Origin: Nitzschia sp. DOCU1
Lineage: Eukaryota; Bacillariophyta; Bacillariophyceae; Bacillariales; Bacillariaceae
Length of the DNA stretch: 64,000 nucleotides
Assembly: GCA_951394045.1 (NCBI GenBank)
Contig: OX595986.1
Span: 4,927,534 to 4,991,533, forward strand
Direction of reading: 5' to 3'
Numbering within the stretch: position 1 is the stretch's first letter; each line of letters starts with the position of its first letter. Of the stretch, positions 1-64,000 are shown one piece after another. The notes beneath the pieces are model-generated. The model was not told the origin of the DNA and searched no databases. It saw only the letters and a list, made by a program, of their open reading frames with translations. A program made the position numbers and the translations under genes.

Positions 1-530
1 CATCGCCGACGAAGAATCTCGATCTATTGGCTGCCGTCGGCGGGGAACTCCCTGGTCCGCTTGTTGTGGAGCAGAGAACACGCCGCAGCACGACAACCTT
101 TAAGGCTCGACCACTCTCGGCCCCGCCTCCGATCAGTAACTTTGGTTCTTTGGAAGTGAATGATGTTATTTTGGCGGCTCTCTTCTCCAAGCACACACAA
201 CAGCGCTTGACCCCTCATGGGGGAGATTTTTCCGTTGCTTCTCGTCTACTTGCTGGTGGATCCGGCACGACAACGCCTTACCAAGAATCTTCTTCTGGCA
301 CGACCACGCCTCCTCATTGGCTGGCGGGTGCTAGTGTTTCGGCGGGGGGCAGTCCGTCCCAAAGTACATGTGGTACAGCGGCCGATCAGTCCAAGGATTT
401 TTTGGTGTTTTCTGGAATGTTGCAGCAGCTCTTGCGCAAGCAGGAGCAGAGCGACGCTGCTTACATGTCTGCATTCCTGGGTGTGATTGGAAATGGCACC
501 GCTCCTGCTACCCAATCTTACTATGTATGA
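1..530 (+). CDS. Unknown Ser/Thr/Gly-rich protein, C-terminal part only
   Basis: The frame is open from the left edge of the window and stops with TGA at 528-530, so only about the last 175 residues are present and the true start lies outside. The visible part is low in complexity: GTTTP-type Ser/Thr/Gly stretches in the middle, then a short helical segment with a QQLLRKQEQ core before the C-terminus TQSYYV. I recognise no domain. The following gene is on the opposite strand and convergent. It could be the disordered tail of a regulatory protein, but nothing visible supports a function. Confidence 0.55.
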   Translation, partial: SPTKNLDLLAAVGGELPGPLVVEQRTRRSTTTFKARPLSAPPPISNFGSLEVNDVILAALFSKHTQQRLTPHGGDFSVASRLLAGGSGTTTPYQESSSGTTTPPHWLAGASVSAGGSPSQSTCGTAADQSKDFLVFSGMLQQLLRKQEQSDAAYMSAFLGVIGNGTAPATQSYYV

Positions 531-903
531 TCCACCACCCGTGGCGTTTTTTTACATTAAAAGTAATGATTTTGTGACCTAATAAGTGTATATCTTTAGT
601 AATTGCTTTGGCTAGTTCTTGGGATACTAACGACTCGCCAAGAACAAGAAGCGATCATCAAGGCTCGGCGTAGCTGCTACCGCATATTATGAAACGAATG
701 CGAAACATGTTACGGCCAGGTAGACCTCTGATTCTAGCGCCGTCAATGCGTGCCCACGTCCATTCTCCGTTACAGCAAATGCGGTATAGAAGCTTCATAC
801 ACCATACGACTCAATCTAGAGGTGGCCGATCCCCGAAAAAGGCAACCCCGTCGTCCATTCTGTACAGTAGCTTTTTTGTTCGCCTTGTTGATTCCTTGAA
901 TAT
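531..903. other. Convergent intergenic region
   Basis: A 373-bp stretch between two 3' ends. A 98-codon plus-strand frame starting at 689 crosses into the antisense of the CPSF30-like gene and has no family features. I see no RNA gene or repeat. Confidence 0.5.
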
Positions 904-2910
904 CTACGCCTTGGCAATCTTTCTTGGTGGCAAGGCGATCGGCGGGGGATTAACGGCGACGCCCTCCCATACTCCTTGTTGGTAGTCCATCATGTACGCG
1001 AGAGCACCACATTCATTGGCCAACAAAGACGCAATGGCCTCTGTTTGCGCAAAGGTTAGAGGCCCGATTCGTCCGCTGCCTCGACTCCGAAGAATGTCAT
1101 TCAAGATCGGATCCGTATCCTCCAGAGGTGGACATTCTAGCCCCACGCGGACTCGAATTTGAACCGGAAAAGGAGATTCTTTCGCGTTGGGATTCTTGGA
1201 AAAGGCGGTAGGCTCCAAGTTCATAGCCGCAGGCGTCAAGGCTTCAAAGATTCCAAAGAGTAGGCGGTCGGTCACATTGAACAAAAACACCGTCGACCCA
1301 GGGACAATCCATTGTGCCGCCGCTTTCATATGAGCCGGCAAACCAAACAAGCCACGTCCAAGACACTCATCCATGGTATCACTGGAGCACCCAAATATAA
1401 AGCCAGGACCGGGAAGGACAGGCCACGGAATCTCGTCAATGGGTGGACATCGAAAGTCTGTCAACAAATTCTCTGGAGCAGGTGGCTCTTCTTCGTCCTC
1501 AGCAGACCAACTCTCATACAACGTCACGAGCGGGCTATTCCACAAGGCTTTCATAAGCTTCTCACCTGTCGCTGCTGACATGTCTTGACAAAACTGTGTC
1601 TGAGCCGTTGGCAACAATAGATCAGGCGCTGCTTCCAAGGCAATTGCAATCGGAAACTCTGTCGTTCGATACCACTCCACGCCCAATCGGTACGCAAACG
1701 CCTCGGGAGCATTCTCATTTTCCACGGCTCCTTCTTGAAATAGAGCCGTCGAAGTCATTAGGGCGGCTCCTTGGATATGTCTCGAATCGCTAACGGTAAA
1801 AAAGATCATGACTTGCTTTTTTCCATTTTGATACGCCTTGTTGAGTTGCTCGGCATGTTTGCGTTGGACATACCACTCTGCCTGATAGGTGGATATGGCC
1901 AGGTCTGTTTGCGTTGCAGCTCGGAGAATGAAAAAGTGTGCTTCTTCGGGTTCCAAAATCGGCGAAGGCTTACCACCTCCACTGGCACCTCCTTGAAAGT
2001 AGTCTACCGTCTGAGTATCTTGATTGGAGAAAATATTTTCGGAAATCTCGGCGTCGCCGTCATCACCGCCTTGTTGTGGTTCTTCCTTGCGAGGAAAGGA
2101 TCTTAGTTCTATCACAAGCAAGATTAAGAAGGAGTGAGCAATTCCTCATGGAAAGGAGACGATCCAGAATGGAAGAGCATGCATCCAAACTTACCTTCTG
2201 GAGTGTGAGCAAAATGGCACCCATCTATAATACAAAGGATACGTTAGCAACACTATTACACAGCACACCAAGCCATTCTTCAGTCTTTCATACGTACCTC
2301 CAAATGGACACTCTCCTCCTTGCATAAAATGTTTACACAAGGACGTTTTGTAGAATTCGTTTGGTTTCGGAGCCGACCTCCGTACTTGAACTCCATCTTT
2401 GGACGCGGCTTGCATTTGCGACAATCCCAAGGTAAAGTCTGCTACTGCCGGCAAGTCCACTCGTTCTCGTCGTACATGTTTGTAGCGGCAAAAGGGTCCA
2501 TGGATACAAAATCCTTGCGAATAAAAGACACACTCCAATCGATTCGCTTCTGAAATGTGTCGAAAGGGACAATCGTGCACTTTACATCGTTCTCCATGCC
2601 TACAGAGAGGCATTTTACTCAAGTCGTACATGTGAAGAAACTCGCAGGCACTTCCTTTCATGCACAAATCACGCAACCAGTGACGACACACGACCGTCCG
2701 CAATCGGGGATCATGTTTGGCACTGGTCAGGACAGGCTCGGCTTCTTCTCCCGTGGCAAAGACCGAACCGGCCTTTCGATACGGCAAGGGATCCAAGGTT
2801 TCGGGGATTCCATGTTTCAAAGCGTAATCTTCAAAGTCATACTCAATGGTATTCGGCGTAAACGGATCCTTGGGAAGGAGAGAGTTGTGGTCCTTGCTGC
2901 CGGGGGGCAT
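904..2910 (-). CDS. CPSF30-like factor with CCCH zinc fingers, YTH and DCD domains
   Basis: Three exons fit: 2910-2298, a 30-nt exon 2224-2195, and 2108-904, all with GT-AG introns of 73 and 86 nt, giving 615 residues. Exon 1 holds three CCCH fingers of CPSF30 type (CRHWLRDLCMKGSACEFLH is nearly identical to the second finger of the animal protein). A fourth finger is completed only when the 30-nt exon is included (CPFG then DGCHFAH). Exon 3 encodes a YTH-type fold (AHFFILRA...VMIFFTVSD...GAALM) and then a DCD domain (GFIFGCSSDT, LFGLPA, FLFNVTDRLLFGIFEA). CPSF30 reads the AAUAAA signal in the pre-mRNA cleavage and polyadenylation complex; YTH domains read N6-methyladenosine. The plant long isoform has CCCH plus YTH; the added DCD module is unusual. 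The first ATG in frame is at 2910; an upstream TTG was not used. Domain calls are firm, m6A binding is inferred. Confidence 0.85.
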
Positions 2911-3561
2911 TTTGCTGCTGCTGTTGTTGTGATTGTGCCTGCGGCAACTAGCTAGATATTGCAACTGATTGTGCTGCGTTTCAAAGTATGAACACGGGCG
3001 ATGGGACTCTTGGTTCTTGTTGCCTCAATGTTACGGTTGCAAACAACGTGAGGTATCGCAAGCAGCCGACGCAGGTTTGCAAGGAGCGAGCGGCGGACGC
3101 CATGGTCGCAAACTCGCGGTGGCGGCGCGGTGTGTGGGCCACGTTGAGTAAGTCACGAATCGAATGAGTCAGACTATAAGGATCCAAAATCGGATCGTTT
3201 GGGTCGGCGGCAAGGAACTGCCACCAACACTCTTCATTCTGATTGGTCCATTATTCTCTCTCTTTTGATTGGTCCAAAAGCTGATGGCGAAGCGAGAAGC
3301 GTCATCGGTTCGAAAAAGATCGCGAAGCACAAAAGCCATCACGATGACTCCATGTAGGTTCGATCTTTCATCACAACGACAACCCTCCTCCTTCCCATCA
3401 TTGAGAAGCCCGCGGCCACAAGCAAAGCAAATTCAATCCAGACGAAAGTAATAGGACGGCTGTTGCTTGATACTCGTTACCGACTATCTGCTCTAGTGTT
3501 GCAATCCAAGACAAAGAAAGCCCCACAAACGTCTAGTAGATTAAACTTGATCCGATCCAGA
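2911..3561. promoter_or_regulatory. Divergent promoter region between the CPSF30-like and BioD-like genes
   Basis: About 650 bp separate the two ATGs, so both promoters must lie here. In-frame open stretches run upstream of each ATG but start only with TTG. A near-repeat around 3239-3276 contains the phrase TTGATTGGTCCA and relatives (ATTGG, an inverted CCAAT box) twice. No RNA gene is seen. Confidence 0.4.
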
Positions 3562-5105
3562 ATGGCACTCTTACAAAAGTTATCGCAGCGGTCGATCAGT
3601 CATCGCCACTCTGCTTTGCGTTGTATCCCCCAGTCACTATGGACCTCCGACGTTATTGTTCGATCCTTTTCGGCAGAGCCTCTGCCCTTTTCCGCTGACA
3701 CTTCCACGACGACTCGCACGAGTCCCTTCAAGTATTGGTCCATTGATCGGTCCACTGGCCGTGCTCAACGCCCCATTTTTGTCGCTGCCACACGACAACA
3801 CGTTGGCAAAACGACAGTGAGTCTAGCGCTCATGAGCGGACTCTCCAAACGCTTTCAAAAAGTCGGATTTCTCAAACCCGTCGGACAACAGCACGTGCAA
3901 GTCCAAGATTCGTCCAATCAAACTCTCAGGGTAGACAAGGATGTCGTGTTGATGAGAGAACATTTTCATTTGGATCATATTGATTATCGACACATGTCAC
4001 CCGTCATTATTCCATCGGGATATACACGACGCTATGTCGATGGGGAAATTGATTTTGAAGAACAACTTCAACAAGTGCATTCCGCCATGGAACACGTGCA
4101 CTCCAACAGCAATGTCGTGTTGATTGAAGGAACGGGACATTGTGCCGTGGGAAGCATTGTGGGTCTCAACAATGCCAAAGTGGCAAGTCAACTGGGAGCG
4201 GATATGGTACTCATGTAAGTCGTTTTAGAGTAGAAGACCGAGAATGGTGGGAGTGGCAAACGACAGTGCCGATTTGCTTTCCTGAAACCTCGTTCTCTCA
4301 TCCTTGTGTGTTGCAATGCTTTCCACAAAATGCTAGTGCCAATGGAGGTCTAGGAAAGGCATTTGATGAATTGGAATTGAATCGAGTTCTCTGTCAGCAC
4401 TATGGAGTTAGAATTGCCGGGGTCATAATCAACAAGGTCATTCCAGAAAAATTGGAACAAACACAGAAATACATGCGCAAAGCCATGATGCAGACTTGGG
4501 GCATTCCCTTGTTGGGATGCATTCCCGATCGACCCTTTTTGGGATGTCCCGCCTTGGCAGATTTAGAAAATTTGTTTTCTACCTCGCTCATGTGCGGCAC
4601 GGAACATCGGCTCCGGCATTATACGACAGATGACATTAATGTCGTGACGACCAACCTGACTCGCTTTTTGGAAAATCTACGAGAGAAACCACCTCGCACC
4701 TTGTATATTTGTCATTGTACACGAGACGATTTGATTGTGGGATTTTTGGCAGAATTTGAACGACGACGACGCAGTACCAACGTGAATGAACCACCCTTTG
4801 AAGCTGCCTTGCTGGTATGTGGACGTGGTGGCAAGTATCAAATCAGTGCCGAAGTTCGAGATATGATGCAAGGTGTGGATGGGGCTCCGATTATGAGTGT
4901 ACCGGTTCCAACGCATGAATGCATGGCCAAAATTCATAACTTTACGCCCAAACTCAACATTCACGATACCAACCGTGTCGATGTGGCAGTGGATCATTAT
5001 GAACCTTATATTGATTTTGAAGAACTACTACGACGAACAACTTCGTCCAACTCGTCGTTTAACGAACCCGGCGTTCCGACTCTGGACGATTTGAAGCGAT
5101 TGTAA
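3562..5105 (+). CDS. Mitochondrial BioD-like P-loop protein (COG0857 type)
   Basis: Exons 3562-4214 and 4337-5105, with a GTAAGT...TAG intron of 122 nt, give 473 residues. The splice joins GADMVL to IANGGLGKA, as expected for the family. An N-terminal basic, Ser-rich leader ending near RSFSAEP looks like a mitochondrial presequence. The P-loop is AATRQHVGKTT (Lys at about 83), followed by IEGTGH, a GLG switch-like segment and, after that, a DRTGG-like region (GIPLLGCIPDRPFLGCPAL). This is the BioD-like ATPase half found in front of bacterial phosphotransacetylases, but no Pta catalytic domain follows. Family membership is firm; the substrate is unknown. Mitochondrial location is inferred from the leader only. 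Confidence 0.8.
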
Positions 5106-5580
5106 TGACCAAGGCTGACGACGATGATGATGAGACGACGGGTACAGCCATAGAGTTGCAATTCAATCTTCGATTGTAATATACTGTAGAATAACGATCC
5201 TGAAACTAAAACTCTGGAAGAAAAAACGATTGCATTTTGTTGCCATTGTAAAAGTGTGCTTACTGTAGCTCGGCGCGAGCAATCTAGCAAATGCATTAGA
5301 TACGAGGTATAGTCAGCATTTAGTTGATGTGTCATATGCACAACTAACTAGCACCTAGCACGTTAATCTCTGCATCCTCCGCACGATCACGACTCGAACA
5401 ATGAATTTCTCATCCAAACGTAACTACTAGTTGCTAGTAGAATACCAATGCTATTCTCCTCAGAAGTAGAGAATCCAATAGGTATACAAAACACACCACC
5501 AAAATCATGCGAAATAAAGCCGTTTTCAATGGGATATAGAAGACTTGAAATGGCCCGCATTCTCCGTCAATAAACGTCTT
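5106..5580. other. Convergent intergenic region
   Basis: 475 bp between the 3' ends of the BioD-like gene and the acyl-CoA-binding protein gene. It is AT-richer than the genes and presumably holds both polyadenylation sites. No gene, RNA or clear repeat is seen. Confidence 0.45.
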
Positions 5581-5835
5581 CTACAGCGTGTCAATCAACT
5601 CGACATATTGTTTCATGGCTTCGTCCTTGGACATATCTCCCAGATCCTTCCATCGATCATACTTGGCTCTTCCAGTAGGATCAAAAAGGCCTGGGCGTGG
5701 CCGATCCCCAATCGGACCTTCAGTGGCCTGTTTGAAGAGCCCGTAGATTTGCAACTTGGTGGCATTGCTGTTGACGCTAGTATGGCGGGCCTTGGCCGCG
5801 GCGACATCGAATTGTTCTTGCAACGACAACGACAT
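5581..5835 (-). CDS. Acyl-CoA-binding protein (ACBP)
   Basis: A single exon of 84 residues, the usual length of a free ACBP. It shows the four-helix family signature: LQEQFDVAAAKARHT, LQIYGLFKQAT.G, then RPGLFDPTGRAKYDRWKDLG and a final amphipathic helix (YVELIDTL). ACBPs carry medium- and long-chain acyl-CoA esters in the cytosol and supply them to lipid synthesis and degradation. No targeting leader is present, so a cytosolic pool is likely. Start is the only ATG at the family's normal N-terminus. Confidence 0.93.
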   Translation of the reverse strand: MSLSLQEQFDVAAAKARHTSVNSNATKLQIYGLFKQATEGPIGDRPRPGLFDPTGRAKYDRWKDLGDMSKDEAMKQYVELIDTL

Positions 5836-6610
5836 ATTGTTGTGGAAGGAAACTCACAAGAGCAGAGCACTTTCTCAGGGAAGAAAAGTAATATGAATTT
5901 AGAAATGTAAAGAGCAAATGTTAAACCGATCGTATTCAGAAATGCGTTGCCCTCAGGCCTGCCGACACTCTCAAACAGAAAAGTCGTTCCCATGGCGGAA
6001 AAGCGCAAAAGGCGGGGCGAAGAAAGGTTTTGGCATGGCGGAATCCATCAATCGTGGTCGTCATTCGTGATGCGCGGGTTCTCATCGTTGACCGACTCAA
6101 TCGAATACGGTAGAAGGACCAAAACAGTCAGATAGATACTGTCGTTACTATCCGTCAGGCATCTACCTAGATGAAATGGTCAGCCTCGATATCGCAAGCT
6201 AGTACATGATAAGCTAGAGCGTTCGCCTATGGTTCAAGTAGCTTTTGCCGTCATCATCGCGTCTCGTAGTACCCTCCTGCTGTCCAAAGCGTGCCTTGAC
6301 AGCGCCTTGTTAAGGTCTCCAAACTTAAACCTGGACCAAGAACGCCCTTACGTAGCAAAACTTGCTGTTTTGGGGGCAATAGCTGAACGCTCAAGACATT
6401 GTGACAGGACCACGAGGGAGGTATAGCTCGATCAGGAAATAGTAGTATCCAACAATCTCTACGACTACTAGCTACAGACGGCAAGAACAATCTAGAGTAT
6501 TATTATTGAATGCTATGGGTAGAGATACCGGTATAAGATCCCTACCTGCGGCCGCAGCCTCTTCTCAGTTGAATGTTATTCATCGTTCGCACAGTCACAC
6601 GTTATACAAT
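5836..6610. other. Intergenic region upstream of ACBP
   Basis: 775 bp containing the ACBP promoter (minus strand) and the 3' end of the next minus-strand gene. Short frames on both strands look random. No RNA gene is visible. Confidence 0.4.
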
Positions 6611-7432
6611 CTAGCGCCGTTCCCGATAGTTGGACGATGCGGACGCCAGCTGGGCTGCCGCAAAGGCCCCCAAACTAACCGAGAATCCCAACAATACCAA
6701 TAGACCAGGAGTAAAGTTGGGTTCCACTGTTTCCACAATAAATTTGTCCAAATCTTCTGGCAAGGCCGTGCCGGATGTTTTGCTGTATGCTTCAATGGTA
6801 ATCAAAACCCCAGCCGCTACAAACAAGACTGTACAAATGGACACTCCCACCTTGAGGAATCGATCAATGCCAATCAATACGGGCTCAGGCAAGATTTGCA
6901 TCAAATCAAAGTCTTGGCCTTCGTCGGCCATTTTCTTCCATTCTTGCAACTTTTTGCGTTGGTCTTCGACCGCTTTCTTCTTGCGTTCGGCTTCTTGTTG
7001 TTCTTCCAGTGTCCTCAAACCATATTGCTCTCGCAAGATCGATTTGGTACGCTCTTCGACGGGAATACTCTCATCAACTGTTGGAACTTGCTTGGAACCG
7101 CCTTCAATGCTCTTGAGACCCCCGCTGGTATTGACCGTCGTGGATGACTTGTCAATGGCCGCTGCCACATCTTCCATGGGTCGTGCTGCTGGGGCTTCTA
7201 CCTTGCCGAATCCCTGACCCCTACCAGCACTACCTTTCTTCTTTTTGGCCATGTACAATAACGAATCGGTCGTTCTTGTTGCTGCTTGATGATTGTGGTG
7301 GGAAAAGGTCGATGGCACCACAAAGGCAGTTGCTACGCCGTTACCGCCTGGCGAAAAGTACAAGTCTCCTCCCATTAGCATCGTCGTCGCCACTAGCAGG
7401 ACGAGCAAGCGTTGCGTTAATGATGACATCAT
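6611..7432 (-). CDS. Plastid-targeted membrane protein, unknown function
   Basis: 273 residues. The N-terminus is a signal peptide (hydrophobic run about residues 8-22) followed by GVATAFVVPS, which fits the diatom ASAFAP-type cleavage motif with an aromatic after the cut, then a Ser/Thr-rich transit stretch. The mature part has a Lys/Gly-rich segment, a charged coiled-coil (LRTLEEQQEAERKKK... around 140-170), and two hydrophobic spans (about 195-215 and 243-262). Import through the four-membrane plastid and insertion in thylakoid or inner envelope is inferred from this layout. I do not recognise the family. Confidence 0.75.
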   Translation of the reverse strand: MMSSLTQRLLVLLVATTMLMGGDLYFSPGGNGVATAFVVPSTFSHHNHQAATRTTDSLLYMAKKKKGSAGRGQGFGKVEAPAARPMEDVAAAIDKSSTTVNTSGGLKSIEGGSKQVPTVDESIPVEERTKSILREQYGLRTLEEQQEAERKKKAVEDQRKKLQEWKKMADEGQDFDLMQILPEPVLIGIDRFLKVGVSICTVLFVAAGVLITIEAYSKTSGTALPEDLDKFIVETVEPNFTPGLLVLLGFSVSLGAFAAAQLASASSNYRERR

Positions 7433-8071
7433 GGTTGCAAAGGAGTAATTTCGTGTCGTTTGCTGCTATTGCTAGTTCTTTAAGTCCACAATAGTTGTTT
7501 GCACAATGGTCGGTTGTCATCACATGCCGCGAGAACCCGTTTTGAAGTTCAGGTGTCTTGAAAGATGCTGTGTTGGCTTTGGATACGCTGGTGCTATCGA
7601 AAGTTGCCACCAGCCTCCACCACTGACGTCGCTCTCGTACGGCGGACACACGAAGCTGCCGCAAGCCTCTCCTTTCTGCGCGTGGCGCGTAGATCTTAAC
7701 AATCGACCAATCATGTCACTATGGCTAAACGATCGACCAATCATATTCACGAATCCACACGTTGTTGCGTCCCATAGTTGACAATGACAGGGGCGTTGGA
7801 CGATACAGAAGGTGGAGAAGTGTTTGCCTTGTTAAAGGGAGGACGTTACAACACAGAGCTTTGGGATGGTTGTATCGATGCCTAGTACCTGAGAGTCATC
7901 TTTTTCTATCGGCGTTGTTGTTGCCTATTGATCTACTGGAGATAGTAGAAGAAGCCGAAATTATCAGTAACAAAATTGTAAAATTTACATGCAACCATCA
8001 TGCGATGGTAGTATAGATATGTGTACCAAAATTCAAACTGGATTGATCATGATCAAGATCAGGACAAAGCT
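7433..8071. promoter_or_regulatory. Upstream region of the plastid membrane protein gene
   Basis: About 640 bp that must hold the promoter of the minus-strand plastid protein. A 13-bp direct repeat ATCGACCAATCAT occurs at about 7702 and 7732 (30-bp period); each copy contains a CCAAT box. A TGACGTCG motif lies near 7623; TGACGT is the core of the CO2/cAMP-responsive elements described in a diatom carbonic anhydrase promoter. Function here is inference only. Confidence 0.35.
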
Positions 8072-9346
8072 TTAGAAATTTGTGTTGGGCGTTCTCCCGG
8101 ATGCCACAAGCCGCAACAACGCTGACAGATCAGCAGCAGCAGCGTCCCTCTCTTGCAAGAGATGCACGAGGTGCGTCATCATAGTACCCTGATAATGGTT
8201 GCCGTTGTCACTAGCAGCAGCAGGAGCCTCCTGCGATAGTTCCTTCGTTTGGCCAGAGGTTCGCTTCAAAGACGAAGAAGCTTCCGATGACGAAGCCGCC
8301 GTTGTGACGCTGCTAGCATAGCCGCTTTCGTCTGAGCCATAAACGTGACTCTCTAGTTGTACAAGATGCGGAGGACCTCCGGAACGATTTGTTGAAGGTG
8401 CTGGTGCTTTGGGTACATTGCTAGTAGCCTTTGCCAATGACGGGGGCGGTGGGATTGCAGAGGGAGCAAGTACCCTGGAAGACAACAAGGCAGCAGTCAT
8501 GGCCCTGTCATAGTTAGGGGAAGAAGAAGAATTCAAGAATGATGGGCGACCAAAGTCTTGGAACGATCTTGGCAAAAAGTGTCGGTGGGCTTCTGTTGAG
8601 ACTAGCGGTTGCGATTGTGCTAGGAGCATCGCTGCGGCTTCCACCAAAGCTGCATGTTGTCGCATGCTACGGTCGTCTAAGGAACTGCTGGCGATGGGTT
8701 GTTGGCCCCAAGAAGTAACGAGACGTACATCTTGACTGCCAAGACCTTGCTGGGTAGTAGTATCCACCATCGTGCCGACGGGACGTGGTCCGGCCGAACT
8801 TGATTGGAATGGCTCTGATGCTTTGGCGGGGGCGAGGTGCGAAAAGCCGTTGGTAGCAAAACCCGCAGTAGTTTCGCCCCGATCAGCAGTGCCTGGTGAT
8901 TTGCTTGTGTTAAGAGTAGCCAGGGTCGTTTTACTGGTGCTGGTGGGGTTTGGGGGGTCCGCTGGTAAAGCAACCCGGGTCCTGCCAGTCCCCTTGATTC
9001 GGATACGCCTCATGTCTTTGCATAAGTCTTTCTCACCTCGCCGAAAGAGAGGATGAGATGTGTAGCCCTTCTTGGGTCCTTTACGCACGGTCGTAAAGCT
9101 CCATAGATTGACAGAGCGTTGATACGACTTGAAGGTCGAAGTCTCGAAGTAGCGAGGCATAATGGTATTAATGAAGGCCTCCTTGTTGTGTACCTTGAAG
9201 GCCGTGCCATTGGCAACCCACGAGATAATGTCGTTTCGCCCCTCCGCCTCTGTCTCTTCTAGAAGCTTGTGAAGCGTTTGGGGTAGACCAGGACTGCGGC
9301 CATTGTTCCTAGCACGAGCGTCAATACTACTTACTTCGTTCGTCAT
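8072..9346 (-). CDS. Heat-shock-factor-type transcription factor
   Basis: 424 residues. The HSF DNA-binding domain is at about residues 18-115: LPQTLHKLLEE, ISWVANGTAFKVHN, and the recognition helix FKSYQRSVNLWSF (72-84), a diverged form of the usual FKSFxRQLNxYGF. A basic stretch RRIRIKGTGR follows. The rest is Ser/Ala/Pro-rich and disordered; no clear heptad oligomerisation domain is visible next to the DNA-binding domain, so it may act as a monomer or use a diverged partner surface. HSF-type regulators are greatly expanded in diatoms. Target genes cannot be read from the sequence. The start ATG is the first in frame. Confidence 0.9.
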   Translation of the reverse strand: MTNEVSSIDARARNNGRSPGLPQTLHKLLEETEAEGRNDIISWVANGTAFKVHNKEAFINTIMPRYFETSTFKSYQRSVNLWSFTTVRKGPKKGYTSHPLFRRGEKDLCKDMRRIRIKGTGRTRVALPADPPNPTSTSKTTLATLNTSKSPGTADRGETTAGFATNGFSHLAPAKASEPFQSSSAGPRPVGTMVDTTTQQGLGSQDVRLVTSWGQQPIASSSLDDRSMRQHAALVEAAAMLLAQSQPLVSTEAHRHFLPRSFQDFGRPSFLNSSSSPNYDRAMTAALLSSRVLAPSAIPPPPSLAKATSNVPKAPAPSTNRSGGPPHLVQLESHVYGSDESGYASSVTTAASSSEASSSLKRTSGQTKELSQEAPAAASDNGNHYQGTMMTHLVHLLQERDAAAADLSALLRLVASGRTPNTNF

Positions 9347-10260
9347 GCTCTATTTCAAGTGCATTGATCATGCATTCCCATCAATAAAAAATGTGCATCA
9401 AAGCGGGGACTCGAGCGACAGCGACGCATGTTGAATTTCTCCTTTTTTGCGGTCTACACATATCGTAGACTTTGTACTGAACTATACGGTGTTTTTGGAT
9501 TGGGGTAACGTTCCGCAGTTGAGTTGGAATATTCACACCGGTATTGTGGCGATGGCGTGGGTGTACTTTTCACAGCGGTGCTACTGGGTTCTGGTAGATA
9601 GAGCACTGGGGTGTCGCTTTCAACTATCGTCGTCGAACTTGCCTTCGGAATTATCAATCGTCAGGAATTGTCATAAACGGCGTCAGCAGTGAAATGTCCT
9701 CCAATCCCGATAGCCGCTCTATTATTAACGAATCCAACGACGCAAAAGAATGAAATGTAACTTCCGAAGAAACAAAGGAAGACAGCAGTGCCCTCTTAAT
9801 GATGGGCCAGCAAGACTGTCCCCTTCGCTATGTAATACTTCAACCATTCTCGAAAAGACCAAAGTGTTCCTTCCCCAGAAACCAAAGTCCAAAGTGCTCC
9901 CTTTCCCAGAAACCACGCCGCTTTAAGTAAGTAACTGACGTGGGAACCCAACAGAAACTCTGCCCGTCTGCATTTTCGCCACGGACGGCTGGCTCGTTGG
10001 GCAGACGGCAAATGGCTGACGAGCAGGCGGTCACAAGTGAGTCATTTTGGTCGACCATTTTCGGCTCGTCGGCGGAATTCAAAGATGCGGCAAAAAAAGC
10101 ACCACCAAGCGAAAAGTTATATTGACGTTGTTAACTCGGACGGGTGTCAGTACGATATAATAGTCGGTATGAGTGGTTGTTCTTGATCCGATCCCCCCAC
10201 GACGAAGGCCCTCGTGTTGTTACGACTACGAGAAGCAAGATCCTTCAGTGGCGCGAGACC
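9347..10260. promoter_or_regulatory. Divergent promoter region between the HSF and fasciclin genes
   Basis: 914 bp between two ATGs on opposite strands. A degenerate tandem duplication at about 9858-9915 repeats the phrase CCAAAGTG.TCC...CCCAGAAACCA. No gene recognised; frames of 60-80 codons here look random. Confidence 0.4.
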
Positions 10261-12924
10261 ATGGCGTTCCCTCTTCTTGTGCTACTAGTGATTCTGCTGG
10301 TGCTGCCACTGCCCAGCCACTCGGAACCCTTTGCGAACGACAACGCCGCCACCTTTCTGGCCAACGATCCGCGCCTGGCAAAGTTCCAGGAGCTCTGGGA
10401 TAGCGTCGGATTGTCTCCTACATCTCTCGGTTACTCCAACGGCACGGCCGTGAATGCCACGGCAGTCACTCTGTTCGCCGTCACCAACGACGGATGGGCG
10501 GTTCTGGCGACGGCCGATCCTGCCATGGCGAATAGGCTTACAACAAACACGTTATGGAGAGAGCATCTGCGGCAGTTGCTTCAATGGCATGTCGTTGTGG
10601 AAGATGCCTTGACGGTAGCGCAACTCTTGGATGGCCGACCATCGGTCGAAACTCTGATTGGAGGAGGCGAATTTCCCCTCGTGTTGGATTCCTCTGAAAA
10701 GACAATTGGAGGCGTTCCCTCTAGCGCCATTATTGACCCCGACAACTCAATCGCGTCCACAGATGTTACTACCATGATTCATGTCATCGACCAAGTGCTG
10801 GTTCCGCCGTATTTAACTGTCAACTTGATGGATCGGCTGCTCATGAACGACGGCGATGACGATCCAACGTCCATTGTCTTTGCCTACACGACCATGGCCA
10901 ATCTGGCGCTCTATGTGGGATTGGATGACCGACTGAATCAATTGTTGGGCGACGATCAGGATGGATGGACGTTGTTAGTACCGCCTAATCGTAGATTCAA
11001 TCGGGCCCAGATGGATGTCGCTTCGATGCTAACGGAAGCAAATAAGAACTACACTCGAGATTTTGTCTTGGCACATATGATCGCAAGTCTCTACGATGTC
11101 ACTCGTATCACAGCCGAGATTGAAGCTCAGGGTACTACAGAAATCATGGTGAAATCAGAACTGGGGACGAGCCTGTGGCTTTCGACCAAAGACGATCGGC
11201 TGCGACTGCAATCCACCGATATTTTAAAGACCAACCAGCTGGCGAAGAATGCGTACGTGGACAGGAATCTACTTACACCATCATGAACGGCTTTCTGACT
11301 TGGAACTAACTACTGCTATTCTTGTGTCTTTTGCAGCATTTTGCATGTCATGGATCTCCCATTGGCGCCTCCCTACATTTCCGATGTGGTGGAATTGACA
11401 GCCGTATCCACCTCCCATGATACTTCAGACTGCTTTCGATTCTTTCGACAAGCTCTTTTGAAGAGTCAAGATATTGGTAAGACGTTCAACACATCACTAA
11501 CAATGTTTTGTCCGACCCGGGAAGCTTTTGCGGGGTTTGATCCAAAGACATTCAATCGACTCTTAGAACCTATTTGGCGACGTCATTCGACCGAATTCCT
11601 ACTCAACATGTTAATGGGTCCAGCAATCTCCGAGGCGGACCTGTTAGCAAAGGCTCCTTCTAATCTTACCATGTTGAACGGCATGACTTATGAGCTGAGG
11701 TTGAGTGGACCTCAAGTGAGGCTAAAGAACACAGCCCAAGAGCAAAGTCGCATGTCCTTTGCCGATATCATTGCAGTGGACGGATATATCCACATTATGG
11801 ATACCGTCTTGACGCCGACAGCTGTATCGCGATCAATTTACGACAGAGCCATGTACTCAGACGAACATAGCTTGTTGGTCGAGAATATTGATTTCGTACA
11901 ACTGTCAGCCTATGTCGACCGGGATATGCCGTTGACGTGGCTGGCGTCAGATAATCAAGCTTTTCGTCAAGTCGTTTTCGAAACTTTGGGGGGTGGAGAG
12001 ATCTTGAAACGGCACATTTTCGCTGGTCTTTTGTTTTGCGACGTGATTGCCAACCAAACGGAAATCCAGGCTGTCAACGGAGAAGTCTCGTCAGTGGAAT
12101 TGCGAGGAGCAGCTGGATCTGGGTTGTGGGGGCCACAAAAACAAAAACTGTACGTGGGAGAGGCAGAACTCTACCAGTGTGATGTATTTGCATGGAATGG
12201 AATATTTCACGCCGTCGATCGGGTAATTGGTTTGGAAATTGTTGCCCAAGCGCCGTCGATTTCTACCGCTCCTGTCTCAGCTCCGGATAATGCGAATAAC
12301 GCGACCGATGTGGCACCAGTAACGGAAATCGCGAGGACATTGACCCAAACGTTGTATGGGATCACCAATTTGACGAACTTTGACATCCAAGAGTGGCAAA
12401 CCGTTGCGACCTACCATGTAAACGAGTACCTTGCGAATATCACTGGTTCTGACGAAATTGTCGAGGCGGTGTTGCAAGTTATCGCCTATTATCTGAATCG
12501 ACCTGCTGATACCGACCAGCGTGCTCTGGCGCCTACCGAAGATACGAGTGATTCAGTAACAATCGAGTACAACCAGACCCTTCTTTTGCGACAGGAGCCG
12601 GATGAAAACTTCTTGAATTTCTCGCTTCTGGCCATTGACGACATGTATTTAGAGCCGTTCAACATACCATCATTCAAGCAGGAGTTTCAAGATTCGCTAA
12701 AAGATCGAGGAGATTTTTTGTCGGAAGTAGTTTCCGTGTCGGACGTGGTATTTTTGGGTGAAACGCCGGTGTCAACAGCGAGACCAACGCGCAGCCCGAC
12801 GACATCACCGGCACCGACACCAGAATTACCCAAAACTATGACCGAATCGGCTGGGTATCGTTGGAGAGATGGCTCGGCTTGGATATTTCTTTTCACAGTG
12901 GCATGCTTGTTACTTCAACATTAG
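10261..12924 (+). CDS. Secreted multi-fasciclin (FAS1) protein with GPI-type tail
   Basis: Two exons, 10261-11252 and 11337-12924 (GTACGT...GCAG intron of 84 nt), encode 859 residues. The ATG at 10261 begins a signal peptide (LLVLLVILLVLPLPSHS). About four FAS1 modules follow, each ending in the typical H2 block, seen as HVIDQVLVPP, ILHVMDLPLAPP (built across the splice junction), HIMDTVLTP and FHAVDRVIG. Many Asn-x-Ser/Thr sites are present. The C-terminus is a Thr/Pro spacer (PTRSPTTSPAPTPE) and a hydrophobic tail after a polar break, as in GPI-anchored proteins. FAS1 proteins act in cell adhesion or matrix binding; a role in diatom surface adhesion is plausible but inferred. Confidence 0.88.
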
Positions 12925-13635
12925 TTCCATCGATGTCTCATGGATGCTAGAAAATTTTTCGAGCATCAGGCGAAAAAGGCTCTGTTTAAACTGGACGAAT
13001 CCCCGTCCGAGTAGCCAATTTCACCTGTAGCATGTTATCAGTCTTCCAGAAGCACTGCCTCGATCGTACTAAGATTAACCGACTCCTGACGGATTTTCGT
13101 TGCCAAAGTATTACATAATAGCAATAAGTCTACTAGTAGGGTAATGCTGGCGAGTAGAAGCAGTGACCCGGAACAATAAAGATTTCTGTAATAGTAGATA
13201 GCTTTACTGGATAGTGCGCGCTCAACGCTGAAAACAATTGCGCCAGGAATCCTATTGCCTACTAGTTGATGTTTTATATCCTGTAGTAGTCATGTGGAAT
13301 TTGCTGCGGCGCTTGTCGTCACTAGAGCAAACGCCGGTATGGTCTCTAGGGAAGGTCCGTTTCAGTATTTACCGGTTGCCGGACGTCTTGGTTCATGACC
13401 ATGTACAAACGAACATTCGCCTCTATTTATTCTCGACGTTTGTCGTATCACGACGATGTAACCGGCACGGCATTGCTGCTACCTGGTTCCGTTCGACACG
13501 GGTCAGACGAGTTAGTGTTGACACCCGAATCCACAGTATAAGGGGAATAACAATTATAGCAATAACGTTGTCACATACTAATACTATCATGGCATTGTGC
13601 GGTAGTGGGATCACACCCCTTGATACCATCGCTAT
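12925..13635. other. Convergent intergenic region
   Basis: 711 bp between two 3' ends. A plus-strand frame from 13238 runs antisense into the next gene and has no family features. Nothing else seen. Confidence 0.4.
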
Positions 13636-16002
13636 CTATTCAAGATTTGCCACGCCCAGCTTCGAGCAATACTTGTTCTTGAGTTTTGCCATGTGGACCT
13701 TGTCCATCCGAAGCAGAATAGAATCGACCCATGCCACCCGTTTGGCGTTGAATTGGAGGGTCTCTAGCTTCCTTTTAAGCACGGCAATTTCTGACGACAT
13801 GAATGCGTTTTCCACCTGGAATTTCCGAAGCTCTTCCAACTCCATCTCATCGCCCTTTTGAAACGACAAGAACTTTCGTTGAGAGTGAATGGTGGCCTTT
13901 AGATTCATTCCTTCGGTGTCATTGGGAAGAAGTGCCAAAAGGCCCTCTCGAGTAGGGATTGCAGATGCATAGTTTTTCGCAAAGCTTTCCCTCTTCTTCT
14001 TTTGATTTTGGCGAATAATGTACTGTTTCTTGGCCCGAGCTTCAGATGAATTGACAACCTTCCAAAGCAACTTGGCGCTCTGAAAGTTGGCCTTCTGGGC
14101 GACAGCTGCCAACTGAGCTTGAAGAGCAATCTGCAACTCGGCTTTTTCCCGGCTGGCTTCTCGCAGGTCGTATTGAAAATTGCTTTCCATCTCGGACTTG
14201 TCACCTTTCAATTTCGCGATTTTTCCAACTAGTGAACTTTCGTAGTCATCCATGTGCTTCAACAGCTTTTGGAGTTTCGTGATTCGGAGATTGTGCACCA
14301 TCTGCGGGTTATTCAGAAGAAACTTGGGGTGGCGACCGATGAAATTATTGAACGCATTATCAAACCTTTCAACGAATACCATGTCGATTTCCTCTTGTGC
14401 AATCTCCGCTTCATAGTTATCTTGTTCCGACGAATCAGCGTGAATCACATCGCTGAATAATGCAACTGGTTCTGTCATACCAGAACTTTTGCTTGATGTA
14501 TCCGCCGGCAGATCTTCGACGAATTCTGGGAGTTGCCGTTGTTCCTCGGTACGGGCATGCCGCGGTGACTCCTCGACGTGCAACACTACGCGGTCTTGGT
14601 CTTTTCGCTCTACCACGGTAACTTCTTGTATTTCCTCCTTCTCTTTCTTCTTCACAGTCCGGTCAACTTTCTGGATATCTTCGACTCCCACCTCGTCCTC
14701 CGCTTCGTCTTCTAGTATAACTGCTGGAATCGATTGCTTGGTCCGTTGGGCAAGAATATGAAAAATATTGCGTTGCATCAACTTCGATGGATCACAGCGA
14801 GACTGTAGATGACTTGACAAATGACTGGTCAGGCTTCGTTCTCCCGTCAAGACGGATGAAGGCCTGGCCAAAGAAGGAACGTTGGGCATTGAAGAAGGAT
14901 CAATAGAAGGTACCGATACTCTCTTTTTGGAAGATACTCTGGCTTTCGCCACATCTGGGGCGACAGTCTTATCCAATACTCTGAAAATAGCAGCTGAGCG
15001 TTCTGATATAGATCGTGTGTCGCTGTCATCGTCGTCTCGTCCGTCTCGTCGATTGCCGTCTTTCTGACCGTCGTCAAGCAGTTTGGAGAGCGCAGCAGAA
15101 AACTCCGAGACGCTGTCCTCATCCACCTTGCCTTTCGTTTCATCCATGATCTTAAAGATCCCTTCGGACATCTCAGATATTACAGATTGAGCATCTTGAT
15201 CGTTCTTTGTCTCAAGCCATTGGAATATATTCGGCGATCGCCTGGAATTGTCTTTCCTCGACTTCCTGGGTGTTTCGCTTGTATGTTGCAATGCCTCGAA
15301 AATCGCTGCTCGTTGTTGACTGACGGACAAATCACCATCCACATCTTTTGGAGTACCCTTTGCTATCTTCTTTGATCGTTTTGGTTGGGCGTTATCGTAT
15401 CTACCCGCGGGCGGTTCACGATTGAATTCTTCTTTCAGCAATACATCAGAGACGGCCTGAGCTGTGCCTAGAAATTGCCGCATTGGTTCTTCGTTACCGG
15501 ATTTTGATTCGTGATACAGGTGCTCAAAGACAGCAGCAGAGCGATCAGAAATGCTAACATCTTCACTCAATCCAAATCCACTATCCGAATCTGCTGTCAT
15601 GAGCATATGGAAGACCGCCGCTGACGCTTCCATCAATGCGCTAGTGGCCGTTTGCTCATCCGAATCGTCGTCCGACGACGAGTCTTCGTTGGAAGAATCG
15701 TCTACGCTATAGGAATATCTATCCTCTTCTGGATCCCTTTGAACCCGCCGACGAGGAGAAGACTCTAGCTCCTCCTGCTGTGTCTTCTGTGGAGAAGTCT
15801 TGTCAACGGGTCGAAAGGATCTCACTACTGGGCGGCGTTGATTGTGATTGGGTGAGAGATTCTCGTTCCAATTGACTGGTACTTCATGATCCCAGTCGTC
15901 ATTGTTTCCAGACGAATCCGTGGAAGACTCCTCGAAAGAATTATGATGCTCACTGCGTGGATTCGCGTTGACCGCCGCGGGCCCACTCTCTGCGTTTCCC
16001 AT
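13636..16002 (-). CDS. Coiled-coil protein with SAAIF repeats and candidate N-myristoylation site
   Basis: 788 residues in one exon. The N-terminus MGNAES fits the N-myristoylation rule (Gly2, small residue at 6), suggesting membrane attachment. The N-terminal half is acidic and Ser-rich and carries about six copies of a 12-14-residue motif of type SxSExSAAIFxxL (near 122-133, 150-162, 225-238, 273-287, 297-309, 330-343), likely short amphipathic helices. The C-terminal 250 residues are coiled coil. That part resembles the protein at 36071-36952 in its order of blocks: an acidic helix ending in a P-x-LL-like stretch, a long Lys/Glu coiled coil, and a final block with VENAF/IDNAL followed by a Val/Leu heptad. 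I do not know the function. Confidence 0.78.
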   Translation of the reverse strand: MGNAESGPAAVNANPRSEHHNSFEESSTDSSGNNDDWDHEVPVNWNENLSPNHNQRRPVVRSFRPVDKTSPQKTQQEELESSPRRRVQRDPEEDRYSYSVDDSSNEDSSSDDDSDEQTATSALMEASAAVFHMLMTADSDSGFGLSEDVSISDRSAAVFEHLYHESKSGNEEPMRQFLGTAQAVSDVLLKEEFNREPPAGRYDNAQPKRSKKIAKGTPKDVDGDLSVSQQRAAIFEALQHTSETPRKSRKDNSRRSPNIFQWLETKNDQDAQSVISEMSEGIFKIMDETKGKVDEDSVSEFSAALSKLLDDGQKDGNRRDGRDDDDSDTRSISERSAAIFRVLDKTVAPDVAKARVSSKKRVSVPSIDPSSMPNVPSLARPSSVLTGERSLTSHLSSHLQSRCDPSKLMQRNIFHILAQRTKQSIPAVILEDEAEDEVGVEDIQKVDRTVKKKEKEEIQEVTVVERKDQDRVVLHVEESPRHARTEEQRQLPEFVEDLPADTSSKSSGMTEPVALFSDVIHADSSEQDNYEAEIAQEEIDMVFVERFDNAFNNFIGRHPKFLLNNPQMVHNLRITKLQKLLKHMDDYESSLVGKIAKLKGDKSEMESNFQYDLREASREKAELQIALQAQLAAVAQKANFQSAKLLWKVVNSSEARAKKQYIIRQNQKKKRESFAKNYASAIPTREGLLALLPNDTEGMNLKATIHSQRKFLSFQKGDEMELEELRKFQVENAFMSSEIAVLKRKLETLQFNAKRVAWVDSILLRMDKVHMAKLKNKYCSKLGVANLE

Positions 16003-16766
16003 TGATGGCCTTGCTCCCGACTATGAAGACTTGTCTTGTGAACAACGATTGCGGAACCAGAGGATAGGACTTGGAAGGTGTTGCTATTGATGATGTTGAG
16101 AAGTTGATGGTGAAACCAACAAGCTTGTCTTCGTCGATCACCATGCTCCCCCTGCGCAAATCGCTTGTTGCCAATTGGCGATAGCAATGTGTGACGTGCT
16201 ACTGGACTTTCGTGTGACCGGCATGCGCGCAGTCTACAAAAATGAGGCTGTCGGACTCCTACCTGTTTATTAAGAATCTTTGTAGTCCGTCCGTTGGGCG
16301 GATATATTCATTCTGAAATGTATATTTAACATTCCAATTTGATAAGCCACCTTCTCTCTCTCTATTATTCTCTCTCTCGACTTTGTTGGTGCTTCAAGTG
16401 AGAAACTCCGGGTATTGATATCATACTTATTGCCAATTGACCTGGCAGCGGAATGGGATTCGCAGTTCATGTTCTATTACTCCGACGAAGTCATCATTGT
16501 TCTCATCGCGACACGCGATCCGCTTTTTCGCATGCTGCACCGACAAAATCCAGTGGCTGGTGTTAATGCATGAAAGGATCGTGCAAACTACCAAACACCT
16601 CCGAACAAGATCGAATCCTCTACGGTAGGCAAGGAGGCACCATAAAAAACACTTGCCTGCCATCTTCGAACGAGAGAGGAAGTACGCCCTGCAGCAGAAA
16701 CTCACCCCGGATACAAGGAGCCGTGTTCTAAGGAAGCAAGAAAATCGCTTTGACAGAAGTTCAACG
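16003..16766. promoter_or_regulatory. Divergent promoter region
   Basis: 764 bp between the ATGs of the coiled-coil protein (minus) and the receptor (plus). It contains a CT-rich microsatellite at about 16352-16380 on the plus strand. An in-frame open stretch upstream of the receptor ATG begins only with TTG. Confidence 0.4.
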
Positions 16767-19700
16767 ATGGCTACTTCCAGGAAATGGATTTGCTGCAGCA
16801 CGGTCAAGGGTATTTTCTGGATTATTTTTGGGCTTCGCCATTTCAGAGCGGCTCAAGCGTCGGTGTCGTGCGAAACCGACGCTGATTGTCAAGCTCTGTA
16901 CAAGTTACCCACTACCGCGTGCTTGCCTGAAACGAAGAAGTGCTCGAATCCACTTCAGCAGGGGTGCTTGACTGGCCTGAGAAAGGGCGAAAATAGTACT
17001 GAGGTTTTCGCGAAGAGAGTCTGCAACTCGGATGACATGGAGAGGAACGACAAAGGGGAAATCATCAATACCTCTGAGAACTGCATACTCTCGAATTTTA
17101 CTAATTTGTACCCTGAGATTCGTATTCACAATGCCAACTGGGAATCCTCAGTCATTTTGGCTTGGATTTATCAAATTGTACTATCGGAACTGGTGGAAGT
17201 GCCATCGACCGTCGGCTTCACCTCGTTGGATACTCCCATGGCTAGCTTTTACAGCCAAGACAACGAGTTTGTCTTTTCACCCGAAGCTTATCCATATCAT
17301 GCCTTGGGGCAAGCCAACGCTGTGGCGAGATATAACCCTAAAATCGAAGTCCGCCAAGCAAGCGAAACTACGATCAACGAGCGAAAACGCAGAGATTGCT
17401 CGTCCACGCAAGCTCCTTGTGTCGACATCTTGCCAGAAGTGTGGCAGGGGCAAATCTCGGAGGTCGTAGCACTGATATTGAATCGGACAATTGAACCACC
17501 ATCGGGCAATGGATTGCTAGGACGATCGGGTCTCTACATCCCATCGCGCACCGCCCGTGAAGTTCCTCAGTTTGCCATTTGGTATGGAATGGCGGGCGAA
17601 GAAAATCGGCAGCTTTTAGCTGAGACGTTTCTAAGACCAATGTCGTGGGGGGACTATTGCGGGAATATCTCTGAGACGCGATGTCAGCAGGCTACCGAGA
17701 CCGCGGCCCGCTTTCCCACGGAACCCGAAGAAGATTTGTACTTTGCCGAAGGCTTGTACACTGGATACTTTCATGCTACAGACGCCAACAATTGTACTCT
17801 GAACCCCACCACTTGTACTGGTCACATTTTGACCCCACCCTGTGGATGGTCGGCGCCTATTGACGCGCAACTGTACTGGAACAACATCGTGGGGTTATCC
17901 CGCGATGGACCAGTGGAGCCGGTGGGTGGATACAATCAATCACAAATGATGCAAATATACCAGGCCGCGAATGCCACTCGTAATCATATCATTTTGCACT
18001 GGTACGAGCCCGAGCCACTTTTTACAGGATTTCAAGGGTCCGACTATGAGTTTTTGCTCATTACGCTCCCATCTCCCACAATGGAATGCTTGTTGACGCG
18101 TCCGGACTCTGCCTCTCGTTGTGATCCTTCTTATGAAGTGAGACGAGGCAACAACAGTGCGGCAGCTTGTGCGGATGATATTCAAGTCTTGCAACGCTTG
18201 ATTGCCAAGGTCGTGCCGGAGCATAACTCTGCGTTACCCGTCGTTGATCAATCGCCAGCCTATGAATTCATCAGGAACCTTCAGATAACAAACTTGGACA
18301 TGAATATGATTATTCGGGCTTGGAAAGCAATCAATGTGGATCCGATGGGAAATGACGCTCGAGCTGCCGTTTGTGGATGGGTGCAAAAGAATCTCGGGTC
18401 CATCAAGAACGCAATCCCGAAAGGGTATCCCCGAGCTTTAGTGCCTCGCAGTAATTTCAAGGCGTGGTACTTGCTCACGGCCCGAGTTGTAGCTTATGTT
18501 GTGGGTGGTATTGCTCTTTTGCTAATTGTCTCAGTTTACCGGCATCGCAATAGCAAAGCTATGGTATTTGCGCAGCCGGTATTCCTCCAATTCATTTTGA
18601 TGGGCTTCTTGCTCCTATCCGCCGGGGCTGTGTTGACTACCATGAAGCCTCATGACACCTCCTGTGTTGTTTCTGTGTGGCTGTTGATGTTGGGATACAC
18701 CATCGAGCTGGTGCCCGTTCTAGTCAAGACGTCAAAGATCAACCATTTGATTCGATCCTACGCCAAAAACCAGAAGCGGATTCAAGTTGATCGACGGGCC
18801 ATGATAATGAAGGTAGTCGTGATCGTTGCATTCGTCGTGGCGTTTCTGGCTGCTTGGACAGCTATAGACCCTCCTTTGCCAAAAGAGAGCCGGTCAATTG
18901 ACACGACCGGGGGAGATGGTGCCATTATCGAATACGATTTCAGATGCGCTTCAAACAGCGAGGCTTGGCGACTGGTCACCTTTGCCTGGCAAGCGATTCT
19001 TTTGATTCTTGCTGCATTCTTGGCCTTTCAGGGTCGAGCCGTCATGGCGCAGTTGAACGAGTCTAAGAGTTTGGCTGTCATGGTCTACTCCCACTCCTTA
19101 TTTGTCATCATGCGAGGGGTCTCTGCGATCTTTTATATTCAAGAGACTTTCCCTTCCAGCGTGACACAAACGATGATGAGTCTTGTTTTCAGCTTGGATA
19201 CCTTAGCGGCAATGTGTATCTATGTGGTCCCGAAGGTGATTGCCGCGCGCCAAGCCCCTAACGCCTACAAACCAGGAATGCTCTCATCGACGGTTAAAAG
19301 AGCATCGTCTGCTGGCGAGATTGGGAATGACGATGGTGACGATGGACCACATTTAGGCTCCGTCCAATTCCTACCCAAGGCGCTTCCGATTTTGGTGTGT
19401 TCAGCCAACCTGGGGAACAAGGCACCGACGCCTGAATCATTGGAAGCCTGGATTCCTCCCGGCGGCAACTGTGACCAACTCCAGCCATTGGAAGAAGACA
19501 TGAGTCCTCCCAATCTGGATTTCTTCCAAACGTTTGGATTGATCGCGATTGGAATGCAAGAGGCCACATGGAGTGAATCCAATCTTCGAGCGTCATCGAC
19601 CAAGAGCGCGGAGATTACCGAGGAAGAAGTACTGAATGCGTTGGAAGAGGCCAATACTGCACAATTACGAGAAATGGTGCAAGATGTATTGGGAGACAAC

Positions 19701-21080
19701 TACTTTCAAATTTGTGACGAGCGGCGAGGCCAGATGCGACTTCATTTGTGGGCCACGCGACATGTTGCCATGAATGTAATCGATGTCAAGATTAGTGGGG
19801 CCAATACCGGGATCGGTAATATGCTGGCCAACAAGGGGGGGATCGTCGCCACAGTTTATTTCAAGAAGACGCGCATTTCGTTTGTGACGGCGCACTTGGC
19901 GGCCCATGAAGGCGACTCGTACTACAAGACGCGTTGCGACAATATTCGATCCATCCTCCGGGAAGCCAAGACGTTTGAGCTATCTTCAAAGTTTGACGTG
20001 GCAACCTCGAGTCACCATACTTTCTTCCTGGGCGACTTGAACTTTCGAACTCGTTTCGAAAACACGCAATCTCATGAAGAGAACGTGGCCTCGGCCAAGG
20101 CCCTTATTGAGTCTGGCGCATTGTCGACTCTATACTCGTTGGACGAGTTGCAGCAGGGACTGAAGAAGGAAGACTTCCTGGCGGGCTTTGAAACGCTGGA
20201 GTGTCCTTTTCAACCGACCTTCAAGGTGGAGCGAGAACCTGGTATCAACTACAAGGGCCAACGTGTTCCTAGCTGGACGGACCGAATCCTGTTTCGTTCG
20301 TCTCCTGGACTGAAGGATCACTTGAAGGCCCTGTCCTATGAAGCCTGCGCTGACTTCATAACATCGGACCACAAGCCCATCCGCGGTGCTTTCTGTGTCA
20401 TGCCCAATCAAGATTTGGACACGCTGCGCGTCGATTCAGATACTACTTTTGAGTTTCACAAGATTCGGTGCTCCGATTTGCCTGCAATCAATATCAGCAC
20501 CCACGGCAAGGCTGATCCGTACGTTATGCTTCTTTGGGACGGAGCACCTTTGTACGCTGAAAATAAGGACGCCTGGGATTTTCTACGGTCGTTGTGGACG
20601 GGAAAGAGTTGGCCGCGGACGGAGTACATCCCCAAGACTGTGAATCCCTACTGGAAGGGCGAGAGTATCACGCTGGGGTTGAAGGAGACTACATTGGGAG
20701 AGGACGGTATGATCTTTGTAGCAGTGATGAACTACGATAAGGTTCTTGGACGCCACGATTTTCTGGGTACGGTTGTGCTGAACGTCAAAAACTTGCTAGG
20801 CTCAGCAATGAGCATGGTCCCTACCGTCAACGGACAAATGGAAGAACGTAAATTGTCGATTGAAGAGCGTTTGGTGAAGGACGGCAAGTATATTGGTAAC
20901 ATCAAGTTCAAGATTTCAGTGAAAAGGAAGCGAAAGACAATGGCTCTACTAGAAGCAGGACGGCGGCGGTCGTCCTTAAATGCCTTCAAGGCCATGCGTA
21001 CGAAAAGATTTAACTTCAGCGACGTCCAAAAGGATGCCGATGAGGCGTCCGAAGGATCCATCCGGGACTTAAAAGTTTGA
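16767..21080 (+). CDS. Class C 7TM receptor fused to inositol polyphosphate 5-phosphatase and C2 domain
   Basis: One uninterrupted ORF of 1437 residues from the ATG at 16767. In order: signal peptide (about 8-30); a Cys-rich extracellular region with many glycosylation sites and a part that looks like a type 2 periplasmic-binding fold (ILAWIYQIVLSE, CVDILPEVWQGQ, GLYIPSRTA, WGDYCGN), family uncertain; a class C-type seven-helix block at about 568-830; an inositol 5-phosphatase domain at about 873-1211 with both family signatures, FFLGDLNFR and VPSWTDRILFR, plus SDHKPIRG; and a C2 domain at about 1227-1350 (KADPYVML). All expected catalytic residues are visible. It should sense an outside ligand and hydrolyse phosphoinositides or inositol phosphates at the inner membrane face. 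Oomycetes have GPCR-enzyme fusions including inositol phosphatases, so a stramenopile ancestry is plausible. Ligand and coupling are unknown. Confidence 0.9.
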   Translation: MATSRKWICCSTVKGIFWIIFGLRHFRAAQASVSCETDADCQALYKLPTTACLPETKKCSNPLQQGCLTGLRKGENSTEVFAKRVCNSDDMERNDKGEIINTSENCILSNFTNLYPEIRIHNANWESSVILAWIYQIVLSELVEVPSTVGFTSLDTPMASFYSQDNEFVFSPEAYPYHALGQANAVARYNPKIEVRQASETTINERKRRDCSSTQAPCVDILPEVWQGQISEVVALILNRTIEPPSGNGLLGRSGLYIPSRTAREVPQFAIWYGMAGEENRQLLAETFLRPMSWGDYCGNISETRCQQATETAARFPTEPEEDLYFAEGLYTGYFHATDANNCTLNPTTCTGHILTPPCGWSAPIDAQLYWNNIVGLSRDGPVEPVGGYNQSQMMQIYQAANATRNHIILHWYEPEPLFTGFQGSDYEFLLITLPSPTMECLLTRPDSASRCDPSYEVRRGNNSAAACADDIQVLQRLIAKVVPEHNSALPVVDQSPAYEFIRNLQITNLDMNMIIRAWKAINVDPMGNDARAAVCGWVQKNLGSIKNAIPKGYPRALVPRSNFKAWYLLTARVVAYVVGGIALLLIVSVYRHRNSKAMVFAQPVFLQFILMGFLLLSAGAVLTTMKPHDTSCVVSVWLLMLGYTIELVPVLVKTSKINHLIRSYAKNQKRIQVDRRAMIMKVVVIVAFVVAFLAAWTAIDPPLPKESRSIDTTGGDGAIIEYDFRCASNSEAWRLVTFAWQAILLILAAFLAFQGRAVMAQLNESKSLAVMVYSHSLFVIMRGVSAIFYIQETFPSSVTQTMMSLVFSLDTLAAMCIYVVPKVIAARQAPNAYKPGMLSSTVKRASSAGEIGNDDGDDGPHLGSVQFLPKALPILVCSANLGNKAPTPESLEAWIPPGGNCDQLQPLEEDMSPPNLDFFQTFGLIAIGMQEATWSESNLRASSTKSAEITEEEVLNALEEANTAQLREMVQDVLGDNYFQICDERRGQMRLHLWATRHVAMNVIDVKISGANTGIGNMLANKGGIVATVYFKKTRISFVTAHLAAHEGDSYYKTRCDNIRSILREAKTFELSSKFDVATSSHHTFFLGDLNFRTRFENTQSHEENVASAKALIESGALSTLYSLDELQQGLKKEDFLAGFETLECPFQPTFKVEREPGINYKGQRVPSWTDRILFRSSPGLKDHLKALSYEACADFITSDHKPIRGAFCVMPNQDLDTLRVDSDTTFEFHKIRCSDLPAINISTHGKADPYVMLLWDGAPLYAENKDAWDFLRSLWTGKSWPRTEYIPKTVNPYWKGESITLGLKETTLGEDGMIFVAVMNYDKVLGRHDFLGTVVLNVKNLLGSAMSMVPTVNGQMEERKLSIEERLVKDGKYIGNIKFKISVKRKRKTMALLEAGRRRSSLNAFKAMRTKRFNFSDVQKDADEASEGSIRDLKV

Positions 21081-21446
21081 GTATCGATAACCACATACTG
21101 ACCTAACATACCGGTAGGTATCCGAGGCTAGACCTACCTAATAACAACTGACTCGTAGTAGGCCAACGTCACGACCCTTTCTGCCCAAGAGCTCTACACA
21201 GCGACTTCTTCTCTAGTAGAATCACCAAAAAGTCGCTGTCTATTGCTTTAGAGCTATTCCGGCCGACCGGTCGGAACACCAAATTCCGACGTAATAAAAC
21301 CACGATAAACCCAAAGTACACTGCAAGTACTCGTGCCGTCTCTTCTGTTCTGCTCCGATCCCCAATAGTGGTGGCAGATAAAACATTTCCGAAAGAAGGC
21401 TCGTCCGACCACAAAAGGTGGTGAATCACAGCCCAAATGATTCTCA
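21081..21446. other. Convergent intergenic region
   Basis: 366 bp between the receptor and the RidA gene. No gene, RNA or repeat recognised. Confidence 0.4.
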
Positions 21447-21794
21447 TTACACGACCGCAGTGACAATGATTTCGACCTTGTAGTCGGGCGTCGCCAGCTT
21501 GGCCTCTCCCGTCCAGCGTGCTGGACAGTTTCCCTGAGGGACCCAAGCATCCCAAACCGCATTCATTTCTCCGAAACTGTTAATATCAGCCAGCCAAATC
21601 TGAGTCGTCAAAATCTTGGTTTTGTCGGTCCCCGCAGCAGCGAGCAGACGGTCAATCTCTGCCAGTATAGTCTTGGTTTGATCGGTGACGCTCTCGCCCG
21701 GATTGCCGACCTGACCGGCCAGATAGACGACGCCATTATGGACGACCGCCTGGCTCATACGAGAGCCGCATTCGATGCGCTTAATTTCGGACAT
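21447..21794 (-). CDS. RidA/YjgF family protein
   Basis: 115 residues from the ATG at 21794. The sequence MSQAVVHNGVVYLAGQVG is the standard N-terminal strand of a RidA subfamily, and PAR within NCPARWTGEAKL keeps the Arg that binds the substrate carboxylate in imine deaminases, although the usual following Thr is Trp. RidA proteins hydrolyse reactive 2-aminoacrylate and other enamines/imines. An in-frame upstream ATG at 21899 would add 35 residues with a hydrophobic-basic character, possibly a mitochondrial or plastid leader; I chose the shorter form because it matches the family length. Confidence 0.85.
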   Translation of the reverse strand: MSEIKRIECGSRMSQAVVHNGVVYLAGQVGNPGESVTDQTKTILAEIDRLLAAAGTDKTKILTTQIWLADINSFGEMNAVWDAWVPQGNCPARWTGEAKLATPDYKVEIIVTAVV

Positions 21795-22199
21795 GGTAAT
21801 GGTATCAGTTGCTTTCAAAGAAGGCAGTTTGCAAACGAGAAATAAGTGATGGATCCATATCCGTGGTGATGGTATCCGTTCGATCTTTTGGGAAGTCATC
21901 CAGCGAATTACCCCTCTACTGAAATCTTCGTGAAAGATCCCAAGAAGCTTCCAGTTGGAAGCTTGTGAGAGACTCGGCGGGTGACTCGGTGATCGAAGCA
22001 GTCATAAAAACCTTGTGACGTCATACTATGTATCGCCTTCCTTCCATGACACGTCATCATCATGTCAACCTTTCCCCGTAATATCTTTCGAAGGCTCTCG
22101 CCATGTGATGAGACGATGGCGATAGACTGTGGCAACCATAAAAAGATGCCGCTTCGCAAAGAGTTGTGGTGCATATTGACATAGGCGTCGACATACACC
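21795..22199. promoter_or_regulatory. Divergent promoter between RidA and the desaturase-like gene
   Basis: About 400 bp (300 if the longer RidA start is used). A 177-codon minus-strand frame from 22441 runs mostly antisense to the desaturase gene and is taken as chance. Near 21948-21965 is a short hairpin, GAAGCTTCCAGTTGGAAGCTT, of unknown meaning. Confidence 0.35.
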
Positions 22200-23639
22200 A
22201 TGGCCTCACAACGATTCAATGTTTCCCTGGCGCCATTAGGCGCAGCGGTGCTGTTGCTGCTGCTGTGTTGCATGATGTGCAGCCCTGTGGCTTCCTTTTC
22301 GGCAGCGCTGTCTCCTTCTACTACTACCGGTAGTGTGAGACAACGAGGATCCGTCTGGGCATTGTCTTCCGCTTCGTCCCCCGATCTGTCGTCATCATCT
22401 GCACTCGATGCTGCTGATTCGGATGAAAGCAGTAGCAGCATCAGCCGCCGCCCCCAGCGCCTCTCTCGAGCCGCCCTTTGGCATCAGCAACGACGCAAGG
22501 CCATGATTGCCAAATACGGCAAGGAGATTCTAAATCTCGAACAAGAATCGAGTCAATCCATAGGGCTGCCACTGTTGTTTCTGGGCAACGTGACGTTGCT
22601 CTGTCTAGCGCTGTTGGCAGGTTCCTTGCCCGTTCCGGCGATCGTAGGACTGGCAATCTTTCCAGGAAGCATCTTGAGTCTGTGGCAACTACAAATTCTG
22701 CACGATTGTCTGCATGGAACGCTTTTGGACAAGCAATCAACGTCCAAAAACAAGGCCATGTGGCAACGACGCATCCTGTTTTGGGGGAGCTTACCCTGCG
22801 TCTTTGGATACTATTTGTATTTGCAATACGGGCACTTGTCGCATCACAAGTCGGTGGGTGGGGCGGACGCTTCCCTATTACAACTATTCGATTCCTCTCA
22901 AGTAGACTTTGAAGATGGAGATGTCTTGTTTGTTTCGCATAGAATGAACCTAAAGGGACCGATTGGACCACAAATTCCAATTCCTAGCCTGACAAGGACA
23001 AACGGAACAAGAGAACGCCGATTTCGAATGTCCATTTCTCGCAGTGGCTTTTATTTTTGGCAGACAAATCGTCCCATTTGGAATGCAATCATGTTTGCCA
23101 GCTCGTTTTTGTTTGAACGATATATGCTTTGTTGGAATGATGTCGTTGTGGCAGTGACGGGGCGAAACCTTTTCTTTCCCAACAAACCCAACGAATTTCA
23201 TCGGCAATGTGCTACTTATACAAGATGTGCCGTTGCCTTGCGACTGGCTCTTTATCTACTTGTTGGATGGAAGAGTCTACTGTTTTTGTTCTTGTCGGAA
23301 ACGCTCTGGAGCATTCCACCCCATCCAGCCTGTGCCATGTTTATTACCAATCATGGTTCGAAACAAGACGAGCAGGACGGCGCCTGCCAACCATCCTCCA
23401 GCACCTATGCGGGTAGTTGGTACTCCATTTTGACTCTGGGTACGAATTATCATTGCGAACATCATGATTTTCCAAGTATTCCTTTTCATTTGCTGTACAA
23501 ACTACATCAAATTGCTCCCGAGTATTATCCGGCGTCATTGAATAAAGACAATGTCTTTGAAATCATGAACAAGACATTTGCTCGGCCTGAATTTTACGCC
23601 TGTTCCAATGCCAACCGGTTACAAGAAACTTCACTCTAA
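22200..23639 (+). CDS. Plastid-targeted membrane fatty acid desaturase-like protein
   Basis: 479 residues, one exon. The N-terminus is a strong signal peptide followed by VASFSAAL, close to the diatom ASAF plastid cleavage motif. Three His boxes of the membrane desaturase family are present: HDCLH (168-172), HLSHH (212-216) and NYHCEHHDFP (416-425). Hydrophobic pairs lie between them. The last box and the following IPFHLLYKLHQIAPEYY resemble sphingolipid delta-4 and related desaturases, but the plastid leader argues for another lipid or carotenoid substrate. Activity needs a di-iron centre and an electron donor. A deleted copy of this gene lies at 58044-58344. Confidence 0.82.
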   Translation: MASQRFNVSLAPLGAAVLLLLLCCMMCSPVASFSAALSPSTTTGSVRQRGSVWALSSASSPDLSSSSALDAADSDESSSSISRRPQRLSRAALWHQQRRKAMIAKYGKEILNLEQESSQSIGLPLLFLGNVTLLCLALLAGSLPVPAIVGLAIFPGSILSLWQLQILHDCLHGTLLDKQSTSKNKAMWQRRILFWGSLPCVFGYYLYLQYGHLSHHKSVGGADASLLQLFDSSQVDFEDGDVLFVSHRMNLKGPIGPQIPIPSLTRTNGTRERRFRMSISRSGFYFWQTNRPIWNAIMFASSFLFERYMLCWNDVVVAVTGRNLFFPNKPNEFHRQCATYTRCAVALRLALYLLVGWKSLLFLFLSETLWSIPPHPACAMFITNHGSKQDEQDGACQPSSSTYAGSWYSILTLGTNYHCEHHDFPSIPFHLLYKLHQIAPEYYPASLNKDNVFEIMNKTFARPEFYACSNANRLQETSL

Positions 23640-23936
23640 ATAGAGGGTGCGAGGAACTAGTATGCGTGGGTCCATGACGACGACGCCGGCGGTTCCTCGG
23701 TGATTTTTGGGGGTGCGGTGGATCCGTCGTGGCAGCATAGGCTGCGACCCTTTGGTTCGCGTTGCACTAGTACTGTATGACAACAACAACGATCCAGCTT
23801 GCGCAATGGCAACGTCTCGCTTCCGCAGCAACAAGAGATTCGGGTGCCACAGCTGCGTCGAATCATGGCTGGCGTGGCAGGAACCCGCCTGCTGGAACCT
23901 GCAACAACAACTATTCTCCTCCCGCAATGGAGCCGG

Positions 23937-24195
23937 GCTCGACAACTAGCCGATTCTTTGCAAGCATTGGATTCCAAAATGTATGGAGCCTACTGGTGTT
24001 CTCATTGCTTCGATCAAAATGAACTGCTCGGGATACGTGGAGTGTAGCAAGGAGTCAATTCGCAAACGAAATTATGTCGCCCAAAGAAGTACCGGGATAT
24101 CCCACGTGGGAAACTCACGGGCAATTATATCCAGGACAACAAGAATTAGACGAATTGGAGGATCTAGTCAAGACGATTCAATCAGGTATTAGTAA
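23937..24195 (+). pseudogene. Broken thioredoxin-fold gene (VKOR/LTO1-type Trx domain)
   Basis: Translation in shifting frames gives blocks that match the thioredoxin-like domain found at the C-terminus of plant and algal VKOR fusions: LADSLQALDSKMYGAYWCSHCFDQ (frame 1, containing the CxxC site WCSHC at about 23991-24005), then YVECSKE, then KEVPGYPTWETHGQLYPGQQ and ELDELEDLVKTIQSG in other frames. A stop and at least two frameshifts or small deletions separate them, so no functional protein can be made. No VKOR membrane part was found upstream. It lies about 300 bp downstream of the desaturase gene on the same strand. Confidence 0.7.
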
Positions 24196-24871
24196 GACTC
24201 GAATGGGTGCCCGTTGTTGAATTTGGAGATTTGCCAAGTCAAAGGTCCCGTCTTGGGCAAGCTTTGGTTCGACCAGCCATGAGGACACCCGTAGTGTTTG
24301 ACTTTCGATTTGGTGTCGGCTTGCAATGTGCAATTCTACGTTAGATGTTGGTTGCTACCTTTGCTCCTGCTGAGTTACTACATGATTGTGTCGGTCATCT
24401 ATTAGTACCATGCTACTGAGTTTAGGGAACACTACTCTAGTACCAGGTAGGCCAATTGCACTGTCCGTATTATTACTACGACGGAGGCTCCCAGTAAAAA
24501 AGTGCGTACCGTAGTACTATCGGGTTAACCAATGCATCCACAGTCAGTACTTGACGCTTGCTTGTATAGAGCAGCATACTAGGGTACGGAGAGCTATTAC
24601 CAGTACGACTGCTGCTGAAGATAGGCTGGTTCGTGACGCGTAGGACTTGTTCGCTACCGGTAATCTGCTGAAGTGTCAGGCTTGAAACTATAAACAAATA
24701 GTTGTCTATACGTATATTTTACATTTTCTATTGGCGTATTGCGGGAATATGGTCACGCAATCAATACTATGAAACACTAGCCGAGACATAAAATGCAAAG
24801 TGGAGTGGGCTCGTTTGGAGACCGACCACATCAAAGACCAGGCATCCAACCAAACTAGAGAAGGATACTTC
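24196..24871. other. Intergenic region
   Basis: About 680 bp rich in CTAG/GTAC-type tetranucleotides, containing the 3' flank of the silicic acid transporter gene. No coding or RNA feature recognised. Confidence 0.4.
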
Positions 24872-26634
24872 TTAGGCTTCTTGAGTATCCGATAGAATAT
24901 CAATGTCAGATTCCATTCCACCCTCTGTCGATGCGTCCATAGCAGACACTTGCTCTTCGTTAAGATCCTTGAGGGCCTTAATTTCGAGGTGCAGCGCTTG
25001 TTCCATTGTCTTGCGTTCTTCATCAGACAAAGCCTCTCGAACTTGTTCCCGAAGAGACTTGATGTTGCCCAAGATCTCCGTTCGTCGAGTAGTAAACGAG
25101 TGCATGGGTCCCAAGGCTCGCCATTCTTCGGGGAAGTTCTTGGCTCCAGGAGCATAGTTGAGAATGTTGGTACCAATGTGGGCCTCGGCCACCGAGTCTC
25201 CGTGGGCAGACGACAAGTCGGCCTTGTTCATGGCCGCACGCTCTTCGGGAGTACCAATGTAAACTTCATCGTGTTGGAATCCAGCAATCTTCTTGTGGAT
25301 GATACCCAAGAACCAAGCTCCGGCGCAGATACCCGTCGCCTCCAAGAACAAGGCGCAACGAAGGAAAACGTAGACCAGAGGGTTGGAAAGAAAGGCAATA
25401 GGGAAGGCCGAAGCAACCAATTGCCAAGCGATGGATCCAAGGATGGTAGTGATAATGGCACCCAAGAAGCCCATGTTGAAAAACTTTTGGATGGAATCAG
25501 AGACGCCGAAGATGTTGGGGTCAACACCAATCTCAACGTTCAAGGTAGTAACTCGAGCAATCACAAAGAAGCAAAGAGTGACACACATTTGACGTCCAAC
25601 CATGAATCCAGGAAGGTTGCGTCCTTCTCCGCGGAACAAGAGCTCGCAAGTCTTCATGGCCATGGGGTGATCTCCGCGCTCCTTCTTGGGAAGCTTGGAG
25701 ACGGCAAAGAAGGCGATTTGCATACCCTCCAACAAACCGACAACGGACATGAGCACAAAGAAGAGAACGACGGCAACGCCGTTGGGTACACCCTCCCACA
25801 TGGTCGTTTCTCCTTGGAACAGAGCCGCCAATGTGACGGCAAGGGCGAAACCGAGGATAGCAACGGACCAGATGCAACGTCCCCAGAAGAAGACTGCCTG
25901 AGCGGGGGTTCGAGGCGCTTCGTTGGTGGCAATGGGCTTTCCGGCCAACCAGTAGAAGAAGTATTGGATAAGGTACGAAGTGTGCATGACACCAGTAATC
26001 TCGATGAGCATAGCAACCCAGAATGTAAAAGTCATAAAGTGGGTGTTGATGTAATCAAGCATGCAGTGCGAGGCGTTGGTCTGTTCCAAAAATGTAAAGT
26101 TAGCGAGTGCTTTGAAACAGAGATGAAAAGGAAGCAATCAGCGGAAAAAGTCGAGCTTACCTGAGCCGTGAGCTGTCCGACAGTGACGACGGTCAAAACC
26201 ATGGCAATACCCGATCCAAGGAAGATGTTTTCCAACCAGCTGGGGAAGTTGAACACTTCGGCGCCAGAAAGAGGAGCACCGCACATGTTGATAGTAAAGT
26301 TGATAAAGATAACCATGAACTGACGTCCCATGAGGTATCGGTCCAAGTTGTCTCCCTTGTGTCCCTGAGAGCAGATCTTGTACGTGATGGGGTGCGATTC
26401 CTTGTAGAGGTCGCGGTTCACAGGGGGAAGCCCGACCATGGAGCACTGGCCTCCTTCGACCATGGACATCCAGGTGATACCAACCCACATGACCACGATG
26501 GCAAGGGCGGGGTGGACCTCACTGGCCAGCTTGGTGTTTCCATTGAGTTGCAAGGCAGTAACAATCACGATGGAGAAAACCACGAGAAACATGGAGTATC
26601 CCATCTTCACGTAATCGAAAGTAGAGTGATGCAT
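24872..26634 (-). CDS. SIT: Silicic acid transporter (SIT)
   Basis: Exons 26634-26161 and 26080-24872, with an 80-nt GTAAG...ACAG intron in phase 0, encode 560 residues, the normal SIT size. About ten hydrophobic helices form two homologous halves. Each half has the SIT signature pair: EGGQ (60-63) and GRQ (103-105); EGMQ (276-279) and GRQ (320-322). The C-terminal 100 residues are cytosolic and charged, with a coiled coil (IKSLREQVREALSDEERKT) as in other diatom SITs. SITs couple sodium to Si(OH)4 uptake for the silica wall, mostly at the plasma membrane. The intron separates the two halves, consistent with an inverted or tandem duplication origin but not proof of it. Confidence 0.96.
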
Positions 26635-28356
26635 GATGGCTGGTTTGTTGTTTTGCAGACAAACACTCGACTTCTAGCTAGACGGTAGCGATTTATACAA
26701 GCAAGTCCTTCGTTCTAAAAAGACTACGAAACACTTTCTCTCGATGAATGATTCGAGAGGGAGTTGTGGTTGTGATTATGATGAGAATAGAAAGTTGCGA
26801 TGATCGATGTCGTGAAGGGCATTGGACCGTCGTGTGAAGAAAAAATTCGGGCACACTCACACATACGTTGGTGTCGGCTGGTTGAGTGCGTCGTGGCATG
26901 CAGTCCTCTAACAAAAATAACCCTTTCCGTTATTGCCGAAAGCATCATTTAGAGGCACATGAAACGATGCCAATAGATTTAGCGAATCCTTTATCCGATG
27001 ATACTCAGTTTTAGCGGCGGTCTGCGAAGGTATACGGCGGCGTTGGATATAATCAATATATTCATCCGGGAATAGAATTTTAAAAGTGCGCGGGAGACTT
27101 ATTTTCCCGCCAACAAAGATCCAAGCAACGTCCACCTTCGGATCGAGCATCGCATACCGGGCATCGGAATCTGCGCGCGAGTCAAATGCAACCATGCCTG
27201 AAAGATCGTTCTTGTGGAGAGTTCTCAGACAATGAAACCTTCTTTATTAACTCTGAATGAAGGGACGCCAAAGCTATTCATATGTCCCCAGTGCCCCAAT
27301 GATGACGATGGGGCGGCGTAGATCATGCGTATGGTTTCTGTTACAGATCCCTTGAGTCCTTATTGTTAAAGCAGAATCAGGACGTCGCTGTCGTCGGCAG
27401 GATGAATGAACTATGGCTTTCGACATGCCGTCTTCCCTTTTGAGTAAATAAACATGGCATGCCCCGCCCAATCAAGACTATGATTATTTCCGACAGAATA
27501 ACGCCGTAGATCTGCAGATCGGACCAAGAATCCTCCAAGAATACCATGGCATCTGGTTAACGAAGAAAGGGCAACCATTGAATTGGCCCCGCTATATTGA
27601 GAAGGATATCAAACAGCAACAATCAAACTTACCATGAAAACACTCGGAACGAGTAGTACTGTTGGTGGAGTTCTGGTGTTGAATAACGCTGTTTGTGCAG
27701 ACAGTATCATCATTCGTACGAGAGCGACTTTTAATATTAGCAATGCTGCTGCTGTCTCGTCGTCGGCGTCATTCTGCCACTTATGGGTACAGTCATAAAG
27801 CAAGAACCCTTCTAGAGTAGCGATAGCACGACGAACTACTACTGCTACGACTACTCTGTGATCGTTTGCTAAGGAGTTCTGCTTCGTGCGTCAGGCTTCT
27901 TGCTGAGCGAGGATTGTGCTACTACTCTAGTCTCTAGTAGCCTGCTACTATTAAATCAGCTCTTTGGAGAAAGCAAGGCAGAACAATCTCTCTGACTATC
28001 CAGGTCAAATCCGTATTAGTATGGGTGATGATCCCCCTCCCCTGTCCAACAGTACAGTACTGTAGCTACCGCTAGCCAGCTGGACTCCAGCAAGTCGAAT
28101 TGAGTCGAATACGCGCTCTGTGCAGGCTGACGTGTCCGTCTGGCCGCCCTGCCTTCCTTGCTTATTGGCGGCAGTACTGACTGTAGTGCACCTCCGCGCC
28201 CCCCGGTCAGAGCGTTTTTACGATCGCCTCTCAAAAATGGACTTCGCCATTTGACTCTCGTCTCACAGTCCGCCATCCACCATTGCATTTCGTTTCTTCC
28301 TTTCCTTCCCATCCATAGCACACTCCAATAGAACACCAACAATCGACATTAGCACC
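26635..28356. promoter_or_regulatory. Long divergent upstream region of SIT and the SEC14-like gene
   Basis: 1.7 kb between two divergent ATGs, the longest such spacer among intact genes here. Both promoters must lie in it. A 95-codon ATG frame on the minus strand (26908-27195) shows no family features. Upstream of the SEC14-like start, 28200-28340 is rich in CCTTCC/TTCC. No tRNA or other RNA is recognised. Confidence 0.4.
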
Positions 28357-29427
28357 ATGGCCCCACTCGCCCTGTCTTCGTCGAAACGCCGCTTGCTAAA
28401 GAGCGCCTCTTCCTTGGGCAGTGGCACTTTGCAAGAGGACAATCAGGTCGAGTGGTCCACAAAGTCGTCGGCGGCATCGGCACTCGTCGACGCCCCGCCT
28501 CAGGGATGTTCCTCCTTCCATTATGACTTTGATCCAACCACGGGCCTTCCAGTCTTTGATATTGATGACTGTAGTGACGATGAGTTGCTCGGTGGAGAAG
28601 TGTCTCCTTTAGTGTCATTGACTCGCGACGAGGAACTGCGCGGCATTTACTACTTGAGAAGTCAACTTTCCCTCAAGGAAAAGGCCGAACTCACGGATCC
28701 TCGCATGCTCATTCGTCATTTTCGAGCCGAAAAGGGCAATGCCACCAAAGCGTTGGAGACTTTACGAGATGCCTTGCAATGGCGACGGGACTTTGAAGCG
28801 AATGCTCTACGAGTTTGCATGACTAACTCTGGCATCAGCAAGGTCAAGGGCAGCAAAGACTACGAGGCCATGATGCGGCTGGAAAATGCCACGGGCAAAA
28901 TCTTTGTCCGCGGTACGACACTGGAAGGTCGTGCCTTGATGTACATGTTTGCCATGCGAAACAATACCCATAGCGACATGGACAATATGAGACATTTGGT
29001 ATGGAACTTGGAAAAGGCAATTCGAGTCACCTTTTCAAAATCACAAGGTCGACTCGACAAGTATTGCTTATTGATTGATTGTGCCAATTACAATTTGAGC
29101 AAAGCACCATCGATGCATGCCAGTAAAATGACATTGGATGTGTTACAAAAGCATTTTAAAGAACGCATGCATCGAGTGTACATTTTGAATCCACCACTGG
29201 CCTTTCGAATTTTTTGGAAATTGGTGCAACCCTTTGTGGATCCCGTCACCAAGACCAAGCTATTGTTTTGTTCACCAGGAAGTCCAGGAGTGGAACAACT
29301 CTATCGGGAAGTGGGGCCTGAACAAGCCAAGCGATTGGAAGAATGTGCGTTTGGAACGGAACCGATTCGGGAATTCAATTCCAAAGAATATCTGGAATTA
29401 CCCATGGAAGTAGGTTTTGATGAATGA
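28357..29427 (+). CDS. SEC14-like CRAL-TRIO lipid-transfer protein
   Basis: 356 residues. The N-terminal 90 residues are polar and variable. A CRAL-TRIO N helix bundle follows (MLIRHFRAEKGNATKALETL, about 117-137), then the lipid-binding domain (about 170-330) with YCLLIDCANYNLSKAP, FKERMHRVYILNPPLAFRIFWKLVQPF and the conserved VDPVTKTKL block. These proteins hold phosphoinositides or other hydrophobic ligands and present them to enzymes on membranes. No membrane helix or targeting leader is visible. The ligand is not predictable from the sequence. Confidence 0.9.
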   Translation: MAPLALSSSKRRLLKSASSLGSGTLQEDNQVEWSTKSSAASALVDAPPQGCSSFHYDFDPTTGLPVFDIDDCSDDELLGGEVSPLVSLTRDEELRGIYYLRSQLSLKEKAELTDPRMLIRHFRAEKGNATKALETLRDALQWRRDFEANALRVCMTNSGISKVKGSKDYEAMMRLENATGKIFVRGTTLEGRALMYMFAMRNNTHSDMDNMRHLVWNLEKAIRVTFSKSQGRLDKYCLLIDCANYNLSKAPSMHASKMTLDVLQKHFKERMHRVYILNPPLAFRIFWKLVQPFVDPVTKTKLLFCSPGSPGVEQLYREVGPEQAKRLEECAFGTEPIREFNSKEYLELPMEVGFDE

Positions 29428-29957
29428 ATGAACGAGAACGAAATATAACGATACAGAGTAACTGGTTATTAGGGGGATGATGTTATCTTTCTTGTTAGTA
29501 GGGGCGCATTCACGGAACCCGAGTAGCTTCTTTCGGCCTATCCTCTAGCGCTGCTTCAACTATCATAATAGCTAGAGTCGATAGACTTTACAAGCAAGAC
29601 TACGCCATTAACACACAGCACAGTCGCTGCTTCAACCATAATAGTTATTAGAGTCGACAAGCAATGTAATCTGTTAAAACTAGTATCTCGCGAGCTACTG
29701 CTGTTCGGCTAGGTACTCCTGCTGACTGATAAGAAACATATGCTACGCAAAAAGGAAGCCACTCCAAGAACCGATTGTAATAGTACGGCTAGTCAAATAG
29801 CTCTACTATCACTACGGATCAAAGGGGCTTGTAATGTTGCACATTCAGCCTACCCGTCACTACTAGGAGCTACTTCTAATATTCGCTACTTCAACAACTA
29901 TAATAACCAATGTTGACTAGCAAGACTTGATGCGTCCATGGTAGCTCCCGAATGCTC
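29428..29957. repeat. Convergent spacer with degenerate short repeats
   Basis: 530 bp. The phrase GCTGCTTCAAC..ATAATAG....GAGTCGA occurs near 29549 and 29625, with a weaker copy near 29883 (GCTACTTCAACAACTATAATAACC). The copies are 20-30 bp and imperfect. No gene is seen. Confidence 0.4.
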
Positions 29958-32900
29958 TTACTCCATTAACTCACGGCATGGAATAGTCCCGTTCCCTCCA
30001 TTCAAAGAGCACACCTGACCTGTGGGGTCATACTCATCTTCGTCGTCCACCCGCTTCATGGCCCCGGCCAGACGAAAACGTTCCGCACGCCGACGAGCCA
30101 ATTCCCGTACTAGCTCTTCTTCTCCAAAGTCAGCGAGAGCCTGACTAGTAGCGCTAGTTGCCGTTTTGGATTCAAAGTGCTCTGGTGTGGATTCCTTCTT
30201 CTCTTCTTCGCCCTCGCTGACGCCGTTGGGCCTGGCCCTTTTGCCTTGACGAGAGTTGTCTCCCTGCTGTCGACTCTTTGTCTTCCGGTGGGTTTCCTTG
30301 CGACTCTTGTCCAAAGCCTCTTCCGTGTACGATCGTAGAATAGCTGTAGCGTCATCGTGCATGAGCGGCAACAGAGACCGCTTTATGTTGTCGTAAAAGT
30401 AGGGATACAAGCTTTCTTCTTTGGCTAACAACTTTTTGATGCGAGCGCGTTCTTTGGGCTCTTCGAAACACGCGGGGCAGTTTTCGTTGATAATGGGAAG
30501 ATTGGCCGATTTCGCAAAGTCAGTCATGACAGATTCTCGACAATAGGCCAATGGACGAATAACAGATAAGTCGCCTGCGTTGATTCTATAGTTGGCTGTA
30601 GCCCAAAACAAGGAGAGCAGGAGGTTAGAAGTAAAGAGCACTTGTCCGTGCACCGCCCGGGAATTCCAACGACTTGCCTTTCATGGTCCGCAAAAAGCCA
30701 TTATGCATAACACTCATCATGAAAGACTCTGCCAAGTCATCCAAATGTTGCGCCAAGACGAGTTTGTTGCAGTTGTTCTTTCGAGCTGTTGTGTAGAGAT
30801 TGCCACGTTTCATGCGAGCGCAGAAACTGCAGAGCGACGAGACCACCTTTCCGTCCTTGCCTGCATTTGCAGCTCGTTCAACAATATCATCCCGAATGTA
30901 ATGGTACTTGAGTCCAAGCGACTCGACGTATGGAATCAATGGCGACGGATCAAAGGAAGGAGTCATTGGATCAATTGTACAAACTTCGATCTCAAAATTG
31001 ATCGGCAGCTTCTTTTTGAATTCCAGTAGTACGTGCAATAGACTAAGAGAATCCTTCCCACCCGACAGTCCCAGCAACAGTCGATCTCCTTCTTCAAGCA
31101 TATCCCTGTGATTTTGGATATTGTCCAGTGGGTTAGCGGGGTGCCCCTAAAACATCAAATATGTAATATCTACGTACCATTGGATAATGGCTTGCGTCAC
31201 TAAACGCATCATTTTGGCTGGAGGCTTCACGTGTTTATGTCGCTTCTGCTTTGTGGGCTTTTCGGTGGGCGTGACTTCGGGAACGGAGCTAATGGAAGGG
31301 TGAATTGCCACCATACAGCCTTGACCCCAGGCTGCCGAGTCTCGTTGCGGCTTCTTCTTTTCGTGTTTTTCAATGACAGGTACATCCGACGGTAAAGGCA
31401 CGTCCGGGGGTAGATTGCTCATCTTTGAGACTCCTTTTGCAACAGCCGTCTGTCGACGTCGCTCAAGGGCGGCGTCAATTACTTCCCATTGACCGCTGGC
31501 GGAATCATATATTTGGCAGTTTGAAGACAATTCCCCATCGTCGTAGCCTACCTCAATCTCTTCCCACGACGCTAGACCAGAGTGCTCTCCATCTCGGAAT
31601 GTGACTGCTTCGGACGCTGCCGCATTTTCTATCACAGTGGTAGGACCGGCACTTCCTGTAGTCGTAGGAGCCCGCTCGTTTGCCGACGGAGCCTGCAAAA
31701 ATTCCGCAATAGAGGACCACGAGTCGGATTCTGGTTGATAGACAAGACAAGCCTCCGTCAATTCTCCATCATCAAAGCCCGCTCGAATCTCATGCAGCGA
31801 GGCCGTTCCGGTATGTTCGCCTTCGCGAAATTGAAACGTAGGGTGCGTGTCCTTCGCCTCTGTAGGTGCGCTGCTTGATGGAGCTTCCTCCGACATGGCA
31901 ATAGGGGATCCCTCTTGTTCATCCTCCACTGGAAACCATGCAATGGGTCGTACTGCACCCACAAGGGCAGTCTTATCCATCGTGCCAGGCACATGGTCTA
32001 GTCCTTGCTGCAAAGACAAGGCGACTTCTTTTGGATAGACATACCACCTTAGCAATGACAAGGTTGAAGAATCCTCATCTTTTTCATGAGACATTTTGAT
32101 AGCTTGGACCAAACTCGCATGATCATTCACAACAAGCTCCAATAAGCGATTAGCCGCGGCCATGGCTTCTGTCAACTCTGGCGCAACCTCCTGACTACTA
32201 TTTGCGGTCAGATCCGTCCGACCTAATACATTGCTCTTGTAGTGCGACAACCATTTGCGTGCCGTCTTTCCCAAGGGAGCCCCCGGTCTTGATTTGTGTC
32301 GCCATTCTCCTGTTCGATGATTGCAACGATATACATGCATCAACTTCCATCCATGTTGGGCAACCCATGATATAGCATCCAACACATAGTTTGCAATTGC
32401 CTCGGTAGTTCCAAAGGTCGGCAAACTCAGTCGAGTAAAGCCCGGCCTCAACAGTTCATCCTTGGAATGAACGAGACATTCTTCCACTGCCGCATTCACT
32501 GTTCCATTGAGGCCCAACAAATACTGAGCATAAGGGCCGGCACATTGACAGCCTCCCCTGGATTGAATTCCAAAAATATCGTTGAGCAAGGTGCAGACGT
32601 AATTGTAATGAAGAAATCTCGTTCCGCACTTGATCAAAAAGGAAAAGATTGGGAGCTTTTGTTGATGATGATTCGACTTGCCACTGCTGCCATCATCGCC
32701 GTCCATGAGAACCAAATTTGGAATTTCTGACAATTTCTGTTGGATGCGTTGTGCGCGAAGCAAATCGTAATCGAGCACCGTCTGCGTTGTGGCAGTCGTC
32801 GAAGTCATTATTTGTTGGAATTGTTTCTTGAGTTGTTGTTTGGCGGTCAATGCCAGTCCCAATCTCCAAATCCCCACAATATTGGGCGTCCCACCTTCAA

Positions 32901-34100
32901 ATCGTTCAATCCGATTGGATAAGAATCGATGATGTTTGGCCGTGACATAAAAGACGGTTCCTCCGCCCGATCTCGTAGGTGGATTCTGTTGACTGACTAA
33001 ATGCTTCTTGATGATGAGTACTCCAGGAGTTCCAACGCCGCCCAACAATTTGTGCCCACTAAAGAGAATGGCGTCCTTGGCAATGAGTTCGTGTTGGTAG
33101 TCGGGATGCGTCGGATTCATTTGTCCATCCAGATAACTAGCGGCCGTGGCATAGTCCCAAATACTCAAGGCGCCGTAGGTATGTAAAAGCGCCGTAATAG
33201 CAATATCATTGGCAATGATTCCAGTGACATTGGACGCTGCGGAAAAGGCTCCAATCTTAACGTCTCGATTCTGGTAGTGTTCTAGCAATTGTTTCAAATG
33301 CTCCAAATCCACATTTCCTTGGTTGTCCAGTCGAACCATTTCAATATCGACTTGACCCAGTTCTCTCCATGGCAACAAATTGGAATGATGTTCGTAGGGT
33401 CCCACAAAAATGACAGGCTTGCTATTGTTTGTAGTAGTCGTGACGCCGTCGGTCGTTTGGCGCAAAATGTGATGCTTGAGTCCCAGACAGTCAATGAGCA
33501 ATTCTACCGCCGACGTGGTTCCATTGCCACTAAAAGAGGGATTCCACGTTGTTAGACATTTTCTCACTCACATTCCACACATTTGCCTAGCCACGTTTAT
33601 ACTCACGCAAATAAGACAACATCCGCACTGGCTTTTCCCGTCGTTTTGGCGCCAAACACTTCTCCCACAATTTGTCTCGCTTCACTACAAAAGGCCGTCG
33701 ATTGACTTCCCACCAAACAAGTGTTGGTATGAGTATTGCCGTAGTAGGGCAAGCATTGTTGTTGCAAATGCGCTTCGACACTTTGTAAAGGTCGATGACT
33801 CGCCGTGAAATCACAATATACCAGAGGCAACGCGGCAGGATGGCCGGGTGTCCACTCCAGGGGCGAAGTGACAACAGCCGACGCAGACCCCACGACATCT
33901 TGAACGATTCGTTGACGCAATTCTTCAACGGAAGACAGCGATCCAGCTGTATGAATCGGCGTGTCCAGCTTTTCGTCTTCGTGTTGTTCATGTGCTTGTT
34001 CCGACAAGGAAAAGCCACTTTCGAGAATCATTGATGCAGATGTCATGGGAGAATCTTCCTTGTTTCTGGCATTCGACATTGCACTCAAAGAATCCATCAT
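29958..34100 (-). CDS. Cysteine-desulfurase-like PLP enzyme - GYF-like - TtcA tRNA 2-thiolase fusion
   Basis: Four exons fit: 34100-33607, 33529-31178, 31105-30678 and 30595-29958, giving 1303 residues. Introns are 77, 72 and 82 nt; the last uses a GC donor (GCAAGT). Residues about 60-560 are a class V PLP enzyme: YGNTHTNT, FAGNGTTSA (built across intron 1), SGHKLLGG with the Schiff-base Lys about 325, and SRGGCQCAGPY with Cys about 492/494. Two GYF-like modules lie at about 730-776 and 808-854. From about 935 the chain is TtcA-like: a helix KMMRLVTQAIIQW, PP-loop SGGKDS (963-968), CSFC (1041/1044), AQHLDDLAES, and CPAC (1131/1134) for an Fe-S cluster. TtcA makes 2-thiocytidine at tRNA position 32. 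The PLP part could supply the sulfur in cis. The fusion sits inside one uninterrupted exon, so it is not a splice-model artefact. Confidence 0.85.
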
Positions 34101-34786
34101 GTCAGGTGCAGATGAGCTCTGGGGCTGCTCCTGCCTAGTAGTAACAGCAATAGCACCAGGGGTAGTGAAGGAACTCTATGGCATTCACTTCTATTCCCAT
34201 GGTCGACGTCGACGGCTTATTTTCGATGTTCTATCTAAACTATGCGGTGGGTGGTGGCAGCACAAAGGCTCATAACCTAAAAAGAAGTCGGCCTAGTCGA
34301 CCATGGAGATAGTTTGCTAGTCAATGGAAACAGGGGCTGGAATCACTCACACTGTCGACGATTTTCGTACGGATGTACGACTGCGACTTGAACCAACAGC
34401 TTGGTATGGGGCTTGGTGTTACGGGTGGCCGAACTGTGTGTTCATCGGATCTCCTTTGGGGTGGCCGAACTGTGTTTGTTATCGGGCCTTCTTTGGACGA
34501 TTTGTTGAATGTTCGAGTACGAATGGACAATTACTGCTTTGGATGCACGGCCGGAATGGGGTCCAGCTGACAGGGTGCCACGGCCTAAACATCGCTTTGG
34601 GCGGTGGCGTCGCACTTCAGTTGTGATGTTTGTTGTGCTAACGACGAACCCTGCGAGAAGGCGCTTGCTGCTAGTGCATTTGATTCCTCGCTATGTGATA
34701 TTTTAATGCTTATACTAGAACTCGTTGCGGTGTGGTGGGTCTAGACTGATGATTCACGGCTAACGACGAGTTTGGAAGGTCTCCAC
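34101..34786. other. Upstream region of the desulfurase-TtcA gene
   Basis: 686 bp. A 17-bp direct repeat GGGTGGCCGAACTGTGT occurs at about 34424 and 34461, lying inside plus-strand frames that otherwise look random. The promoter of the minus-strand fusion gene should be here. Confidence 0.4.
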
Positions 34787-35482
34787 TTATTCGTTTTGAA
34801 GGATTTCACGAAGCATATCTTGCAGCGCTTGGACCTTTATTTGCTTGGCAAGCTTGACGTTTTGTTTAAGAGATGGAGGATTCGGATCCATTAGTGGTGT
34901 AAAGTCATTCAATGCTTCCAGGCTCCATCGATCAAAATCCGACAGAGTGTTGCGAAGATCTCGCTTGAGCCGATTTCGGATTCGTCTCTGGACTGCCGCA
35001 TCGTATTGCGCCCGAGATATAGGATGTGTTTTGTCGATACGATTTGAAAACATGAGCAGGGCATGCTCCTGACTCGTTTCTTTTGTTGGTCGTGGGGACC
35101 TTGAAGGTGAGATTACGGAATGGGCAAACGTCGTGTCCTGCGATTTCGACTTTGGGAGGAGCGAACGAAAGAACTCGGCTGGGCTTGTTGTCGTTGTTGT
35201 TGGCGGCGGAGGGGACTCTGTAGTTCGTTTTGCAATCGACTCCGTCGCTGAATGATCTTCCAAGGAAGGTTCCGGTGAAAAGGAAGGCATGACTTGTGTC
35301 GAAAACAAAGATGAAGTCGACGATATAGAAGACCCGACGGTGCGTTTGGATCGTGCAAAGCTCTTGTCAGAGGAAGTGTCCACGCTACTCGACGACGACA
35401 CCAAGTTCTTATTTTCTTCTTTTGGGAGGTCAGTAGCCTGAGATAAATCGAACGAATACTTCAGTTTATCCACATCACTCAT
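34787..35482 (-). CDS. Unknown Ser/Thr-rich protein with basic C-terminal helix region
   Basis: 231 residues. The first 120 are Ser/Thr/Pro-rich and probably disordered. The second half is helical and basic (RAQYDAAVQRRIRNRLKRDL) and ends with VKLAKQIKVQALQDMLREIL. I recognise no family. Start is an ATG with a clean upstream stop. It is the divergent neighbour of the small coiled-coil gene at 36071. Confidence 0.6.
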   Translation of the reverse strand: MSDVDKLKYSFDLSQATDLPKEENKNLVSSSSSVDTSSDKSFARSKRTVGSSISSTSSLFSTQVMPSFSPEPSLEDHSATESIAKRTTESPPPPTTTTTSPAEFFRSLLPKSKSQDTTFAHSVISPSRSPRPTKETSQEHALLMFSNRIDKTHPISRAQYDAAVQRRIRNRLKRDLRNTLSDFDRWSLEALNDFTPLMDPNPPSLKQNVKLAKQIKVQALQDMLREILQNE

Positions 35483-36070
35483 TTTCGGAAATATAATATG
35501 ATGCGCCCCTGGTTATCTTCTTGTCACGGTGTTGACTGTGGGTTTTGCATTCAAGTGGAATGCCAATTCTTCTATTAGAAGATTGGTGTTGTTGCACTGG
35601 CGTTTTTTGAGATGCATGAGAGCATTCTGGCAAAGCATTCGTGTTCATTGCAAGCCACGATTCATTGCTCGAGTGACAAAACACGACAGCACCATTTACT
35701 ACTTTGGGGAAATGAATGGAGACGTGCATGAGTTGCATAAAGAATCCCGAATGCGGAAAGAGAGTTCCGTTCTCGTTTCGCTTGCTTGTGATGAGATGAT
35801 GTCATGCGATGCTCGCCGCGCGCAACATATATATCTATTCGGCTTTGTATAAATAAATACTGCCGGCTCGCTATTTTGGGTATGCACGCCGGCCGACCTT
35901 GTTACGCGCACACATAGAGTACGATGAATGCTTTTCATCGCCAACTATGATAATCCGATACGGCCATGAGGAAAGCAAATTCTGAACAGGCAAGTGTTCA
36001 TCATCCTTAGTCACAACAGCATTCATTACCATCATTGATTAAACCACTTAAAGGTATACTACAAGCGATA
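35483..36070. promoter_or_regulatory. Divergent promoter region with TATA-like stretches
   Basis: 588 bp. TATATATA occurs near 35827 and TATAAATAAATA near 35857. Their spacing from the plus-strand ATG at 36071 is about 210-240 bp, so a role is only possible. Plus-strand frames in this stretch look random. Confidence 0.35.
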
Positions 36071-36952
36071 ATGACCTCCACAACATCGTACTTTACTGAT
36101 GAGGATACAATGACGACCATCTCGAGGCCTTCCTCCACTGCTTTTCTCTGCAAGGCCCCGCCGTTGACTTACAGAGATTTCAAAGAAATCGACATGAATT
36201 ATCATCCATCGGATATTCAAATGATTGACGAATTTGAAGAACTCTGGCTGAAATATTTGCAAGAAAACCCCGAGGCGCTACCGACTGGGAAGAAGGGAAA
36301 GCGAATCGAGAAGCTGGAAGAAAAGTTGCAGAACTTGCAAACATCCAAGCAAAACGTTCAAGCCGAACTGCAACGTCAGCTAGAGTTTTTCGAAAAATCC
36401 AAAGAACAGCTAGAAGTAAACTTCGAACGAGCCAAGGTCGATGCGAAAAAGGGCGAGGAGCGAAAAGTGAATGAAATGCACGCCAAGCTTGAGTGCGTCG
36501 GCTCGGCGATGCGTAATATGGAAGCGAACGGAGATTGGGAACTGTTCTTTGAAGCATTACAGAGTGCGGTAGACCAATCTGAAGTGAAGACATTGCCCGG
36601 AGACGGATTGGCAACAATTTTGGGCATCACGTCACAATCCCCCCGAGCTAAAAGCAGTATCATGAAACCAAGTGCCAAAGCCATGTACCTTAACAGCGCA
36701 GCCCTTGAAAGTGATGCCCACATCAAGTCCCGAGACTTTTTGTTACGAGCCTACCGCATTGATAATGCTCTTCTGAAAGCACAAGTTAAAACGTTGCAAC
36801 GCGACGTTGAACGAGTTGAGAAGACGACGGAGATTCTGGATCTGGTCGGAAAGTTTTTGACTGAGCACAACATCTACGGAATACTTTCGACTTCTGGAGC
36901 GTCGACGACTCGAGGTGGGAATACTGTACCTAGCAAAAGCACTCGTCGGTAA
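36071..36952 (+). CDS. Coiled-coil protein, relative of the gene at 13636-16002
   Basis: 293 residues from the first ATG. After a Ser/Thr-rich head comes an acidic helix (IQMIDEFEELWLKYLQENPEALP), a long Lys/Glu/Gln coiled coil (about 80-150), and a C-terminal block RIDNALLKAQVKTLQRDVERV. The same order of blocks appears in the C-terminal 250 residues of the protein at 13636-16002, suggesting an uncharacterised paralogous family, here without the N-terminal repeats and the MGNAES start. No membrane segment or catalytic motif is visible. Confidence 0.72.
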   Translation: MTSTTSYFTDEDTMTTISRPSSTAFLCKAPPLTYRDFKEIDMNYHPSDIQMIDEFEELWLKYLQENPEALPTGKKGKRIEKLEEKLQNLQTSKQNVQAELQRQLEFFEKSKEQLEVNFERAKVDAKKGEERKVNEMHAKLECVGSAMRNMEANGDWELFFEALQSAVDQSEVKTLPGDGLATILGITSQSPRAKSSIMKPSAKAMYLNSAALESDAHIKSRDFLLRAYRIDNALLKAQVKTLQRDVERVEKTTEILDLVGKFLTEHNIYGILSTSGASTTRGGNTVPSKSTRR

Positions 36953-37409
36953 TATTTTCTTTCTGGGCTGTGCTTGTTCAGCCTGGAGCACCCGTCTTAG
37001 GAACATGGCCTAGAGAAATGTTGCTTGTTTTGCCTGGCACGTTTTCAAGCACCACCATACAATATTCAACTTAGTAACTTAATAGGATGAAGTCTTGGTG
37101 TTTCATTGAGGCTACAATTCTTCTGTGATATTTTCAATGGGCCCCATGGGGTCTGTTAGCGTCTGATCGATGGGATCCCCCTGCTGGATCCCGAAAGAGG
37201 TTTACACAGCAAAACAAGCGCTGCAAGCGATGCTTCCTCATGCACTTCGACAAGAATAATAGCTAGAGAAGTGCTGAACTCACTATTCGACGTCAATCAC
37301 TGTTGACCCACCGCAACAATTTCTAGAAACGATGCGGGGACTCAAAAGCCCTAGCAAGCGCCGTACTCTGTTAGGAAATCTATCATGCTCGCCTCATCGT
37401 ATTTTAAAT
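36953..37409. other. Convergent intergenic region
   Basis: 457 bp between two 3' ends. Short inverted stretches such as GATGGGATCCCCCTGCTGGATCCC near 37168 are present. No gene seen. Confidence 0.4.
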
Positions 37410-38960
37410 CTATAACTTATACACACTGGTCAACGCCATCATTAGCGCATGCATCTGGTGCTGCGTCGTATCGATCCGGAGGGGGGCTTCGTTCTTCGCA
37501 TTCATTACACCACCAATGGCGATAGCCTCAGTTGTCGGGTGTTCCACCAAGAATCGATTCTCATTCGCCAGCGGGCCACCCACCTGCCAGGTGCAGAGAC
37601 TATGCAGTCCCTTGTCAATGGTAGCTTCGAAATTACTGGTCGCTGCTTCGAGGCCCCGAGACTTTGCGATTTCGTAGGCGCTGATAATTCCTTCGTAAGC
37701 ATACCCAGTATTTCTATTCCGATAAAGAATTTCATGAGTATGGATGATCCAATGTCCCAGCATGATAACGAAATCTCCAAACATTACTGCGTTGCTCCAG
37801 CCCGCATGATGATACTCTGTTAGAAACATGGAACTCCATTGGTAAAATCCTTTGGTCTGGTCTGAATCGTGAACGCCTTTTGCCCAAGCGTCAATGGTAT
37901 ATGTCTTTGCCAGGACGGGAGCGGCGTCTTCTATCATTGGAATCAAATGGGCATATCCATCAATGTATTTTGCAGCCTTGACCAAACATAACATTGTTTC
38001 TCCATCCATATATGGGGAAGAATTCTGGGACTTTTTGTTTTGCGAAAAAATATACTTCTCGGCGAAATGCTTGTTGGGCAGCTGCATTTGTTGAAGATGT
38101 CGCACAACACCCGCCAAGTTCGTTTTGACTCGATCTACAAACTGAGCATCGACATTGATGACCTTGTTGGACGACGCGTCTGTTATAGTTCGAAGATATT
38201 CAATCATGGTCAAAGCAAATAATGCGTTGGTGCCCGTGTTCGAAGTCGGAGCGTGGTCATTGGGATAGCGAATCCTAATCGTGCCTTCGTCTGATACGGA
38301 ATGATCCATGAAGAATTGAATGCCTTTTTCGGTTCCTTTCAGATATTTTTCATTCGAAGGGTCGAACTGAAAGCACATGGCAAGTCCCCACAAGGCACCT
38401 GCTTGTCGAACTTCGTTGTCGTCGTGATCCATTTGTTTCGTAACAAAGTTGTATTGGTAATTGAAATTGCCTGCGTCATGTTGATTTTCGAAAATGTTGG
38501 CGCAACCCAATTGAAGCGATTCCAACAGAATATCCCGCGTCAGCGTTTTGGGGGCATTCAACGCGTCTTGTGGAGGTTCTGGCCATTTCAGACTTTTATA
38601 ATACTCGTGCACCCACAGCGGAAAATCTCGTTGCGAAATCTCCCTGAATACTGGTACTTCCTCGCTCTCCTCTTCGTCCTCACTCTCGTCCCCACTTTCA
38701 CGATCATCAGTCTTCTGTGGCTTTATAACGACGTCGGCCTCTACCTCCAACTCGTTAGTGGCGCCGACGATATACTCATGCTTCGTCTTGCGTTCTGCAC
38801 CGCCTGAAGCAGTGCGGTCCAATGGCTCCTCTTGGGGGGTGCTGGTGCTACCGCTGAGAACGACCAGAGCAGTCAGGGCAACTGCAACGAGGATCAAGAA
38901 AATGTAATGGACCCAGACGTTACGCTGCTGTTTAAATGGATTGGTGATCTTTCGTGGCAT
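37410..38960 (-). CDS. Type II membrane protein with six-hairpin (alpha/alpha) glycosidase-like domain
   Basis: 516 residues from the ATG at 38960, chosen because a short basic tail and a single membrane anchor follow at once (VWVHYIFLILVAVALTALVV). An acidic stem (DESEDEEESEE) leads to a lumenal domain of about 400 residues rich in paired helices with Trp/Tyr/Gly motifs: HDAGNFNYQYNF, ALWGLAMCFQF, FYQWSSMFLTEY, RNRNTGYAYEG. Repeating helix pairs of this kind form an alpha/alpha toroid in glycosidases, lyases and epimerases. Topology suggests a Golgi enzyme acting on wall or secreted glycans. The exact family is not recognised. Confidence 0.65.
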   Translation of the reverse strand: MPRKITNPFKQQRNVWVHYIFLILVAVALTALVVLSGSTSTPQEEPLDRTASGGAERKTKHEYIVGATNELEVEADVVIKPQKTDDRESGDESEDEEESEEVPVFREISQRDFPLWVHEYYKSLKWPEPPQDALNAPKTLTRDILLESLQLGCANIFENQHDAGNFNYQYNFVTKQMDHDDNEVRQAGALWGLAMCFQFDPSNEKYLKGTEKGIQFFMDHSVSDEGTIRIRYPNDHAPTSNTGTNALFALTMIEYLRTITDASSNKVINVDAQFVDRVKTNLAGVVRHLQQMQLPNKHFAEKYIFSQNKKSQNSSPYMDGETMLCLVKAAKYIDGYAHLIPMIEDAAPVLAKTYTIDAWAKGVHDSDQTKGFYQWSSMFLTEYHHAGWSNAVMFGDFVIMLGHWIIHTHEILYRNRNTGYAYEGIISAYEIAKSRGLEAATSNFEATIDKGLHSLCTWQVGGPLANENRFLVEHPTTEAIAIGGVMNAKNEAPLRIDTTQHQMHALMMALTSVYKL

Positions 38961-39788
38961 GCTAAAGATATGGACGACTACTACATTGGGAATGATAGAT
39001 GGATGTGGAAACGCCAAAGACTTGTTGTAAAGGCAGAGGATGCATTTGGTGGAAAAGATACGACGCATCGACCATATTATCCGATAGAGAGATAGTAGTA
39101 GATAGCGGTCTCGATGGATACTTAGAGAAATAGGATATACAAACCCGTATACAGAGTTTAAAGGTAACTCGTGTTGGGGGCGAGCAAGATGGGCGGATAG
39201 TAAATAGCACCTACCTTGATGGCCAAAAAGGATCGATCTATGGCTCCATACCACTCTAGCTGACTAGCTAGTAGCAGGCCGATTCCTGTTCGTCTTGTCG
39301 TTCTTGCATCAACAATTCCTTGCTACGAAAGTCTTCTTGTTCCTCTTCCAGAGAAGTTCTTCTTTGCTCGTACTAGTAGTACAGGCATGCCTTTTCTTTT
39401 GACTACTGCTACTAGTAGAGTAGCAGGCTACTCTGTTTCGCTGCTACCGTTTTCACTGTAGCAACTTCTACATTTGATCGATCAATAATGTTGAGACATC
39501 TTTCTGCTGATTCGGCGCATTTGCCCGTCCCCATAATACCGATAGGAAGGTCCTCTACCGGTATATAGCTATTTTAGTCGGTTGTATCCAAAGAGGTCGA
39601 TTTGATCAAATCAAGACTGACGGCCAGCGAACGGACCACGCACGAACGTCGAAGAGAAAAACGAAGAATTCCCTGTTGCTGAAATCAAACGACATGATGT
39701 CATAAAACCTCAAAGCCGCCGCATTGCAAGCAGCCTCCCCTCTATGGAGTGGAGTTTACATCCACCGCCTCCCTTTTGATACTTGTGT
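38961..39788. other. Divergent upstream region
   Basis: 828 bp. The minus-strand frame of the membrane protein stays open to 39254 but begins with GTG. The stretch 39260-39560 contains many CTAGTAG/CTACTAG tetramer runs. No gene recognised. Confidence 0.4.
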
Positions 39789-40409
39789 ATGAATATGGGA
39801 CACCAGGACGATGCTACCTTGGCGTCGCCACTGCTTCATGCCGATTCTTTGAACGAAGCGAGAATTCACCCGAAATCCGAACCACCCCCTCCTCCTGGGC
39901 CCCCACCACCCCCACCGCTACTAGCGCCTGTGAACCCGACAGCACATTTACCACAAGTTTATAATCTCAAGCGGAAGGACGACTTTTTTGTGGACATTCC
40001 TGCGGCAGTTGCCGTTTTTGATTTACGGCCACAAGCGTCAGTGACTCCCGACACCTTTGGATCATCCATGAAGTTACTTTTTCTATCGGATTGGACACTA
40101 CAACATCTCGCATTAACCCAGGAATCAATAATTCTCGTATATCAGACAAGCAAGAGCAGTGCGTTACTGCAACCCCTGTCTTTGTGCTGTGATGCGGGCT
40201 TGCACTACGAATACATTCCCTTTGAGACGGTCACTGACGTCAGTCTATCATCAGAGACTGGCGGTGATGTTTGTCTGCACGTTGACAATAGCAATAAGAA
40301 AGGAATGCACCACTGGGAGCGCTGGATTCGAGGGGTCGTCGAGGTAGAAGCCTTTGATCATGCACTGCTGGCTCTTCAACAAGACTTTTACAGAAGGCGG
40401 CGGGGGTAG
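39789..40409 (+). CDS. Unknown protein with Pro-rich head
   Basis: About 206 residues from the first ATG (an alternative ATG is two codons later). A poly-Pro run (PPPPPGPPPPPP) near residues 35-47 could bind SH3, WW or profilin-type partners. The rest is a compact beta-rich segment (MKLLFLSDWTLQHLALTQESIILVYQ, YIPFETVTDVSLS) ending in an amphipathic helix, which resembles a PH-like fold by eye only. The function is unknown. Confidence 0.55.
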   Translation: MNMGHQDDATLASPLLHADSLNEARIHPKSEPPPPPGPPPPPPLLAPVNPTAHLPQVYNLKRKDDFFVDIPAAVAVFDLRPQASVTPDTFGSSMKLLFLSDWTLQHLALTQESIILVYQTSKSSALLQPLSLCCDAGLHYEYIPFETVTDVSLSSETGGDVCLHVDNSNKKGMHHWERWIRGVVEVEAFDHALLALQQDFYRRRRG

Positions 40410-41732
40410 AATCATGATCGCGTTGACAGTCGCTCGCTCTATTCCTTTGGGATTGAAAGGCGTGGAGCTAGCTTACCTTATTGAGCTTGATTGCGATTTG
40501 CTCCGTGTACGTGAAAGGGATCACGCACCAGTCAGTCAAAGTGGTGTTCTAGCTTGTTGGATGGCTCCTCTTCGAAGTTTATCGCGGACTTGTTTCTCTT
40601 ACGCCTCTTTGGTGCCAACTTCAGGAGCTTATGTGGTGTACGTCCAGCAGCAGCTAGTAGGTACTAGAAGTAGCTTCCTCGGAGCGACGGACGGTGGCTC
40701 ATCGATGTCCCCTACAAGAGGCATAGGGGCCATGATCTTTATACCGCAGCCACCACCAGCAGTAAACTAGAACAAAAAGGAAAGGCGCCGCATTGAGTTG
40801 ATCTCTTACTCCTGCACCAAGCAATTGTAATGCCACGTTTTCAAACCGGGACGCTTTGTCATCGCCGATTTTAGTACGATCGTTGTAGTCGGCATATCTC
40901 ATTCATTCCATCACCATACTGCTATGCGCTACAGTACGATACCTACCTCTCAATTCGGGATAGGGTATCCGAGAGAGAACTATCGAGCGAAATGACTGTC
41001 GTACCGGACAGAAATACGAGAGGTAGCGGAAAGTACTATTAATAAATATCCCTCGTAATGGGCATAATACCGCAACGCTTACTAGCTAGTGTGCCCTTCA
41101 CAGTACCCATTTCAGATTCACGGAACAGAACAATGGTACCGATATGGCAGCTCCTATTCGTGATCGTGTACACTATCACTGCAAGTTGCAAACTGCCTCT
41201 TCCCAGTTTCTGTGACAAAGTTCAGATGCCCGTGTCACAATTCCCAAGGTTATGGCAGTATTACGTTGTATACTGGATAATCTACAATTATGCCAGTCGT
41301 TTCAAATATGCCTCGTTCGTGATTAACACAATAGCCCAGTCAACGGTAGGTAGCCCAATTGGTCTCGAACTATCGGTAGGAAGCTTCTCGATCGTTCGAA
41401 TTATTAATAATGCGATAACTGGCAGCTTCGCTCGGGAAAGATTTCTACCCGCTTCGTCCAACTACGATTGTTGTGAAGGGGGGACCGATCTCGAGCCCAG
41501 CTTGGACGATATCGTGTTGATTGACGGAAGTCGGCACTCAACTAGTAGAGCTGCGTTAGTAGTATTGGTAGAGTTATTGTTGCATACTCCTAGTGCTGAA
41601 TATCGCAAAGCTGATGAAGTGGTAGATCTAGGATGATATTCATTGCTACCTGCGTCTGGTGCGTGTGGCTTTGAACTAGTTTGAATAGTAAAGAACCATG
41701 CGATTTAACTATGCTATGGTATGCTAGTACTA
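40410..41732. other. Gene-poor spacer
   Basis: 1.3 kb. A 192-codon ATG frame at 41058-41636 and a 138-codon frame ending at 40770 are open but show neither family motifs nor gene-like composition. An AT-rich stretch with TATTAATAAATA lies near 41037. Confidence 0.4.
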
Positions 41733-42458
41733 TCACCTAGAAGTGCTCGAAAGATGCTTCAACAGGTCGTCGATAACGACCTTCGCGTCACCAACTCCCA
41801 GGAGCTGGGCGAGCCGCCGTGAAGGCGTACTCAAGTTCCTGGATACTTCTCGCAACAAGTAGGCCTTTTGCTCGGGAGTAGCTTGTGGCGGTAGCCGTTT
41901 CTGGGCCCTTAGAATCATGGCGATTCTGCGGCGCCTGGCTTCCATGAGACCAGGAACGATCGTCGGCTCAAGGCCCCGTGCTGGAGAATCTACCGACATA
42001 GTTCGAACCAGGTCGTCAAGCTTCCCGTTTGACTGGGTGATGGTGAGAGCTTGCTTGAAGTGCTCAAGGTATGTACAGCTTTCAATATCGTTTTCAGGAG
42101 CATCCCGGGAGGCGCCCCTGAAGGCAGCGGCGTCAGCTTTTGCTCGCCTTCTCGTTTCACTGCCGTGCCACAACTCGCCAACGTCGTCATCAGTAATTGC
42201 AACTCGACAGAAGTGCTCTTGGATGCTGCTGAGATCAAACGACACCATCTTGGAGGACTTTCGCTTTCTGCTGAGGTTGATGGTTTTACGGCACACAGCA
42301 TCTGGGGTGACACAGCACGAGAGTTCTTCTGCAGGAGCATCAGGGGAAATGGCCTCAACACTTGTTGGTCTGTTTCCTAGAACGATTCGTCCAGATCCGG
42401 TCTCGTCGTCTACAACATTTCCGATAGACTCGTTCCGGTCCAAGCTTGGAATCATCAT
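41733..42458 (-). CDS. Unknown protein with diatom-type VSFDLSSIQ motif
   Basis: 241 residues. The middle carries KMVSFDLSSIQEHFCRVAITDDDV, the kind of VSF-x-S-VQ-x-R-x-Y motif that recurs in many uncharacterised diatom proteins, followed by an acidic-basic region with Trp (GELWHGSETRRRAK). The C-terminus holds a basic helix (EARRRRIAMILRAQKRL) and an amphipathic stretch with REVSRNLSTPSRRLAQLLG. No catalytic motif is visible. Nuclear or regulatory function is a guess from charge alone. Confidence 0.65.
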   Translation of the reverse strand: MMIPSLDRNESIGNVVDDETGSGRIVLGNRPTSVEAISPDAPAEELSCCVTPDAVCRKTINLSRKRKSSKMVSFDLSSIQEHFCRVAITDDDVGELWHGSETRRRAKADAAAFRGASRDAPENDIESCTYLEHFKQALTITQSNGKLDDLVRTMSVDSPARGLEPTIVPGLMEARRRRIAMILRAQKRLPPQATPEQKAYLLREVSRNLSTPSRRLAQLLGVGDAKVVIDDLLKHLSSTSR

Positions 42459-43486
42459 GGCAATCGGTCGTGTGAAGTATTCCGATAGCTTTTATTTCGA
42501 TAAGAATGTCCCAAGGAAAATCTTGTGATTGAAGGAGCCGATGCTGGACGGGGAAGTTGGGAAAGTATGGTACGTTAGTTCCTGGGCTTTGGTTGGAAGA
42601 AGAAAGAGAAGAGCGAAAATGTCCTTTCGCTTCGTTTGGGACAAGATCATAATCTGTCGGGCCTTGTTTGCAATCTCGTCGGTCATTCTGAGCTGTCACG
42701 AACGGCATTAAGCTCGCCAAGGCGTGCGCGATGTTCAAGAGTGTTATTATTGCCCTCGCGAACACTGAGCCACATATTCTGGGACTTTCCTTGAATCCTT
42801 TATTTGCGTAGAGTGAAAATTCAGAAGTTGCGAACACAACGTTAATTGAACAGAACTGGCGAAACTAAGATTCGTGACTGCCAACTGCAGATTATCAAAC
42901 CTATTATGCCCCTCTTTTGCATGATTATTAAGAAATTGTGCTGGCGTCTGACAGGCTTCCAACATCCATATGCGCACTTTTTGTAGTATCACTAACATTG
43001 CGTCTAAAAATTCATAGCTTGAGCTACCTGCTGATCATCTCTCTACCGGTAGAGAGATAGAGAACATACCATCATCCTGGGAGTAATATATTGGTACGAA
43101 ATGTGCAGGTGTGGCGCATCTACGACCAACGCACGTGACAGCCGCACTAGGTATCTCCGTCGAAGAACAGAAGAGATCGATCCTCGTGTTCGATCGTCAG
43201 GTACTATAGTTGCTAACTGGATAGTGCGTGTTCTACGCTAGTAGTATAGTTCTCTCAAGCTAGCTACTAAGTGCTGTCTAGTATCATTAGTCTAGAGAGT
43301 GCAGCAATGAAAACGACCGCGAGTCGCAGCGGAAATCATCATAGGAGCACCGCTCTTCGCTGAATTGCTTCAATAGTAGTACTACTAAAACTACTTCTAG
43401 TTCAACTGTTGACTTCTAGTTGTACTATTGTTAAGTTCGATTTGGTTCATAGCAAAAGGTTGTTAATAGTAGTACTTGTGATGATA
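42459..43486. other. Gene-poor spacer
   Basis: 1.0 kb between two minus-strand genes. It contains short palindromic AT-rich pieces near 43380-43440 (CTTCTAGTTCAACTGTTGACTTCTAGTTG). No gene is recognised. Confidence 0.4.
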
Positions 43487-45724
43487 TTAGGCTACAAAGT
43501 ATTCCTTGAAACACACGCCACACAGCCAATCGAGGGCATTCTCGGAAGTTGACGACGACGACCATGCCGATGAATAATAGGAGGATCGTTTCTTGCGAGG
43601 CGAAGACAGTACTCCACTGGCATTGGTCGAATTGGATGATAGTGAAGCCGCGTCGGGAACATCGTCGTCGTCCAAATCTTCCAATTGCAATTCATTGGTT
43701 TCTTCCACTTGTCGGGCATGCAACTCCTTATAGAGCCAAAAGGCATATTGCGATGTATACCTGAGTTCCAATCTCAATTGCACAGTCGAGTCATGTGGAA
43801 AGGGAAGAGTCAATTGCAAGGTTGTAGTAGGCTGGGAACACGGTTGAGCGACCCATTCTCCCAATGGCAAAGTCATGCTCGAGATGGTTTGAGAGTTTTG
43901 CAACAAGCCAATGCGTAAACCTGCCAAGTCTTCAAAAGAATTGACATGTCTCGAATGCCATTGCCACGTCATGGGAGTCTTGCGCCCACTGGACCAAATT
44001 TGTTGGTTGGAAGACTGCAACGGAGTATACTCGGTGCGATTGTCAAAGGTCATGCTGAGAGTATATCGATTGATATTTGAAGCAAGTCCCGACAGCGAGT
44101 GTACTTGAATCGACAATTGACAAGGCGCCAGTTCCGAAGGAGGATCAATGCGATGAGGATTATCTACTAGTACCACTTCGGTTCCGAGTGGACGTTGATA
44201 AATCGCATGATTTCCCATGCTGGATCGTAAGACGAGTGGAAGTGTGACAGCAGTCGATACAGCCGTTGCTTTCTTCAACGCTCGTTCTCTAGTCTTTGCC
44301 GAATGATGTTGTTGATGTTGATGGTGTTGTCCAATCTTGGTATAAAAGGAATCGTGACACATCTTCCGAAGAGCAATAAAGACAATCTTGTGGCACTTCA
44401 AGTCCCAGTGCAACAAGAGACCATATTGCATGGACAAGAATCCCAGCCGAACTTCAATGATCGATCGCGTTTCCACCAAGACACTTGTGCGTTGTGCCAC
44501 CTTGGCAGGACGTCGTTTCATGCCGGTACTTTCTTCCGGCGATGGCGCCGAAGATGATGAGGAGACTTGTACTACAATAGCCATTTTGTCTCGTAACTTG
44601 TCCAAACAAGCGTTTCGTCCATTCGCCGAAATGGCTTGTCCCAGAGGCTCTCCCTTGCCCTTGTCTTTTTGCAGGACGCAATTGGGATGCAAGTACCAGG
44701 AAGGTTCATACAAGTCTTGCTTTTGCAGTATTTGCGATAGCGAGACTTGATTGACGTTTTTTCTCTTGTTGGAATCAGGATTGTACATTTGATCATAGGC
44801 CTCGAGAGGAGAGACCTTGGCGGCGCGTCGGCGTCCCGGGGACAAGCGAAAGGGACGGGCACGGCGTTTGTGTGTGCGAGTGGAAGAAAGACTATTGAAC
44901 GTCTCGTGCGTGTGAGAGCTAGTCGAAGACACACTCGAGCCCAGAGACCCCAACGAGGATTGCTCATCTCCATGCAAGTAGGGAAGGTCAGGCACGTTGG
45001 TGGACGAAGGACTCGCGCCACTTCCATCACTAGCAGTACTAGTCGGAGGGACAGCCGATGCCCAAGAGGCTGGATTGTGGGTGGGTGTTCCACCAGCCGC
45101 TGTTGCTCGTTGCGTTACTTGTTCCTTGAGCAAGGCTTCAAAAAAGTCTTCATGCAATTTGCAAAAGTCTCGTTCTCGCCGCAGTTGCTCTTCGTGTTGC
45201 ATTGCTATTGACGTGGTGGCAGCAGCAGCAGCAGTAGCCGAAGCACTGCTAGTTTCCTTTTCAGGAGGCGGCTGCAGCATTAAGGCTCTTCCAATTACAC
45301 TGCGTCCCGGAGCGTTTTGAGTGCCACCTTCGCATCCAAAGAATTCAATGCCCGAAGCGACCCAGTCCATCCACAATAGCCCATCATCGCCTTTTCGTTG
45401 AGGAGATCCACTCCAACTTTGCGATCGATGATGCAGATTGGACGCCTGGGGCGTACGTGGGATAGTTAATCGCTCAGAAACAGTGGCAGACCAGTCCATG
45501 ACAATGTTTTCTTCCTTGGTGGTGGCATTGCTGATAGTCGTCAAACTACTAGCACTACAAACACTACCCGTTCGCCGCAACAAGAAACTACGCTTTCGTA
45601 TTGGATTGGAAGGAAGAGGCATGGTGGCGTCAGACGTCGTATGACTCTTGTGATAACGTTTCCGCCTTCGACCGTCGCTGCCACTTCCGGCGCTCACAGT
45701 ACTGTGATCTTCCATTAACGCCAT
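43487..45724 (-). CDS. Unknown 745-residue protein, C2-like beta domains possible
   Basis: One exon. The first 330 residues are low complexity (Ser/Thr/Arg-rich, polyalanine AAAAATTS). Two conserved-looking beta-rich parts follow: about 355-460 (IEVRLGFLSMQYGLLLHWD, KIVFIALRKMCHDSFYTK) and about 535-680 (CQLSIQVHSLSGLASNINRY, LQLTLPFPHDSTVQLRLELRY). The second has the strand order and Asn-rich loops of a C2-like sandwich. I would not assign a family. A short 36-residue segment after a Ser-rich linker ends the chain. Confidence 0.6.
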   Translation of the reverse strand: MALMEDHSTVSAGSGSDGRRRKRYHKSHTTSDATMPLPSNPIRKRSFLLRRTGSVCSASSLTTISNATTKEENIVMDWSATVSERLTIPRTPQASNLHHRSQSWSGSPQRKGDDGLLWMDWVASGIEFFGCEGGTQNAPGRSVIGRALMLQPPPEKETSSASATAAAAATTSIAMQHEEQLRRERDFCKLHEDFFEALLKEQVTQRATAAGGTPTHNPASWASAVPPTSTASDGSGASPSSTNVPDLPYLHGDEQSSLGSLGSSVSSTSSHTHETFNSLSSTRTHKRRARPFRLSPGRRRAAKVSPLEAYDQMYNPDSNKRKNVNQVSLSQILQKQDLYEPSWYLHPNCVLQKDKGKGEPLGQAISANGRNACLDKLRDKMAIVVQVSSSSSAPSPEESTGMKRRPAKVAQRTSVLVETRSIIEVRLGFLSMQYGLLLHWDLKCHKIVFIALRKMCHDSFYTKIGQHHQHQQHHSAKTRERALKKATAVSTAVTLPLVLRSSMGNHAIYQRPLGTEVVLVDNPHRIDPPSELAPCQLSIQVHSLSGLASNINRYTLSMTFDNRTEYTPLQSSNQQIWSSGRKTPMTWQWHSRHVNSFEDLAGLRIGLLQNSQTISSMTLPLGEWVAQPCSQPTTTLQLTLPFPHDSTVQLRLELRYTSQYAFWLYKELHARQVEETNELQLEDLDDDDVPDAASLSSNSTNASGVLSSPRKKRSSYYSSAWSSSSTSENALDWLCGVCFKEYFVA

Positions 45725-47300
45725 GGTGGGACAGTGAGAGACAGGTAGGACTGCCGATACTTCCTCTCGTGTGTTTAAAGAGACAATCGATAGATAGTTA
45801 AGATAGAGAGAGCAGCGAGAGAAACTTCACAAGCGTTGACTCTCATCCATCTCTCCTTCTTTCGCCATAGCACCCCGCGCTACAGTCCGAACATTCCCGC
45901 TCGGCACTTCCCGAGCCAGCCATTCAGTAGGAGTCGGAACCACACGCTGTCCAACGGCTGACCGAATCTCATAGTCAACACGTGGCTCTCACTACAAGAA
46001 TCATAGAAGGCGAAAATTTTATCTACATCTTCATGACTCAAGAAATTATAGTTTTGAACGAGCAAGTCCCGCTCAGTGAACTTAAATTTTATGGGTCACA
46101 ATATGTCTGTGACGCATGGCTATTGGTGTCCCAACGCATAGACACTCAAAAAAAGAGCCGGGCGGGACACTGTATCGGAAAGAAAAAGGCGCGCCATGGT
46201 GCCAAGTCTGCAAGGTCTTGCTTCCTTTCCCTTCCAATTTGAACCCTTGACACCAACACAACGAAGTATCGGCCCATCAATCGTATCAAATCTTTGGAAT
46301 CTGTCTATCGTACAGACAGTAGTTAGGGTATGACTGTCGTACGCCGCACCATTCATTCACTCATTCATTCCCAGCAACAACATCAGACAATCGCTACAGT
46401 AGCACTGTGATCAACAAGGCTCGAGGCATTCGTTTCAATCAAGCCGCCGCTATAACTCTGGAGGATCCAAGGATCAAGCAAAGCGACAAATTACGTCATG
46501 TCTGGACTACTTTTCTTTAGTAGAGGCATTGGCTGGATGTCCAAACGGTGGTTGGTAAAAGGCTCGAAACGTGCATTTTTATCTAGCCGCGCTGCCAAAA
46601 CGCTTGATGATGTTCCAAGCATCAAGCAAAGCGACAGATTACAAAATGCCTTGACTTTCCTTGACCGAAGGCTGGTTGTGAACGAGGAAGTCGAATCCCA
46701 AAAACATGTCAATCCACCGCGCTGTTATTCCTTTGGTGCACTCACCGCGCAATTCAATACGCCCTGATTTGAAAGGACGACGCTACGCATTGACCGAATG
46801 ACCAAACGGCGGCTGATTATGCAAGGAGGCGGAATCCCAAAAACATGTCAATCCACCGTGTTGTGATCTCTATGTTTCATCACACGTCCAGTTATTCAGT
46901 CAGGCGCTGATTTGAAAGGACGTCGCAGGCTGCCGACGGAAATGCCACTCCAATCCACTGCCGACAATGGTCCGACCAGAATTATCTTTATGGAACGTAG
47001 CAGCGGCAAAGTCATTTTGAACGATCTGCACTAAAATCAATTCGACGTAAAGCACCACGACATTTGCTTATTCATCGGATCCGAAATGGTCATTTCCCTA
47101 AAACCATAGCTTGCGGTACTAACTCGTACTATCCTAGCTGCTTTCCTAGTAATAGATAGTACCACATAGTCGTCGTGGTTGGGACAGCTATCAGGAAAAA
47201 GTAAGTAGTAGAAGACCTATTATCCCCACGCACGCATGGTACTATCGCAAGAATAGTGTCTCGTAATGACTCACTCTCCAGTAGAGCCCGACAGGACCCG
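45725..47300. repeat. Spacer with imperfect tandem repeat (about 46668-46933)
   Basis: 1.6 kb. Two copies of a 120-135-bp unit share GAATCCCAAAAACATGTCAA, TCCACCG and CTGATTTGAAAGGACG (copy A about 46668-46786, copy B about 46801-46933). The phrase ATCAAGCAAAGCGACA also occurs near 46472 and 46619. A short ATG frame (46498-46767) covers part of it but lacks family motifs. It may be a decayed duplication. Confidence 0.45.
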
Positions 47301-47330
47301 CCGCCCTTCAAACGAGCGAGTTTTCGTCGT

Positions 47331-47580
47331 TTGAGAAGCTTTTCCTTGCCAAAAAACCCATACGTAGAACCCGGTAGACCCCCACCACGCCGCGTTTCCA
47401 AATGCTTCTCAAGAATGTCTATAGTAGTTTGAGAAGCTTTTACTTTACGATCACTTCTGGTATTATTTCTACGACAAATGGATCTTTGATTTGCAAAAGC
47501 TTCTCAAAACGAAGGAGCCGTGTAACTTTCAGCGTAGACTCTACTGGGTCAACCACTTTCCGATTAAACCTTCTCAAAAC
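47331..47580. promoter_or_regulatory. Cluster of TTGAGAAGC motifs upstream of the secreted peptide gene
   Basis: The 9-bp core TTGAGAAGC or its complement GCTTCTCAA occurs at about 47331, 47404, 47429 and 47498, with a partial copy (CTTCTCAAAAC) at about 47570. Orientation alternates. All lie within 340 bp of the ATG at 47670, which looks like a cluster of binding sites for one regulator. Confidence 0.5.
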
Positions 47581-47669
47581 ATTGCAGCTCAAAAAATAAC
47601 ATTCCAGAAAGGCTCACAATTTCGTTTCGACGACTTTCGCGCAACTACTATTTCTACTCACTCTCCAAG

Positions 47670-47903
47670 ATGAAGTTCTCTGCTTTCGCCACCCTCTTTG
47701 CCGCCCTTCTTGTCTCTGGACAAGCGGTCAATCCCGAAGCCAATGCTGTGGATGCTTCCCCTGTTGCCAACGTCGATGTTCCTTCCCCAGAAGCTGCTGC
47801 CGATACTAGCAACGAACGTCAGGTCCGTGGCGCCACCGATGGCGAGCCTGCTGCCCGCGATTTGAGTTGCCGACTCTGCTGCAGTGACGATGTTAGGTGC
47901 TAA
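47670..47903 (+). CDS. Small secreted Cys-rich peptide precursor
   Basis: 77 residues. A clear signal peptide (FSAFATLFAALLVSGQA, cut near residue 19) is followed by an acidic, Ala/Asp-rich pro-like region, a basic spot RQVRG, and a C-terminal tail SCRLCCSDDVRC with four Cys in a C-x2-CC-x5-C pattern. The layout is that of a processed secreted peptide. I do not recognise a family and see no basis for a toxin or pheromone call. The ATG has a good context (AAGATGAAG) and the gene has a motif-rich upstream region. Confidence 0.65.
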   Translation: MKFSAFATLFAALLVSGQAVNPEANAVDASPVANVDVPSPEAAADTSNERQVRGATDGEPAARDLSCRLCCSDDVRC

Positions 47904-48479
47904 GCATCTCGTCATTCACACGTGTTGGTGTGTTTGCGAGGCCAAGGATCGTCAGGGATTTCTGGCTTGGAGGAAAATTTGTTATTGGTTTGTTGACGAG
48001 TTCGAGCGATGGGCGGACAAGTGGTATGTTATGTAGATGCCACTCTTAATAATTCATAGTGAGTCAAGTATCATTGAAACTGCGTGTCTGATAGCTTGAG
48101 TTTCCCATCGTATGAAGCTGGCCCTTGCTTGAATAGCAACATTTATAGCATCCGACTCGTCATGCAAGCGAAACAAGTCTCAAGGTTGTGATTGCGATGT
48201 CGGCAGCGATTTCCCGGAGGCTCCAAAATCATGCGTAGAACTACAACGCTTTCCAAGTCTTGCAAGAGAGCTCGAGCCGTTCCGGGCAGCGGTGATCACC
48301 AGGCATCCATGTCATCAAGGACAGGCGCAGCCATGACATGCTACTCCGGGTAGAAAAGAGTTGTCCCCACCTCAAGCCTATTCCGTCTGCACGCGAAACT
48401 TCACGTCCTTTACATCACTTTACAATATATCCGCCTGATCCCTGCGGAAGCTTGGTCGCCAGTGGTTGCCAAAAGCACC
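47904..48479. other. Convergent intergenic region
   Basis: 576 bp between the peptide gene and the sulfotransferase-like gene. No coding or RNA feature is seen. Confidence 0.4.
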
Positions 48480-49454
48480 TCACAAGCCTTCAAATGGAAG
48501 GTTAAAGTTCTTCCAATCGTTCGTGTGAGACTGGAACGTCCATTTACATTTTCCCGGCGGCTTGAATCCAAATTTCTTGTCCAGAGTCGAGAGTGAGCCG
48601 TCGCTGTCCACATTGAGGTGCAGAAAAGGATGCGAAGATAGTTGTCGCGCCCATTGATAGATAGTCCTTTTATGATTTTCGTGCAGATGCTGCAAGAGCG
48701 CCAGCTTACGCATGGATTCCGTTTCGTTGTAGACGCGTGATTCCAACTGCCGTTGCATGTCGAGTTTCAGTTCTGCTGCAGATACGTTGTCGGCTGGTCG
48801 ACGGGGAGGAATCGTCAACGCATGGCGTGGTTCCGACTCGAGATGGAAGGATGTAAAGAATCTGCGAGTCATACTGTGCCAGTGAAAAATAGATTCCGCC
48901 CACTCTCGAGCCGATCCTCTAGTATTCAAGATCCAAGTGGCATTTGGATACGCTTCATGGAGCAGTCCTAATGCAAAGTGTTGCGGCAGGAACCACGAAG
49001 TGGACGTTTCGACGGCGAATTGACTCCAGACTTGGACTTGAGCAGGACCGCAACTTTCAAAAGCAGGTCGACGATTCTGGACATTCCTCAGAACGCACCC
49101 CCCACAGGTGGGAGCGCTACCCCCAAGACAGGGAAATTGAGTGGCAGCGTGCGTTTTGCCACAGCAATAATGCGCCGACGTCCAGCCGTGACACTCGAAG
49201 TAATTGTGAATCGCTATCGATCCCGACCGAGGCAAGCCTAGCAGAATTACAGGATTATCAGGCGCCGGGGGCGACCTGGGCCACGAAACGCTGCCACTTA
49301 AGTCAGCGATATTCAGAGATTCATCATCGGAGGGAGACACGAACAAGAGCAGTCCGACTTGAAACAACAAGATCGCAACGGCCACTACGGAGGCTATCAA
49401 CAGCCCCCGAGATTCCTTGCCATGCCTGGTTATTGATGACCACTCGTCGCTCAT
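48480..49454 (-). CDS. Sulfotransferase-like type II membrane protein
   Basis: 324 residues from the ATG at 49454. A short cytosolic tail, one membrane anchor (LLIASVVAVAILLFQVGLLLFV) and a lumenal domain. VILLGLPRSGSIAIHNYF matches the 5'-phosphosulfate loop of PAPS-dependent sulfotransferases (P-x-S/T-G-S type), and ATWILNTRGSAREWAESIFHWH corresponds to the 3'-phosphate site (R...S). Golgi location and transfer of sulfate to wall or matrix glycans fit the topology. The acceptor is unknown. The Cys-rich insert (CCGKTH...CLGG...CGGC) is not typical of the core fold. Confidence 0.78.
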   Translation of the reverse strand: MSDEWSSITRHGKESRGLLIASVVAVAILLFQVGLLLFVSPSDDESLNIADLSGSVSWPRSPPAPDNPVILLGLPRSGSIAIHNYFECHGWTSAHYCCGKTHAATQFPCLGGSAPTCGGCVLRNVQNRRPAFESCGPAQVQVWSQFAVETSTSWFLPQHFALGLLHEAYPNATWILNTRGSAREWAESIFHWHSMTRRFFTSFHLESEPRHALTIPPRRPADNVSAAELKLDMQRQLESRVYNETESMRKLALLQHLHENHKRTIYQWARQLSSHPFLHLNVDSDGSLSTLDKKFGFKPPGKCKWTFQSHTNDWKNFNLPFEGL

Positions 49455-50331
49455 GATCCGTCGCACAGACGAACGAGTAGAACTTTCGCGTTTCGCCACA
49501 CTCTGCAGAGTCGATAGCTGGTACACAGCAAGTCAATGAGACTGGCCTTATCGAATGCGTTTGGATTGGATGGAGTGTTGTACTACCGCGGTACCGATAA
49601 TAGTAGAGTGCAAATCTTCACCGAATGACCCGTCTATGATACTAGCGGAGAGGAGGCAGCGCAGCGGGGCGGTAACGAATCGAATCTGAATCCAATCATC
49701 TCATCGTCATTGTGGGCGACGCGCCCATCCAACTTGCTCGCCCCAGCACTACTGCATCAAAACTGGAAGAAATCCTCACCGTCAACGTCACTTTAGCGTC
49801 CACTACCGCCATTCCCTCTGCTCTCCCACTCTCGTTGACCGGTCCCCAGTCTTTTGCCCAGTAGTAACAACAAAAAATGGTCGGCGCCAAAATCCATTGG
49901 TGCACTCCTGGCTATGAGGTTTTAGCGTGATATGACACGTGGAAGGTAACGCGCGAAGTTTTACGAACATGACTAGAGGGTCGCATAAGCCCATAACCCA
50001 ACATATGAATAGAGGTGCGGGATGGAAGAGGTGCGGCGGCGGCAAGACGGACAACCGACTTTCGCGACCCGTCGACATTTTTAGCGGTATTCTGTAGCGG
50101 GGTTGTTGTGCACAACCGTTTTTTGGACGCACGGAAGATGTCTTGCAACGAAAGATCTTCACATCTCGCATATCGCCATCTGTCACGGGCATGAGAATAG
50201 GCAGATCCATTGTGCTCTGAACATTGCCTTTGCCTTTGCCTTTAGCTATTACAGTTGTCTTCGATTGCTGATTCAAAAGTAGTAGAGAAGAGATTGAGTG
50301 ACCACTTGTCCAAGTCCAACATCCTATCGAA
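49455..50331. promoter_or_regulatory. Divergent promoter region
   Basis: 877 bp between divergent ATGs. A (TTGCCT)3 hexamer repeat lies near 50225. A 207-codon minus-strand frame overlapping the next gene's 5' end is taken as chance. Confidence 0.4.
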
Positions 50332-52563
50332 ATGAGCGGCTCTGGCACAAGCACAGCGACTCTGCAACAAGTGGTGCACCGGTTCTTTAAAAAGGCACCG
50401 GCGAAGCCTCCGCCTGAATCTAACATTGGGCAGAAACGACAAAGACCTTGGGAACGGGGTCATCATGGAGTCACCTCTGGTATTCCAGGCAGTGCTCTAG
50501 TTGTAAAGCCGATAAGTGGAACCAGCGAAGCGCCGCTTGAATTAGACTCCTCTTCCTCTTCCTCGCGAAGTTCGACACCAACCGAAAGGGTGCTGGACAC
50601 ATTCGAGTCCTTTGCCTCCTCTACCAAACAAGCAAAGCCCAGTTCTATGCCAAAGGAACTTTCTGGAGTCAAGTCTCTTATTCCAGGTAACTCTGTTATT
50701 CGAGCTACGAACGATGAACCACTCCTTGTCATGTGTTCCCCTCAAAATCCGAGTTTTGTCAAGAAGGGCGGACAGGCCCTATCACGTTCCAAAGGTCAAT
50801 ATGGAGGTAAAATGCCGGCAGCAGCAGCAAGTCGAAAGTCGCTTGCAAAAGGACGTCCATCGGATCGGAAACTGGTCAACGCTTCCGGGAAGAAGGCTGC
50901 GGCGTTTGTAAAGGTCAGCGACAGTGACAGCGATCCTAAACCGCCTGTCAAGCCAGCGGAGGATGACAAGGCCACGTCGTTGGCTGTTCATCCAAGTAAA
51001 CAGCAAGACGAAACGTATCCACAACTTTCATCGATTCAGCAGCATCCTACTCGCGATTTATTTTATTTGCTCACATTTACGCCGGCAAGAATCGGACATT
51101 ACATCGATTTAGAACAACGGGACGACTCGGCTTGGTGTTTTGCTTCTCCAGCCAAACCTTCCAAACAGCCCCCATCGTCAACGACGACGACGACGACAAG
51201 TGACGATGATAAGGAAGGAGTTGTGGAACGGTCCGACTTTATGATTACACATCCCCATCCCATTCCTGGAGCTCTTTCGCTACAAGAGTTGGAAGATATT
51301 GCTTGCATTCCCGCTCAAGGGACACTCCAGTATTATATCTATCAACAACGCCTTGGCCACAAAAAGCTTTCGACCAGTATGCCGCCACTAGACGAATGGG
51401 ATTCGTCCCTGTTGACGTTTCATCGATGGATCCAGTGTCGTATAGCCGCTGGATGGATTCGGACCTCGATTCGCAAATTGCATGACAATTTGCAAACGGC
51501 CTATCGCAAGACAGCCAAACTCTTGCCCACTACTTGGAGAGCACAAAATGATCCTGCATTATTGAATCAACTTTTGAGATTACGGCATCGAATGGCGGGA
51601 TTGTGGTGTATCTATGCTCATGTCATTGTGGAGTTGGGGCTAGAAGCCTATCGAGAACAAGAACATGCAAGGAAAAAGTTGATGGAGGATGATTCTTTGA
51701 AAGAACAGTATATTAATCCTCGCAAACGAACCCGACATCAGAAATCGCGCATGTCCCTGACTTTGGATGGTGACGATAACAAAAACTCGTCCGAATTGGA
51801 GTTGACGGACTTGCTAAATCACGCCACTACCATTTTGTTGGCGGCACAAAACTGTCCCTTTGTGGGAAATCACAAGTATATTGCTCTGGCATTGGGGCGT
51901 TTACAATTCACGGGGCGTGGTTTGATCGATGGCGGTGGTTGGAACCATGCGCTTCGAAACGGGCATGTAGTAACGACCATGCATTCTTCCAAGGGATTGT
52001 GTGCAGTGATTGATGATGCCGTCAAGAATTGTTGGGACGCCATGGATACTTGCCATGGGACGCTAGATGCACCCAAACGATCTAAGAATCTGTCGCAAGA
52101 GGCCATGACGGCAAAATCCATTGCATTTTTCTCTCAATACGAGCCATCGGATCGAAACTCCAAGCTTTTGTCTTTTCATCGTGTCCCCAAGGAAGATCGG
52201 GTCTCCCATATTGCCATGGAAGAAGATCTGAATGCCATGCTGGACTTGCCGAATTGGCTTCAAACTTCTCTCAAGTTGACTACAACTGTAGTTTGCGATC
52301 GCAACGGCGCACGTGCCATTTGTGAAGAGGTCAACCGATGGAGTCGTCTCAAGGAAACCTTGGAACATCGGCAGACGACCGTGCTTGTGCCGCGATACGA
52401 AGACCGCCGCGACGCCACGGTGACTCCATGGTTGGATCATCTTGTCTTGTTTCGAAGCATGGATTGTTGTTCCGATGTGCCCCCACCTACTGCCAAATGG
52501 CACGACGTGGAGCATGTGGCTGTTTGCGGTGACGATGAAGGCCGAGTCGAGTGGCAATGGTAA
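50332..52563 (+). CDS. Unknown nuclear-type protein with N-terminal PIP-box-like motif
   Basis: 743 residues, one exon. Residues 12-19 read QQVVHRFF, a full match to the PCNA-interacting box Q-x-x-h-x-x-F-F, followed by basic KKAPAKPP. About 220 disordered Ser/Pro/Lys residues follow, then a largely helical region (LTFHRWIQCRIAAGWIRTSI, LLNQLLRLRHRMAGLWCIYAHV, YIALALGRLQFTGRG) without a recognised domain. The protein ends in an acidic/Trp tail EGRVEWQW. A link to replication or repair is inferred only from the PIP box and its place at the very N-terminus. Confidence 0.65.
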   Translation: MSGSGTSTATLQQVVHRFFKKAPAKPPPESNIGQKRQRPWERGHHGVTSGIPGSALVVKPISGTSEAPLELDSSSSSSRSSTPTERVLDTFESFASSTKQAKPSSMPKELSGVKSLIPGNSVIRATNDEPLLVMCSPQNPSFVKKGGQALSRSKGQYGGKMPAAAASRKSLAKGRPSDRKLVNASGKKAAAFVKVSDSDSDPKPPVKPAEDDKATSLAVHPSKQQDETYPQLSSIQQHPTRDLFYLLTFTPARIGHYIDLEQRDDSAWCFASPAKPSKQPPSSTTTTTTSDDDKEGVVERSDFMITHPHPIPGALSLQELEDIACIPAQGTLQYYIYQQRLGHKKLSTSMPPLDEWDSSLLTFHRWIQCRIAAGWIRTSIRKLHDNLQTAYRKTAKLLPTTWRAQNDPALLNQLLRLRHRMAGLWCIYAHVIVELGLEAYREQEHARKKLMEDDSLKEQYINPRKRTRHQKSRMSLTLDGDDNKNSSELELTDLLNHATTILLAAQNCPFVGNHKYIALALGRLQFTGRGLIDGGGWNHALRNGHVVTTMHSSKGLCAVIDDAVKNCWDAMDTCHGTLDAPKRSKNLSQEAMTAKSIAFFSQYEPSDRNSKLLSFHRVPKEDRVSHIAMEEDLNAMLDLPNWLQTSLKLTTTVVCDRNGARAICEEVNRWSRLKETLEHRQTTVLVPRYEDRRDATVTPWLDHLVLFRSMDCCSDVPPPTAKWHDVEHVAVCGDDEGRVEWQW

Positions 52564-52758
52564 TGCTGTGAGAGTGGAGTTGCCCATGGTCTAGAGCATG
52601 GAACGAGAAAAGAAGCACTTCTTGTAGTGCGGGCTCTATTTATTAATTCATTCATTCATTAAATGCATGAATACTTATCTTTTGACTAGTAGATGAGGGT
52701 GGCAGCGTTGAATGGCAATGGTGATGCTATGGGAGCGGCCGATTTCCTGGCGGCGCGC

Positions 52759-53583
52759 TCATTCACTATTGTTAAGAACAACCAGTTTTAATGCCCCCAC
52801 TTGCAATAGCCGCATCATGAGTTGTGATTTGGTGACTCCCGAATACGGCACTTGATATCGTTGCGCCAATACTTTGAGTTCTTCCATATTGTAATTGGAG
52901 TATTCTTGATCAATCCATTCTCTTCGTTCCTTGTATAATTGTAACTGATAATTGTCTTCCCGCAATTCTTGTACTTGTCGTTGAAGTTCTAGCACTGCAT
53001 CTTCGCTTTGGATGGCTGCTCGAGCCACAGCCTTTAGCTTGGGTTTGGAGACTTGATAGGATTGAATCGCCGATCGTCCAATAATGCGTGCCATGGGCCC
53101 TGCCACGGCATCTTCTTCTTCATCCAAGGGATCTCGGACGGCCGCAATGAAAATAGCCACAAAGGCCGTCACGGAAAGCAAGCTGGAATGCGTCAACCAC
53201 TCGCAAGCGCCGCCACACACCAGACTTCCAGCCAAGGCTACTTGCCAATGATCCATGTTGGATGCTACTTTTGATGGTTCGTCTTCTTGAAGCCATGTTT
53301 GAACTCGCTTTATATCCGCGCCTTTATTCGGCGGGGATGGAATCATCTCGCCTCGCCATGCAGCGCCCTGAACGTTCTTAGTGCTCGTTGCTGGTCGCTT
53401 GGCGCTCTTGTCTTCTCCTTCTTCTTGACGGGGAGAGAAATAACCCAGGCTCGTACCGGTGATCCTACAAGGTGTCGTTGTAATAAAGGCAGCAGAACAC
53501 GTCATTGGTGCATCCTCCCACACGGTCCACAGCAGCACTAGCGTCAACAGGCAAGACTGGAAAGAAGAAAGTGATCGATTCAT
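52759..53583 (-). CDS. Plastid-targeted protein with coiled coil and SAP-like C-terminus
   Basis: 274 residues. A signal peptide is followed by CSAAFITTTP, which fits the ASAF plastid motif. Two weak hydrophobic spans lie at about 115-145 (VALAGSLVCGGACEWL, LLSVTAFVAIFIAAV). A coiled coil (VLELQRQVQELREDNYQLQ) precedes a helix-turn-helix stretch MEELKVLAQRYQVPYSGVTKSQLMMRL that resembles the SAP or Rho-N fold used for nucleic acid binding. This combination could tether DNA or RNA to a plastid membrane, but that is inference. Confidence 0.68.
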   Translation of the reverse strand: MNRSLSSFQSCLLTLVLLWTVWEDAPMTCSAAFITTTPCRITGTSLGYFSPRQEEGEDKSAKRPATSTKNVQGAAWRGEMIPSPPNKGADIKRVQTWLQEDEPSKVASNMDHWQVALAGSLVCGGACEWLTHSSLLSVTAFVAIFIAAVRDPLDEEEDAVAGPMARIIGRSAIQSYQVSKPKLKAVARAAIQSEDAVLELQRQVQELREDNYQLQLYKERREWIDQEYSNYNMEELKVLAQRYQVPYSGVTKSQLMMRLLQVGALKLVVLNNSE

Positions 53584-54160
53584 TCGCGCTTCTTCCCACT
53601 CGTAACACGGATAACGCTACCACCACTCGAGTGTCTTTTTCGTTGTTGCTGTTGATGTCGTTGTCTGCAATGCAAACAACAAATGCACAACGCCTTTTCT
53701 TTGGTGTGTGGGTATCGAATGCCTTTGCCCTCTTCCAAAGTGAACCCTGCCAAAGTCAAAACTGAAGAGCACGGACATTCTTTGTGCAACTCTTCCATTC
53801 AAAACGAACCAAACAAAACGCACCACGTAGATGGCGGTGCGGGCAACAGTCGATCGTGTCGAATTTGCTGACGTCTTCGAGTAAGTGTCGCTACATGTGG
53901 AGTCCCATGCGTCCGGGCACTATGGATAGCGAGACCAAAGATATAAACACCAATATTTGCTGCTCTATACTGTAGCTAGACTAGACTAGCTATATCGCTC
54001 TTCCTATCTACTTACGTAGTTTGTCGTCCCCGTCGTTTTAGTTCCAGCAACGACGACGACGTGTCAGCCGCCACAGGGAGGACGAGATAAGGGAAGTAAA
54101 ACCCACAAGGCTAGTTTGTTGTCCTTTGGGAGTCAAGCAAAAAAGTACTTACTCCATCGT
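53584..54160. other. Intergenic region
   Basis: 577 bp. It holds the promoter of the plastid protein (minus strand) and the 3' flank of the large surface protein. Small frames look random. Confidence 0.4.
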
Positions 54161-57100
54161 TCACTGAGATCTTTGCTTTTTTGTTCTTCGTGTGGTTGTG
54201 GTTGTTGGAGCTGGCGTAGCAGCGTCATCTGTCGAGCTTTCCAAAAGCATTGTCGTGGGAACGGGGGTTTCGTCAAAGGACGAGGATCGATGATGGTGGT
54301 GGCTTTTCGCTGCAGCTGTGCTGGCTACTAATAACGTGGGAGATTCCGTCGGTGGAATCGTTGGCGGGGTGGTAGGATTGGGGCTGGGTCTCGCCTCCTC
54401 GAACGACAAGGATGGATGATGGTGGTGGCTTTTCGGTGCAGCTGTGCTGGCTACTAATAAAGTGGGAGATTCCGTCGGTGGAATCGTCGGTGGGGTGGTA
54501 GGATTGGGACTGGGTCTCGCTTCCTCGGAAGACGAGGATCGATGCTGGTGGTGGCTTTTCGGTGCAGCTGTGCTGGCCACTAATAGGGTGGGTGATTCCG
54601 TCGATGGAACCGTTGGCGGGGTCGTTGGATTGGGGCTGGGTTTCGCCTCCTCGAACGACGAGGATCGATGATGGTGGTGGCTTTTCGGTGCAGCTGTTCT
54701 GGCCACTAATAACGTGGGAGATTCCGTCGGTGGAATCGTCGGTGGGGTTGTAGGACTGGGGCTGGGTTTCGCCTCTTCGAACGACGAGGATCGATGATGG
54801 TGGTGGCTTTTCGGTGCAGCTGTGCTGGCTACTAATAAAGTGGGAGATTCCGTCGGTGGAATCGTCGGTGGGGTGGTAGGATTGGGGCTGGGGACGGATG
54901 TGGGCCCCGCTGTCGGAGGTGGACTCTCATCCGTGGGCTCGGGGCTAGGCATGAACGTGGGGTCCGTTGTCGGTGGTGGACTCCCATCTGTGGGCTCGGG
55001 GCTGGGGATAGATGTTGGAACGGCAGTTGGTCGTGCCGTTGGCTCACTAGTAGCGGATGCTCCACTCGAAGCCGACGAGTTCATTAGTTTTTGAAAGACT
55101 AACATGTCCTCATCATGATCCGCCATCCACTGACTTTTTGACCACTGGCTTGGCTCATTCAAGGTGGCATGCAACGTTCGAATGATCCGGCAACCGTCAA
55201 CAAAAGAAGCCGCCCCGTCAACATCGATTGGCCTTCCAGAGGAATCGTCGTGGCCCTTCAACTTTGAGAGAGGCACAAATTCATAGTGCTCCCTGTACGC
55301 ATCAAAAATGTCGAAACCATGGACAAGTACCATGTCGGCGGTATCCTTCTCGTCGTCATAATTCACATACATGGTGATTTGTCCATCATCTTCTTGATAC
55401 AAGTTCGGGGCGATTTCTGCCACATCATCCATATCCACATCATCTGCTACCGTGTGTACTGCTCGCTGTTCATCGATATAATTGTGAAAGGCCGGTATAA
55501 GAAAGGCCTGATCACAAGGTACATCCACATCAACATACGAAACATCTGCCAAAGATCGACTTGTTGGTGGAGCTGCTGCGGCTACTTCTGAAGACTCTTG
55601 GTCGTCCCTGGAACTTGCCGTTGTCTCGTCGGGGTTAGCGTTGGAAACGTCAGCAACCATTATACTGGGCGATGGAGATGGCTCGGATTGGTTAGTCTTG
55701 TACTTGTCTGCCCATTTGTGCCAGTCGTACGCTCCTGCCGCGCCACCACTTGCCCATTTTTGCCAGTCGTACGGCGCTTTGGTACTGCCACTCTTCTCGT
55801 CAGCGCTTGTAGTAGGGCGAGTTGGGGAACTTGTCGGACCCATTGTTTCCTTCGAGTATTTGCCCTGACTCTTCTTGGATTCTCGCAGTACGGGAGTTGG
55901 GACAGGTGTTGGACTCGAGACGACGTCATTTCCAGTTTCCAAGGATGTAGTGTCTGGACTCGTTTGATCATTCGCATCATCACTATCGGTAGTAGTAGTG
56001 GAAGAAACAGTACTCTCATTCTCGTCCGCCTTGTCCGCAAGAGCTGAAGGGCCTGGCTGCTGCTGATGCTTCTTCTTTTTGGTATGTTTGGAAGCATCTT
56101 CCATCAACGTTGGGAATGGAGTTGGACTCTGGTCGCTGGAATTGTCCTCCGAGGATAATTCGCCCAATCGGCTTTCATTGCTGGTCGATTCCGTAGCAAT
56201 CCCCTGGTTCTCTTCGATGCTGTCGCTCCCCAAAGTGCTAGGTGACGTTGTAGGACCACTACCTTGATACTCAGCCCTCGCCTCGTTGAAAAGCTTGTCA
56301 GTTTGCTCTTGTACGGTGGTAGTAGTCGTCGGGGTGGGTGTCGAACCTCTCGACGATGATGGGCTGTCCAAAGGCGACGTCTTAGGGACACTCCCTTGAT
56401 ACTCAGCCCTTGCTTCTTTGGAATAATTGTCAGTTTGCTCTTGTATCGTCGTTGCAGTCGACGGGACGGGTGTCGAACTCTTTGACGGATTGGGCGATGG
56501 GCTATCCAAAGGTTTAGGAGAGGTTCTTCCGTTTGTTGGCGACCATTGTGTCCAATCATACGGTGCGACTGTTGGAGCAGAACCCTTTTCTTCCTCTTGA
56601 TTACCAGTAGTTGCCGGCGAAGGGGTATTCGCATGCGATTGTTGGACGGATGAAGACACCGATGAAATCGCAGGATTGGATTGCTCGGATGGCTTATTCT
56701 GCTCTGAAGACTGGGATTGGGAACTCGTTGTATGCTGTTCCTTTGACACTGACGATGATGACGAACGATCATGTTGCGCCTCATTCCATTTCTGCTCATC
56801 ACCTCGATCCTGCTGCTGCTGCTGCTGCTGGCCTTTCGCATACTTGTCTCGATAATACCGCCAGTCGACATTACCCGAAGCATCGTATTTGGGCTGCGTT
56901 TCTTCATCGCCATCTGTATCTTTACTATTATTGTCATGCCTTTCTTTCTTTTTGTGCTCGTCATGGTATCCCAGGTATTTGGATGGCAATTTGATCTTGA
57001 CGACTTGAACGACGACGATCTTACCACTCTTTGTTTGGGTGATTTGGGGTTTGGAATTTCCCAATAATGATGCGGCGACGACGTTGTCATGGTGATGGTC

Positions 57101-57496
57101 AACAACATTTGGTGATGGTGATGCCACAGAAGAAGAATCCACAACTCGCCATTGTGGACTCATGACAACCACCACAACAAGTGCAGCAGCTGCTGCAACT
57201 GCCCCTAGTAGAAGTAGAGGCAGCCGTTTGATGGGTTCGCGTCTTTGGATCCTGGTAGTGACGCTGGAAGATTGTACACAGTCCTCCGAATCAAAAAGGG
57301 ATTGCCCCTGATAGATATCATATCGATCATTAGGATCATGATGAACAATGGCACCGTAGCAATAGTGACCGCCGGGCGACGACGACAAGGCTACTAGTTG
57401 TCGTAGTGGCTCTTCTTCATCCTGCTCCTCAAAGGATGGCTGCGACGACGACAACAAGGAATCCGCTTCATGGCAGTTCATTGTCGATATCGACAT
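54161..57496 (-). CDS. Large Pro/Ser/Thr-rich type II membrane protein with tandem repeats
   Basis: 1111 residues in one exon. A cytosolic head of about 88 residues, one anchor (LPLLLLGAVAAAAALVVVVV), then a very long outer region of low complexity. It has several copies of a Trp/Tyr motif (WRYYRDKYAKG, PYDWTQW, PYDWQKWASGG, YDWHKWADKY) seen in diatom secretory proteins, acidic Ser/Thr linkers, and one possible folded part of about 120 residues (PCDQAFLIPAFHNY...VLVHGFDIFDAYREHYEF). The C-terminal end has P-E-P-T repeats and five tandem 42-residue units (PTTPPTIPPTESPTLLV...HHHH). A cell-surface or wall-associated role, heavily O-glycosylated, is likely; exact role unknown. Confidence 0.72.
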   Translation of the reverse strand: MSISTMNCHEADSLLSSSQPSFEEQDEEEPLRQLVALSSSPGGHYCYGAIVHHDPNDRYDIYQGQSLFDSEDCVQSSSVTTRIQRREPIKRLPLLLLGAVAAAAALVVVVVMSPQWRVVDSSSVASPSPNVVDHHHDNVVAASLLGNSKPQITQTKSGKIVVVQVVKIKLPSKYLGYHDEHKKKERHDNNSKDTDGDEETQPKYDASGNVDWRYYRDKYAKGQQQQQQQDRGDEQKWNEAQHDRSSSSSVSKEQHTTSSQSQSSEQNKPSEQSNPAISSVSSSVQQSHANTPSPATTGNQEEEKGSAPTVAPYDWTQWSPTNGRTSPKPLDSPSPNPSKSSTPVPSTATTIQEQTDNYSKEARAEYQGSVPKTSPLDSPSSSRGSTPTPTTTTTVQEQTDKLFNEARAEYQGSGPTTSPSTLGSDSIEENQGIATESTSNESRLGELSSEDNSSDQSPTPFPTLMEDASKHTKKKKHQQQPGPSALADKADENESTVSSTTTTDSDDANDQTSPDTTSLETGNDVVSSPTPVPTPVLRESKKSQGKYSKETMGPTSSPTRPTTSADEKSGSTKAPYDWQKWASGGAAGAYDWHKWADKYKTNQSEPSPSPSIMVADVSNANPDETTASSRDDQESSEVAAAAPPTSRSLADVSYVDVDVPCDQAFLIPAFHNYIDEQRAVHTVADDVDMDDVAEIAPNLYQEDDGQITMYVNYDDEKDTADMVLVHGFDIFDAYREHYEFVPLSKLKGHDDSSGRPIDVDGAASFVDGCRIIRTLHATLNEPSQWSKSQWMADHDEDMLVFQKLMNSSASSGASATSEPTARPTAVPTSIPSPEPTDGSPPPTTDPTFMPSPEPTDESPPPTAGPTSVPSPNPTTPPTIPPTESPTLLVASTAAPKSHHHHRSSSFEEAKPSPSPTTPPTIPPTESPTLLVARTAAPKSHHHHRSSSFEEAKPSPNPTTPPTVPSTESPTLLVASTAAPKSHHQHRSSSSEEARPSPNPTTPPTIPPTESPTLLVASTAAPKSHHHHPSLSFEEARPSPNPTTPPTIPPTESPTLLVASTAAAKSHHHHRSSSFDETPVPTTMLLESSTDDAATPAPTTTTTRRTKKQRSQ
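54301..54895. repeat. 126-bp tandem repeats inside the surface protein gene
   Basis: About five head-to-tail copies of a 126-bp unit (42 codons), the first and last partial. Similarity is high with scattered substitutions; His codon number and the SSSFEEA part vary. The unit length is a multiple of three, so gain or loss of copies keeps the frame. Confidence 0.8.
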
Positions 57497-58043
57497 TTAA
57501 CTGTGCCACACATAAGGATCTCCTTTCTGCAGAAGTGGAGGGTAACGAAAAGGATACCGTCATCATCGTCGGCATCAAGCATTCCGAATCTTTTTTGCTT
57601 CCAACGCATCTTTGGGAAGTTTGGAGACCGTCGGGGCGAAGGGTATGCTGACGTATGCTGGGCGGCTCTCCCGCCAAAAGTTTTGAGCAGTGATTTTGTG
57701 TGGCTACCGGTGGGCTGTTCGAATGAATCTTTCAAAGGCACTTCATTGAATAGTCTTGCTTTTAGGGAAAAGATCTGCTCCTCTACTACTAGATGGAACG
57801 ACCATGGTGGCAGACGGAAGAAGAGGGTCACTACCTATCTAGATTGTGGATTCATCCACTTGATCCTCTCAGAGAAGGTCTCGAGACTATGGCGACGACG
57901 ACGGACGGGAACGCAAGCCGCTGATGGCTTTGGATCCTATTCGTTCAGCAGAGACAAGCACCGAAGATGAGGATGGCGACGATGCCGCCACTTTCGACAG
58001 CTACGACTTATTTTCTCGGAACAGCAGACCTCGATTCAAGCTA
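57497..58043. other. Upstream flank of the desaturase-ABCA remnant
   Basis: About 550 bp between the start of the surface protein gene and the first recognisable remnant of the desaturase copy. The first part should hold the surface protein promoter. Short frames here have no clear relatives in the window. Confidence 0.4.
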
Positions 58044-58344
58044 ATTGTCTGCATGAAACACTGTTGGACAAGCAAGCAATGGCCAAAACCAAGGCCACAC
58101 GACAACGACGCATTTTGTTTTGGGGAAGCTTATGCTGCGTCGTTGGATACTTTTTCTATTTGCAATATGGACACTTGTCTCATCACAAGTCAGTGGATGG
58201 GGAAGACGCTTCCCTAGTAATTCAACTTATTCTCCCGAGTAGTATCCGGCGTCATCGAAAGACCATATCATTGAAATCATTAACACGACACTTTCTCGAC
58301 ACGGGTTTTATTCCTGTGCCAATGCCAATCGTTTACAAGAAACT
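58044..58344 (+). pseudogene. Internally deleted copy of the desaturase-like gene
   Basis: Two blocks align to the intact gene at 22200-23639. Block 1 (about 58044-58225) matches 22705-22886 and keeps HLSHH; block 2 (about 58232-58344) matches 23516-23633, the C-terminal end. About 630 bp between them, including the third His box, is missing, and the N-terminal 160 codons are absent. Block 2 is out of frame. It runs without a gap into an ABCA fragment. Confidence 0.85.
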
Positions 58345-59054
58345 TTGGGAGGATTTTTTTTGGTCGCCACGCTTTGTTCGCTCGTTTCCAATTTACTCTA
58401 TGAAAACTCGTCAGCATTGATCTTGTGGGTCTTTTGGGACTTTTCCTTTGTGGCATTGGTTGTCTTTAGCATGTTGATTTCGTCATTTTCAGCAAAGACA
58501 ACAAGGGTAAGTTTGGACTCGTTTTCTACCATGAGACAACGACATGCAATAACTTGCTCAACCTCCCTTTTCGTTTATAAAGACGGTTTTGATTGGACTC
58601 TTGCTCGTATTCATGGGCGTCTTTTTGACGCTTGCCGTGGATTATCAAGATGGCAACGCTATCATAGCACTATCGGTATCTTGAGTTTGCATCCCGTCAC
58701 GGCCTTTTCGTATGGACTCTTGGAAATTGGACGTCTCGAAGATCAAGGAACGGGTGTTACCAAAGATACCTTGTCGGAAACGGATAGTCCTTCGGGATTT
58801 ACTTTTTTGAATGCCCTACAAGCCTTGGTAGTGGACATTCTTTTATGGGGTGTCGTGACTTGGTATTTGAATCGCGTCATTCAACCTGACTTTGGACAGG
58901 CCCTCAGCTGGTACTTTCCTTTTACGGCCAGTTATTGGAAGTGCGGCACGAGTGATGTGTCGCCACCGGCAGATGCGGCATCGGGAATGGACCAGGCAGA
59001 TGAACAAGTCAATGATGGAATCATTCCGATTGAAGGCGTATCGAATGCTTTAAC
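58345..59054 (+). pseudogene. Fragment of an ABCA-type transporter gene
   Basis: The frame gives membrane segments of a full-size ABCA transporter (VATLCSLVSNLLYENSSALILW, then LHPVTAFSYGLLEIGRLED, then ALSWYFPFTASYW). An intron remains recognisable (GTAAGT at about 58507 to AG at about 58582), so the copy arose at DNA level. Between AIIALS and LSLHPVTAF the frame shifts, which would break translation. The fragment ends just where the nucleotide-binding domain should follow, cut by the LTR at 59055. Both ends are therefore truncated. Confidence 0.72.
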
Positions 59055-59355
59055 CGTAATGGGTGGCTGAAGACTGTAGCCGGTCGGACGAGTCGAAGGA
59101 GAAGGTGACCGACGGACCAAAGGCGGAAGGCGGAGACAACACGTCAGCCACATGTAGAGAGGGGGCAACGACTCTCTATTGTGGATCGCTGAAACCTGAG
59201 GCAGAGAGGCATCGACACAATCTGCTCAGACAACAACCCTCCAGCAGGGAAGTAGTACAATAGTCGAGAGAGCAGACGATGAGGAACGACCGAGTGTTGG
59301 ATAACGAGTATCTAGAATCGTTAGGAGAGATAGACGAGGACGGACTTACTTTAAG
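59055..59355 (+). repeat. LTR of a retroelement, plus orientation
   Basis: About 301 bp from CGTAATGGGTGGCTG to ACTTACTTTAAG. The left edge is set by comparison with the inverted copy, which is preceded by a polypurine tract; the right edge is set by the primer-binding site beginning TGG at 59356. The first 267 bp are repeated in inverted orientation at 59399-59665 without any difference that I noticed. The left flank is the interrupted ABCA fragment. Confidence 0.78.
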
Positions 59356-59398
59356 TGGTATCCCGCCTGGGAATCGAACCCAGAATCTTCTGATTCGC
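59356..59398 (-). other. tRNA-Arg 3' half including CCA, at the primer-binding site
   Basis: Read on the minus strand this is a mature 3' tRNA half: anticodon loop CGAA, stem TCAGA, variable AGATT, T arm CTGGG-TTCGATT-CCCAG, acceptor strand GCGGGAT, discriminator A, then CCA. Bases 35-36 are CG, as in arginine tRNAs of the CGN box. CCA is normally added after transcription, so the sequence came from a mature tRNA. It lies exactly where the LTR meets the primer-binding site (TGG...), but is 43 nt long instead of the usual 18 or so. The 5' half of a tRNA is absent, so this is not a tRNA gene. Confidence 0.8.
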
Positions 59399-59665
59399 AC
59401 GATTCTAGATACTCGTTATCCAACACTCGGTCGTTCCTCATCGTCTGCTCTCTCGACTATTGTACTACTTCCCTGCTGGAGGGTTGTTGTCTGAGCAGAT
59501 TGTGTCGATGCCTCTCTGCCTCAGGTTTCAGCGATCCACAATAGAGAGTCGTTGCCCCCTCTCTACATGTGGCTGACGTGTTGTCTCCGCCTTCCGCCTT
59601 TGGTCCGTCGGTCACCTTCTCCTTCGACTCGTCCGACCGGCTACAGTCTTCAGCCACCCATTACG
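59399..59665 (-). repeat. Inverted, truncated LTR copy
   Basis: Reverse complement of 59055-59321, paired base for base (coordinates sum to 118720). It lacks the last 34 bp of the LTR. Together with the plus copy it forms a 611-bp palindrome with a 77-bp centre. In its own orientation it is a 3' LTR, because a polypurine tract lies directly upstream. Confidence 0.85.
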
Positions 59666-59682
59666 TCCCCTCTTCTTCTTTT
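59666..59682 (-). other. Polypurine tract
   Basis: On the minus strand AAAAGAAGAAGAGGGGA, 17 purines in a row, ends exactly at the first base of the inverted LTR. This is the usual primer site for plus-strand DNA synthesis in LTR retroelements and fixes the LTR start. Confidence 0.75.
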
Positions 59683-60320
59683 GGATCTAGTCCTCTAGTC
59701 AAAAGAAAGGTTGGCATGGTACGTTCTCCCGGGTCTCAGCATTGCTGGTGAGACTGCCTTTTCGACTCGTTCGCTTCCGACTCCTCGACTGCGGTCCTCT
59801 TGATCTGGTTTCGCCTTTCCGCTTTGAACACTGTTCCGAATGCGGGCGCCCTTGTCACTCTCGCAACGCTCTCTGCTTCGGGTTATGCCTCGTCGCGATT
59901 CCCGTCTTATGTCTCCTCTTCACCGTGTCTATTCTGGCTTGGCCGTCGGCTGTTGAACAACCCCTCCTGGCTCAGAACTGTGAGTAGCCTGCCCACGCTC
60001 ATAGTGCCCGAAGTCCGCCTTGTTTCCTCCGTCTCGATGCTTGTTTTGTTCTTCGGTCTCTTGTTGCGTAGTATTATTTTGATTTACCTGTGTGATGATG
60101 TTGTGTAAGAACTTGCTGATGTTGCGATGTCGTTTTGATATTGTAGAAGAAAAATATTTGGATGATATTCGCACGTTCGGGGCTTCGTGCGATGCTGCCT
60201 TTTCCCTGTTCCCAGATGGGATAAATATTATCGAAATATTATCACGCAGTGAAATATTATCAAAATATTATCGAAATATTATCACGCAGTTGCAATAATA
60301 TTGCGCTAATGTTCTCCTAC
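59683..60320 (-). mobile_element. 3' untranslated part of the minus-strand retroelement
   Basis: Between the polypurine tract and the stop codon of the minus-strand retroelement ORF. No coding frame with family features. It contains a 28-bp direct repeat with 40-bp period (60223-60250 and 60263-60290) built from AAATATTATCGAAATATTATCACGCAGT. Confidence 0.5.
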
Positions 60321-60470
60321 TCATCCCCGTTTTCGTCTTGCTTTCTGATGTGGCGTGATAGCGTTGACATCCTCCACATTAATGTTCATTGCATTCGCCT
60401 TTCTCATAAGTTCTTCCCATACCGCTTCTGGAACTGTGTTCTTGGGTCCGAAGTTGAATGGTCCTGCCAC
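60290..60470. repeat. 181-bp direct repeat, copy 1
   Basis: Same sequence as 61281-61461 (offset 991 bp); I found no mismatch. It covers the end of the minus-strand retroelement ORF and some 3' flank. Confidence 0.88.
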
Positions 60471-61280
60471 CGCGTCCTCCGCCAAGTTTACTTCCTTTTG
60501 GTACCATGCGTACCTACTGCTCTTTTCTAATGTCGCTTCCACTTTGTGAGGCCGGATTGGTACTACTGCGCCCATCTCTCCGTCGCTTCTGAATTCTCGG
60601 ATGACGGGCCAGTATCTGCAGTCCCTAGTCTTTTTCTTCGGTGCGTCATGAGGGCAGGTGAACCACCATCTGCAATGGTATTGCCCTTTCCTTTTGGCTA
60701 ATCCCGTGTTGGTCTCATCTTCATCGACTTGGACGATGTACCATTTTGCTTGCGGGTCTCCTGCTTCTTGTTGCGCTAGGACGAAGAGTTTGTCGTCTGA
60801 CTTCTCTATCTTCCTCCATAATACTCCCAGTGCGACTTTGGTCGGGAGTTGTTCTCGAATCGTCACCTTCCGTTTTTTATTGCGTCGTCCTTCGACTTCT
60901 TGAGCTTCGTTTTGCTGTTGCCGTTGTTCGAGGATTTCAATTGCTTGATCGACTTGTGTTTCAACGTCTTCATCTGATGAATCTTCTTCCGGTTCTTCTT
61001 CCACGTCTGACCACATTTCTCTGAGCTTTACGAACGCATAATCCTTGTCCGGTTCCGCCCGTGCAAACTTTCCGAAGTTGGGCAGTCCGAGACTGTCCTC
61101 AAGGGGATTGTGTGCAAGCGTGTTCCTCATTTTTGCTAACCTCGTGTCGGGTGTATCCACTCGTCGATGGACTACTAATGTTGACGGCAATTTTTCCATG
61201 CGGAACGACGATTCTTTGATTGGTTTGGCTCTTGTCCGCATGAGCCTGCTCGTCGCAGGAATCTTTTGCAATCGGTACGA
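60321..61280 (-). pseudogene. C-terminal part of a retroelement ORF, minus strand
   Basis: A frame of about 320 codons with an acidic Gln-rich coiled part (EEEPEEDSSDEDVETQVDQA, RQQQNEAQEVEGRRNKKRK), a Trp/Cys-rich part (WWFTCPHDAPKKKTRDC) and a conserved-looking tail (PEAVWEELMRKANAMNI). The N-terminal end is cut at the repeat boundary near 61281. The position just inside a polypurine tract and 3' LTR says it is the last coding part of the element. I cannot place it in a known domain; it may be the tail of pol or an extra ORF. Confidence 0.5.
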
Positions 61281-61461
61281 TTGCAATAATATTGCGCTAA
61301 TGTTCTCCTACTCATCCCCGTTTTCGTCTTGCTTTCTGATGTGGCGTGATAGCGTTGACATCCTCCACATTAATGTTCATTGCATTCGCCTTTCTCATAA
61401 GTTCTTCCCATACCGCTTCTGGAACTGTGTTCTTGGGTCCGAAGTTGAATGGTCCTGCCAC
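61281..61461. repeat. 181-bp direct repeat, copy 2
   Basis: Second copy of 60290-60470. Its right end is the exact point where the plus-strand protease-RT polyprotein begins, so it marks a rearrangement junction. Confidence 0.88.
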
Positions 61462-61978
61462 AGCGGTCAAGGCGGTGCACGAATTGGAGCGCTACCGATA
61501 CGAACCAATCGCTATCGGGGGAATCGACGGCCAGGTGAAAATTACTCACGTCATCGAATATTACATACCCTACTGCGATGAGTCGAGCGACAATCACACC
61601 ATCATGATCGGACTCACGGCAACCCTACCACTCAACACTATTTACGGGCTGCCGCTGATCATAGCAGCGAAACTCAAGGCAGACTTCGACGAAAGCATTG
61701 TACACTCCAAGATCTTTGACGACGAGTTCAAGCTGACCATGGAACGACCAACCTTGATTCCGACAGAAGAGATTGCGGCAGTGAGCCAGGACCGCAACAA
61801 GATCCTTCTGGCCAAAGCCAAGAACGTTCCCATTGTCAAGGAAAACGTGGGAAGGGTATCCTTTATGGACGTGATGGACGGACTCTCGCCCTCAAAGCAA
61901 AACATCACTTTGCTCATGGATAAGGAAGGAAACGTCATCCAGGAAGCAGAGCCGGACATGGAAGACCTGATGGCCTGA
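61462..61978 (+). mobile_element. Ty3/gypsy-type retroelement: protease region, 5'-truncated
   Basis: The reading frame enters from the repeat copy and encodes about 170 residues ending at TGA 61976-61978. The segment YEPIAIGGIDGQVKITHVIEYY and the following GLTATLPLNTIYGLPLI are typical of a retroviral-type aspartic protease without its DSG active site, which would have been upstream and is lost. No gag is present. Two acidic blocks (VSFMDVMDGLSPS, AEPDMEDLMA) end the frame. The frame continues after the stop into RT. Confidence 0.7.
61976..61978 (+). other. In-frame UGA followed by CGG between protease and RT
   Basis: GCC TGA CGG. The same frame (2) is open on both sides, for about 170 codons before and 674 codons after to the window edge. 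UGA-CGG is a known leaky stop context in plant RNA viruses. It could be programmed readthrough or simply a single disabling mutation. Confidence 0.6.
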
Positions 61979-64000
61979 CGGGCACGGGGGACGACACAAG
62001 CACCAGAAAGTTTAATTCATAAAAATACATCAACGACATGGACTAATCTTTCTCGTGTAGGAGCGGCCCCCCAACTACGAGCACTCAGAGTGGACCAACA
62101 ACACGCAGGTGTTTTTGCGGCATCATCCGCCACAGAAGAAGAAGAGAAACGAGCGAAATTAGGAGTCATGGACGACGGCACAAAGCCAGTTCAGGTACCA
62201 AAACGCGCCTGGCGAGCGCAAGTGAAAAATGTATACCAAGAAGAAGAAACACAGGACCTGGCGGAGGATCTTGGGTGGTTATTCGAGGATCAAGGACGAA
62301 CTGTGGTCAAACAAAAAGCAGGCCCAGCACCAAGAACGGACGTAATTAATTACCTCGAAGACGAACACAGAAAAGAGTTCGACGACAACATTCAGTGGCG
62401 CAACTGCCCAGAGGAATATCAAGGCGCAATCGAGGCGATCATAAAGGCATACTGGGATGTATTTATCAAAGCCGGCATGAAGCGCCACATCCTGGGATAT
62501 GCCTTCAACATTGACACTGCAAAAATACAACCAGTTTGTTGCAAGCAGCCACGGTACGGCCCGCACGAGGCCAGAGTTATTAGACAACTGGTCCAAGTAT
62601 TGGAAGACAAAGGTTTGGTGGAGGATGACGAAGGACCATGGGGCGCGATGGTCGTATTAGCTGCCAAGCCAAACCAAGGACATGTACATTGGACGGAATA
62701 TGTTTTCCGACTGTGCGTATCATATCGCAATCTGAATGCGGTCACCAGACCATTTGCATGCTTCATCATGCGATGCGACGACGCGGTCGAAGACATAGGG
62801 GACGCAAGACATTTTATCACGTTGGATTTAGATGCGGGATATTGGCAAGTGGCTATGCACGAAGCGGCAAAAGAAAAGACGGCGTTCTTCGTACCAGAAG
62901 GAAAAAAGCACTGGAAAGTAATGCCAATGGGCATCCTCAATGCCCATGCCTTCTTCGTGGCAATGTCAACAGACTTTAAACGAGAGTGGAATCAACGGTT
63001 CCAAAAAGACCCATCGGCAGCAATTACCACAATGATACAAGTGCTGGAACGCAACAAGAGACTAGTCAAGACGATGGGCATCGAAAGGAAAATTGGGGAA
63101 ATGAAGCGTGACCTTCACATCGCGGCAGCCGAGGGAAACCCAGATTCCAAGGTCATCGTGGACGACGTGATGATCCATGACCGCAACCCTGTTTCGCTGC
63201 TGGCATACTTTGTGGCCATTTTAGAAGTATACAAAAGGTACAGAGTCACCGTGAATCTACGAAAAGCAAGGTTCTTTCCAGATCGAGCCGAATTCGTGGG
63301 AATCGACATAATGCCCGAGGGCAACATGCCGGCGAAGTCCAAATACGAACCCATCAACAATCTTGGACCGCCGCTAAACTTCACCGACATTCGGACGCTA
63401 ATCGGACTGATCGGGTTTTATCAGAATTGGATACCACACTACGAATGCGAGGTCGCAATCTTCAGGGAGCTACTAAAGAAAGAGCCAAGCCCAGGAACAG
63501 CGACTAAAGAAGAAGCCCAAGCGTTACTAAAAACAGAATGGAAAAGGGAACATGACGAGCAATTAGGAAGACTGAAACAAGCGATCCTGTCGGGCCCGGT
63601 ACTAAAAAGACCAGACTCGAATCGGAGATTCTTTTTGAAAACGGATTGGTCGAAGGACGCCATGGGATCGGCGTTATTGCAAGCCGAAACGTCGGAAGAA
63701 GCAGAAGAAGCATTACTGCGGGAAGCAGAGGGCGACAAATGTGAATTCGACAAAACGTTGTCGGGACTGAGACTACGTCCGATTTTGTTCATGTCGCGAA
63801 AATGCAAGGGACCAGAACGAGATTATCACTCATACGTAGGAGAAGCCGCCTGCGGGAGGTGGGCGATGCGGAAACTCCGTAAATGGCTTGTAGGACGAGA
63901 ATTCACATGGATCACGGACTGCAGTGGGTTAACAAAATTCTTCGAGGGGGAAGCCAACATCACTCACACGACCCAAAGGTGGAGAATGGAATTGCTGGCG
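61979..64000 (+). mobile_element. Ty3/gypsy-type retroelement: reverse transcriptase and RNase H, continues off the window
   Basis: The frame is open from the UGA to the right edge. RT motifs in order: FITLDLDAGYWQVAMHE, KTAFFVP, VMPMGILNAHAFF, KVIVDDVMIH with catalytic Asp pair at 63161-63166, and FVGIDIMPEG; then the connection (LIGLIGFYQNWIPHYE) and RNase H (FFLKTDWSKDAMGSALLQ, ILFMSRKC, DYHSYVGEAACGRWAM). The order RT-RNase H with this GFYQNWIP block is that of Ty3/gypsy, not copia. The integrase should follow outside. An unusually long insert (about 50 residues) lies between PMGILNA and VDD. No stop or frameshift seen, so this part may be recent. Confidence 0.88.

Follow-up and report, generated by a model that had tools for sequence, protein, structure and literature searches.

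Cytosolic tRNA thiolation in eukaryotes is described as relying on a series of separate proteins, with CTU1 acting last. Can the sulfur donor and the thiolase also be parts of a single polypeptide? The question is raised by a gene of the diatom Nitzschia sp. DOCU1, found in a window of contig OX595986.1 (the whole 64-kb stretch of DNA analysed here, to which all coordinates refer). The gene occupies positions 34100-29958 of the minus strand, has four exons and encodes 1303 amino acids: a SufS-fold cysteine-desulfurase-like domain comes first, then a pair of GYF-like modules, and a PP-loop domain of the TtcA type follows. A preliminary description of this DNA had claimed a single gene with desulfurase-like and TtcA-like parts, and both the four-exon model and the homologues bear this out.

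All features of the gene lie on the minus strand. Exon 1 (33607..34100) begins with the ATG at 34100 and encodes residues 1-165 in part. Exon 2 (31178..33529) is an uninterrupted 2352 nt comprising most of the desulfurase with its C-terminal module, the linker with both GYF-like modules and the start of the TtcA-like domain. The PP-loop and the CxxC motif of that domain are encoded by exon 3 (30678..31105), and the NCPAC motif, the C-terminal tail and the stop codon by exon 4 (29958..30595). Introns 1 (33530..33606, 77 nt) and 2 (31106..31177, 72 nt) are of the GT-AG type; the spliced product reads LFAGNGTTSAVE for the first and QAIIQW-DMLEEGD for the second, the latter being the junction already proposed for a 72-nt intron. 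Intron 3 (30596..30677, 82 nt) is of the GC-AG type (GCAAGT...CTACAG). Its removal yields RTMKANYRINAGDL and restores the family-typical RTMKANY, with exactly the spacing seen in 97 of the 99 relatives, among 120, in which the motif is readable. A 46-nt GT-AG version of this intron was rejected, since it retains a 12-residue insertion unlike the relatives; the Pfam and PRK10696 profile matches given below were computed on an earlier 1315-aa model that used it. The open exon, together with the relatives, suggests that a single mRNA encodes the fusion. A scan of positions 31000-32100 for prokaryotic promoters and terminators, which is uninformative on eukaryotic promoters, gave nothing beyond shuffled sequences, and ARAGORN found no tRNA genes in the 64-kb window.

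The class-V (SufS-fold) desulfurase-like domain with its C-terminal extension spans residues 61-579 (32287..33920, including intron 1). The Aminotran_5 family matches residues 94-509 above the Pfam cut-off (E 2.6e-36), and structure searches with a model of the oomycete homologue P0116 recovered the SufS fold. The rows shown in these searches contain desulfurases and no TtcA-like structure, because the desulfurase domain fills the list. The PLP lysine, the PLP aspartate and the catalytic cysteine in an R-x-G-x-x-C-A-x-P loop are all present. The predicted PLP lysine, K325 of a GHK motif (33049..33051), is a lysine in 228/228 aligned homologues (5 gapped), and the aspartate shows no substitution where aligned. 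Cysteines C492 and C494 of the CxC loop (32542..32550), the predicted persulfide site, are both conserved in 231/231 aligned homologues (2 gapped). Rows with a gap at the position in question (2 to 22 of them) are left out of these counts, as are two in which the desulfurase span exceeds 900 aa; a cruder pattern search of 237 rows, with two proteins counted twice, found CxC in 213 and different residues in 9, and gave no reading for 15. Loss of the lysine or the cysteines, which would have spoken against the enzyme, was looked for in the aligned homologues and not seen. The earlier pointer to Cys 492/494 is confirmed: a short segment (8.4 bits) can be aligned with a desulfurase of solved structure, and there C494 falls on the Cys of its RSGHHCALP motif and C492 on a His.

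The domain shares with the SufS/CsdA-type (group II) desulfurases the PLP Lys, His and Asp, the fold and the position of the catalytic Cys. However, it has CxC where those have HHC, carries a C-terminal extension and scores 122.5 bits with the SufS model TIGR01979, far below its membership cut-off of 475.1. Beyond the desulfurase lies an LRWYVYPKEV motif (residues 658-667; 32023..32052); an LRW motif occurs in 201 of the 238 homologues listed.

The bacterial kin of this half are stand-alone proteins of ∼550 aa, annotated as 'aminotransferase class V-fold PLP-dependent enzyme', which carry RGGC[AS]CAG and occur in Bacteroidota, Pseudomonadota and Bacillota. They form one desulfurase group with the fusion (100/99 against SufS-like rows in the tree), and at least one of them ends in a counterpart of the C-terminal LRWY motif, NPLRWYTLAQD. 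Unlike the fusion, none of the 120 stand-alone desulfurases listed has a TtcA domain. These were the only proteins listed by a chimeric-query search for the breadth of the fusion, because its length window admitted them. RGGC[AS]CAG is present at 13 of the 14 nearest bacterial loci (L006-L019), and no TtcA-like gene was detected beside any of the 14 within at most 6 kb on each side, less at short contigs. Conversely, no fusion-type desulfurase lies near the two bacterial TtcA-like genes, within 19.5 and 14.5 kb around them. In these stretches the bacterial neighbourhood thus provides no independent link between the two kinds of gene. Of all 80 loci one, L072, where the SufS-like gene belongs to an archaeal MAG, has a weak PP-loop neighbour (24% identity); two others, L001 and L002, we take to be TilS-like.

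The TtcA-like PP-loop domain covers residues 919-1179 (30333..31269, including introns 2 and 3). It matches the PP-loop family above the Pfam cut-off (E 1.1e-11) and the TtcA model PRK10696 (E 5e-55). The SGGKDS PP-loop (residues 963-968; 31048..31065) shows no substitution among 231 aligned homologues at the five of its six positions scored. The predicted cluster ligands C1041 and C1044 of the CxxC motif (30820..30831) are kept in 228/230 and 229/230 aligned homologues, and C1131 and C1134 of the second CxxC (CPAC; 30468..30479), the predicted source of the third ligand, in 212/214 and 210/213. The ligand prediction follows the cluster-holding cysteines of E. coli TtcA. The proposed set of TtcA ligands and the SGGKDS loop are present in full and conserved.

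The same description had read this half as an ordinary TtcA, a view that does not hold. The fusion and TtcA (NF007972/PRK10696) have in common the sequence family, the SGGKDS loop, the CxxC and a second CxxC with one predicted ligand, and tRNA 2-thiocytidine(32) synthetase TtcA is the best curated match of the domain. But the fusion carries its own desulfurase, and the corrected domain scores 202.1 bits with NF007972, under the cut-off of 272, as do three other fusions (230.9, 224.4 and 215.8 bits). Because this cut-off is missed, the substrate may differ from that of TtcA. The CTU1/NcsA model NF047749 gives 32.1 bits against a cut-off of 500. In a tree, 34 fused rows and two bacterial TtcA-like rows separate from 13 canonical TtcA and a second, canonical TtcA encoded in the same genome (split 100/100), although long branches meet at this split and the root was not inferred. 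Judged by these sequences, the fused half is not a canonical TtcA: it falls outside that clade, in the company of two stand-alone proteins from bacteria. The idea that it is the only TtcA of the genome was discarded upon finding the second gene, whose product is probably plastid.

The GYF-like modules (residues 730-777, 31693..31836, and 807-853, 31465..31605) had been claimed on sequence, where they are weak: in the window segment GYF_2 (PF14237) reaches 18.4 bits against a cut-off of 25.8, and Kelch_1 is slightly higher (19.3 bits, cut-off 20.1). One of seven relatives scanned, P0009, passes the GYF_2 cut-off (28.4 bits). The modules themselves are present, and their predicted fold agrees with the claim: in a linker model of low overall quality (pTM 0.27) only these two are confident, and their six best PDB matches are GYF domains, although the E-values (0.31 to 0.54) are weak. 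With a profile made from eight relatives and the window sequence, one detects the modules in 88 of the 120 homologues listed in a diatom-rich set and in 0/118 of a broader set. They are a diatom/bolidophyte extra; a role as core part of the fusion was rejected on the latter count.

The same architecture was sought in other diatom proteins and found, and it is not specific to diatoms. The desulfurase-then-TtcA order is kept in 235 of the 238 distinct homologues listed, many of them from metagenome contigs; the carriers among the matches listed include diatoms, oomycetes, a cryptophyte, an apicomplexan, a heterolobosean and a choanoflagellate. Complete transcript ORFs run across the fusion in five relatives (P0013, P0033, P0046, P0242 and P0243). 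Transcript rows named m.NNN, presumably choanoflagellates, group with Salpingoeca (100/98 in the TtcA tree); Rmarinus we take to be Rhodelphis marinus. An Acropora protein among the relatives is a broken model. The breadth of the fusion is a sample, because 120 matches were listed from each of 1258, 7998 and 838. The two fusion searches (1258 and 838 matches) were restricted to proteins between 0.55 and 1.75 times as long as the query, which shut out stand-alone halves, so that their counts of 120/120 and 117/120 are no measure of unfused eukaryotic halves. No prokaryotic fusion was recognised among the matches listed, most of which are nameless, in searches that are no census. In neither tree do the fused rows come out as one lineage, a grouping recovered in 9% of the 200 bootstrap replicates with TtcA and in 14% with the desulfurase.

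At the level of sequence, the fusion is one gene with two complete catalytic sites and a long history of co-inheritance. Its recurrence in very distant eukaryote groups makes it look like an old, overlooked one-piece route of sulfur to RNA. A literature search gave no description of a desulfurase-TtcA fusion, in line with the initial statement that no protein of this order had been described. Natural desulfurase fusions include CD-rhodanese (Pseudorhodoferax), ABA3 (CD-MOSC), SufS-SufU and selenophosphate synthetase-NifS (PMC8931425, PMC6006210); as in the present protein, the desulfurase is tied covalently to a sulfur or selenium protein, but those fusions, as described there, contain no tRNA-modifying domain. 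In E. coli, IscS and TtcA are described as separate proteins (PMC5372739).

We consider it probable that the fusion is a self-contained tRNA thiolase, most likely cytosolic, in which the CxC loop hands a persulfide over to a TtcA-like site with an Fe-S cluster. All catalytic residues are kept, and the natural reading, as first suggested, would be a donor tethered to its acceptor. We infer desulfurase activity, the cluster, direct transfer, the tRNA substrate, its base and the compartment. The N-terminal PLP domain would take sulfur off L-cysteine and keep it on C494 in persulfide form, with C492 perhaps delivering or receiving it. The long flexible linker would then bring the CxC loop to the C-terminal domain, where the CxxC and CPxC cysteines would hold an Fe-S cluster whose free iron accepts the sulfur. 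The PP-loop would adenylate a pyrimidine of the anticodon loop at its 2-oxo group, to be replaced by sulfur; the target would be either C32, the base modified by canonical TtcA, or U34. Against this reading stand the bacterial neighbourhoods without a link, the score below the TtcA cut-off, the failure of the fused rows to form one lineage in either tree, the many metagenome sequences and length-restricted searches behind the homologue counts, and a predicted structure model with a pTM of 0.61.

We tentatively entertain s2C32, the known TtcA product, as what the fusion makes in cytosolic tRNA. The best curated match being TtcA and the retention of cluster ligands and PP-loop are consistent with this, set against the score below the TtcA cut-off, the position outside the canonical clade and the passages of the review PMC5372739, in which s2C32 is reported from bacteria and from archaea but from no eukaryote.

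Somewhat more doubtful is that the fusion thiolates U34 of cytosolic tRNA-Lys/Glu/Gln in place of a missing URM1-CTU1-CTU2 route. U34 is an alternative to C32 because these three components went undetected: a six-frame search of the 52-Mb genome gave no Urm1, no CTU2 and no CTU1/NcsA match above the two TtcA-type genes, and it recovered Elp3 (729.6 bits), two loci of the small sulfur-carrier family ThiS and two MnmA-type loci. However, this is a single genome assembly that may be incomplete, the Urm1 model matched only 1/14 control genomes and the CTU2 model 0/14, and one CTU1 query, an approximate sequence, weakly matched another PP-loop ORF (E 0.0096). The domain is also nearer TtcA than NcsA (202 vs 32 bits).

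It is unlikely that the desulfurase mainly supplies sulfide to other acceptors or to its own Fe-S cluster, with the tRNA sulfur coming from elsewhere. The stand-alone bacterial kin, with no TtcA detected beside the 14 examined, indicate that such a domain can work without TtcA, but eukaryotes that are very distant from one another have retained the fusion and kept both of its sites intact. That the locus yields two separate proteins or mRNAs, or that the join is a gene-model artefact, is highly improbable: the database models for Fistulifera and Ectocarpus are incomplete, but the 2352-nt exon spans the junction without interruption, and the order common to 235/238 homologues, some of them complete transcript ORFs, likewise led us to reject a chance ORF or assembly join.

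The self-contained thiolase that we favour would resemble the URM1-UBA4-CTU1-CTU2 route (s2U34) in that a PP-loop enzyme thiolates the cytosolic tRNA of eukaryotes, whereas that route is divided among several proteins and employs a ubiquitin-like carrier. It is conceivable, if still rather speculative, that the fusion represents an ancient eukaryotic one-protein system that differs from the URM1-CTU route and consists of two permanently joined bacterial-type parts, a desulfurase and an Fe-S thiolase, and that in lineages such as this diatom it has replaced URM1-CTU1-CTU2 in thiolating the anticodon loop of cytosolic tRNA, acting at U34 or making a so far unreported eukaryotic s2C32. If so, stramenopiles, a cryptophyte, an apicomplexan, a heterolobosean and a choanoflagellate would have a second eukaryotic thiolation route, opening to test whether s2C32 is made in eukaryotes, or how U34 is thiolated in lineages without URM1-CTU1. 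The fusion also hints at a possible role for the bacterial CxC desulfurase group, and it would offer a ready-made system in which to watch persulfide transfer to an Fe-S thiolase.

The predicted fusion protein of Nitzschia sp. DOCU1 comprises 1303 aa and is encoded by four minus-strand exons (window 34100-29958): exon 1 at 34100-33607, exon 2 at 33529-31178, exon 3 at 31105-30678 and exon 4 at 30595-29958. Introns 1 and 2 have GT-AG borders. Intron 3 is read as GC-AG (GCAAGT...CTACAG; splice product RTMKANYRINAGDL), because the rejected GT-AG choice leaves a 12-residue insertion and the GC-AG spacing is the same in 97 of the 99 relatives with a readable motif. A Pfam scan of the initial 1315-aa gene model detected Aminotran_5 at residues 94-509 (E 2.6e-36) and a PP-loop family match (E 1.1e-11), and TtcA is the top NCBIfam match. 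The model and these matches bear out the preliminary description of one gene with desulfurase-like and TtcA-like domains. Upstream of the gene lies a 36-bp tandem repeat of two copies (34423-34496), and a convergent plus-strand CRAL/TRIO-domain gene (28357-29427) adjoins it.

The same architecture, which the preliminary description proposed to seek in other diatoms, recurs in all 120 proteins listed among the 1258 matches to the fusion-protein query: a profile scan recovers a desulfurase followed by TtcA in each. Named sources are diatoms, Triparma, oomycetes and one ciliate record resembling diatom sequence. This record, P0003, named Tiarina fusus, is a diatom-like fusion (55% identity, 96% of the query) and likely represents prey or contamination in the transcriptome. 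Thalassionema nitzschioides has two diverged fusion copies, P0030 and P0095, which are 41.6% identical across 700 alignment columns in their N-terminal part. A broader search, with a bacterial TtcA-like domain placed within a long query to reach beyond close kin, returned 838 matches; among the 120 listed, the profile scan finds desulfurase then TtcA in 117 and TtcA alone in three. Its named sources include Pylaiella, Chrysoparadoxa, Paraphysomonas, Mucochytrium, Saprolegnia, Guillardia theta, Cardiosporidium cionae, Acrasis kona and Salpingoeca rosetta; the Acropora protein comes from a broken model, and entries from Ectocarpus and Ochromonas are partial, with the TtcA part only. Both halves are present in 235 of the 238 distinct proteins of the combined lists (two are common to both), a count that shows the occurrence of the fusion and not the frequency of separate halves, as both searches take in only fusion-like protein lengths. 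Complete transcript ORFs (P0013, P0033, P0046, P0242 and P0243) show that the joined mRNA exists in other species.

Judged by sequence, the TtcA half stands apart from canonical TtcA. The fused domain matched 181 of 398 Pseudomonadota genomes; in two of them the identity reaches 55% and 49% (266 and 210 bits), well above the 32-39% of the other matches listed. The four fusions tested fall below the TtcA family cut-off of 272 bits, as do both of these bacterial proteins (196.9-230.9 bits). In a tree of 50 rows, 34 fused and two bacterial rows split 100/100 from 13 canonical TtcA and the genome's second TtcA, the split being a meeting point of long branches. The two bacterial proteins do not cluster together, one being placed unresolved among the fused rows, and the fused rows fall on one side in only 9% of 200 bootstrap trees. 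The second TtcA (L086, G000:C6:1351319-1352140) is canonical and stand-alone, over the cut-off at 339.9 bits. Counted from an internal ATG, it starts with a signal-like stretch, ...QSTLCFVSTAFW, which we take to be a plastid presequence; this enzyme is probably plastid. The fused protein does not begin in this way. Its exon 4 (29958-30595) encodes a conserved C-terminal tail with C1287 and C1298, ending in QVCSLNGGNGTIPCRELME. The Cys-pair tail, found in 66/102 and 16/86 homologues with at least 40 residues past the TtcA domain, could carry a persulfide as a swinging arm or serve in targeting.

The fused desulfurase groups with bacterial RGGC[AS]CAG proteins, split from SufS-like rows with 100/99 support. 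The relatives listed for a bacterial query of this CxC type include none with a TtcA domain (0/120), and those named are all bacterial; some members of the group (P0210, P0219, P0228) carry the cyclic-nucleotide-binding domain PF00027. Eukaryotic rows fall on one side in 14% of 200 bootstrap trees and bacterial rows in 84%, so that the tree is compatible with one origin for the eukaryotic desulfurases but does not demand it. An LRWY motif follows the desulfurase in 201 of 238 homologues, and its counterpart terminates a Saprospiraceae protein. No TtcA-like gene was detected near the 14 closest bacterial desulfurase loci, and no CxC-type desulfurase near two bacterial TtcA-like genes. At one archaeal MAG locus (L072), a SufS-like desulfurase gene has a PP-loop gene within a few kb, whose product is a weak match to the fused TtcA domain (24% identity). 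With no pairing found at these bacterial loci, the main evidence that the two halves are functionally linked is the fusion itself.

Two GYF-like modules separate the halves in the window protein, as had been described. Their predicted fold is confident (pLDDT about 90) and its six best PDB matches are GYF domains, although the matches are weak and, by sequence, a Kelch model scores about equally in the window. The modules were detected in 88/120 proteins of the diatom-rich set versus 0/118 of the broad set; they are a lineage extra, perhaps serving protein docking. P0095 has five module matches, the last one weak.

The Nitzschia genome contains Elp3, two MnmA-type loci, two ThiS-family loci and further PP-loop genes, which we read as TilS-like. 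A six-frame search of this one genome, which may be incomplete, found neither Urm1 nor CTU1. CTU2 was likewise not found there, a weak negative because its model matched no control genome; the absence of CTU1 and Urm1 is the firmer on this search. Among the PP-loop ORFs of this genome, L003 (G000:C4:2258838-2262413; 910 aa) is a further unusual fusion, with DUF924 and a PP-loop domain in one ORF. L001 and L002 (G000:C1; 691 and 682 aa) are near-identical and share a contig, with about 147 kb between them.

In the literature searched, largely outside subscription journals, we found no description of the desulfurase-TtcA fusion; the preliminary description likewise pointed to no known protein of this order. 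Table 2 of a study from 2009 on novel multidomain proteins common to Phytophthora and diatoms (PMC2705460) contains 21 proteins, none named as this fusion, although some appear only as 'Hypothetical protein' or 'Novel'. Automatic annotation recognises both halves, since homologues listed bear names such as 'selenocysteine lyase/cysteine desulfurase/tRNA(Ile)-lysidine synthase'. Background on TtcA and on desulfurase fusions comes from PMC5372739 and PMC6006210, respectively; a CD-rhodanese fusion is bifunctional (PMC8931425).

The domain parts and their conservation are documented at the sequence level; from them we infer the chemistry, substrate base and compartment of the protein. Cysteine would bind PLP at K325 of the desulfurase domain, and a persulfide would form on C494 (or C492). 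Sulfur would then move through the flexible linker and be taken up by the open iron of a cluster whose ligands would be C1041, C1044 and C1131, with C1131 assigned by analogy to E. coli TtcA. Following adenylation by the SGGKDS loop, the last step would be 2-thiolation of an anticodon-loop pyrimidine.
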